Below, piece after piece: positions 1 to 38,905 of a stretch of 38,905 nucleotides of DNA. Where the stretch lies: the IMG/VR virus record IMGVR_UViG_3300047381_000835, positions 1-38,905 of that record; one strand, written 5' to 3'. The notes beneath the pieces were generated by a model, which saw only the letters and a list, made by a program, of their open reading frames with translations, was not told the DNA's origin and did not search any database. A program made the translations under genes and the position numbers. How positions within the stretch are numbered: position 1 is the first letter of the stretch; each line of letters starts with the position of its first letter. The stretch comes from a virus.

Positions 1-531
1 AAAGATAAGAAAGATGCTGAAAAGTGGGCAAAGGATTTGGGTGGTATCACAATGATTGTGAAAAAGAAAGTAAAAGGTATCGATGAAGGTAAGAAAAGAT
101 TCAAAAGACAAGATGGTATTGGTAAAGCAAAATACACAATATCTTACCACGATGGAAAAAAGAAACACAAAGATGGTAGTGATTTCTTTGATATAAAAAT
201 CTTCAAGAACAAAAAAGATTTAAGTGATTTTGTTGGAACACTTGCAAAACAAGGATACAAACTAACAAGAGAATCAGTAAACGAAGAAGTACCACAAGGA
301 TATAATCCAGTAGTAGAAGATAAATCTGAAATAACTAAATTAGTAAAAAAAGTAAATAAGAGTGAAACTAAATTTTATGATGTACTTTCTGTAATGGAAA
401 AAAAGTATGGTAAAAGACAGTATAGAATTTGGTTAGAAAAATCCCTAAAAGATTTTGGAGTAAATCCAAAACATTACGATTACAGAACTAATGCAGCTGC
501 AGAAGAAAAATTATTCCAATTAGGTAAATAA
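1..531 (+). CDS. Hypothetical phage protein, 5'-truncated by window edge
   Basis: The frame is open from base 1 (starting K-D-K-K-D-A-E-K-W) to the TAA at 529..531, so the true start lies outside the window. A TTG at 37 and an ATG at 52 are possible internal starts, but neither has a Shine-Dalgarno sequence and the reading upstream looks like normal coding sequence. The visible 177 residues are Lys-rich with no membrane segment. The N-terminal half looks like a small alpha/beta domain with alternating Lys and Gly; the C-terminal part (KKYGKRQYRIW and on) looks helical. I do not recognise a family. The stop overlaps the next start by one base (TAATG), so the two are translationally coupled. 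Its place just before the scaffold and capsid genes suggests a head-related or late accessory role, which is inference only. Confidence 0.75.
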   Translation, partial: KDKKDAEKWAKDLGGITMIVKKKVKGIDEGKKRFKRQDGIGKAKYTISYHDGKKKHKDGSDFFDIKIFKNKKDLSDFVGTLAKQGYKLTRESVNEEVPQGYNPVVEDKSEITKLVKKVNKSETKFYDVLSVMEKKYGKRQYRIWLEKSLKDFGVNPKHYDYRTNAAAEEKLFQLGK

Positions 532-875
532 TGAGATTACAAGATATCATAGACGAGATATTTGAAGAAACCACAAATGAAGATTTGAGAAACTGGTTTA
601 AATCCAAGTGGGTTAATATCGGTAAGAAAGATAAAAGTGGTAAACATCCCCCATGTGGTACAAGTGGTAAAAAGAAAGGATATGCTAAATGTGTTCCTGC
701 CAAGAAAGCCGCATCTATGAGTAAAAAAGAAAAAGAATCTGCAACTCGTAGAAAAAGAGCAGCACAAAATAAATCTAATAGAGGTGGTAAATCATCAGCA
801 GGACAAGGTAAAAAACCCATAAATGTATCCACTCACACAAAAGGAAAAAAATCTGGAACTGGAAAAGGTTCATAG
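531..875 (+). CDS. Small basic Lys/Ser-rich protein (DUF5872-like)
   Basis: This 114-residue protein begins with a short acidic helix (residues 1-20), then the motif NWFKSKWVNI (21-30), HPPCG (39-43) and YAKCVPAKKAASMSKKEKES (51-70), and ends in a disordered Lys/Gly/Ser tail. The pattern of a W-F-x-x-K-W-V start, two spaced cysteines (C42, C54) in P-P-C-G and K-C-V-P contexts, and a S-K-K-E-K-x-S-A-x-R-R-K-R-A stretch matches small proteins I recall from marine and large myoviruses under DUF5872. That assignment is from memory. Function is unknown; the strong positive charge would suit nucleic-acid or RNA binding, but nothing proves it. The start overlaps the preceding stop by one base. Two minus-strand readings across this gene are shadows of its Lys-rich codons. 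Confidence 0.75.
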   Translation: MRLQDIIDEIFEETTNEDLRNWFKSKWVNIGKKDKSGKHPPCGTSGKKKGYAKCVPAKKAASMSKKEKESATRRKRAAQNKSNRGGKSSAGQGKKPINVSTHTKGKKSGTGKGS

Positions 876-877
876 TA

Positions 878-887
878 TATACTTATA
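878..887 (+). promoter_or_regulatory. Variant late-type motif TATACTTATA before bS21 gene
   Basis: TATACTTATA differs by one base from the recurrent TATATTTATA and lies 29 bases before the bS21 start codon, the same spacing as the exact copies. The same variant occurs at 15627..15636. Its promoter role is inferred from position and recurrence only. Confidence 0.45.
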
Positions 888-910
888 TAAAACATTGTTA
901 CATAAAAATT

Positions 911-916
911 AGGAGA
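911..916 (+). promoter_or_regulatory. Shine-Dalgarno sequence unusually close to the bS21 start
   Basis: AGGAG (911..915) is followed by a single A and then ATG at 917. Most other SD elements here, such as those of the capsid, sheath and tube genes, have 5 to 10 bases of spacing. There is no in-frame ATG, GTG or TTG nearby that would give a normal distance, so this start is either weak, regulated, or used with a shifted alignment. Confidence 0.6.
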
Positions 917-1222
917 ATGAGTAAAAAAAAATCATTAGTTTCTGTTAAAGTAATTAAAGGAGATATTAACAGAGCACTTAAAAAATACAAAAGATTAGTA
1001 AGTGATAGTGGCCACTTATTAGAACTTAGAGAAAGAAAATACTACAAAAAACCCACAACCATCCGTAGAAGAGAAAAACAATTAGCAGTTAGAGAACAGC
1101 AAAAACTAACTATTTTGGAAAAAATAGAAGGAGGTGATACTACTGTTAAGATGTTTACTAAGAAAAGAAAGAAAAAAAAGGGTGGAAAACCACAAAATAA
1201 AAATAAATCTACTAAAAATTAG
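917..1222 (+). CDS. rpsU: Ribosomal protein bS21 homologue, phage-encoded, with basic C-terminal extension
   Basis: bS21 is a small-subunit protein that sits near the 3' end of 16S rRNA, by the anti-Shine-Dalgarno, and affects initiation. Residues 8-59 show the family pattern: V-x-V-K-V near the N-terminus, D-I-N-R-A-L-K-K-Y-K-R (16-26; compare A-L-R-R-F-K-R), S-G-H-L-L-E-L-R-E-R (31-40; compare A-G-V-L-x-E-x-R-R-R), then KYYKKPTTIRRREKQLAV (41-58; compare F-Y-E-K-P-T-x-x-R-K-R). Cellular bS21 is about 55-75 residues. This protein has 101, with an extra Lys-rich tail from about residue 70 (KKRKKKKGGK). Phage-encoded bS21 is an established phenomenon in marine phages, where it is thought to replace the host copy on ribosomes. 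It stands immediately before the scaffold and capsid unit, behind its own motif, so late expression is likely. The family call is strong; the effect on translation is inference. Confidence 0.9.
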   Translation: MSKKKSLVSVKVIKGDINRALKKYKRLVSDSGHLLELRERKYYKKPTTIRRREKQLAVREQQKLTILEKIEGGDTTVKMFTKKRKKKKGGKPQNKNKSTKN

Positions 1223-1240
1223 TGTTTTTATTATAGATTG

Positions 1241-1250
1241 TATATTTATA
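1241..1250 (+). promoter_or_regulatory. Putative late promoter motif TATATTTATA (scaffold-capsid unit)
   Basis: An exact copy of the recurrent 10-mer, 19 bases after the bS21 stop and 148 bases before the scaffold start. This is the longest motif-to-gene distance in the window, implying a long leader. CTGAATAAC follows two bases later, as it does, with two more bases between, at the 30136 copy. Confidence 0.6.
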
Positions 1251-1258
1251 TACTGAAT

Positions 1259-1277
1259 AACCTACCCAATGTAGGTT
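1259..1277 (+). other. Hairpin in the scaffold gene leader
   Basis: AACCTAC (1259..1265), loop CCAAT, GTAGGTT (1271..1277) form a perfect 7-bp stem just downstream of the promoter-like motif. No T-run follows, so it is not a standard terminator. The rest of the leader to 1398 carries two similar segments, GGTTCTTATCTTAGGT and GATTCTTATGTGAGGT. It could stabilise the mRNA or control scaffold synthesis; this is unproven. Confidence 0.45.
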
Positions 1278-1398
1278 CTTATCTTAGGTTTATGAATACC
1301 CACGATTCTTATGTGAGGTGACCAAACAAACCGTTTTAATTTAATCTTATTGAAAATCCTTAAATATTTTCACGAAACAAAAACGAAAGGTAACTATT

Positions 1399-2559
1399 AT
1401 GGCAAATTCAAATTTGTTAAAAGAAGCTATCGCTGATGCTAAAGCTGTTCGTGAAACTGCAATTGCTAATGCCAAAATCGCTTTAGAAGAAGCTTTCACT
1501 CCAAGATTACAATCAATCTTATCTCAAAAACTTCAACAAGAAATTGAAGAAGGTGAAGAGGAAGATTCAGTTGAAGAAACTGATGTAAAAGTGGACGAGG
1601 AAGATATTTCTGAAGAATACGATAAAGATGATGCTCCTGATGGAGATGCATCTGATATCGGAGATGGAGACAATAAAGCACCTGCAGATGATGCAAACTC
1701 TTCATCAGACGTAGCTCAAGAAAATCCTGACACCGAAGCTGAAACTGCTGAAGTTGGTTCTGAAGAGGACGATACTGAAGTTGTTAAAGAAGGTGAAGAG
1801 GAAGAAGAAGAACAAGTATCTGAAGATTCTCACGAAGATGTTGATGAAACATATGGTGAAGAAGAAGAAGATGAACTTGACTTGGAATCAATCATTAAAG
1901 AACTTGAAGAAGAACTTGATGATGAGGAAGAGGAAGAAGTAGCTGATATCGCATCAGATGAAATCGAATCTCACGAAGAAGAACACCACAATGAAGGTGA
2001 AGAATCAGAAGAAGAATCTACTGATGAAATCGCTGAAGAAGAAGGTGAAGAATCTGAAGAAGATTTAGATGAAGATATCGACCTTAACGAAATCTTGAGA
2101 GAGATGGGTTATGGTGATGATGAAGAATCTGATGAGGTTTCTGAAGAAGAAGAAGAAGCTGAAGAAGGTGATGAACTTGACGAGGTTAAAGGTGAATTGG
2201 CAGAGGCAATGTCTACTATCAAAGAACTTAAATCTACTATCAATGAAGTTAACTTACTAAACGCTAAACTTCTTTACACAAACAAGTTGTTCCGTTCTTA
2301 TGACTTAACTAACGACCAGAAAATGAAAGTTGTTGAGACATTGGATAGAACAGGTAATGTAAGAGAAGTTAAACTTGTATTCAGTACATTAGCTGAATCA
2401 TTTAAGTTTAATGGAACTGCAAAAAAAGTAAAATCAAGTAAGATTAATGAATCATTCGCATCTAAACCAGTTGCATCAACTGCTCCTAAGAAGGAAGTAA
2501 TTGCTGAATCAACTAATACGATGGCTGACAGATTCAAAAAACTTGCTAACATTAATTAA
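1399..2559 (+). CDS. 22: Prohead core scaffolding protein, gp22-like
   Basis: The protein has 386 residues. Residues 1-45 form a helical, Ala/Leu-rich N-terminus (LLKEAIADAKAVRETAIANA). About residues 48-255 are extremely Glu/Asp-rich with many runs of four or more acidic residues. Residues 255-386 return to a predicted coiled-coil and helical region (ELAEAMSTIKELKSTINEVN) ending in a basic, Ser-rich tail. An acidic, low-complexity, helical protein directly before the gp23-type capsid gene is the T4 arrangement for the prohead core protein, which is assembled inside the prohead and then degraded by the gp21 protease. T4 gp22 is shorter (about 270 residues), so the acidic centre is expanded here. 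The protease and portal genes expected upstream are not in the window. The start is set by AAAGG at 1386..1390. Repeated GAA/GAT codons make short shadow frames inside the gene. Confidence 0.8.
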   Translation: MANSNLLKEAIADAKAVRETAIANAKIALEEAFTPRLQSILSQKLQQEIEEGEEEDSVEETDVKVDEEDISEEYDKDDAPDGDASDIGDGDNKAPADDANSSSDVAQENPDTEAETAEVGSEEDDTEVVKEGEEEEEEQVSEDSHEDVDETYGEEEEDELDLESIIKELEEELDDEEEEEVADIASDEIESHEEEHHNEGEESEEESTDEIAEEEGEESEEDLDEDIDLNEILREMGYGDDEESDEVSEEEEEAEEGDELDEVKGELAEAMSTIKELKSTINEVNLLNAKLLYTNKLFRSYDLTNDQKMKVVETLDRTGNVREVKLVFSTLAESFKFNGTAKKVKSSKINESFASKPVASTAPKKEVIAESTNTMADRFKKLANIN

Positions 2560-2588
2560 TTTAACAAAACATTTAAGGAGAGAAAAAA

Positions 2589-4199
2589 ATGGCAAATTTT
2601 GATTTATCTAAATTAATGGAAGGAAAGAACCCACAGTCTGTAATGCTTGCTGAAACAAGAGAGCTTAAAGGAAAATGGGAACAAACTGGACTTCTTGAAG
2701 GTTTAGGAGAAAGAGAACAATCACAGATTTCTGTATTGTTAGAAAATCAAGCAAAACAATTGCTTGATGAAGCTACAAACACTGGAACAAGTGCAGGTAG
2801 TGAAGAATGGAGTGGGGTAGCCCTTCCATTAGTAAGACGTATCTTCGGTGAAATTGCATCGAAAGAATTCGTTAGTGTACAACCAATGAACTTACCATCA
2901 GGTCTTATATTTTATTTAGACTTTAAATATGGTACTGCTCAACCAGGTAACCCTGGATTTTCTGGAAAATCACTTTTCGGTGGTACTGGAGATGACTTAG
3001 GTTCAACTGATTCAGCTGTAAATGGTTTATACGGTGAAGGTAGATTTGGATATACTGTAAATGATGTATCTGATGAAGCTACAACAGGAGAACAAACTTT
3101 CGCAACTGCTTCATGGGCAGATGTAGGATTTGATGCTTCTTTATCAGCTTCAGTTGCTGCAAGTGAAATCGCTAAGATTTCTGTTGCTCACAACATCTTA
3201 GCAAGACCTGATTTAGATGCAGTAAGAAGTTACTACATTTCTTCATCAGATTTCGCAGGTGCTGATACATTCTATCCAGCTCACTCTAAAGTTAGTGGTG
3301 CTAACCTTGTATTCTTTGCAAAGGTAACTGACCTAACTGCAGGTGCTGGTGATGGATTAACAATCAAGTTTTCACAACAACCAATCGCTGAAAACAGAGG
3401 TGATTTTGAAGATGGAAATGCATCTTCACCAATCGGTGCTGATTTAGGTATTCCTGAAGTTGATTTAGAATTAAAGTCTGAAGCAATTGTTGCTAAGACT
3501 AGAAAACTAAAGGCTGTATGGACACCTGAACTTGCTCAAGACCTTAACGCTTACCACTCAATTGATGCAGAAGCTGAATTAACTTCTATGTTATCTGAGT
3601 ACATCTCATTAGAGATTGACTTAGAAATCTTAGATATGTTAAAAGCTAACGCTTTAACAACTGAGTACTGGTCAGTATCATTAGGTGAAGAGTATAACTC
3701 AGCGACAGGAGCTTGGGTAGCGGGAACTAATTCTGCAGCTTACACTAAGAACTCTTGGTTCCAGACTCTTGGAGCGAAACTTAACAAAGTTTCTAACAAG
3801 ATTCACCAATTAACACTTAGAGGTGGAGCAAACTTCGTTGTTGCTTCTCCAGACGTATGTACTATTTTAGAATCAATCCCAGGATTTACAGTTTCTGCTG
3901 ATAAAGATGCTTCATCTTTCGCAGCTGGTGTAACTACTGTTGGTTCTATCGCAAACAGATACACAGTTTACAAAAACCCTTACATGACTTCAAACGAAAT
4001 CTTGTTAGGATTTAAAGGAAGTAACTTCCTTGAGACTGGTGCTGTTTACGCTCCGTATGTACCATTAATCATGACACCTCTTGTATATGACCCAACTAAC
4101 TTTACACCAAGAAGAGGTGTAATGACTAGATACGCTAAGAAAATGGTAAGACCAGAATTCTATGGTAAAATCTATGTTAAAGATTTAGCTAACGTATAA
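2589..4199 (+). CDS. 23: Major capsid protein, gp23-like
   Basis: This 536-residue protein matches the T4 gp23 family in length (T4: 521) and pattern. It has a charged, helical N-terminal propeptide with KGKWEQTGLLEGL (27-39), then SEEWSGVALPLVRRIFGEIA, and the hallmark Q-P-M-N-L-P-S-G-L-I-F-Y-L (compare the T4 family pattern M-x-G-P-x-G-L-I-F). The C-terminus has YAPYVPLIMTPLVYDP and a final R-Y-A-K-K-M-V-R-P-x-F-Y-G. A candidate prohead-protease site of the (L/I)-x-E type is L59-D60-E61, near the T4 cleavage point at residue 65. AAGGAG (2576..2581) gives a good ribosome site. The gene follows the scaffold by 29 bases with no promoter motif between, so they share a transcript, and a strong terminator follows. 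It forms the hexamers of the icosahedral shell. Confidence 0.95.
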   Translation: MANFDLSKLMEGKNPQSVMLAETRELKGKWEQTGLLEGLGEREQSQISVLLENQAKQLLDEATNTGTSAGSEEWSGVALPLVRRIFGEIASKEFVSVQPMNLPSGLIFYLDFKYGTAQPGNPGFSGKSLFGGTGDDLGSTDSAVNGLYGEGRFGYTVNDVSDEATTGEQTFATASWADVGFDASLSASVAASEIAKISVAHNILARPDLDAVRSYYISSSDFAGADTFYPAHSKVSGANLVFFAKVTDLTAGAGDGLTIKFSQQPIAENRGDFEDGNASSPIGADLGIPEVDLELKSEAIVAKTRKLKAVWTPELAQDLNAYHSIDAEAELTSMLSEYISLEIDLEILDMLKANALTTEYWSVSLGEEYNSATGAWVAGTNSAAYTKNSWFQTLGAKLNKVSNKIHQLTLRGGANFVVASPDVCTILESIPGFTVSADKDASSFAAGVTTVGSIANRYTVYKNPYMTSNEILLGFKGSNFLETGAVYAPYVPLIMTPLVYDPTNFTPRRGVMTRYAKKMVRPEFYGKIYVKDLANV

Positions 4200-4249
4200 T
4201 CGTTAATTAAAACTTAGTTAATAGGTCATTACATAGTGATGATAAAATT

Positions 4250-4282
4250 AAGAGGGATTCCGAAAGGTTTCCCTCTTTTTTT
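4250..4282 (+). terminator. Intrinsic terminator after the capsid gene
   Basis: AAGAGGGA (4250..4257) pairs with TCCCTCTT (4270..4277). Inside is a 2x2 TT/TT internal loop and a CC-GAAA-GG tip, a stable GNRA tetraloop. The T-run is 4276..4282. It lies 51 bases after the stop of the capsid gene and insulates it from the next unit. Confidence 0.85.
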
Positions 4283-4309
4283 GTTTTATTCCCTCCTTTT
4301 CATTTAATT

Positions 4310-4319
4310 TATATTTATA
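4310..4319 (+). promoter_or_regulatory. Putative late promoter motif TATATTTATA (neck unit)
   Basis: An exact copy of the 10-mer, directly after the capsid terminator and 33 bases before the ATG at 4353. The position after a terminator and before a gene with a good SD (AAGGAG, 4339..4344) fits a promoter for the 4353..13021 block. Confidence 0.65.
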
Positions 4320-4352
4320 AGAGTATAATTGTATAAGTAAGGAGAAAAATAT

Positions 4353-5504
4353 ATGTCTCAAGCAAGAATTTGGACAGGAACAACAACATTTACTTCAGGT
4401 TCATCAACTCCTTTTGGAATTTATGACTCTGATTCAACATTTCAGACAGATGCTCCGAAAGTTGCAAATTGGTGTGCAAGAAGATTAGGTTATCCTGTTA
4501 TTGATGTAGAATTAGAAGGTGATAACTTTTTCGCCGTATTCGAAGAGGCAGTATCAGAGTATTCTGCACAAGTAAATCAATTTAATATTAGAAATAATCT
4601 CGGTTCATTAGAAGGACAACCAACAGGTTCAAATTACCAAGGTAGTTCAGTTTTAGGCTCGGATTTAAATAATACTATCACCATAGCGGAATCATATGGT
4701 AATTTAGCAAACGTAGGTGGTAGAACAGATATCAAAAAAGGGTATGTTAATGTAAATACTGGTTCACAAGAATATGATATTCAATCATTGTGGGCAAATG
4801 TAAGTGAAAGTGGTGAAAGACTGGATGTAACAAAGGTATATTATGAAACATCACCCGCTATTCAAAGATTCTTTGACCCTTATTCGGTAAGTGGACAAGG
4901 AACACTTAACTTAGTTGATGAATTTGGATTTGGTTCATTCTCTCCAGCGGCACAATTTATAATGATGCCTATTTATGAGGATATGTTAAGAATTCAACAG
5001 ATTGAATTCAATGACCAAATAAGAAAATCTGCACATTCATTTAATATAGTAAATAATAAATTAACAATTTTACCAAAACCAACAACAGATTATAAACTTT
5101 GGTTTGAATATCAAGTTGTAAAGGATAGAACAGAAGCTTCTACTATTATAACTCCAAATGTAGTATCAGATTATTCAAATATTGGATATGATTTTGCAAA
5201 TTATAATAAAATTAATGATGTTGGTAGACAGTGGATACGAAAATATACACTTGCTTTGGCAAAAGAGATGTTAGGAGCAATCAGAGAGAAGTACAATACA
5301 GTACCAATACCTGGTTCTGAAGTTTCTTTAGATGGAGCTGCACTTAGAGCTGAAGCACAAACAGAAAAAGATGCTCTTATCGAACAATTGAGAGAGAATC
5401 TAAACGAAGTTAGTAAAAAACAAAGAATGGAGAACGAATCTAATATGGTTGAACAACAACAACAAATTATGAATCGAGTTCCACTCAACATTTATATAGG
5501 ATAA
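4353..5504 (+). CDS. Probable neck/head-completion protein (gp13 position)
   Basis: A 383-residue virion protein, first gene after the capsid terminator. The N-terminus has a Thr/Ser-rich stretch (WTGTTTFTSGSSTPFG), then V-A-N-W-C-A-R-R-L-G-Y-P-V-I-D-V-E-L (37-54) and FFAVFEEAVSEYSAQVNQFN, a pattern I associate with marine T4-like head-tail connector proteins. The C-terminal 100 residues are helical and Gln/Glu-rich (about residues 290-375), ending P-L-N-I-Y-I-G. In T4, gp13 and gp14 form the neck and gp15 caps the tail; three consecutive genes here could fill those roles in the same order. The length and order fit, but identity with gp13 is inferred from position rather than clear motif matches. 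The next gene begins four bases after the stop. Confidence 0.6.
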   Translation: MSQARIWTGTTTFTSGSSTPFGIYDSDSTFQTDAPKVANWCARRLGYPVIDVELEGDNFFAVFEEAVSEYSAQVNQFNIRNNLGSLEGQPTGSNYQGSSVLGSDLNNTITIAESYGNLANVGGRTDIKKGYVNVNTGSQEYDIQSLWANVSESGERLDVTKVYYETSPAIQRFFDPYSVSGQGTLNLVDEFGFGSFSPAAQFIMMPIYEDMLRIQQIEFNDQIRKSAHSFNIVNNKLTILPKPTTDYKLWFEYQVVKDRTEASTIITPNVVSDYSNIGYDFANYNKINDVGRQWIRKYTLALAKEMLGAIREKYNTVPIPGSEVSLDGAALRAEAQTEKDALIEQLRENLNEVSKKQRMENESNMVEQQQQIMNRVPLNIYIG

Positions 5505-5508
5505 AAAT

Positions 5509-6072
5509 ATGCCGAAGTTTTTTAATGCAAAAGATTTGGATTTCATTAAAACCATCTCTGAAGAGGTAGTAGATTATGTTGTAGAACAGGCCGTAACCTT
5601 ATTTAAGGTATCAGTTGGTGAAACAAAAACTAATCTATATGGTGAATCTTTAGGGAAGGTTTGGAGAGCACCTTCAACTGTAATGTGTATAGTTGATAGA
5701 GAGCCTATGAATGTAGTTTATGAAGGATTTGGACCAGATAAACAACAAGCTGTAGAATTTAGATTTAACAGACAGAGATGTAGAGAAACTTCTTTTGCAG
5801 TTCCAAAGGTAAGAGATATAAATGGTACTTTAGTTCCAACAGAGGCAATCCAAAACCTTACAGTTGGTTATCCTGAAATTGGTGATGTGGTTTTATTTGA
5901 TGGAATTTATTATGAACTTGATAATGTAAGACAAAGTGCATTAATTGGAGGTCAACCACAGATATATAACAAAGAAACAAATGAATTTGAAGATTCAAGA
6001 AATCAACTAATTGGAGTTGGATTTATGGTAAGAAGAAGTCAAATTCAAATAGATGATAGGATATATAGTTAA
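5509..6072 (+). CDS. Probable neck protein (gp14 position)
   Basis: The protein has 187 residues. It begins FFNAKDLDFIKTISEEVVDY, then VTLFKVSVGETKTNLYGES, EGFGPDKQQAVEFRFNRQR, a turn G-Y-P-E-I-G-D-V-V-L-F-D-G-I-Y-Y-E-L-D-N-V (about 124-144) and ends VGFMVRRSQIQIDDRIY. The section around 124-144 has the look of a small beta-barrel typical of connector and completion proteins. No transmembrane or signal sequence is present. It is packed between the gp13-position gene (4-base gap) and the next gene (2-base gap), so it is co-translated with them and probably acts in the same head-tail joining complex. The gp14 assignment rests on order and on a remembered resemblance to marine T4-like proteins. 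Confidence 0.55.
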   Translation: MPKFFNAKDLDFIKTISEEVVDYVVEQAVTLFKVSVGETKTNLYGESLGKVWRAPSTVMCIVDREPMNVVYEGFGPDKQQAVEFRFNRQRCRETSFAVPKVRDINGTLVPTEAIQNLTVGYPEIGDVVLFDGIYYELDNVRQSALIGGQPQIYNKETNEFEDSRNQLIGVGFMVRRSQIQIDDRIYS

Positions 6073-6074
6073 TT

Positions 6075-7214
6075 ATGGCAATAGACCCACTAAAAAATAG
6101 ACCAGTTAACCGAGCTACTCAATATAAAAAAGAAAGTATTGAGCAGGGTAAGGGTGTAAAATTATATGATGTTGATTTGGCAATCGCAGAACATATGATT
6201 GATACGGTTTTGCCTACTGTTGAAATATTTGAAGAGAAACAAAAGATACCAGTTGTGTATGGTAATCCTGAAAGATGGAAATCTATACGAAAAGATGGAT
6301 TCTTAAGAGATAAAAAAGGAGTAATTCAAATTCCTTTAGTGATGTTTAAAAGAAATTCGGTTGCGAGGGATGAGTCTATGTCATCTACAATGAATCGTAA
6401 TGTAGCTTACTCAGCAGTTTCAAGATATTCTAAAAAACATAGATATGATAGATTTTCAGCTATAACTCAAAGTGAAAAACCCGCTCAATTTTATGATATT
6501 GTAATGCCTGATTACGTTACTATATCATATGAAGTAATAATATGGACTGATTTTACAGAACATATGAATAAGATTGTAGAAGCGTTTCAATATGCTACAG
6601 ATGAGTATTGGGGTGATAAAAATGGATTTAAATTTAGAACTCGAATAGATAATTTTGATAACCAAACAGAAGTTGGTGAGGGCACACAACGAATTGTTCG
6701 AACCAATTTCACTATGATGGTAAATGCTTATCTATTACCAGAAAAATTTGATAATGAATCAACTCATAAGAAAACAATAGGACCTAAAAAGGTAGTATTT
6801 GGTACAGAAACCGATTTAACCGGAAATTCTTTAAGTATGAGTAAAAAATCACCATCGTTAGATAGTGAATATGCTGATATTATAGATTTTATGTCCATTA
6901 GAGGTTCACAAGATGCTACTTTTGTGGATGCAGATACAATAAAACTAACAAATGTAGATTTACCAAAACTACCACCTGAATTAAATGGTATATTTGATGT
7001 AAATGATTGGTTTAGGGTGTATATAAATGGTGTTTTAGTACCATATGCTAAGTATTCATATACTGGCTCACAAGCTGCAAATGAAATTTACTTCAATTTT
7101 GGTACAGGTTCACTCGATAGTGAGAATAACTACATTTCGAGTACAACTGAGTTAGGTTATATATTGGAAAATACAGATGAATTTGGTGTAACTGGTAAAT
7201 TTATAGAATTATAA
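6075..7214 (+). CDS. Probable tail sheath terminator/stabiliser (gp15-like) with C-terminal beta extension
   Basis: This 379-residue protein carries IPVVYGNPERWKSIRKDGFL (residues 59-78), IQIPLVMFKRNSVARDESMS, then P-D-Y-V-T-I-S-Y-E-V-I-I-W-T-D-F-T-E-H-M-N-K-I-V-E-A-F-Q-Y and a string ending in N-F-T-M-M-V-N-A-Y-L-L-P. T4 gp15 has the same order of elements: an interface with P-V-x-Y-x-x-x-x, an Y-E-L-x-I-x-T-x-x-x-x-x-M-x-x-I-V-E helix, and a V-N-G-W-x-x-P strand. T4 gp15 is about 272 residues, so roughly the last 100 residues (including V-Y-I-N-G-V-L-V-P-Y and E-F-G-V-T-G-K-F-I-E-L) are additional. That extra end resembles the folds of the next two proteins. gp15 sits at the end of the sheath and joins the tail to the neck. 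No ribosome site beyond coupling is visible at the start. Confidence 0.55.
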   Translation: MAIDPLKNRPVNRATQYKKESIEQGKGVKLYDVDLAIAEHMIDTVLPTVEIFEEKQKIPVVYGNPERWKSIRKDGFLRDKKGVIQIPLVMFKRNSVARDESMSSTMNRNVAYSAVSRYSKKHRYDRFSAITQSEKPAQFYDIVMPDYVTISYEVIIWTDFTEHMNKIVEAFQYATDEYWGDKNGFKFRTRIDNFDNQTEVGEGTQRIVRTNFTMMVNAYLLPEKFDNESTHKKTIGPKKVVFGTETDLTGNSLSMSKKSPSLDSEYADIIDFMSIRGSQDATFVDADTIKLTNVDLPKLPPELNGIFDVNDWFRVYINGVLVPYAKYSYTGSQAANEIYFNFGTGSLDSENNYISSTTELGYILENTDEFGVTGKFIEL

Positions 7215-7215
7215 T

Positions 7216-7545
7216 ATGGCTATTAAAGATTTACAAAAAATATTGAAACAAGTACATGAATTTGATGAATATCAATTAGTTCCTGTTGACTTATTACATC
7301 CTAACTTTTTTATTTGGAAAGTTCCTGGTGTTAAGATGAAAGATTTAAATTTAAATTTAAGAAAAAATCGTAAGGAACACTCACGATTTGATATATTTAT
7401 AAACGGTCAGTTTATCTTAGAAAGAGATTACGAAACTGAGCAAAAAAATAATGATTTTTTAGTTAAATTTAAAAAAGAAAACTTTCCATATAACTTGGAA
7501 AGTGATGATGATATAAAAATTGAAGGGGATATTGAATTAGTATGA
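7216..7545 (+). CDS. Small beta-rich virion protein
   Basis: A 109-residue protein of unknown function. After a helical start (KDLQKILKQVHEFDEYQ) it has a beta-type section: FDIFINGQFILERDYE (about 62-77), then alternating hydrophobic residues to the end at D-D-I-K-I-E-G-D-I-E-L-V. The core pattern, F-I-N-G-x-x-x-x-x-x-D-Y followed by a strand and a final D-x-x-x-I-x-G-x-I, matches segments in the flanking proteins and resembles a common tail-fibre module (Y-L-N-G-x-x-L-x-x-x-x-D-Y). Its stop TGA overlaps the next ATG (ATGA), so both are made together. A role as a fibre or tail-joining component is inference. A chance copy of TATATTTATA lies inside it at 7392..7401. Confidence 0.6.
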   Translation: MAIKDLQKILKQVHEFDEYQLVPVDLLHPNFFIWKVPGVKMKDLNLNLRKNRKEHSRFDIFINGQFILERDYETEQKNNDFLVKFKKENFPYNLESDDDIKIEGDIELV

Positions 7546-7907
7546 GTAAAAAGAAACCTAATGTAATAACTCCCTTTGATGACAAACAAAGGTTTAAGGA
7601 TTTGGTAAATGAAGTAATAAGTGATACAAGAATTTTCACTCATATACCAGATTCAATTAGTTTGAGTGGTGTTTTATTTACGCTAACTCTTTCTAACAAA
7701 AAATTTGTTTTTGAAGATATAAAAGTAGACTCATCTTCTGATTATGTTGATGTATTTTTACAAGGCATAAAAAAAGATGCAGATTCCTACTCAGTTACAG
7801 ACGATGGAACAAATATAGTAATTAGTTTTACTGAAAATATTACAATGGCACCTGAGTTGGTTGTAAAGACAGATTTTTCAGTAAAAGGTAAAATAGTGAG
7901 TAGATAA
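7542..7907 (+). CDS. Small beta-rich virion protein, possible fibre-attachment module
   Basis: A 121-residue unknown. The N-terminus is basic and helical (KKKPNVITPFDDKQRFKDLV), followed by beta strands: SLSGVLFTLTLSNKKFVFED, DYVDVFLQGIKKDADSYSVT and NIVISFTENITMAPELVVKT, ending in D-F-S-V-K-G-K-I-V. The V-F-L-x-G ... Y-S-V-T ... I-x-F-T ... V-K-G-K-I series is the same order of elements as in the 109-residue protein before it and the C-terminal end of the protein at 6075. The start ATGA overlaps the previous stop, and the giant fibre gene begins two bases after its own stop. This tight coupling with the fibre gene suggests it docks or organises the fibre, but no direct evidence is visible. 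Confidence 0.6.
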   Translation: MSKKKPNVITPFDDKQRFKDLVNEVISDTRIFTHIPDSISLSGVLFTLTLSNKKFVFEDIKVDSSSDYVDVFLQGIKKDADSYSVTDDGTNIVISFTENITMAPELVVKTDFSVKGKIVSR

Positions 7908-7909
7908 GA

Positions 7910-10900
7910 ATGGCAACATTAATTCAAAGTAAACAGATACAAGGAGTAGTAACCGCATCGGTAATCGAAGGGGACTTCGAAGTAGGTGGTGGTGGTTCGG
8001 TTAACCTAAGTGGTGCAAGTGGTGTTACTGGTTCATTTACAGGCTCATTTAAGGGAGATGGCTCTGAGCTTACCTTTGGTGGAACTGGAATTGTAAGTCG
8101 TTCATCACAATTAATACCCACTTTTGATGGATTATATTTAGAAATAAACGGAGATGGTGTAATATCATCTTCTGCACAATTATATAGTGATTTTGATGCA
8201 AGATATGGTAATGAAGGTGGTGATGGATTAATTTCATCCTCTCAACAAGTAGTTTTATCAAATGTAAGTGGATATACAACATTTTCATCTTCTTTAGATT
8301 CAAGATTAGATTCTTTAATTGCAGCAACTTCATCTTACTTAACAAGTCAAACAGATAATCAAACTTTATCTATATCTGGACAAACACTTACTATTTCAAG
8401 TGGAAATAGTATCACTCTTCCATCTGGTGGAGGAGGAACATCTGATTTTACAGAATTAACAAATGTACCAAGTGGATTAGTATCTTCTTCGGTTCAAATA
8501 ACTGATGGAAGTACAATAGTTAGTGGTTCTGTATTAAGAACTTTAGATGGTACTGGTGTATTAAGTGGAAGTGTTGTTACAAGTTTACCAATTGGAATAA
8601 TTAGTGGCTCAACCTTTACAAATTTCAGCTCATCTGTTGATTCAAGAATAAATGGTATATCTGGTGGGGGTGTAGGTGCAGATTGGAATCTAAACTTACA
8701 AAATATTCCAAGTGGATTAGTTAGTGGTTCAGTACTTAGAACTTTAGATGGTACTGGTGTATTGAGTGGTTCAATAACATCACAACTTCCAAGTGGAGTA
8801 GTTAGTGGTTCAACTCAAATTACAAATGGAAGTACAATAGTTAGTGGTTCTGTATTAAGAACCTTGGAAGGAACTGGTGTAGTTAGTGGAAGTGTTCTTC
8901 GTACTTTAGAAGGAACAGGAGTTGTAAGTGGAAGTGTTCTTCGTACTTTAGATGGTACTGATGTAGTTAGTGGTTCTGTATTAAGAAATTTAGATGGTAC
9001 TGGTGTAGTTAGTGGCTCTGTATTAAGAACTTTAGATGGCACAAACGTAGTTAGTGGTTCGGTAGTTAGAACTTTAGATGGTACAAACGTATTTAGTGGT
9101 TCATTATTACCAGGTTCAAACATAACAATCACATCGGGTAGTGGAAACATAACTATATCATCAAGTGGTGGGGGTGGTTCAACTCCAAGTGGAACAATTA
9201 GTGGTTCTGCACAAATAACAGCATTCGGATTTACAAGTGGTTCACATACTGATATTCCAAGTGGTACAATATCTTCATCAGCACAAGTATTATCATCTCT
9301 TCCAAGTGGTGTAATTAGTGGTTCAACACAAATAACTGATGGAAGTGGTATCGTAAGTGGTTCTGTATTAAGAACTTTAGATGGTACAAGTGTATTTAGT
9401 GGTTCATTAGTAGGTGGTACAAATGTAACTATCAATCAAGTTGGGGATAATTTTATAATATCATCTTCAGCAAGTGGTGGTGGTGGAGCAAGTGTAACTG
9501 TTTCTGATTCCGCACCAAGTTCACCATCTGAAGGAGATTTATGGTGGAAATCAAATGATGGTAACCTTTATGTTTATTATGATTCATATTGGGTAATATC
9601 AACCGATGTAACTGCAGGTTTACCAGTTGGAGTAATAAGTGGTTCAGCACAAATAACTTCAGTAATAACTGATGCATACATTTCAGCATCAGCTGCTTCA
9701 AGTGGTTTTGGTAGTGGTGGTGGTGGAACATCTGATTTCACACAACTTACAAATATACCAAGTGGTTTAGTTAGTGGTTCATCACAAGTAACAGATGCTA
9801 GTGGTATTGTAAGTGGTTCGGTACTTAGGACTTTAGATGGAACGGGAGTAATAAGTGGTTCGGTACTTAGAACTTTAGACGGAACAGGAGTTGTTAGTGG
9901 TTCGGTAGTTAGAACTTTGGATGGAACGGGAGTTGTAAGTGGAAGTGTAATCAGAACTTTAGAAGGAACTGGTGTAGTTAGTGGTTCGGTAGTTAGAACT
10001 TTAGAAGGAACAGGTGTAATAAGTGGTTCAGACCAACTTATATTCAATGGTAATAGGGTTGTATCTCAAGAAAAACTTCCAACAATGTTTACTTCATCAT
10101 TTAATCCTGGAACAAGTGGTTCTGTAATTGATTTCTTAAATGCAGTATTCTATCCAAACACAGAACCAACAATAACAACTGGTAATCAAACAATAGAAGA
10201 ATATACTTCAAATAGTTCAACAATCGTAACAATTGCAGGAACAGACCCCGAAGGACAATCATTAACTTTTGGAACTGCTTCATCATACTCCGATGATTTA
10301 GTTAGAGTGGCATCTAATGGTGTATTAACTTTAAATGCATTAGCAGAATCATCATCGTTTAATACAGATTTAGTTGGTGGAGTACATGGTCATACATTTA
10401 CTGCAACTGCAACTGATACTTTCAACGCTACAATTGAAAAAGATATTACAATCTTTGTAACACCAAACGAATCTCCTAAATTTAGAGAAGGTTCAACTGG
10501 TGGAAATGTTATTACTTCTGTAACATCTAACTTAAATGAAAACTCTACAAATAATACTTTAGTAAAAAGAGTATTCTTTACAGATGCAGAAGGTGATACA
10601 ATTACAATTACAACAAGTTCAATAGATAACAATCACTTTGATGTTACTGTTTATGGAACTTATTTAGATATTAGACAAAATACAGGCTCGTTAGATTACG
10701 AACAACAAACACAATATACATTTAGTATAACTGCTTCAGATGAACATTTTGAAAATGGTCAAGATTCTGATTCAAGAACATTCTTACCAATTACTATAAA
10801 TGTAACTGATAACTTAGCACCAACGTTAAGTAACCAAACTCTATCATCTATAAATGAAAATAGTTCAAATGGAGCATCTGTTGGTTCAATATCAGCAACA

Positions 10901-13021
10901 GATAACGAAGGTGATAGTATTTCATTTGTAACATTTGATTTACATAAATTAGAATTAGATAATAGTAATGTAGCAAGTGGTTCATATGGTGGTACTTCAC
11001 AATTAACAGACCCACACGAAAATCCTTTCCAAATGGATTCGAGTGGTAATGTAACAAGAAAAACTGGTGTTGTAATAAATTCTGATTTAATAAATGAATA
11101 TCAATATAGAGTTCAAGTAAGAGATAACTTTAACTCAACAATTTCAAATGTTGCTATAGTAACGATACCTATTTCAGATGATACAGCAGCAACCATAACA
11201 GATAACTGGTCAGCAGGGCCTTATATCAAAGAATCTGAATTAAGTGGTACAACTATAAAAACAACAGATTATGGTTCAACTCAAGCTGATTATGGTTCAA
11301 ATCAAAGTGGTACATGGAGTTCATCTAACTCATCAATATCAATAAACTCAAATGGTAGTTTATCATTGAATGTAAACTTAAGTGGTTCAGTAACTCAGAG
11401 TGGTGATACAATAGATTCAACAATTACATTTACAAATGGATTTGGTACAACAACTACCGATTCGTTAACTGTAAATGTTATTGAGAATGATGCACCAACT
11501 GCAACATTTACAAACCAAACATCAAACTTAAATGCTAATTTAGCAACAGCAAATACAAACTTAGTTCTCGTAGGAATTTCAGATACAGAATCAGATACAC
11601 CATACTCCGCTTCATTAAGTGGAACAGATGCATCTAAACTTAATTTAGATTACCAAAACTCTAATTCATCTTCTGTTTATATAAGAGCAAATGAAGATTT
11701 ATCAGCAGGTACATTAACTTACAATCTTAAAGTTACTGATAACTACAATAAATCAACAACATATAGTAATCAAACAATTGCAATTGCAACACCTGATGGT
11801 GGTACACTTGGAGGAGATACAACTTCTTATATTATAGAATCAGGAGAAAATGGAGAATCAATTAGAGATGCTAGTGGATTTGGTGCAGGTAACCAATCAC
11901 AAATGAGTGTATCGTATTCACCAAACTATGGTTCACAAGCAGTACAAGGTTCATCATGGACTTCATCAAACCCAGCAATATCAATTAATACAAGTGGACA
12001 ATTATCATTAGCTTTAGATATTAGTGGTTCAACTACTGGTAGTGGTGATGATATTGTTTCAACAATTGGATTCCAAGACCAATATGGTAACGCTGGAAGT
12101 GGAACTGTAACAGTAAACGTATTTGCTAATCAAGCACCAACTGCTACATTTACAAATCAAACTTCAAACTTTGAAACAGATTTAGCAACAACGGGTACTA
12201 CAATGGTTAGTATGAGTATTTCTGATGTTGAATCAGATACTCCATTCTCAGCTTCGTTGACTGGTACAGATGCAAGTTCACTACAATTATTTTACACAAA
12301 TGCAAATTCATCATCGGTAGGTATTCAAGCTTCAACAAACTTATCAGCAGCAACTTACAACTATAATGTTAAAGTAACTGATAATTTTGGTAAGAGTAGA
12401 GAATACAATAGTAGAAGTTTTACAGTTGATACTTCTGCTGATAATGGAAAAGTTTATTTATATGATGTTGGATTTAGTAACGCAACTTATAATACTGCAG
12501 TTGGTATCTCATCAGAAGATAGTTCAACCCCACCAATAGCAACTCCATATTCAAATATTGGATTTTTAGATGCAGTTATAAATGATGATGTAATTGGTGA
12601 TTCAACATTTACATATTCATATGGAAGTACACAAACTGCAACTAAATTACAAGAAGCGAGTGGTTCAAATTTACATGATGTGTTGAGAAGTATGGGAAGT
12701 AGTGGAACTATATCAAGAAACTCAAGTAAACACTTTGTGATTTTATTCCCAAGTGGTTCAGATATGAGTGGAATTCCAACAAGTACAACCGCTGAATATG
12801 GAGATAATACAGTAGGAAGATATACCTTAGAAGTGGGTGGTGATGGAACGACTATTGATGGAACAAACACAATAGAAGCATCAGAAATAAATCAGATGAC
12901 ATTAGCAACATCTCATGTAGGTTACACAAAATGGTTTATGGTGGGAGCAACAAACCAATTTGCAAGTTCAACAAGTATTAATTTAGGATTGAATCCATCA
13001 AGTGGAAGTGGGGGAGTATAA
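7910..13021 (+). CDS. Giant tail fibre/adhesin: Ser-Gly repeats, cadherin-like domains, tip
   Basis: A 1703-residue fibre protein. Residues 1-60 are an attachment-like start with G-S-F-T-G-S-F-K-G-D-G-S, found in other phage fibres. About 60-735 are repeats built on I/V-S-G-S and S-S-A-Q, including two blocks of exact 14-residue tandem units (VVSGSVLRTLDGTG type), three Gly-rich linkers, and a G-D-L-W-W-x-x-N-D-G-N-L-Y-V-Y-Y module near 540. About 750-1510 are five to seven immunoglobulin/cadherin-like domains, shown by D-P-E-G-Q-S-L, N-E-N-S, T-D-A-E-G-D-T-I, L-D-Y-E-Q-Q-T-Q-Y and A-T-D-N-E-G-D-S-I. Residues 1510-1703 form a distinct C-terminal domain without repeats, the best candidate for receptor binding. 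There is no chaperone tail. It sits last in the neck transcript and first of six fibre genes. Minus-strand open frames here arise from its repeats. Confidence 0.9.
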   Translation: MATLIQSKQIQGVVTASVIEGDFEVGGGGSVNLSGASGVTGSFTGSFKGDGSELTFGGTGIVSRSSQLIPTFDGLYLEINGDGVISSSAQLYSDFDARYGNEGGDGLISSSQQVVLSNVSGYTTFSSSLDSRLDSLIAATSSYLTSQTDNQTLSISGQTLTISSGNSITLPSGGGGTSDFTELTNVPSGLVSSSVQITDGSTIVSGSVLRTLDGTGVLSGSVVTSLPIGIISGSTFTNFSSSVDSRINGISGGGVGADWNLNLQNIPSGLVSGSVLRTLDGTGVLSGSITSQLPSGVVSGSTQITNGSTIVSGSVLRTLEGTGVVSGSVLRTLEGTGVVSGSVLRTLDGTDVVSGSVLRNLDGTGVVSGSVLRTLDGTNVVSGSVVRTLDGTNVFSGSLLPGSNITITSGSGNITISSSGGGGSTPSGTISGSAQITAFGFTSGSHTDIPSGTISSSAQVLSSLPSGVISGSTQITDGSGIVSGSVLRTLDGTSVFSGSLVGGTNVTINQVGDNFIISSSASGGGGASVTVSDSAPSSPSEGDLWWKSNDGNLYVYYDSYWVISTDVTAGLPVGVISGSAQITSVITDAYISASAASSGFGSGGGGTSDFTQLTNIPSGLVSGSSQVTDASGIVSGSVLRTLDGTGVISGSVLRTLDGTGVVSGSVVRTLDGTGVVSGSVIRTLEGTGVVSGSVVRTLEGTGVISGSDQLIFNGNRVVSQEKLPTMFTSSFNPGTSGSVIDFLNAVFYPNTEPTITTGNQTIEEYTSNSSTIVTIAGTDPEGQSLTFGTASSYSDDLVRVASNGVLTLNALAESSSFNTDLVGGVHGHTFTATATDTFNATIEKDITIFVTPNESPKFREGSTGGNVITSVTSNLNENSTNNTLVKRVFFTDAEGDTITITTSSIDNNHFDVTVYGTYLDIRQNTGSLDYEQQTQYTFSITASDEHFENGQDSDSRTFLPITINVTDNLAPTLSNQTLSSINENSSNGASVGSISATDNEGDSISFVTFDLHKLELDNSNVASGSYGGTSQLTDPHENPFQMDSSGNVTRKTGVVINSDLINEYQYRVQVRDNFNSTISNVAIVTIPISDDTAATITDNWSAGPYIKESELSGTTIKTTDYGSTQADYGSNQSGTWSSSNSSISINSNGSLSLNVNLSGSVTQSGDTIDSTITFTNGFGTTTTDSLTVNVIENDAPTATFTNQTSNLNANLATANTNLVLVGISDTESDTPYSASLSGTDASKLNLDYQNSNSSSVYIRANEDLSAGTLTYNLKVTDNYNKSTTYSNQTIAIATPDGGTLGGDTTSYIIESGENGESIRDASGFGAGNQSQMSVSYSPNYGSQAVQGSSWTSSNPAISINTSGQLSLALDISGSTTGSGDDIVSTIGFQDQYGNAGSGTVTVNVFANQAPTATFTNQTSNFETDLATTGTTMVSMSISDVESDTPFSASLTGTDASSLQLFYTNANSSSVGIQASTNLSAATYNYNVKVTDNFGKSREYNSRSFTVDTSADNGKVYLYDVGFSNATYNTAVGISSEDSSTPPIATPYSNIGFLDAVINDDVIGDSTFTYSYGSTQTATKLQEASGSNLHDVLRSMGSSGTISRNSSKHFVILFPSGSDMSGIPTSTTAEYGDNTVGRYTLEVGGDGTTIDGTNTIEASEINQMTLATSHVGYTKWFMVGATNQFASSTSINLGLNPSSGSGGV
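8840..9091 (+). repeat. Tandem 42-bp coding repeats, block 1 (six units)
   Basis: Units start at 8840, 8882, 8924, 8966, 9008 and 9050 and encode 14-residue units such as VVSGSVLRTLDGTG. A degenerate seventh begins at 9092. The exact 42-base period points to slippage or unequal recombination. Confidence 0.9.
9809..10018 (+). repeat. Tandem 42-bp coding repeats, block 2 (five units)
   Basis: Units start at 9809, 9851, 9893, 9935 and 9977 and encode the same 14-residue unit as block 1, with V/I alternation at the first position and L/V/I at the seventh. A sixth partial unit starts at 10019. Blocks 1 and 2 are about 720 bases apart. Confidence 0.9.
11190..12437 (+). repeat. Duplicated two-domain cassette, period 642 bp
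   Basis: Approximate bounds. The copies share WSSSNSSISINSNGSLSL against WTSSNPAISINTSGQLSL, then APTATFTNQTSN in both, then ESDTPYSASLSGTDAS against ESDTPFSASLTGTDAS. The G-C-A-C-C-A-A-C-T-G-C landmark is at 11492 and 12134, an offset of 642 bases (214 codons). The copies have diverged, so this is an older event than the 42-bp arrays. Confidence 0.8.
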
Positions 13022-13032
13022 TAATGAAAAAG

Positions 13033-13042
13033 TATATTTATA
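13033..13042 (+). promoter_or_regulatory. Putative late promoter motif TATATTTATA
   Basis: An exact copy of the 10-mer 11 bases after the giant fibre stop and 18 bases before the ATG at 13061. AAGGAG (13049..13054) between them is a good ribosome site. The shortest motif-to-start spacing in the window. Confidence 0.6.
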
Positions 13043-13060
13043 TAATAAAAGGAGATAAAG

Positions 13061-13651
13061 ATGCCATCGTATAGTTCGAAATTACAGTTATCACCAGCTG
13101 GAGTTAGTGGTAATATAGTTTTAATGGATATAGACCCTATTAAGGGAGCCTTTGCGGTTTACACCTCAACAGAATTAAATGCAAAATCTGTAAATTATTT
13201 TTCTGATGGCCAATTAGTTTATGTTAGTGACAGTGGTTCATTATTTAAGGCAAAAGTAACTCCCGCAAACCCACCAGTTTCATTTGAAGATACAGTAACT
13301 TTTTCTGCTTTCTCATTTAATAGTGGTTCATTTGTATCTGCTTCATTTAATAGTTCAACAAGTGCATTAACCTTATTTGGTGAGGATGTACCTGGTTCAA
13401 CAAGAGTATCTATGTCTGTTGATTTATCTTCCCTCGAAGGAGGGGGAGGTGGAGGAGGTGGTGGTGATATCACCGCTGTATTTACATCTGATGAAGGTAT
13501 TACTGGTGGAGCTTCAAGTGGAAATGTAGTATTAGAATTAGACCCAGGTGATGGAATTTCTGTAAACTCTAATGGTATAAATATTAACACAGGTTCTAAC
13601 CACTTTACAGAGGCAGTTCAAAAAATTAATTTAGATGGTGGTATATTATAA
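13061..13651 (+). CDS. Small fibre-associated protein with polyglycine hinge
   Basis: A 196-residue protein. Residues 1-65 form a beta-rich domain (VSGNIVLMDIDPIKGAFAVY; GQLVYVSDSGSLFKA), residues 65-125 are Ser/Phe-rich strands, and a nine-Gly run (E-G9-D, about residues 127-137) acts as a flexible hinge. The C-terminal part has S-D-E-G-I-T-G-G-A-S-S-G-N and D-P-G-D-G-I-S-V-N-S-N-G-I, motifs that recur as T-A-G-A-G-L-T-G-G-G and N-G-I-x-I-N-A-D-N in the fibre at 15716. That similarity ties it to the fibre system. It has its own upstream motif and SD and is followed by a palindrome. It could be a short fibre or a fibre connector; the exact role is unknown. Confidence 0.75.
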   Translation: MPSYSSKLQLSPAGVSGNIVLMDIDPIKGAFAVYTSTELNAKSVNYFSDGQLVYVSDSGSLFKAKVTPANPPVSFEDTVTFSAFSFNSGSFVSASFNSSTSALTLFGEDVPGSTRVSMSVDLSSLEGGGGGGGGGDITAVFTSDEGITGGASSGNVVLELDPGDGISVNSNGININTGSNHFTEAVQKINLDGGIL

Positions 13652-13657
13652 TATCAA

Positions 13658-13667
13658 CATATTTATA
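13658..13667 (+). promoter_or_regulatory. Near-match late-type motif CATATTTATA
   Basis: One mismatch to TATATTTATA, seven bases after the previous stop and 92 bases before the next gene. It is weaker support than the exact copies. Confidence 0.4.
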
Positions 13668-13669
13668 CA

Positions 13670-13685
13670 AGAACTATATAGTTCT
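13670..13685 (+). other. Perfect 16-bp palindrome AGAACTATATAGTTCT
   Basis: A perfect inverted repeat in the leader of the 13760 gene, three bases after a near-match to the promoter-like motif. No T-run follows directly. It could be an operator-like site or a leader hairpin; nothing distinguishes these. Confidence 0.5.
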
Positions 13686-13759
13686 ATAAAAGGGCAGATG
13701 ACCCGTTTAACAAAATAAAGGTTTTATTTAACAAACAAAAAACAAGGAAATAAAAAACA

Positions 13760-15544
13760 ATGGCACAAATTATTCAACACAAAAGAGGTGTTTTAGAAGA
13801 TTTGAGTGGCGTAACCCCGAATAAGGGTGAACTACTTGTTGTAACGGGTTCAAGTATATCTGCACTAGCTGATGGATTGGTGTTCGTTGGAAATCATTCT
13901 AATTTAACCTCGGTGAACAAAATCTTAACAGGTTCTTCTTCACCAAACTTAACTTCTTATGATGAGGGTGTAAATGGATTACCATTTTACAACACAACAG
14001 ATAAGAAATTACAAATTTTAAGAAAAGATGGAAATATTGATATCGTTCTTAAGAAAACTTCATTAGATTTAGATGGAACAGGAATTATCTCTTCATCTGC
14101 ACAAATTGATGGAGATTTCTTGAATACAAACGGAGATTCAGTTATCTCATCTTCAGCACAATTAACAACAGAATTTGATACAAGATATCTAAACACAAAT
14201 GGTGATTCAGTTATCTCATCTTCTGCACAATTAGATTCAGTATTCTTGAAATCTGATGGAGAGAGTGTTATCTCATCTTCAGCACAAGTAGATGCAACTT
14301 CAGTTTTAAACTTTGATTCTAATGTACAATCATTCATTAGAAGTATTGATGTATTATCTGGTTCACTTAATACTGATGATGTATCTGAAGGTTCATCTAA
14401 TGTATATTATACTAACTCAAGAGTTCAATCATTTATTAGAAGTGAGGATGTTATTTCTGGTTCTTCTCAAGTTGTTCTAAACAACGCGGATAAGACAGGA
14501 TTTACAGGAGCTGCTTCGATTACTACTTTAGGTACTGTAACTGCTGGTAACATAGTTGCAATTCTACCTAATGGGGTAGTTTCTTCATCTGCACAAATTG
14601 ATGGAGATTTCTTGAATACAAACGGAGATTCAGTTATTAGTTCATCTGCTCAGTTAACTGGAGACTTTGATACAAGATATCTTAATACAAATAGTGATGG
14701 AGTAATATCAGGTTCTTCTCAAGTAAATGCTGATACAATTACAAACTTTGATACAAACGTACAATCATTTATTAGAAGTATTGATGTAATTTCTGGTTCT
14801 TCTCAAGTAACTGGAATTGTAAATAGTCAAATTAGTGGTGTAAATCATAGTAAAGTTGACTTCGGTGGTTCAAACTTAACTTCTGGTTCATTAGGATTGG
14901 TTGTAGGAGATGGTTCTGCTACTGATACAGTAAATGTTGGTGTAGATACTTTAGCAATTGTTGGTACAGCAAATGAAGTAACAACTGCAGTAACTAATAA
15001 TCAAGTACAAATTGGATTACCTGATAACGTAACAGTTGGTGGTAATATGACAATTAGTGGTAACTTAACTGTAAGTGGAGATACTGTTCAAACTAACGTT
15101 GGTACATTAAATGTTGAAGATAATATTATCAATGTGAACTATGGTGGTTCTGAAACTGATGGTGGTCTTTACGTTTCTGATGTAACCGGTGGTGGTTTAA
15201 CAAGTGGTTCTATTCTTTGGGATGGTACTAATGATTATTGGAAAGCTGGAGCGAAAGATTCTGAAGCTAGGGTAATTGTTGGTAACGGAACTGATACTGC
15301 AGGGAAAATAACTAAATTCTCAGCTGATGGTGTAATTACTGATTCTATTATTTCTGAAAGTGGTACAACTGTAACAATTTCAAATGATTTAATTCTTAGT
15401 GGTTTAACTGCATCTTCATTCTTAGTTTCAAATGGTTCTAAACAATTAGTATCAATTGCAAGTTCAACGGATGGTGATATTTTAGTATCAAATGGAGCAG
15501 GTACATTCTCTGCAACAAATACCATCGATGGTGGTACATTCTAA
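13760..15544 (+). CDS. Tail fibre protein with Ser-Ser-Ala-Gln and Ser-Gly-Ser-Ser-Gln repeats
   Basis: A 594-residue fibre. The N-terminus (MAQIIQHKRGVLEDLSGVTP, then NKGELLVVTGSS) has the look of a virion-attachment segment; the gene at 26712 begins similarly (MAQIVKLKRTAVSGKIPT). About residues 100-350 are repeats of DSVISSSAQL, F-D-T-R-Y-L-N-T-N and VISGSSQV, many almost identical. Residues 430-510 are a beta-type module (ISGNLTVSGDTVQTN; NVEDNIINVNYGGSETDGG; ILWDGTNDYWKAG) that recurs in the fibre at 19733. The C-terminal end is Ser/Thr-rich with S-K-Q-L-V-S-I-A-S and ends near a terminator. There is no chaperone tail. AAGGAA (13744..13749) is the ribosome site. It is probably one of a set of alternative or stacked fibre subunits. 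Confidence 0.85.
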   Translation: MAQIIQHKRGVLEDLSGVTPNKGELLVVTGSSISALADGLVFVGNHSNLTSVNKILTGSSSPNLTSYDEGVNGLPFYNTTDKKLQILRKDGNIDIVLKKTSLDLDGTGIISSSAQIDGDFLNTNGDSVISSSAQLTTEFDTRYLNTNGDSVISSSAQLDSVFLKSDGESVISSSAQVDATSVLNFDSNVQSFIRSIDVLSGSLNTDDVSEGSSNVYYTNSRVQSFIRSEDVISGSSQVVLNNADKTGFTGAASITTLGTVTAGNIVAILPNGVVSSSAQIDGDFLNTNGDSVISSSAQLTGDFDTRYLNTNSDGVISGSSQVNADTITNFDTNVQSFIRSIDVISGSSQVTGIVNSQISGVNHSKVDFGGSNLTSGSLGLVVGDGSATDTVNVGVDTLAIVGTANEVTTAVTNNQVQIGLPDNVTVGGNMTISGNLTVSGDTVQTNVGTLNVEDNIINVNYGGSETDGGLYVSDVTGGGLTSGSILWDGTNDYWKAGAKDSEARVIVGNGTDTAGKITKFSADGVITDSIISESGTTVTISNDLILSGLTASSFLVSNGSKQLVSIASSTDGDILVSNGAGTFSATNTIDGGTF

Positions 15545-15577
15545 TAAAAGTTTAATCATTAATTGATTTTAAAAATT

Positions 15578-15610
15578 AATCCCATACTCAAAAGGTGTGG
15601 GATTTTTTTT
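15578..15610 (+). terminator. Intrinsic terminator after the 13760 fibre gene
   Basis: AATCCCATAC (15578..15587) pairs with GTGTGGGATT (15595..15604) with one G-T wobble, followed by a T-run (15603..15610). It ends the 13760 unit ahead of two promoter-like motifs. Confidence 0.85.
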
Positions 15611-15626
15611 ATACTTTTCAATTTCT

Positions 15627-15636
15627 TATACTTATA
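15627..15636 (+). promoter_or_regulatory. Variant late-type motif TATACTTATA
   Basis: The same one-base variant as at 878..887. It stands 17 bases after the terminator and 45 bases upstream of an exact copy. The pair may form a tandem promoter; this is inference. Confidence 0.35.
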
Positions 15637-15680
15637 TAAGTGAAGTTATATTATCGAGAATCACAAAATACAAGAATAGG

Positions 15681-15690
15681 TATATTTATA
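15681..15690 (+). promoter_or_regulatory. Putative late promoter motif TATATTTATA (fibre 15716 unit)
   Basis: An exact copy of the 10-mer, 25 bases before the ATG at 15716. It follows the terminator at 15578..15610, as expected for a new transcript carrying the two large chaperone-tailed fibres. Confidence 0.65.
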
Positions 15691-15715
15691 TAAAATAAAT
15701 GGGAAAAGAATTTAG

Positions 15716-18700
15716 ATGGCAACATTAAAACTAAGAAGAGGTAGTTCCTTCACCTCACCACAGATATCAGAACCTTTTTTCAACACATACAACAATACAA
15801 TGTTGTTGGGGTTTGGTACTACTAATGGTGAACATATTACCCTCGTAAAGCTAGGAGCTAATACGGGTTCAATTGAACTAACAGGTGATTTAACAGCATC
15901 AAACGTTACTCTTACTGGTGATTTATCCGCCAGAAATGTTAGTTTGAGTGGAAACATAATAATTGGTGATGAGATACAAGATAACATCACAGTACAAGGA
16001 CAGTTTAGTGGTTCACTAATACCATCTGCATCTAATGAATATGATTTAGGTTCAACTACGAAAAAATGGAGAAATCTTCATGTTGTTAATGGAACAATCG
16101 ATAATGTAACACTACCTGGTAGTAATATAGTTTCATCTTCTCAACAAATCTCTGATTATAATGTATATTTAGAAATAAATGGTGATAATGTTGTTTCAGA
16201 ATCTGCACAAATAAACCACGATGCAACGACAGGATTTGTAAACAATGAACACATTAATCACTCAGATGTACTAATCAACGCTGGTGATGGTATGAGTGGT
16301 GGTGGTAACATTGTTAGTTCAAGAACATTAGGACTTAATACAGGCTCCGACCATTTCTTAGAAGGAGTAAAGAAAAAAATAAATACTGAAGATGTAGTTA
16401 GTGGTTCGATTCAAGTAGACCACGATGCAACTACAAACTTCGTAGCAAACGAACATATAAACCACACTTCAGTAACAATGACGGCAGGAGCTGGTTTAAC
16501 TGGTGGTGGTACTATCGCATCAACAAGAACATTTAATGTAGAATCTGCAAACAATGGTATTGCGATAAATGCTGATAATATAGAATTAGTTAATGATTCA
16601 ACTACATTCACATCTGGTGTAAAAGCAAAATTAAATACTGAAGATGTGGTTAGTGGTTCTATTCAAATAGACCATGACTCAACTACAAACTTTGTAGCAA
16701 ATGAACACATCGACCACACCTCAGTAACAATTACAGCAGGAGCTGGTTTAACTGGTGGTGGAACAATTGCTTCTACAAGAACTTTAAATGTTGAATCCGC
16801 TAATAATGGTATTACAATAAATGCGGATAATATAGAATTGGTTAACGATTCAACTACATTTACTTCAGGTGTAAAGGCAAAATTAAATACTGAAACGGTT
16901 GTTAGTGGTTCACAACAGGTAATAGATTTTGTTACAGCTTCTGATTTAGATATGGGTGGTAACAAAGTTCTATTCGGTAACGTTTACTCAACTGAAGGAG
17001 ATTTACCATCAGCAAGTACATATCATGGTATGTTCGCTCATGTACATGGAACTGGTAAAGGATATTACGCACATAATGGTGGTTGGATTAAATTAATAGA
17101 TGAAACTTCATCGGATACTGGTGATTTATCAGAAGGTTCTAATCTTTATTATACAGATACAAGAGTAAAGACAAAATTAAATACAGAAAATGTAATTAGT
17201 GGTTCATCCCAAGTACCAATGGGTGGTGATATTAGTGGTAACGCGGATAACGCTACAGTAAATAAAGTTAAGGGAGTATCTTTATCAAGTGATGAAGCAA
17301 CTCAAATATCAAATATAAACTCAGTAACAATCTCAAATACTCAATGGGGTTATTTGGGTGATTCTAATCAAGGAATTTCAACAACTGATAATGTAGTATT
17401 TGCAGATGGTGATTTTACAGGAGATGTACAAGTAACTGGTAACCTAACAGTTTTAGGTTCAGCAACTGAAATACAAACTTCAGAATTAAGAATTGAAGAT
17501 AAATTAATTACAGTTGCAAGTGGTTCTTCAGATTCATCAGCAGCAGATGGAGCAGGTTTAGAAATTGATGGAGCAAACAAATCATTAACTTGGGAACATG
17601 GTACTCAACAATTTGTATTAAACGCAAAAGTAAGTTCATCAGTAGGATTCAAAGGAGAGGGTGGAGAACTTACAGGCATTGATACAGACCAAGTAACTGA
17701 AGCTGGTAATCTTTATTATACAGATGCTAGAGTAAAAACAAAATTAAATACAGAAACTGTAATTAGTGGTTCAACTCAAGTAAATCTTAATCACTTAGAT
17801 ACAGATGATTTAACAGAAGGTTCTAATCTTTATTATACAAACACAAGAGTAAAATCATATATAAACTCTCAAGATGTTATTAGTGGTTCATCTCAAGTAA
17901 TATTAAACGATGCTGATTATACGGGATTTGATACAACAGATATATCAGAAGGTAATAATCTATATTATACAAACGCAAGAGTTAAAGCAAGATTGAATCA
18001 TGAAACTGTAATTAGTGGTTCATCTCAAGTAAACGCAGATACTATTGAAAACTTTGATAGTAATGTAAAAGATAAATTAAATGTAGAAGATGTAATTAGT
18101 GGTTCATCTCAAGTAAACGCTAATACAATCACAAACTTTGATACTAATGTAAAAGATAAGATGAATGATGATGGAGTAATTTCAGGTTCATCTCAATTAC
18201 ATGATGATTTAGATTTAAGATATTTAGAAATTACAGGAGATAATGTATTTTCTCAATCTGCACAAGTAAGTCATGATTCAACAGACGGATTTGTTGCAAA
18301 CGAACATATTGACCACTCAAGTATCACGATTGGTAGTGGAAAAGGAATAAGTGGTGGTGGAACTATTGTAACAAGTAGAAGTTTAACATTAGATACTGGT
18401 TCTGGTCACTTTGGAGAGGGTGTAATCAACGCATTGACAGGTAGTGGTATAATTTCATCATCAGTATTAAGTTCTACCTCAGTACAAGGTCAAGTTAGAT
18501 TAACACAAAATGGTACGGCAACTTCTGTTACACTTAATGGATTAGCAGAAGGAAATGAACCTACGTTTAACGGATTAACACTTACAGATGTATCGGCATT
18601 AGATAATACACATTATACTGTTTTTGTTAGTGGTTCTGGTGGGGTAGTTGGAAAACGAACTTTAGCAACAGCCGCTTTCTATCATGTATCATCATCTATT

Positions 18701-19729
18701 TCTGATGGTAATACGGCGGTTCTTGGTAACGCTGGAGCAGTTAAAGATTATATTGATGAAGCTTTAATAGCAGTTGGTGCGGGTGATATTACAAAAGTAA
18801 CCGCTGGTTTGGGTATGAGTGGTTCAACTGATTCAGGTGAAGCTGTTGTAGCAATTGATACAGGTTCACAACACTTTGGTAGTGGTGTAATCAATGCATT
18901 GACTGGAAGTGGAATAGTTAGTGGTTCTTCACAAATATCTCTAAGTGGATTTAGTACAACAAACCTTTCGGAAGGTACAAACAAGTATTATACGGATGTT
19001 AGAGTAAAAACAAAATTAAATGCAGATGGTGTAGTAAGTGGTTCTACATTTAGTTCACCATCACAAGGTACTCTTAGAGCTACTATTAATGGTGATGCTA
19101 CTGATATCGATTTAGGATTACAAGCAGGAGATTCACCAACATTCGTTGATGGTAATTTCACAGGTGATGTTCAAATAAGTGGAGATTTGGTAGTACAAGG
19201 TGCATCAACTGAAATTCAAGTTTCTGAGTTAAGGATAGAAGATAAACTTATTACAGTTGCAAGTGGTTCAAGTAATTCATCAGCAGCGAATGGAGCAGGT
19301 TTAGAAATTGATAGAGGAAGTGATTCAAATATAACATTAAAGTGGAATCATAGTGGTGGTAGATTAGAAGTTAACGATGATTTCTTTTCTCAAGGTACAA
19401 TTAGTGCAACATCAGATATTGTAGCATACGTTTCTTCTGATGAAAGATTGAAAACAGAAGTAAAACCAATTGAAAAACCAATAGAAAAAATAAATTCAAT
19501 TTCTGGTAACAGTTTCGTGTGGGACGAAGAAAAACAAAATATTTATAAAGGTAAAGATTACGGAGTTATAGCTCAAGAAATAGAAAAGGTTTTACCTGAG
19601 TTAGTAAATACTCGTGAAGATGGTTATAAAGCAGTTAAATATGATAGAATTGTATCTCTTCTTATTGAGGGAATCAAAGAACTATCAGATGAAGTTAATC
19701 AATTAAAAGAAAAAATTAACAAGGAATAA
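15716..19729 (+). CDS. Large tail fibre with C-terminal Peptidase_S74 chaperone
   Basis: A 1337-residue fibre. Residues 1-80 are an N-terminal module (MATLKLRRGSSFTSPQISEP) with T-G-D-L-T-A-S-N-V-T-L strands. A shaft of repeats follows: V-V/I-S-G-S, N-E-H-I-N/D-H-T/S-S-V/I, L-T-G-G-G-T-I-A-S-T-R, and LSEGSNLYYTDTRVKTKLN. Two copies of a T-E-I-Q-x-S-E-L-R-I-E-D-K-L-I-T-V-A-S module occur. The last 97 residues are a Peptidase_S74 (endosialidase-type intramolecular chaperone) domain: S1241-D-E-R-L-K is the nucleophile-Lys motif, followed by Y-G-V-I-A-Q-E-I-E-K-V-L-P-E-L-V, Y-K-A-V-K-Y and a C-terminal coiled coil. In this family the chaperone trimerises the fibre and cleaves itself off at the Ser. 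The next fibre gene starts three bases after the stop. Confidence 0.93.
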   Translation: MATLKLRRGSSFTSPQISEPFFNTYNNTMLLGFGTTNGEHITLVKLGANTGSIELTGDLTASNVTLTGDLSARNVSLSGNIIIGDEIQDNITVQGQFSGSLIPSASNEYDLGSTTKKWRNLHVVNGTIDNVTLPGSNIVSSSQQISDYNVYLEINGDNVVSESAQINHDATTGFVNNEHINHSDVLINAGDGMSGGGNIVSSRTLGLNTGSDHFLEGVKKKINTEDVVSGSIQVDHDATTNFVANEHINHTSVTMTAGAGLTGGGTIASTRTFNVESANNGIAINADNIELVNDSTTFTSGVKAKLNTEDVVSGSIQIDHDSTTNFVANEHIDHTSVTITAGAGLTGGGTIASTRTLNVESANNGITINADNIELVNDSTTFTSGVKAKLNTETVVSGSQQVIDFVTASDLDMGGNKVLFGNVYSTEGDLPSASTYHGMFAHVHGTGKGYYAHNGGWIKLIDETSSDTGDLSEGSNLYYTDTRVKTKLNTENVISGSSQVPMGGDISGNADNATVNKVKGVSLSSDEATQISNINSVTISNTQWGYLGDSNQGISTTDNVVFADGDFTGDVQVTGNLTVLGSATEIQTSELRIEDKLITVASGSSDSSAADGAGLEIDGANKSLTWEHGTQQFVLNAKVSSSVGFKGEGGELTGIDTDQVTEAGNLYYTDARVKTKLNTETVISGSTQVNLNHLDTDDLTEGSNLYYTNTRVKSYINSQDVISGSSQVILNDADYTGFDTTDISEGNNLYYTNARVKARLNHETVISGSSQVNADTIENFDSNVKDKLNVEDVISGSSQVNANTITNFDTNVKDKMNDDGVISGSSQLHDDLDLRYLEITGDNVFSQSAQVSHDSTDGFVANEHIDHSSITIGSGKGISGGGTIVTSRSLTLDTGSGHFGEGVINALTGSGIISSSVLSSTSVQGQVRLTQNGTATSVTLNGLAEGNEPTFNGLTLTDVSALDNTHYTVFVSGSGGVVGKRTLATAAFYHVSSSISDGNTAVLGNAGAVKDYIDEALIAVGAGDITKVTAGLGMSGSTDSGEAVVAIDTGSQHFGSGVINALTGSGIVSGSSQISLSGFSTTNLSEGTNKYYTDVRVKTKLNADGVVSGSTFSSPSQGTLRATINGDATDIDLGLQAGDSPTFVDGNFTGDVQISGDLVVQGASTEIQVSELRIEDKLITVASGSSNSSAANGAGLEIDRGSDSNITLKWNHSGGRLEVNDDFFSQGTISATSDIVAYVSSDERLKTEVKPIEKPIEKINSISGNSFVWDEEKQNIYKGKDYGVIAQEIEKVLPELVNTREDGYKAVKYDRIVSLLIEGIKELSDEVNQLKEKINKE
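16381..16884 (+). repeat. Tandem 252-bp duplication in fibre shaft
   Basis: Copies occupy 16381..16632 and 16633..16884, with AAATACTGAA at 16381 and 16633 and AAATAC recurring at 16885. Each encodes 84 residues, including ANEHINHTSVTMTAGAGLTG and its near-identical partner. Differences are scattered, mostly synonymous or conservative. Confidence 0.9.
17405..17569 (+). repeat. Fibre module copy A (165 bp)
   Basis: Encodes a 55-residue module with ATEIQTSELRIEDKLITVAS and DGAGLEID. Its partner is at 19148..19312, the same length, with ATEIQ replaced by STEIQ and T-S-E-L by V-S-E-L. Dispersed within one gene. Confidence 0.85.
19148..19312 (+). repeat. Fibre module copy B (165 bp)
   Basis: Partner of 17405..17569, placed just before the S74 domain. 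A related but more distant module (NLTVSGDTVQTN; NLTVAGSTTTTT) occurs in the fibres at 13760 and 19733. Confidence 0.85.
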
Positions 19730-19732
19730 GAT

Positions 19733-22700
19733 ATGATTTTACACAACCCCATTGTTTCAGGTTCATTATCACTAGCGGTAGGTTCTACCTTTGTATCAAA
19801 CAATGGTACAATTTCTGGTTCAGCACAAGTTATAGCCGCTTTACCAAGTGGTGTTGTATCTGGTTCATCACAAATCAGTTTAGGAGGATTTGATACTGAT
19901 GATTTATCAGAAGGTTCATCTAATTTATATTATACAGATACAAGAGTTAGGGATTTTATAAGAAGTATTGATGTAATTAGTGGTTCTTCACAATTAGAAG
20001 GAACATTTTTAGAAATAAATGGAGATAATGTATTTTCATCTTCTGCTCAAGTAAATGCTAACACAATTACAAACTTTGATACTAATGTAAGAGATTATAT
20101 TAGAAGTTTGGATGTAATTAGTGGTTCATCTCAAGTTGATGTAACACAAACTACAAATTATGGAACTATAAATCAATATACTGATTCAGATTTTGATTCA
20201 AGATTAGCAACAAAATCAACAGCAAATCTTTCTGAAGGTTCAAACTTATATTACACTGTTTCAAGAGTAAAGTTAAAACTTAATCAAGATAGTGTAATAT
20301 CTGGTTCATCTCAATTAACAACTGAATTTGATTCAAGATACTTAAATACTAATGGAGATGGTGTTGTATCTGGTTCATCACAAATCTCATTGAGTGGGTT
20401 CTCAACATCTAACTTATCAGAAGGAACGAACAAATATTATACAGATACACGAGTTTTAAATTATGTAAATGATTTAGGAGTAATTAGTGGTTCTACATTT
20501 AGTTCTCCATCACAAGGTACTGTAAGAGCAACAATAAATGGTTCAAATACAGATGTAGATACGGGATTACAAATAGCAGATTCACCACAATTTACAAACT
20601 TAACACTTACTGGTAACTTAACTGTTGCTGGTTCAACAACTACTACAACTTCAAATGAAGTTAATATCGGTGATAACATTATTAATTTAAATTATGGTGG
20701 TTCATCTACAACAGGTGGTATATATGTAAAAGATGGAACTGGTGTATCACAAGTTAGTGGTTCATTTGTTTGGGATTCTGCGGATGGTAGAGATTATTGG
20801 AAAGCTGGTAAATTAGGGAGTGAAGCAGAAATTGTAACAACTGGAAACATTGTATCCAAACTACCAGCAGGAACAGTTAGTGGTTCTTCACAAATAACAA
20901 TAACAGAATCACAAATTTCAGATTTAGACCACTATGGTAATTCTGATGTTCAATCATATATTAGAAGTATTGATGTAATTAGTGGTTCATCTCAAGTAGT
21001 ATTAAATGATGCAATAAAGACAGGATTTGATACAGCAGATGTATCAGAAAATTCTTCAAATCTTTATTACACAGATGCAAGAGTAAAAACAAAATTAAAT
21101 GCAGAAGGAGTTATATCATCATCCGCACAGATTGGTGTAAATAATTCAACAATCACACTTACTGCAGGAGCAGGTTTAGATGGTGGTGGTTCAATAACAC
21201 TTAATCAATCTGGTGATGAAACAATAACATTCACCGTAGCAGATGGTGTTATTAGTAGTTCTGCACAACTTACAACAGAATTTGATACAAGATACCTTAA
21301 CACAAATGGGGATGATGTAATATCAGGTTCGGAACAAGTAAATGCTAATTCAATTACAAACTTTGATTCAAATGTAAGAGATTACATTAGAAGTATTGAT
21401 GTAATTAGTGGTTCATCTCAAATAAACATTAATCACTTAGATACTGATAATTTATCAGAAGGTTCATCTAATTTATATTATACAAATACACGAGTTCAAT
21501 CATTTATCAGAAGTGAAGATGTAATTAGTGGTTCGCAACAGATATTAGACTTAGTATCAATTGATGAAGATGATTTCAGTACGAATTCAGCAACTAAATT
21601 ACCAACTCAACAATCTGTAAAATCATATGTACAATCTCAAGTACAATCAAAAGATGATTTAAGTGAATTGAGTGGTGATACTGATGATGTAACAGAAGGT
21701 TCTTCTAATTTATATTATACAGATACAAGAGTAAGAAATTATTTAAGAAGTACAGATGTAGTTTCTGGTTCATCTCAAGTTGATTATAACTCTATTCAAA
21801 ACACACCAACTACAATTACTTCACAACAAGCAAGTGATATTACAAGTAACAATAATAAAACTGGTTACACTAACTCTTTAGTAAAATCATATATAAACTC
21901 TGAAGATGTAATTAGTGGTTCTGCAGGAATACTTAACGCAGTATCAGTTGATGAAGATAACTTCGCATCTAACTCAGATACTAAATTACCAACTCAACAA
22001 TCTGTAAAAGCATATGTAGATTCTAAAGCACAATCACAAGATAATACAGACGAAATCACAGAAGGTTCAACTAACCTTTACTATACAGATACGAGAGTAA
22101 GAAATTATTTAAGAAGTCAAGATGTAATAAGTGGTTCTTCACAAGTAAATGCTAATAACATAACAAACTTTGATACTAATGTAAGAGATTATATTAGAAG
22201 TCAAGATGTGGTTAGTGGTTCATCACAAATTGATGTAACTCAAACTACAAATTATGGTAATATTAACCAATATACTGATTCGGATTTTGATTCAAGATTA
22301 GCAACAAAATCAACAGCAAACCTTTCTGAAGGTTCAAACTTATACTACACAAATGCTAGAGTAAAAACAAAATTAAATGATGAAGGTGTAGTTAGTGGTT
22401 CTTATGTATCAACTTTAAATGGTACTGGTGTAGTTAGTGGTTCTTCACAAATTACTTTATCTTCAGTAACAGGATATAATTCAAACGAACACTTTACACA
22501 AAATTCTATTACATCATTAGGTACTGTAACAAGTGGTGATATTACTGCATTATTACCAAATGGAACTGTTTCTGGTTCTTCACAAGTATCAATAACATTA
22601 GGAACACAAACAAGTGGTAACTATATTGCAACTCTTGGTAGTGGGACTGGTGTAACTATCGGTTCAAATACTGGTGAAGGTTCAACTCCAACAATAGCGG

Positions 22701-25700
22701 TTGATTATGGTTCTTCTGCAAACACTGCAGTTCAAGGTAATGTTGGATTAGAAATAGAAGGTACATCAAATGAAATAGATGTATCAAATGGTTCAATTAC
22801 TCTTGGTTCTGGTGGAACTGCAACAATTGGATTAGCTGATTCGATTGCAGGAAATAGAACTTTCCAAAATAATGTAACAATTACGGGTAACTTAACTGTA
22901 AATGGTACTACAACAACAGCAGCATCTACAAACACAGTAGTTACTGATAAATTACTTGAACTTGGAAATGGAACAACAGGAGCTCCTGCAGGTGATAGTG
23001 GTATTATTATCGAAAGAGGAGATTCAAATAACGCATTTATAGGATTTGATGAATCTGCTGATAAATTTGTAGTAGGTACAGGAACATTTGATGGTTCATC
23101 GAGTGGAAATTTAGCAATATCAACTGGTACTTTAATAGCAAACATTCAAGGTAATGTTGTTGGTAACTTAACTGGTCAAGCATCAGATATATCTAATCAC
23201 TCAACATCTGATTTATCAGAAGGTACAAACAAATATTATACAGATACACGAGTTCAATCATTTATTAGAAGTATTGATGTAATTAGTGGTTCTTCACAAA
23301 TTAGTGGTTTAACCGCTTCTCAATTATCTGATAACTCTGTTCAAATAAATGGTGTTGATGTTGAACTTGGAGATAGTGTAACATTTTCACAAATTTCAAA
23401 TGGTACTGGAACAATTAGTGGTTCTTCACAATTAACATCTGATTTCGATACAAGATATATAAATACAAACGGAGATGGAGTAATTAGTGGTTCATCTCAA
23501 GTAAATGCTAATTCAATTACAAACTTTGATACTAATGTAAGGGATTATATTAGAAGTTTAGATGTAATATCTGGTTCTGTAACAGCTGCTCATATTAGTG
23601 GATTAGATACAGGTGATTTATCAGAAGGAACGAACAAATATTATACAGATACAAGGGTAAGAGATTATTTAAGAAGTACAGATGTAATTAGTGGTTCTTC
23701 TCAAGTTAATGTAACTCAAACAGCTAATTATTCTTCAATAAACCAATATTCTGATTCTAAAGTAAAAACAAAATTAAATACAGATAATGTAGTTAGTGGT
23801 TCTTCACAATTATTATCTGATTTAGATGGAAGGTATATACAAATTAATGGTGATGATATTGTTAGTGGTTCACAACAAATATTAGATTTAGTATCAGTTG
23901 ATGAAGATAACTTCGCATCCAATTCAGCAACTAAAGTACCAACTCAACAATCTGTAAAAGCATATGTTGATTCTAAAGCACAATCACAAGATAATACAGA
24001 TGAAATAACCGAAGGTTCAACAAATCTTTATTATACAAACGGAAGAGTTCAATCATATATTAGAAGTATTGATGTAATTAGTGGTTCATCTCAAGTTGAT
24101 TACGATAGTATTCAAAATCAACCAACTACTATTTCATCTACTCAAAGTACCAAATTGGGTCATATATCTGTAAGTCAAGCAGTTAACTTGGATACAATGG
24201 AATCCAATATCACAACTAATAACAATAAGGTTGGATATACTAACTCTTTAGTAAAATCATATATAAACTCTGAAGATGTAATTAGTGGTTCATCGCAAGT
24301 TAATTACAATAGTATTCAAAATCAACCAACTACTATTACAAGTACACAAGCATCAAATATCACAACTAATAACAATAAGGTTGGATATACGAACACTTTA
24401 GTTCAATCATATATCAGAAGTATTGATGTAATAAGTGGTTCATCTCAAGTAAACGCTAATTCAATTACAAACTTTGATACTAATGTAAGGGATTATATTA
24501 GAAGTCAAGATGTGGTTAGTGGTTCATCACAAATTATTAGTTTAGTTGGTGTTGATGAAGATAATATGAGTTCTAATTCAACTACTAAATTCCCAACTCA
24601 ACAATCAGTAAAAGCATATGTTGATTCACAAGTTTCATCATATGATAACTTAAGTGAATTGGGTGGTGATAGTGATGATATAACTGAAGGTTCAACTAAT
24701 TTATATTTTACAAACGGAAGAGTTCAATCATATATCAGAAGTATTGATGTAATAAGTGGTTCTTCACAAGTTAATTATAACTCTATTCAAAACCAACCAA
24801 CTACTATCTCATCTGCTCAAAGTACCAAATTAGGACATATTTCGGTAACTCAAGCAGTTAACTTAGATACGATGGAATCTAACATCGGAACTAATAACAA
24901 TAAGGTTGGATATACGAACACTTTAGTTAGAAATTATATTAGAAGTATTGATGTAATTAGTGGTTCTGGTCAAGTATCACATGATTCAACTAATGGATAT
25001 GAGGCAAACGAACATATAGATTGGACAACAGACCAAGGTTCAACTAATATTCATAGTGGTAACTATACTAATACAACATATACTGCTGGGACAGGTATCG
25101 ATTTAAGTGGTACTCAGTTTAATATTGATTTAACAGAACTAACTTTAAATAATGGATTAACCGCAGCTAATTCATCAACACTTGGTTTAAATCCAACAAC
25201 TTTATTACAAGGTAGTAATGTTGTATCTGGTTCATCACAAATTTCATTGAGTGGGTTCTCAACATCTGATTTATCAGAAGGAACAAATAAATACTATACA
25301 GATACAAGAGTAAGAAATTATGTTAGAAGTATTGATGTAATTAGTGGTTCATCACAAGTTAATTACAATAGTATTCAAAATCAACCTACAACAATATCAA
25401 GTACACAAGCATCAAACATCACAACTAATAATAATAAGGTTGGATATACTGATACTTTAGTTAGAGATTTCATTAGAAGTATTGATGTAATTAGTGGTTC
25501 ATCACAAGTTAATTATAACTCAATTCAAAATCAACCAACTACTATCTCATCTGCTCAAAGTACCAAATTAGGACACATCTCTGTAAGTCAAGCGGTTAAC
25601 TTGGATACAATGGAATCCAATATTGGAACTAATAACAATAAAACGGGATATACGAACACTTTAGTTAGAGATTATATTAGAAGTATTGATGTAATTAGTG

Positions 25701-26638
25701 GTTCTGTATCATCTACTCATATTAGTGGATTAGATACAGATGATTTATCAGAAGGTTCAACTAATAAATACGCAACCACTGCAAATGTTAAATCAGCACT
25801 TAACTCAAACTTAGGTTCAGCAACATTTGGTGATGGTAATGATACAATCACAATACCTGGTAACTTAATAGTAACTGGTACAACTACAACAAATAATGTA
25901 GAAGTGGTATCAACTACAAATGGTGTTGTGTTTGAAGGTAATGCAGATGATGATAACGAACTTACATTATTAGCAGGTACTGTATCCGCTGATAGAACAA
26001 TCACATTACCAGATTCAGATGGTACGGTAGCATTGACAGGAATTGACCAAACATTTAGTGGAGCTAACACATTTAGTTCACAAATAGTTTCTTCAGTTTC
26101 AACTGGTACTGCACCCTTCTCGGTAAGTTCAACAACAAAGGTTACTAATCTTAACGCAGATAAACTTGATGGTTTAACTTCGAGTAACTTCCTTCGTTCA
26201 AATGCTGATGATTCTGCAAGTGGTGTTATAACAATCACAAACACTACCGCAACAAATGCAACTGATGTTGGAGCTCTTGTAGTAGTTGGTGGTGTAGGTA
26301 TAGGTGGAGCATTAAATGTTGCTGGTGATGTTGTTGCATATGCTTCTTCAGATGAAAGATTAAAAGATAATATTGAACTTATTTCTAATCCAATTGAAAA
26401 AGTACAATCACTTAAAGGTGTTACTTGGAATTGGAATGATAATGCAGATGAGTTACAACAATCATTACCAAATGTTGGTGTAATTGCACAAGATGTTGAA
26501 AAAGTATTACCAGAATTGGTAACTGATAGAGATAATGGATATAAAGGAGTTGATTACGCTAAACTTACTGGTCTCTTAATAGAGGCTATTAAAGAACAGC
26601 AAAAACAAATTGATGATTTAAAATCACAAATAGGATAA
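19733..26638 (+). CDS. Giant repeat fibre with C-terminal Peptidase_S74 chaperone
   Basis: At 2301 residues this is the largest protein in the window. It is a long shaft of alternating units: D/E-D-L-S-E-G-S-S-N-L-Y-Y-T-D-T-R-V, R-S-I-D-V-I-S-G-S-S-Q-V, ITNFDTNVRDYIRS, and T-K-L-P-T-Q-Q-S-V-K-A-Y-V-D-S. Beta-type modules (NLTVAGSTTTTTSNEVNIGD and NLTVNGTTTTAASTNTVVTD) interrupt it near 295 and 1055. A segment with NQPTTISSAQSTKLGHISVS, T-M-E-S-N-I occurs three times between about residues 1440 and 1970. The last 96 residues are Peptidase_S74: S2206-D-E-R-L-K, V-G-V-I-A-Q-D-V-E-K-V-L-P-E-L-V, Y-K-G-V-D-Y, L-L-I-E-A-I-K-E and a coiled coil. As in the preceding fibre, self-cleavage before the Ser is expected after trimer folding. 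The start overlaps the same transcript, three bases after the previous stop. Confidence 0.93.
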   Translation: MILHNPIVSGSLSLAVGSTFVSNNGTISGSAQVIAALPSGVVSGSSQISLGGFDTDDLSEGSSNLYYTDTRVRDFIRSIDVISGSSQLEGTFLEINGDNVFSSSAQVNANTITNFDTNVRDYIRSLDVISGSSQVDVTQTTNYGTINQYTDSDFDSRLATKSTANLSEGSNLYYTVSRVKLKLNQDSVISGSSQLTTEFDSRYLNTNGDGVVSGSSQISLSGFSTSNLSEGTNKYYTDTRVLNYVNDLGVISGSTFSSPSQGTVRATINGSNTDVDTGLQIADSPQFTNLTLTGNLTVAGSTTTTTSNEVNIGDNIINLNYGGSSTTGGIYVKDGTGVSQVSGSFVWDSADGRDYWKAGKLGSEAEIVTTGNIVSKLPAGTVSGSSQITITESQISDLDHYGNSDVQSYIRSIDVISGSSQVVLNDAIKTGFDTADVSENSSNLYYTDARVKTKLNAEGVISSSAQIGVNNSTITLTAGAGLDGGGSITLNQSGDETITFTVADGVISSSAQLTTEFDTRYLNTNGDDVISGSEQVNANSITNFDSNVRDYIRSIDVISGSSQININHLDTDNLSEGSSNLYYTNTRVQSFIRSEDVISGSQQILDLVSIDEDDFSTNSATKLPTQQSVKSYVQSQVQSKDDLSELSGDTDDVTEGSSNLYYTDTRVRNYLRSTDVVSGSSQVDYNSIQNTPTTITSQQASDITSNNNKTGYTNSLVKSYINSEDVISGSAGILNAVSVDEDNFASNSDTKLPTQQSVKAYVDSKAQSQDNTDEITEGSTNLYYTDTRVRNYLRSQDVISGSSQVNANNITNFDTNVRDYIRSQDVVSGSSQIDVTQTTNYGNINQYTDSDFDSRLATKSTANLSEGSNLYYTNARVKTKLNDEGVVSGSYVSTLNGTGVVSGSSQITLSSVTGYNSNEHFTQNSITSLGTVTSGDITALLPNGTVSGSSQVSITLGTQTSGNYIATLGSGTGVTIGSNTGEGSTPTIAVDYGSSANTAVQGNVGLEIEGTSNEIDVSNGSITLGSGGTATIGLADSIAGNRTFQNNVTITGNLTVNGTTTTAASTNTVVTDKLLELGNGTTGAPAGDSGIIIERGDSNNAFIGFDESADKFVVGTGTFDGSSSGNLAISTGTLIANIQGNVVGNLTGQASDISNHSTSDLSEGTNKYYTDTRVQSFIRSIDVISGSSQISGLTASQLSDNSVQINGVDVELGDSVTFSQISNGTGTISGSSQLTSDFDTRYINTNGDGVISGSSQVNANSITNFDTNVRDYIRSLDVISGSVTAAHISGLDTGDLSEGTNKYYTDTRVRDYLRSTDVISGSSQVNVTQTANYSSINQYSDSKVKTKLNTDNVVSGSSQLLSDLDGRYIQINGDDIVSGSQQILDLVSVDEDNFASNSATKVPTQQSVKAYVDSKAQSQDNTDEITEGSTNLYYTNGRVQSYIRSIDVISGSSQVDYDSIQNQPTTISSTQSTKLGHISVSQAVNLDTMESNITTNNNKVGYTNSLVKSYINSEDVISGSSQVNYNSIQNQPTTITSTQASNITTNNNKVGYTNTLVQSYIRSIDVISGSSQVNANSITNFDTNVRDYIRSQDVVSGSSQIISLVGVDEDNMSSNSTTKFPTQQSVKAYVDSQVSSYDNLSELGGDSDDITEGSTNLYFTNGRVQSYIRSIDVISGSSQVNYNSIQNQPTTISSAQSTKLGHISVTQAVNLDTMESNIGTNNNKVGYTNTLVRNYIRSIDVISGSGQVSHDSTNGYEANEHIDWTTDQGSTNIHSGNYTNTTYTAGTGIDLSGTQFNIDLTELTLNNGLTAANSSTLGLNPTTLLQGSNVVSGSSQISLSGFSTSDLSEGTNKYYTDTRVRNYVRSIDVISGSSQVNYNSIQNQPTTISSTQASNITTNNNKVGYTDTLVRDFIRSIDVISGSSQVNYNSIQNQPTTISSAQSTKLGHISVSQAVNLDTMESNIGTNNNKTGYTNTLVRDYIRSIDVISGSVSSTHISGLDTDDLSEGSTNKYATTANVKSALNSNLGSATFGDGNDTITIPGNLIVTGTTTTNNVEVVSTTNGVVFEGNADDDNELTLLAGTVSADRTITLPDSDGTVALTGIDQTFSGANTFSSQIVSSVSTGTAPFSVSSTTKVTNLNADKLDGLTSSNFLRSNADDSASGVITITNTTATNATDVGALVVVGGVGIGGALNVAGDVVAYASSDERLKDNIELISNPIEKVQSLKGVTWNWNDNADELQQSLPNVGVIAQDVEKVLPELVTDRDNGYKGVDYAKLTGLLIEAIKEQQKQIDDLKSQIG
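24040..25670 (+). repeat. Dispersed near-identical ~200-bp fibre repeats (three copies)
   Basis: The landmark AAAGTACCAA occurs at 24144, 24819 and 25557, each within a longer block that encodes NQPTTISSAQSTKLGH, L-D-T-M-E-S-N-I and NNNKVGYTNTLV. The DNA is almost the same in the three copies. Copy bounds are approximate. Similar blocks without the S-T-K-L section lie around 24300 and 25370. Confidence 0.8.
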
Positions 26639-26648
26639 GAAAGTTAAT

Positions 26649-26671
26649 TCCCTTATATAAGGGATTTTCTT
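26649..26671 (+). terminator. Probable intrinsic terminator after the giant fibre
   Basis: TCCCTTATATAAGGGA (26649..26664) is a perfect palindrome able to form a 6-7 bp hairpin, followed by TTTTCTT. It lies 11 bases after the stop. The T-run is interrupted once, so termination may be partial. Confidence 0.65.
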
Positions 26672-26711
26672 ATTAGTTAATTATATAATTGAAAAAGGGT
26701 AAGTCATACAT

Positions 26712-27806
26712 ATGGCACAAATAGTTAAATTAAAAAGAACTGCGGTAAGTGGTAAGATACCAACTATATCTAATCTACAATTAGGTGAGTTGGCAATGAA
26801 TACCTATGATGGTAGGATATTTTTCGAAAAATCTTCTTCAGAAGAAACAATACAAGAAATACTTACAACAAATTCTCATCCATTTTCAATAACGGGTTCA
26901 CTTTACTTAAATGGTGCTATAACTGCTTCTTTTTTCAAAGGAGATGGTTCTCAATTAACAAACTTACCAACAGATATTTCAATTGCAGAAGCAACAACTG
27001 TAACGGCTTCATATTCCGATTCTGATGATATTACAGTAACTCACAATTTTAATTCATATAATGTATTAGTATCTGTTTATGATAATAACAGAAATTTACT
27101 AATACCAGCAACAACTTCATTACCATCTGTAAATACCGCTAGAGTAACTCTATCAGGTACTCAAACAGGATTTGTTGTAGTTGCGAAAGGTGGTCACTTA
27201 ATTAGTGGTTCTCAAATAGCAGATAATGCAAATAAACTTAATAGTCAAGCGGGTTCTTATTATCTAAATTGGAATAATTTTAATAATATACCTGCAGGAA
27301 TCGTATCTGGTTCTTCACAACTAACATCTACTTTTGATGCACGATATCTAAATACAAATGGTGATAATGTAATTTCAAGTTCTGCACAATTAACATCTAC
27401 TTTTGATTCAAGATACATAAATACAAGTGGAGATGGAGTAATATCAGGTTCTTCACAAGTAACACTTTCTTCAGTTAGTGGATATAACGCAAACGAACAC
27501 TTTACACAAGGAAATATTACAACATTAGGTACTGTAACAAGTGGTAATGTAAATTCAATTTTACCAAGGGGTGTAATTAGTGGTTCGGTTCAAGTAACAG
27601 ACCATACTACACATAAAGAAACAGTTAGTGGTGCAACTTCATATGTAGTTGACCATAATTTGGATGAAAATTATCCAATAGTACAATGTTGGAATACTTC
27701 AACAAACCAACAAGAATTACCAACAAGTGTAACAACAAATTCTGCAAATAGAGTTACAGTTGTTTTTTCAATAAACTTTGGTGGTGTTATAATCGTAAAA
27801 AAATAA
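26712..27806 (+). CDS. Tail fibre/adhesin with baseplate-type N-terminus and duplicated tip domain
   Basis: A 364-residue fibre. MAQIVKLKRTAVSGKIPTIS (1-20) and L-Q-L-G-E-L-A-M-N-T-Y-D-G-R-I-F-F (about 22-38) form an N-terminal attachment module very common in marine phage fibres. A short repeat shaft follows (FDARYLNTNGDNVISSSAQL, VISGSSQV). Two related beta-sandwich modules frame it: V-T-H-N-F-N-S-Y-N-V-L-V-S-V-Y-D (about 112-160) and V-D-H-N-L-D-E-N-Y-P-I-V-Q-C-W-N at the C-terminus (about 310-364), both ending with strands like G-F-V-V-V-A-K-G and G-V-I-I-V-K-K. Ending on such a domain suggests a receptor-contact tip. It has no SD of note and no exact motif upstream. The next gene starts four bases after its stop. 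Confidence 0.85.
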   Translation: MAQIVKLKRTAVSGKIPTISNLQLGELAMNTYDGRIFFEKSSSEETIQEILTTNSHPFSITGSLYLNGAITASFFKGDGSQLTNLPTDISIAEATTVTASYSDSDDITVTHNFNSYNVLVSVYDNNRNLLIPATTSLPSVNTARVTLSGTQTGFVVVAKGGHLISGSQIADNANKLNSQAGSYYLNWNNFNNIPAGIVSGSSQLTSTFDARYLNTNGDNVISSSAQLTSTFDSRYINTSGDGVISGSSQVTLSSVSGYNANEHFTQGNITTLGTVTSGNVNSILPRGVISGSVQVTDHTTHKETVSGATSYVVDHNLDENYPIVQCWNTSTNQQELPTSVTTNSANRVTVVFSINFGGVIIVKK

Positions 27807-27809
27807 AAT

Positions 27810-28805
27810 ATGTATGATGTTTATTATACAACTGGTGGTGGCCCTTGGGTAAATGCTGGTACTGATACATGGGTAAATTTATGGATGGAGTTAATTGCTC
27901 CTAAATTAGATGTAAAACCTATTCTTCTTTTACATAGAAATAAACCAAAAGGACATGAAGATTATGAATTTCCAATTGAAGCTCATTGGCATGGAGATAA
28001 TATAGAAAAGTTTGAAGATATATGTAAAGGAGCTAGAAGAATCAATATATTACATGGTCATTATACTCCAATGAAAATAATTGAAGAAAATAAACATAAA
28101 ATACATTCTAACATATTACATAATTCAGTAGACCATATTTTAAAATCACAAGTAGGTACAGATGCATCAATAGGATGGCATCCTTATTTAGATTCGAGTT
28201 GGGAAATGGAAATTAATAAAATTTCAAAACATTCTATATGGGTTGGTTTATTCGATATTTTGATTAAAAATAAAAACATCCCTAACTTTTATAAATTTAA
28301 ACACAATTTAGAATTATCTAAATCAAATAACTTAGGATTTGCATCAAGATGTGAAGGAAGAAAAAATCCACATTATTTAGATGGATTAAAATCATATCTT
28401 TTTACAGATTCTAAAGAATTTAATTTTATATGGAAATCGAGTGTAAAGATTGATACAAGTAAAATGAAAATATATCATTATAATTCAAAACATAAAGATA
28501 TGTTTTACAATATGGATTGGGGAATATCTCATTCTTCATTTACACATGAACCTTTTGGATATTCAATATTTGAAGCGGTAGATAGGGGAAAATTACCTAT
28601 TTTACATTCAACATGGTGTAAAGATTTTGAGTATCCTTATAGAGCTTCATCGAAAAAAGAATTTCAAGATATTTATAAGAGGTTAATCGAAGTACCATAT
28701 TCTGAAAAAAATCATTGGTTTAAATTACTCAAACAATTTATGAAAGATAATTATACTAATAGAGATATGTGGGTAAAGGATTTACTTAATATTTATAATA
28801 TATAG
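27810..28805 (+). CDS. Glycosyltransferase-like protein, GT-B fold (GT4-like C-terminus)
   Basis: A 331-residue enzyme-like protein among structural genes. Near the N-terminus is a Gly-rich loop (YYTTGGGPWVNAGTDTWVNL), as in GT-B enzymes. The C-terminal half carries H-E247-P-F-G-Y-S-I-F-E255-A-V-D-R-G-K-L-P-I-L, which is the EX7E motif of retaining GT-B transferases, with a downstream acidic and aromatic region. The protein lacks secretion and membrane signals, so it would act in the cytoplasm. It is rich in His and Trp for a phage protein and unlike its repeat-bearing neighbours. It starts four bases after the adhesin at 26712 and is followed by the Hint adhesin ten bases later. A role in glycosylating Ser/Thr-rich fibres is plausible, as is modification of another phage or host molecule. 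The acceptor and sugar cannot be read from sequence. Confidence 0.7.
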   Translation: MYDVYYTTGGGPWVNAGTDTWVNLWMELIAPKLDVKPILLLHRNKPKGHEDYEFPIEAHWHGDNIEKFEDICKGARRINILHGHYTPMKIIEENKHKIHSNILHNSVDHILKSQVGTDASIGWHPYLDSSWEMEINKISKHSIWVGLFDILIKNKNIPNFYKFKHNLELSKSNNLGFASRCEGRKNPHYLDGLKSYLFTDSKEFNFIWKSSVKIDTSKMKIYHYNSKHKDMFYNMDWGISHSSFTHEPFGYSIFEAVDRGKLPILHSTWCKDFEYPYRASSKKEFQDIYKRLIEVPYSEKNHWFKLLKQFMKDNYTNRDMWVKDLLNIYNI

Positions 28806-28814
28806 GAGAAATAA

Positions 28815-30110
28815 ATGCCAAGTTCAGGAGAAACACTTAGTTTAAATAATTTAGCAGGGGCTTTAGGAGAAACACAAAATAGTAGTGTTTCACTTGATTC
28901 ATTAAATAGTTCTGCAGGTACTCAAGTTTCTTTAAGTGATTATTATATATCCGCAGTAGATAATGATATTGATGGATATACATATGCTGTTGAATCTACT
29001 AATGAAACTTACACAATGACATTTGCAAATGAAGGAAGTAAGTTTGGAAGTATAAAAGGTAGAGGAGCTAATTTCACTTGGGCAGTATCTCCTGCATTTA
29101 ATATGAGTGGTGATGCATCAGGATTCTTATCAATAGGTTCAAACTCAGATTATACCGCTGTAATTACAGTTGGTTCTATGAATCCACAAGGAAGTAGTTT
29201 GCAAACTTCTCTTATGGGAACTGTATCACATACATTATCTGGTACTTTTGCTGATGGATTTAATGACCACGCTACACGATATAACACTGCTATAACAAAA
29301 ACAGTTTATTCAGTAGATTCATATGATGGTAACTCAACTTCTTTATGTTTAGTTTCTGATACTTTGGTAACAAAGATAGATGGAACACAAGTTGAAATTG
29401 GTGATTTAGAAGAAGGTGATAGATTAAAAGGATATTCTTTACCTGAATATAATGAAGATGTTAACTTATTAGAGTATTCATATGAAGGTGATGAAAATCC
29501 ATCTGAAAGTGAAGTAATTGTAAAAGATGTTGTATTTTCATTTTCTGAAAGAATATATGATATCAACGAAGGAACAATAGTTGGAACTTCAGAACACCCA
29601 ATGTTAGTAAAAAGAGAAAATGAAATATTATTTAAAACTCTTGGTACTATATTAGAAGGTGATTCATTAATTAGACATGATGGAAGTGAAGTAGAAATTA
29701 CAAGTATTGAAGTGAATGATGAAATTACTGAAATCGTATCACTTGATGTAACTTCACCAGATACTTATTTAGCTAATGGATTTATATCTCACAACAAAGG
29801 TGGAAGTTCACACTCAGATTTAGGAGCACCTGGAACTCCAGATACATTAACATATAGTATCGATAATAGTACAGAAAAAATGTTAAATTGGACTGAGGGT
29901 AGTGAAAGTGGTACAGGTGGTATTACTGCATATGATGTACAAGTTGGTACAACATCTGGTGGAAGTGATATATTTAATTTTACTGAATATAGTGGTACAA
30001 GTTTAAATGTAGTAAATTCAACTACGAGTGGTACTACATATTATGCACGAGTAAGAGCAATTGACCATGGATTAAAATCTGGTTATAAAACTCTAACATT
30101 TACTGCATAA
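28815..30110 (+). CDS. Phage adhesin with internal Hint (intein-like) domain and FN3 domain
   Basis: A 431-residue protein with three parts. Residues 1-177 start SSGETLSLNNLAGALGE and QVSLSDYY, a tip-protein start common in marine phage fibres, followed by beta strands with AVESTNETYTMTF. Residues 178-327 are a Hint domain: C178-L-V-S-D-T-L-V (block A), G-T-S-E-H261-P-M-L-V (block B, the T-x-x-H motif), I-V-S-L-D-V-T-S-P-D-T-Y-L-A-N-G-F-I-S-H326-N327 (blocks F/G), then K328. Residues 337-431 form an FN3-like domain (PGTPDTLTYSIDNSTEKM; A-Y-D-V-Q-V-G; Y-Y-A-R-V-R-A-I-D). The Hint has no homing endonuclease and its C178 is the only Cys in the protein. The residue after H-N is Lys, not Cys/Ser/Thr, so normal protein splicing is not expected. 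AGGAG (28804..28808) precedes the start. Confidence 0.88.
   Translation: MPSSGETLSLNNLAGALGETQNSSVSLDSLNSSAGTQVSLSDYYISAVDNDIDGYTYAVESTNETYTMTFANEGSKFGSIKGRGANFTWAVSPAFNMSGDASGFLSIGSNSDYTAVITVGSMNPQGSSLQTSLMGTVSHTLSGTFADGFNDHATRYNTAITKTVYSVDSYDGNSTSLCLVSDTLVTKIDGTQVEIGDLEEGDRLKGYSLPEYNEDVNLLEYSYEGDENPSESEVIVKDVVFSFSERIYDINEGTIVGTSEHPMLVKRENEILFKTLGTILEGDSLIRHDGSEVEITSIEVNDEITEIVSLDVTSPDTYLANGFISHNKGGSSHSDLGAPGTPDTLTYSIDNSTEKMLNWTEGSESGTGGITAYDVQVGTTSGGSDIFNFTEYSGTSLNVVNSTTSGTTYYARVRAIDHGLKSGYKTLTFTA
29346..29795 (+). other. Hint domain coding segment (150 residues, endonuclease-free)
   Basis: Encodes C178 to N327. It has the N-terminal Cys nucleophile, the T-x-x-H motif, and the C-terminal H-N pair. 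In the Hint superfamily, C1 drives an N-S acyl shift and the final Asn cyclises to cleave the C-terminal side. Without a nucleophile at +1, bacterial intein-like (BIL) behaviour is expected: cleavage, or crosslinking to a nucleophile, rather than splicing. Confidence 0.85.
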
Positions 30111-30135
30111 AAAATTTATGTTTTGAAAAGTTTCA

Positions 30136-30145
30136 TATATTTATA
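30136..30145 (+). promoter_or_regulatory. Putative late promoter motif TATATTTATA (small coiled-coil gene)
   Basis: An exact copy of the 10-mer, 32 bases before the ATG at 30178. CTGAATAAC follows at 30150..30158, the same nine bases that follow the motif at 1241. The leader has no SD. Confidence 0.65.
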
Positions 30146-30177
30146 TATACTGAATAACATTTTAAAAATATATCAAA

Positions 30178-30474
30178 ATGGCAAAAGAAATAAAGTTTAC
30201 AAACGAAGAAGTTGCGGGATTAGAACAACTAAGACAAGATGTTTCAAATATCTTTACGAGATTGGGACAATTATCAATTGAAAGAAAAAGAAGAGTTGAA
30301 GAAATAGATGCGATGGAAGAAGAATTATTAAAACAACACTCTTCCTTAGTAGTAAAAGAATCTGACATGTTTAAGAGTTTAAATGAGAAGTATGGAGATG
30401 GTAATTATGACCCGACTTCAAACACTTTTATACCTGCAGAAACAACAAAAGAAAAAGAAGAAGAACAAAAATAG
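30178..30474 (+). CDS. Small coiled-coil protein upstream of tail sheath
   Basis: A 98-residue protein, helical through residues 8-65 (TNEEVAGLEQLRQDVSNIFT, then RLGQLSIERKRRVEEID) with a charged, heptad-like pattern. It then has an N-E-K-Y-G-D-G-N-Y-D-P motif and a disordered Glu/Lys-rich tail. Proteins with this helical body and a K-Y-G-D-G ending are common beside tail genes of marine T4-like phages, but their role is unknown. It is monocistronic with its own motif upstream and a second motif downstream before the sheath. No SD is present; translation may depend on an A-rich leader. A small assembly chaperone or a virion-associated helix are both possible. Confidence 0.7.
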   Translation: MAKEIKFTNEEVAGLEQLRQDVSNIFTRLGQLSIERKRRVEEIDAMEEELLKQHSSLVVKESDMFKSLNEKYGDGNYDPTSNTFIPAETTKEKEEEQK

Positions 30475-30493
30475 TTCTTTAGGAATTTTTATT

Positions 30494-30503
30494 TATATTT
30501 ATA
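30494..30503 (+). promoter_or_regulatory. Putative late promoter motif TATATTTATA (sheath)
   Basis: An exact copy of the 10-mer, 41 bases before the sheath ATG. AAGGAG (30530..30535) follows as a ribosome site. Highly expressed virion genes having separate copies of this motif supports a late promoter role. Confidence 0.65.
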
Positions 30504-30544
30504 TGTGTATCATTACACAAATAACAAACAAGGAGTAATATAAA

Positions 30545-32929
30545 ATGGCAGAAAAAATTGTATCACCTGGTGTATTTACGAGAGAAAATGACCTTTCTTT
30601 CTTAGCACAAGGGATTGGTGAGATAGGAGCAGCAGTAATTGGACCATTCCAAAAAGGACCTGCATTCGTACCAACCGTTGTCAGTACACAATCAGAATTT
30701 GAAGAAATATTCGGAACACCTAATGGTTCATACTATACAGGTTACACCGTACAAAATTATTTAAGAGAAGCAGGAACTGTAACAATTGTTAGAGTTGGTC
30801 ATGTAGGTGGGTATTCACATACAAGAGCAGCTGGTATAGTAGTTAGTGGTTCTGCGATTCAAGGAGGACGAAAATTAGTTGGAGTTTTACACGCAACACA
30901 CAATGGAGATGAATCTGTTGGTGTACTTGGTGATGGTGAACCTCTATCTGGTATTATAGATTGTCAACCTTCGGCATCAGCTTTCTCTATTAGTGGTTCT
31001 AACATAGGAACTGGAGTATCCGCATCTGTACTACCAAGTGCAGGAAATGATTTATCGGATGTATTTGGAGAATCTGCAAGAGGTTCTAAAAAAATATACA
31101 TGAACAAATACTTTGAAAAAAGAGCTGGTTCATTAGTTAATAACTTCTTAAGTGGTTCTAAAGTAACTGTAATTGATTTAGGTACTCAAGAATTTACACA
31201 AGATATTCAACACGCTTCCACTCCTTGGATACAATCTCAGTTGATTTCTGGTGAAAGAAGTGATTTATTTAGACTACATACTATCGGTGATGGTGGAAAC
31301 TACAATAAAGAATTTAAATTAGCAGTATTTAACGTAAAAGCAGCTGGTTCAAATAATTCTACTGATTACGCAACTTTCTCAATCGCAATTAGAGGATACT
31401 CTGATACAGATAAGAGACCAGTAATCTTAGAAACATTCAATAACTTGAACTTAGACCCTGCTTCACCAAATTACATTAAGAAAGTAATAGGTGATAGAAA
31501 CGTTGTAATAGATTCAAACGGAAAACAAACTGAAAACGGAGATTATGTAAATCGTTCTAAGTATGTAAGAGTAGAATGTAAAGTAGAAGGTTCATTTCCT
31601 GTAACTGCAGGACCATTTGGACATGGTAAATACTCATCACCACTTAGTGGTTCAGATAGTATTACACCTGGTGTAATCTTCTCAATAGATTCTAAAGATA
31701 ACAACGCATCGAATGGTGTACAATTTAGTGGAATTGATTTAGAGACAGGTACTGTTAAAATTGATAACTCACATTTCTTATCACCAATTCCAGTTGGAGC
31801 AGGATATGGTTCAAACACTGTATTTGCATTTGATGGAACTGTAACTACATCAGACGGAACACATTCATTTGGTTTTGAATTGACTGGTTCTGCAGCCGTT
31901 GATATTAACAAAAGACAATTTTTAGTTGGATTCCAAGGTGGATTTGATGGTTTATCTCCAACTACTGAAGTAGCACTTGCTGGTTCATCAGCAAACTTTG
32001 GTAGTGGTAACACACAAGGATTTAATTGTTCAACTTCAACCGCTAGTGGTTCAATCGCATATATTAAAGGTATTAACTCAGTATCTAACCCTGATGATTT
32101 TGATATTAACTTAGTATCAGCACCTGGTATTGTTCGTAGACATCACTCTTATGTATTTGATAAGATTGTTGATATGGTAGAAGCTAGAGAAGATGCATTC
32201 TTTATCGGTGATGTTGTTGGTGTAACTTACAACTCATCTAATGGAAATGTATCATCAGATACTATATCACAAGCAGTTGAACAAGCTAACGGATTAGATT
32301 CTAACTATGTAGGTACATACTACCCATGGGTTAAAACAATCGATTCAAGAACAAACAGACTAACCGCTGTTCCACCATCAGTATTGATGCCTGGAATATA
32401 CGCAGCCAATGATGCTGTAGCAGCTGAATGGTTTGCACCAGCTGGTTTAAACAGAGGTGGTATCGTAGGAGCTGTTTCTGTATTGAATAGATTAACACAC
32501 GCTGAGAGAGATACTCTATATGAAGGAAAAGTTAATCCAATCGCATCTTTCCCTGGTGAAGGTATTGTTGCATTTGGACAGAAAACTTTACAAGATAGAG
32601 CATCTGCACTTGATAGAATCAATGTAAGAAGATTAATGATTAAAGTTAAGAAGTACATTGCATCTACATCAAGATACTTAGTATTCGAACAGAATACGGC
32701 ACAAACAAGAGGTAGATTCTTGAATACTGTAAATCCTTATTTAGAAGGAATACAACAAAGACAAGGTTTATATGCATTTAGAGTGGTGATGGATGAGAGT
32801 AATAACACACCAGATGTAATCGACAGAAATATATTGGCTGGACAGATTTTCTTACAACCAACAAAAACTGCTGAATTCATCGTGTTAGATTTCAACATCT
32901 TACCGACAGGAGCATCATTCTCAGCATAA
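30545..32929 (+). CDS. 18: Tail sheath protein, gp18-like
   Basis: The protein has 794 residues (T4 gp18: 659). The N-terminus SPGVFTRENDLSFLAQGIGE then A-A-V-I-G-P-F-Q-K-G-P-A-F-V-P is the classic sheath start, with F-G-T-P and Y-T-V-Q-N-Y-L-R-E-A-G-T-V-T-I-V-R-V-G following. The middle (about 110-480) is a surface-exposed variable insertion region rich in Ser/Gly. The conserved C-terminal domain starts near 570: S-R-T-N-R-L-T-A-V-P-P-S, G-I-Y-A-A-N-D, W-F-A-P-A-G-L-N-R-G-G-I, N-P-I-A-S-F-P-G-E-G-I-V-A-F-G-Q-K-T-L, and RRLMIKVKKYIASTSRYLVF. Sheath subunits form the contractile tube around gp19 and shorten on infection. It is flanked by its own motif upstream and by the tube gene after 54 bases. 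Confidence 0.97.
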   Translation: MAEKIVSPGVFTRENDLSFLAQGIGEIGAAVIGPFQKGPAFVPTVVSTQSEFEEIFGTPNGSYYTGYTVQNYLREAGTVTIVRVGHVGGYSHTRAAGIVVSGSAIQGGRKLVGVLHATHNGDESVGVLGDGEPLSGIIDCQPSASAFSISGSNIGTGVSASVLPSAGNDLSDVFGESARGSKKIYMNKYFEKRAGSLVNNFLSGSKVTVIDLGTQEFTQDIQHASTPWIQSQLISGERSDLFRLHTIGDGGNYNKEFKLAVFNVKAAGSNNSTDYATFSIAIRGYSDTDKRPVILETFNNLNLDPASPNYIKKVIGDRNVVIDSNGKQTENGDYVNRSKYVRVECKVEGSFPVTAGPFGHGKYSSPLSGSDSITPGVIFSIDSKDNNASNGVQFSGIDLETGTVKIDNSHFLSPIPVGAGYGSNTVFAFDGTVTTSDGTHSFGFELTGSAAVDINKRQFLVGFQGGFDGLSPTTEVALAGSSANFGSGNTQGFNCSTSTASGSIAYIKGINSVSNPDDFDINLVSAPGIVRRHHSYVFDKIVDMVEAREDAFFIGDVVGVTYNSSNGNVSSDTISQAVEQANGLDSNYVGTYYPWVKTIDSRTNRLTAVPPSVLMPGIYAANDAVAAEWFAPAGLNRGGIVGAVSVLNRLTHAERDTLYEGKVNPIASFPGEGIVAFGQKTLQDRASALDRINVRRLMIKVKKYIASTSRYLVFEQNTAQTRGRFLNTVNPYLEGIQQRQGLYAFRVVMDESNNTPDVIDRNILAGQIFLQPTKTAEFIVLDFNILPTGASFSA

Positions 32930-32951
32930 TTAATTAAAAATAAAAAAACTA

Positions 32952-32961
32952 TATATTTATA
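32952..32961 (+). promoter_or_regulatory. Putative late promoter motif TATATTTATA (tube)
   Basis: An exact copy of the 10-mer in the 54-base gap between sheath and tube genes, 22 bases before the tube ATG, with AGGAG (32971..32975) between. Confidence 0.65.
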
Positions 32962-32983
32962 ATAGTAAATAGGAGAAAAAAAA

Positions 32984-33472
32984 ATGGCAGAAGTATTAGA
33001 ATTTAACGATATGTTTTATACCAACTTTGAACCTAAGATGCAAAATAGGTTCATCATGGAAATTGATGGTATTCCTTCATATCTTATAAAAGTAGCTACA
33101 AGACCAACTATTCAGTTTGAAACTGTTGTTCTTGACCACATCAATGTTAAGAGAAAACTCAAAGGTAAAGGGGATTGGCAAGATGTTACCATGACACTTT
33201 ATGACCCAATTGTTCCAAGTGGTGCACAAGCAGTAATGGAATGGGTGAGAACTTCTCATGAATCTATCACCGGTAGAGATGGATACGCAGATTTCTATAA
33301 AAAAGATATCCAATGTTATCTATTAGGACCTGTTGGTGATAAAATTGAACAATGGACTCTTAAAGGTGCATTTATCCAATCAGCAAACTTCGGTGGATTG
33401 GATTGGTCATCAAACGAACCTACTTCAATTGAATTGACACTTTCTTATGATTACGCAATCTTAGAATTTTAA
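32984..33472 (+). CDS. 19: Tail tube protein, gp19-like
   Basis: A 162-residue protein, almost the length of T4 gp19 (163). It contains F-E-P-K-M-Q-N-R-F-I-M-E-I-D-G-I-P (about 15-31), IKVATRPTIQFETVVLDHIN, KRKLKGKGDWQDVTMTLYDP (55-74), then A-V-M-E-W-V-R-T-S-H-E, KKDIQCYLLGPVGDKIEQW, and a final L-K-G-A-F-I-Q-S-A-N-F-G-G-L-D-W. These are the strand and loop landmarks of T4-type tubes. The subunits stack as hexameric rings within the sheath. The gene has a good SD and a strong terminator follows. It shows none of the repeat or low-complexity character of the fibres. Confidence 0.97.
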   Translation: MAEVLEFNDMFYTNFEPKMQNRFIMEIDGIPSYLIKVATRPTIQFETVVLDHINVKRKLKGKGDWQDVTMTLYDPIVPSGAQAVMEWVRTSHESITGRDGYADFYKKDIQCYLLGPVGDKIEQWTLKGAFIQSANFGGLDWSSNEPTSIELTLSYDYAILEF

Positions 33473-33499
33473 TACTACTCCAACTTATTTTTATAAAGA

Positions 33500-33528
33500 A
33501 AAAAGTTCTCTTAGTGAGAACTTTTTTT
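33500..33528 (+). terminator. Intrinsic terminator after the tube gene
   Basis: AAAAAGTTCTC (33500..33510), loop TTAGT, GAGAACTTTTT (33516..33526) give an 11-bp stem with the U-run included, extending to 33528. It ends 56 bases after the tube stop. Confidence 0.9.
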
Positions 33529-33557
33529 ATGCCTAATTTCTAATTTTTTAAAACTTA

Positions 33558-33567
33558 TATATTTATA
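33558..33567 (+). promoter_or_regulatory. Putative late promoter motif TATATTTATA (baseplate/chaperone unit)
   Basis: An exact copy of the 10-mer, 25 bases before the ATG at 33593. There is no SD in the short leader, unlike the sheath and tube genes. Confidence 0.6.
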
Positions 33568-33592
33568 TACGAAACAATTAAAATAAAGTTAT

Positions 33593-34348
33593 ATGGCAAA
33601 TTACGATTTTCCTACCGAAGTGATATCACTACCATCACAAGGTAAATGTTATCCAGAAGATAATCCCCTATCATCTGGAGAAATAGAAATAAAATACATG
33701 ACTGCGAAAGAAGAAGAAATTCTTGCTTCACAGAATCTTATACGAAAGGGGGTGGTTCTTGACAAGTTATTTGAGTCAATTATAGTAGATAAAGCAATTA
33801 ATATCGATGATATTATATTGGGGGACAAAAATGCTATAATGTTGGCAGTTCGTATTTTGGGTTATGGTCCAGAATATACTGTTCAGGTACAAGATGAAAT
33901 GGGTGATGCTCATAAAACATCTGTTGACTTATCAAAAGTACAAACAAAAGAAACTGATTTAGAACTACTAAATAGAGAAAACTCTTATACATATACCACT
34001 ACAACAGGAGTAAATCTTCAATGGAGAATATTAACACATGGTGATGAAAAGAAAATTGATGCTGATATTAAAGCATTAAATAGATTAAATCAAGATGCAC
34101 CATCCGCTGAATTAACTACAAGGTATCGATATATGATTACCTCTGTTGATGGTAAAGAAGATGCAAAATCAATCAATGATTTTATCAACAATAAGTTTTT
34201 AACAAGAGATACAAGAGCATTCCGAGAAAATGTTAGGAAACACCAGCCTGATATCAATATGGAATTCCCTTTCACGAATCCAACTACTGGTGATACGGAG
34301 GTGAAGCCCATTCCAATGGGCGTGGGGTTTTTTTGGCCTACCGACTAA
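33593..34348 (+). CDS. 26: Baseplate hub protein, gp26-like (T4_baseplate family)
   Basis: A 251-residue protein. It starts NYDFPTEVISLPSQGKCYPE, then N-P-L-S-S-G-E-I-E-I-K-Y-M-T-A-K-E-E-E-I-L (about 24-44), NLIRKGVVLDKLFES, and D-D-I-I-L-G-D-K-N-A-I-M-L-A-V-R-I-L-G-Y-G. This start (L-P-S-x-G-x-x-Y-P ... E-I-x-x-M-T-A-K-E-E) is the signature of the T4-type base plate protein family to which gp26 belongs (T4 gp26: 208 residues). The C-terminus ends IPMGVGFFWPTD. In T4, gp26 is part of the hub assembly route. It lies just before a small gene whose frame is open through the T7 run at 34328..34334, near the end of this gene, so it may also be made as an extended fusion. There is no SD. Confidence 0.8.
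   Translation: MANYDFPTEVISLPSQGKCYPEDNPLSSGEIEIKYMTAKEEEILASQNLIRKGVVLDKLFESIIVDKAINIDDIILGDKNAIMLAVRILGYGPEYTVQVQDEMGDAHKTSVDLSKVQTKETDLELLNRENSYTYTTTTGVNLQWRILTHGDEKKIDADIKALNRLNQDAPSAELTTRYRYMITSVDGKEDAKSINDFINNKFLTRDTRAFRENVRKHQPDINMEFPFTNPTTGDTEVKPIPMGVGFFWPTD
34297..34334 (+). other. Candidate programmed frameshift region: SD-like element, hairpin and T7 slippery run
   Basis: GGAGGTGA (34297..34304) is an internal SD-like sequence. GCCCAT (34306..34311), TCCA, ATGGGC (34316..34321) form a perfect 6-bp hairpin. GTGGGG then leads into seven T (34328..34334), read as TTT-TTT-TGG in the gp26-like frame. The frame of the following small gene is open from 34305 through this run, so a +1 or -2 slip on the T-run would fuse the two proteins at about 322-323 residues. 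Confidence 0.5.
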
Positions 34349-34358
34349 TTACTCAGTC

Positions 34359-34562
34359 ATGCTCCATAAGCAAATTTTTGAGTTATGTTACTATGGTAAT
34401 GGATTCACTCAAGAAGGAGTTTATAGGTTACCAGTACATATCAGAACGTTTTATTATAAACAACTTGCTGAGGCTAAAGAAAAGGAAGAAGAACAACTTA
34501 AAAAAAGTTCTAAATCTACAAATTCACAAGCTAAAGGACCAAATGTAAATGTGAGGAAGTAA
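34359..34562 (+). CDS. Small tail assembly protein, probable frameshift partner (gp51-like position)
   Basis: A 67-residue protein if it starts at ATG 34359. It begins HKQIFELCYYGNGFTQEGVY, then R-L-P-V-H-I-R-T-F-Y-Y-K-Q-L (23-36) and a charged Lys/Glu/Ser tail. The Y-Y-G-x-G-F-x-x-x-x-V-Y-x-x-P-x-x-x-R-x-F-Y pattern is familiar from small genes before tape-measure genes in marine T4-like phages. No Shine-Dalgarno precedes the ATG, which lies only 10 bases after the TAA of the gp26-like gene. Its frame continues upstream without a stop to 34305, and the previous gene crosses a T7 run there. So it may be made mainly as a C-terminal extension by frameshifting, as in other tail assembly chaperone pairs. 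The stop overlaps the next terminator's stem. Confidence 0.65.
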   Translation: MLHKQIFELCYYGNGFTQEGVYRLPVHIRTFYYKQLAEAKEKEEEQLKKSSKSTNSQAKGPNVNVRK

Positions 34563-34581
34563 AATTCCTCACTTTTTTTTT
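34551..34581 (+). terminator. Intrinsic terminator overlapping the end of the small tail gene
   Basis: GTGAGGAA (34551..34558) and TTCCTCAC (34565..34572) form an 8-bp stem with loop GTAAAA, then a nine-T run (34573..34581). The left arm is inside the last codons and the TAA (34560..34562) lies in the loop. Confidence 0.9.
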
Positions 34582-34585
34582 AAAC

Positions 34586-34595
34586 TATATTTATA
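34586..34595 (+). promoter_or_regulatory. Putative late promoter motif TATATTTATA (tape-measure unit)
   Basis: An exact copy of the 10-mer, four bases after the terminator's T-run and 26 bases before the ATG at 34622. Confidence 0.65.
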
Positions 34596-34621
34596 GTAGT
34601 ATAAATGTGGAGTATAAAAAT

Positions 34622-34870
34622 ATGAAAAAACTTACAACGGAACAAAGGCAAGTAGTTAAAGATTCTTTAACAAAAAAGTTTAATCTTCCAGAAGGACTTA
34701 TAGATACATTATTTAAACGAGGTTTGGGTAAAAAACTCAAAGGTGATAAAGAGTTTGCCAAATTAGGAAAAGATTTAGATGATGCCTTCACTGCACTAAG
34801 AAAAAAAGCAGAAGAAAGAAAAAAACAAGGAAAACCAATTCCTAAAGCGTGGCAACGTTTATTAAACTAA
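34622..34870 (+). CDS. Small basic helical protein before tape measure
   Basis: An 82-residue protein of unknown function. It is Lys/Leu-rich and helical: KKLTTEQRQVVKDSLTKKFN (2-21), L-P-E-G-L-I-D-T-L-F-K-R-G-L-G-K-K, then KEFAKLGKDLDDAFTALRKK and K-P-I-P-K-A-W-Q-R-L-L-N at the end. The ATG at 34622 was chosen rather than the GTG at 34607 because GGAG (34609..34612) is nine bases before the ATG, a normal ribosome site, and the GTG would place it inside the gene. It lies between the candidate frameshift pair and the tape measure, so a role in tape-measure folding or tail assembly is possible. No known family was recognised. Confidence 0.7.
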   Translation: MKKLTTEQRQVVKDSLTKKFNLPEGLIDTLFKRGLGKKLKGDKEFAKLGKDLDDAFTALRKKAEERKKQGKPIPKAWQRLLN

Positions 34871-34889
34871 TATAAAGGAACTGTATTAG

Positions 34890-37800
34890 ATGGCTGAATC
34901 GTTAAAGCAACAAAAAGCGAGAATTAAATTAGAACAGGAATATCAGAGCGCTCTGAAAGTTTCCCAATCTCTTATAGCCGATATTCAATCGGATATTGAT
35001 TCAGAAATTGATTATAGAACAAAATTAGGCCAAAAAATAAAAGAGTTTAATAGTGAATTGAAATCATCGGTTAGTGGACTGAGTGATTCTGCATCAATTA
35101 CACAAGAAATTCAAAGAATAGAAGCTGAAAAAGATAGAATAGCTTCATCTCATTTTGGTAAAAATAAAGCAATTGGTGATGCTAAAGTAGATATATTAGA
35201 TACTACCTTAGCTACATTACGAACAGAAGAAAAACTTGCTCAAAACACAGAAGCTGTAAATAAAGCAGCAAAACAATACGAAGAATCAATAGGAGGTGCT
35301 CTTGATAAAATGACAGGACACCTTAATCAAATACCTGTTCTTGGTGGAATGTTAGGTTCACTTGCTAAAAAAGGAGCAGATGGAATCAAAAACAAATTAG
35401 GTAAAGCATCAAAACAATTTGTAGTTGATTTCAACGAAGGGATGAGAGAAGGTAAATCTCAAGCTGCTGGATTAGCAAATGCTATGAAGAAATCAGGAGG
35501 AGCTGTATTTAAATCTATATTCTCTTGGAGAACTGCCATGGTTGGGTTTGTTGCCTTACTTGGAATGAGTTTACTCACCATGGATAAAATGCAAAAATCC
35601 ACAATTGCATTTAGACAAGAAACAGGAATACTCAACGGACAATTTGCAGGTATATCATCTAAGATAGGAACTGTATCAGGAATTGCTCAAGGTATGGGTG
35701 GTTCACTTGAAGATGGTGCAAAAGCAGCTGGAGCAATGTTTAACGCCTTTGGTGGTGTTGAAGATGTAAGTGCAGCAGTACTAAATAATACTACCAAATT
35801 AGCGGTAGGTATGGGATTAAGTGCAGATGCTATTGGTAATGTAAATAAACTATTCCAAAACGCATTCGGACAATCACAAGACCTTGCTCAGAACATGGTT
35901 AACATAACCGTTCAAGCTTCAAACTTAGCAGGAGTACCTGCAGATAAGGTATTGAAGGATATGGCGGAAAGTTCTGAAGAAGTTTACACTTACTTCAAAG
36001 GTTCACCACAATCTTTACAGAAGGCAGCAATTCAAGCAGCTAAATTAGGTACATCAATTAAACAAGCAGCTGGTGTTGCTAAAGGATTACTTGATTTTGA
36101 ATCTTCTATTAATTCAGAATTAGAAGCAAGTGCAATATTAGGTACAAATCTTAACTTCAATCAAGCAAGATATCTTGCAGCTCAAGGTGATGTTGTAGGA
36201 GCTCAACAAGCAACTTTAAAAGAAGTAAGTAAACTTGGTGATTTAACAAAACTTAATGTTTATCAACAAGAAGCTCTTTCCAAAGCAGCAGGAATGCCAA
36301 TTGGAGATATGATTAACCAACAGAGAATCCAAAAAAAACTTGGTGATTTAAAAGGAAAAGATTTAGAAGCGGCTCAAGCTTTAATAGCTTCTGGTAAAGA
36401 TTTATCCAAAATGGATAAAAAAGGATTACAAGCGGCTTTAAACCAACAAAAAACCACTAATCAAATGAACACATCTATGGATGTACTAAAAGGTCAATTG
36501 GCAAATATCGGTATGAAGGTAGGTCAATTATTAATGCCTTTAGCTCAAGGTTTGATGAAGTGGATAAATGATGGTGGAATGAAAATACTAAAAGGTGGTA
36601 TTGAGAAGGTACAAACTGCATTCGATAAAATGGGAGACTGGTTTACTGCAAACAAACCATCGATTATGAGTTTTATTGATGGAATGAAAGAAGGGTTTGG
36701 TGTTGTTAAAGATGCTGTAATGAAAGCATACGATATTATAAAACCAGCATTTGATTGGATAGGTGATAAACTTGCAGGACTTAGTGGAGAAGAAGCGGGT
36801 AGTGCAGGAGGACTTGGTAAAAAAATAGTTGTATTGGGTGCCGCCTTTATGGGATTAAAATTAGTATTTCCATTATTAAAATTATTAGGTGGTGGTATAT
36901 TTGGTATAGGAAAAAATCTACTCAGTCTTGGTAAAACAACAACTAAAACTGCATCAAGTAGTGGAGGATTCTTAAAAACATTAGGTAATGGTATCAAATC
37001 AATAGGACAAGGATTGGGTGGAGCAATTAAATCTATTGCATCTGGTTTAGGTGGAGCAATGAAATCTATTGGTAGTGGTATTGGAGGTTTAATATCTGGT
37101 ATATCAAAAGGTATTGGTACTGCATTGAATGTTATAGGAAAAGGACTTGGTGGATTCTTAAAAGGATTATCAGGTGGATTAGCATCATTAGCAAATCCAG
37201 CAGCTCTAATCGGATTAGCAGCAATCACATTAGCATTTATTGGTTTAGCGGCCGCCATGAGAATTATGGCTCCTGCACTTGAACCATTAGGTAAAATGTT
37301 TAAATCTATATTTGAAGGAATTGCCGCTATTGTAGTTCCTGTAATTGAAATACTTGTAAATGGATTTGTACAATTAGCAGATGTAATAGGAAATACTATG
37401 ATAGGTATGATGGAGGCATTTGCACCTATCGTAGAAACAGTAGCTGGAGCATTTGTATCAATTGCAGAAGTAGTTGGAGAAACAATCATAGGTGTATTTG
37501 ATTCTATTGGTAATACACTTGGAATGATAGTAGAAAAATCAGGTTCTGCAGGTGAAGTACTTGCTATGGCAGGAGCAATCACTGCTCTTGGTGGAGCCCT
37601 TGCGGTATTTGGAGTTGGAGCAGGAGTAGGTGCAGCCGCTGGAGGTATTGGAAATGCGGTTGGTGCTATTGGTAATAAATTTGCAAGTTGGGTGAGTGGT
37701 GAAGAACAACAACCAACAGGTCCTCTTGCAATGTTAGAAAAATTAGTAACGTTTGGACCAGGTATTACAACATTTTCAAGTCATTTAGTAACATCAATAG

Positions 37801-38204
37801 AAAATTTTGATATCTTTTTAGAAAAAGTACAATCCTCTATAACTCCTATTCAATCACTAACTCAAGTACTCAATGAGTTCTCAACTGCAATGTTTGGTGT
37901 AGCTATGGCAGCCCAAGGATTGGATGTTAAGAACATAGGATTCATAACAGGTATGGCGGGAGCCGCTACGGGTGGTAGTGCTAAATTACCAGAACTTGTT
38001 TCAAAATTAGCTGAGAAAATAGGATTAATGGAAGGTGATAAGGGAGATAATAAAGAATTACTTAAAAAATTAGATGAAGTACGAGATGCAGTACTATTAG
38101 GTGCTTTAATTGAAATGGATGGAGATGTATTAACAAGAGGGATTGGTGGAAAATTAGAAAAACAACTTAATCGTTCAAACTTTGCATCAAGATTAGTATC
38201 ATAA
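34890..38204 (+). CDS. Tape-measure protein
   Basis: A 1104-residue protein. Residues 1-140 are a charged helical, coiled-coil start (KARIKLEQEYQSALKVSQSL). A hydrophobic segment R-T-A-M-V-G-F-V-A-L-L-G-M-S-L-L (about 214-229) follows, then a long Ala/Gly-rich helical domain with Q-G-M-G-G-S-L-E-D-G-A-K-A-A-G-A-M-F-N (about 269-287). Residues about 690-760 are Gly/Ser/Ile repeats of the type IKSIGQGLGGAIKSIASGLG, and about 767-900 hold further hydrophobic helices. The C-terminus has a charged region ending N-R-S-N-F-A-S-R-L-V-S. This composition, length and position after the tube and assembly genes define a tape measure. At about 0.15-0.17 nm per residue it would predict a tail near 165-185 nm, longer than T4. 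A long minus-strand open frame here (36545..37582) is a shadow of the repeats. Confidence 0.9.
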   Translation: MAESLKQQKARIKLEQEYQSALKVSQSLIADIQSDIDSEIDYRTKLGQKIKEFNSELKSSVSGLSDSASITQEIQRIEAEKDRIASSHFGKNKAIGDAKVDILDTTLATLRTEEKLAQNTEAVNKAAKQYEESIGGALDKMTGHLNQIPVLGGMLGSLAKKGADGIKNKLGKASKQFVVDFNEGMREGKSQAAGLANAMKKSGGAVFKSIFSWRTAMVGFVALLGMSLLTMDKMQKSTIAFRQETGILNGQFAGISSKIGTVSGIAQGMGGSLEDGAKAAGAMFNAFGGVEDVSAAVLNNTTKLAVGMGLSADAIGNVNKLFQNAFGQSQDLAQNMVNITVQASNLAGVPADKVLKDMAESSEEVYTYFKGSPQSLQKAAIQAAKLGTSIKQAAGVAKGLLDFESSINSELEASAILGTNLNFNQARYLAAQGDVVGAQQATLKEVSKLGDLTKLNVYQQEALSKAAGMPIGDMINQQRIQKKLGDLKGKDLEAAQALIASGKDLSKMDKKGLQAALNQQKTTNQMNTSMDVLKGQLANIGMKVGQLLMPLAQGLMKWINDGGMKILKGGIEKVQTAFDKMGDWFTANKPSIMSFIDGMKEGFGVVKDAVMKAYDIIKPAFDWIGDKLAGLSGEEAGSAGGLGKKIVVLGAAFMGLKLVFPLLKLLGGGIFGIGKNLLSLGKTTTKTASSSGGFLKTLGNGIKSIGQGLGGAIKSIASGLGGAMKSIGSGIGGLISGISKGIGTALNVIGKGLGGFLKGLSGGLASLANPAALIGLAAITLAFIGLAAAMRIMAPALEPLGKMFKSIFEGIAAIVVPVIEILVNGFVQLADVIGNTMIGMMEAFAPIVETVAGAFVSIAEVVGETIIGVFDSIGNTLGMIVEKSGSAGEVLAMAGAITALGGALAVFGVGAGVGAAAGGIGNAVGAIGNKFASWVSGEEQQPTGPLAMLEKLVTFGPGITTFSSHLVTSIENFDIFLEKVQSSITPIQSLTQVLNEFSTAMFGVAMAAQGLDVKNIGFITGMAGAATGGSAKLPELVSKLAEKIGLMEGDKGDNKELLKKLDEVRDAVLLGALIEMDGDVLTRGIGGKLEKQLNRSNFASRLVS

Positions 38205-38216
38205 GGAGAATAAATT

Positions 38217-38905
38217 ATGCCAACAATAGAAGAATTATTTAAAAACAAAGAACTTAACTTTCCTGGTGGAACAACTGCTGATGGTTTGGTAGATTCTTCT
38301 GCACAAGAAAATAGAGGTGGTTTTAAACAACAAGTTAAAAACTTTGCTGAACAAGAACTTAGTGGAGTTAGGGTAAAATCTCTTGTGGAACTAAACAATC
38401 CACTAATATATGGTAATCAAGCAACTCGAATAGCTAAAAGAAGTACTCCTGATAAAGATACTATGTTAAATGCACTGGGTTCTGAAGAGGGAGGTGGTTT
38501 ATCTAAAGTAATAGGTAAAGCAACAGATGCAGTTAACTCTTTCCTTGGAATACCAGTAACATTACTACCATCGAGAATGGGAATAGAAGCTGATGATGAA
38601 GTTGGAAAAAAAGGAAAAACAATTAAAGATAATCCAACAAACGAAGCTTATACAAAAGAAACATGGGGTAAAAATGGAACTGGATTAGGAGCGTTGTTAA
38701 AGGCATCTGGTGGTAACCCATCTACTTTAGGTAAACAAGCAGTTGGTGGAGCTTTAAAAGCAGGTAAAGATGCAATAAGAGGGGCTATTTTTGGAAAAAG
38801 AAGTGGTGGTCCTATACGAGATACTGAACCTGCAACTTATTTTGATAAAGGAGATGGAACTACCGATGACCATCGTACAGATATCCTTAAAAATAAAGAA
38901 GCCGA
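38217..38905 (+). CDS. Tail/baseplate-region protein, 3'-truncated by window edge
   Basis: The frame is open from ATG 38217 to the end of the window (229 codons plus two bases). AAGGAGAA (38203..38210) overlapping the tape-measure stop is a good ribosome site. The protein starts PTIEELFKNKELNFPGGTTA and then carries E-Q-E-L-S-G-V-R-V-K-S-L-V-E-L-N-N-P-L-I-Y-G-N-Q-A-T-R-I-A (about 43-71), NSFLGIPVTLLPSRMGIEAD, a Gly/Lys-rich central section (G-A-L-L-K-A-S-G-G-N-P-S-T-L-G-K), and K-R-S-G-G-P-I-R-D-T. The G-x-R-V-K-S-x-V-E-L-N-N-P-L-I-Y-G-x-x-A-T-R-I motif is one I recall from marine phage structural proteins after the tape measure. Function is not known; a baseplate or tail-tip role is likely from position. 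Confidence 0.8.
   Translation, partial: MPTIEELFKNKELNFPGGTTADGLVDSSAQENRGGFKQQVKNFAEQELSGVRVKSLVELNNPLIYGNQATRIAKRSTPDKDTMLNALGSEEGGGLSKVIGKATDAVNSFLGIPVTLLPSRMGIEADDEVGKKGKTIKDNPTNEAYTKETWGKNGTGLGALLKASGGNPSTLGKQAVGGALKAGKDAIRGAIFGKRSGGPIRDTEPATYFDKGDGTTDDHRTDILKNKEA

Follow-up and report, generated by a model that had tools for sequence, protein, structure and literature searches.

The commonest ribosomal protein gene of viruses is the one for bS21, and the locus described here raises the question of what such a protein does for a phage that encodes it directly before its head genes. The locus lies in an IMG/VR virus contig of 38,905 bases (the whole stretch of DNA analysed, hereafter the window), which has T4-like myovirus traits: a gp23-type capsid (PF07068) and a contractile sheath (PF04984, PF17482). 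Judged by the capsid, the nearest cultured phages are Microcystis phage Mel-JY01 (52% identical), Flavobacterium phage immuto (51%) and Rhodothermus phage RM378 (40%); the capsid of an uncultured 484-kb phage is 55% identical. G001, a related 276-kb record, shares 71% identity with the window in bS21 and 85% in the capsid. An earlier note had proposed that the phage bS21 alters the use of Shine-Dalgarno (SD) sequences in favour of some late genes. The features needed for the argument are given below, with SD strength given as the energy (kcal/mol) of the duplex between the anti-SD and the 20 nt that precede the ATG.

876-892, + strand: late-promoter-like TATATACTTATATAAAA upstream of bS21; read from sequence, putative promoter
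911-915, + strand: AGGAG, the bS21 SD, separated from the ATG by 1 nt
917-1222, + strand: bS21 gene, ATG start, 101 aa (PF01165 and phrog_21469)
1091-1093, + strand: AGA codon of Arg59, which aligns with Tyr54 of F. johnsoniae bS21 (HMM and MAFFT alignments)
1127-1219, + strand: basic Lys-rich C-terminal tail, about residues 71-101, seen in the sequence and kept in the closest relatives
1241-1249, + strand: late promoter motif TATATTTAT before the scaffold gene; the motif occurs ten times on this strand of the window
1399-2559, + strand: acidic scaffold-like gene, SD -7.6; immuto has an orthologue of the G001 gene in the same place, 44% identical
2589-4199, + strand: gp23-type major capsid gene, SD -8.2 (PF07068, E 3e-76); the immuto orthologue has no SD
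4353-5504, + strand: head-tail adaptor-like gene, SD -8.9 (phrog_211)
30545-32929, + strand: tail sheath gene, SD -7.8 (PF04984/PF17482)
32984-33472, + strand: tail tube gene, SD -7.3, orthologue of a Mel-JY01 gene annotated as tail tube Gp19

The profile search that the earlier note had called for bore out its assignment of the gene: PF01165 (Ribosomal_S21) matched residues 9-61 of the product (E 4e-13; score 49 bits, cut-off 27). PHROG 21469 'ribosomal protein S21' was matched as well (E 1e-9), and the PDB matches of the protein were bS21 chains. A search of the whole record found this single copy. The position directly before the scaffold-capsid unit and the Lys-rich extension of the bS21 core (about residues 70-101), both claimed from the letters, were confirmed. 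Scanning genomes with the alignment of phage bS21 turned up no bacterial relative. As to the neighbourhood, the gene before bS21 (531-875, weakly DUF5872-like) encodes a protein 99% identical to its G001 counterpart, while its neighbours are 76-85% identical. A possible leader ORF of 9 codons, ATGAATACCCACGATTCTTATGTGAGGTGA, lies between bS21 and the scaffold gene (1292-1321); its core CACGATTCTTATGTG is retained in L007, L108 and G001, and CACGATCCTTATGTG occurs at the same place in immuto (L101:18645).

In Bacteroidia, a pocket formed by bS21, bS18 and bS6 holds the anti-SD of 16S rRNA, and Tyr54 of bS21 stacks on A1534 (PMC9976891). The Y54A substitution, or depletion or loss of bS21, increases translation of strong-SD mRNAs in F. 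johnsoniae; a weak SD was unresponsive to bS21 mutation and the strongest effects required strong or extended SDs (PMC9976891). The aromatic residue 54 of this anti-SD sequestering, Bacteroidia-type bS21 is absent from the window protein, which has Arg59 instead. The MAFFT alignment is gap-free between the KP motif and Arg59, the F. johnsoniae reference sequence was verified against 7jil_z, and Arg occupies the position throughout the window clade. Most likely, this replacement of Tyr54 by Arg, and not the basic tail, is the relevant feature of the window bS21. The tail is unsupported as a cause of SD use, since relatives with a shorter tail (G009) also have late SDs.

Among cellular bS21, Tyr54 is found in 80 of 80 flavobacterial proteins, the rpsU SDs being very strong, and in 28 of 30 proteins sampled from the class Bacteroidia (one His, one Arg). 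In the wider phylum most of the best-scoring bS21 have Arg54, a share that is overstated because the phylum-wide sample takes the best scorers first. In the genome stretches read, SDs are used by Arg54 genomes and not by Tyr54 genomes: the mean delta (anti-SD duplex energy minus that of shuffled sequence) was -1.10 for Arg54 (n=17) and -0.16 for Tyr54 (n=22; p=0.002, by a statistic that ignores kinship). Residue 54 therefore marks SD-permissive versus SD-silent ribosomes within the phylum, by correlation across lineages. Its tracking of genome-wide SD use within Bacteroidota (L458-L477, L508-L527) may merit separate study.

Gene starts for SD measurement were set mechanically and blind to SDs, by taking the most upstream ATG that does not run into the preceding gene; the procedure is noisy but gives SDs no advantage. 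The strong SDs that the earlier note had named were recovered at the capsid, sheath and tube genes (energies above) and at 13061 (-9.3), 28815 (-7.3) and 38217 (-8.2). The genes it had described as SD-less proved to be so (30178, +1.6; 33593, -0.8; 34359, +0.1), as did 27810 (+0.5), which it had not named. Over the 11 structural genes scored in the window the mean excess over shuffled sequence was -2.6 kcal/mol, beyond chance.

No early region lies in the window, and the early-gene results come from relatives that have one. When annotated immuto orthologues were used to assign gene classes, structural genes had stronger SDs than replication genes in G001 (p=9e-5), G009 (3e-5) and G006 (0.001), and also in G007, G011 and G002 (range over all 3e-5 to 0.03); in these six genomes the SDs of replication-class genes were absent or weaker. 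The SDs of G001 cluster in the structural regions and in a second area near 223-237 kb; the rest of the genome has weak SDs, and over the genes that are not late there is a mild excess. The second area (G001:C1:222900-237200; L194) is a group of small unknown genes apart from the structural block, with strong SDs reaching -11.1 kcal/mol.

Immuto has no bS21 in its whole genome and no SDs in either its structural or its replication class. Over shared orthologues, the SDs of the window (p=0.004), G001 (1.6e-4), G002, G003, G009 and G006 exceed those of immuto. T4, taken as a control, has no early/late SD difference. In G006 and G009 the bS21 gene lies away from the capsid gene and structural SDs are nonetheless present. 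G012 and G013 were set aside as uninformative on a switch, because their SDs are found in all gene classes and Bacteroidota promoters are absent. The proposed tie between bS21 and late SD use thus gains comparative support, but the contrast runs between late and early genes and not, as had been suggested, among late genes. Judged from sequence, these comparisons support the view that in this phage group SDs belong with the late programme and accompany bS21 carriage.

The Bacteroidota promoter motif, TTG-N17..20-TAnnTTTG, is enriched in G009, G006, G011, G001 (5 occurrences versus 0.6 expected) and Mel-JY01, and its relaxed form is enriched in immuto. The late motif, TATATTTAT, is over-represented upstream of genes in the window (8 versus 0.3) and in its relatives. 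The TATATACTTATATAAAA site before bS21 is retained in several relatives and takes the clear TATATTTAT form in L008 and L013. SDs stand behind late promoters and are missing behind early host-type promoters in G001 (p=1.4e-4; 0 of 14 early genes), G009 (0.003), G006 (0.027) and G011 (0.024); in immuto the same comparison found the late-promoter genes without SDs.

The early-promoter motif is phylum-wide and alone does not settle the host, since Arg54 hosts have it too. Strict and relaxed TAnnTTTG counts failed to separate Arg54 from Tyr54 hosts, and the SDs of early genes did better. Promoter-proximal genes of Arg54 hosts have a strong SD in 45% of cases (delta -2.56), as against a delta of +0.46 for early genes of G001; the phage early genes differ from these host genes (G001 p=2e-4, pooled p=6e-6) and match Tyr54-host genes in SD strength (p=0.46). 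The host of the window phage is thus most likely an SD-silent member of Bacteroidota, where an exchange of bS21 would have a known structural reason to matter. Mel-JY01 (W02, PP395634.1), recorded from Microcystis elabens, has a Lys-type bS21 and 20 Bacteroidota-type promoters versus 0.6 expected; the host on record may be mistaken, perhaps through a Bacteroidota companion in the culture. A literature search on Mel-JY01 gave nothing.

The bS21 gene has an SD of its own in an unusual place. Throughout the window clade (12 of 12 units) this AGGAG or AAGGAG ends 1 nt before the ATG. In GGAG-bearing structural genes the spacing is 4-13 nt, and 0 of 40 structural genes have a spacing below 4. In Arg-type relatives outside the window clade the bS21 start has no SD. 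Since a spacing of 1 nt should be unproductive, the expected effect of a freed anti-SD is repression of bS21. The arrangement suggests autoregulation by negative feedback.

On balance we favour, with some reserve, the reading that this T4-like myovirus encodes an Arg54-type, SD-permissive bS21 and, in an SD-silent Tyr54 host, switches late to SD-dependent translation. The sequences themselves show that the protein is a bS21, that Arg stands where Tyr54 would be, that relatives have an early/late contrast which immuto lacks, that the host residue goes with SD use, and that the 1-nt spacing is conserved. Host ribosomes in their original state would translate the early genes, which carry no SD. 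Later, a late promoter would drive synthesis of phage bS21, which would take the place of host bS21 on 30S subunits. As it lacks the Tyr that stacks on A1534, the 3' tail of 16S rRNA would no longer be tucked away and the anti-SD would become usable. Virion mRNAs with well-spaced SDs would then be favoured over host and early phage mRNAs that lack SDs. Translation of the bS21 mRNA itself, with its SD jammed 1 nt from the start, should be hindered by the freed anti-SD, giving negative feedback. We infer the host, the incorporation into ribosomes, the release of the anti-SD, the translational gain and the feedback from these data. The complete two-state programme, in which Arg-type bS21 makes ribosomes SD-reading, SDs are reserved for virion genes and the misplaced bS21 SD limits the switch, is put forward more tentatively, as an idea that could about as well prove wrong. 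As F. johnsoniae reporters responded only to strong or extended SDs, the effect of moderate phage SDs (-6 to -10 kcal/mol) may be modest.

Other explanations deserve to be weighed against this. The host could belong to Bacteroidota outside Bacteroidia, be of the Arg54 type and use SDs itself, so that the phage bS21 mimics the host protein and late SDs simply reflect high expression. Such lineages do exist, with bS21 motifs (KAIRRNQ, KAVRRAQ) resembling the phage ones, the promoter motif is common to both host types, and the mild SD excess of non-late G001 genes would fit as well. However, the complete lack of SDs on the 14 early genes of G001 is hard to reconcile with the share of strong SDs in Arg54 hosts, T4 shows no early/late contrast in an SD-using host, and the nearest cultured bS21-free relative infects Flavobacterium. 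We consider this explanation unlikely, though it is the most serious of the competitors. Somewhat less probable again is that the phage protein merely replenishes ribosomes whose host bS21 is short or degraded, the choice of mRNAs being unchanged and the late SDs having an independent origin, such as inheritance from ancestors in SD-using hosts. The need of F. johnsoniae for bS21 in growth (PMC9976891), the resemblance of Tyr54-type phage copies to host mimics and the small number of independent contrasts (see below) all agree with it. A host mimic, though, would not need Arg instead of Tyr, and the SDs look maintained, not residual, because they are kept in clades with widely diverged capsids and are absent from early genes, while immuto has none and the clade in which bS21 was not seen has weak ones.

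The adjacency of bS21 to the scaffold and capsid genes and its Lys-rich tail also invite the idea that it acts mainly off the ribosome, for instance as a basic RNA-binding aid to head assembly. Synteny with protease, scaffold and capsid genes is indeed found in many relatives. The bS21 core is well kept, however, structural SDs occur in G006 and G009 irrespective of where the bS21 gene lies, and HTVC008M bS21 is reported to enter E. coli ribosomes (PMC9723584), so that a mainly off-ribosome role seems very improbable. The most economical reading remains that the host is of the Tyr54 type, the phage bS21 of the Arg type, and the late genes are suited to ribosomes whose anti-SD is free.

Across the capsid family, after removal of near-duplicates, the median structural delta was -2.59 for units with non-aromatic bS21 (n=42, including G012 and kin with their genome-wide SDs), -0.92 where no bS21 was seen (n=17, mostly absence from contig fragments) and -1.40 for aromatic bS21 (n=13). 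Phylogenetically independent contrasts numbered only 3-5, too few to reach significance; those that differed did so nearly all in the expected direction. Among Tyr54-type loci similar to those of Chen et al. (L305-L324, L338-L340, L343), structural genes mostly show little SD, and L031 combines an Arg-type bS21 with weak SDs. An absolute rule that Tyr54 means no SD was rejected, being broken by a marine clade (G014, G015, L091, L100) and by L341/L342. In this group (G014, G015 (L066, L086), L091, L100, L341, L342) bS21 has an N-terminal extension and an aromatic residue 54, and structural-gene SDs are present.

Phage bS21 is known (Mizuno et al., 2019; Chen et al., 2022), and earlier work had already proposed that it is expressed late and replaces the host protein. 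In the freshwater Bacteroidetes phages of Chen et al. (2022, PMC9723584) bS21 is found among capsid, protease, portal and terminase genes, with late expression and a proposed swap into host ribosomes; nearness to core structural genes also holds in the window, where scaffold and capsid follow directly. In those phages, however, residue 54 is aromatic (61 of 61 bS21 of Bacteroidetes phages) and bS21 lies on the opposite strand, whereas the window has Arg, the same strand as the structural genes, late-only SDs and a bS21 SD 1 nt from the start. The bS21 of Pelagibacter phage HTVC008M (Mizuno et al., 2019, PMC6375957) is of the same protein family and likewise from an aquatic phage, but the host of the window phage is most likely a member of Bacteroidota; no SD contrast was found in papers that cite that work. 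Immuto (MW353176) has homologous T4-like virion genes, Bacteroidota-type promoters and the TATATTTAT motif, and differs in lacking both bS21 and virion-gene SDs. F. johnsoniae rpsU offers the closest regulatory parallel, as anti-SD access is set by bS21 and Tyr54 and the bS21 gene is under SD-dependent feedback: once bS21 is lost, the anti-SD becomes free and an extended SD mediates the stimulation of rpsU (PMC9976891). In the window, by contrast, a foreign bS21 would free the anti-SD for many virion genes and the misplaced leader SD should repress.

An Arg-type bS21 in phages of Bacteroidota-type hosts, late-only SDs and their absence in a bS21-free relative are new, as are the link between host residue 54 and SD use and the misplaced bS21 SD; none of these was found in the literature searched. 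Residue, host physiology and phage gene layout converge on one mechanism, in which exchange of a single protein would yield specialised ribosomes for phage mRNAs marked in advance. If this is true, the SD blindness of Bacteroidia would be linked to phage takeover, and the phage protein may provide a natural switch for orthogonal translation in Bacteroidota.
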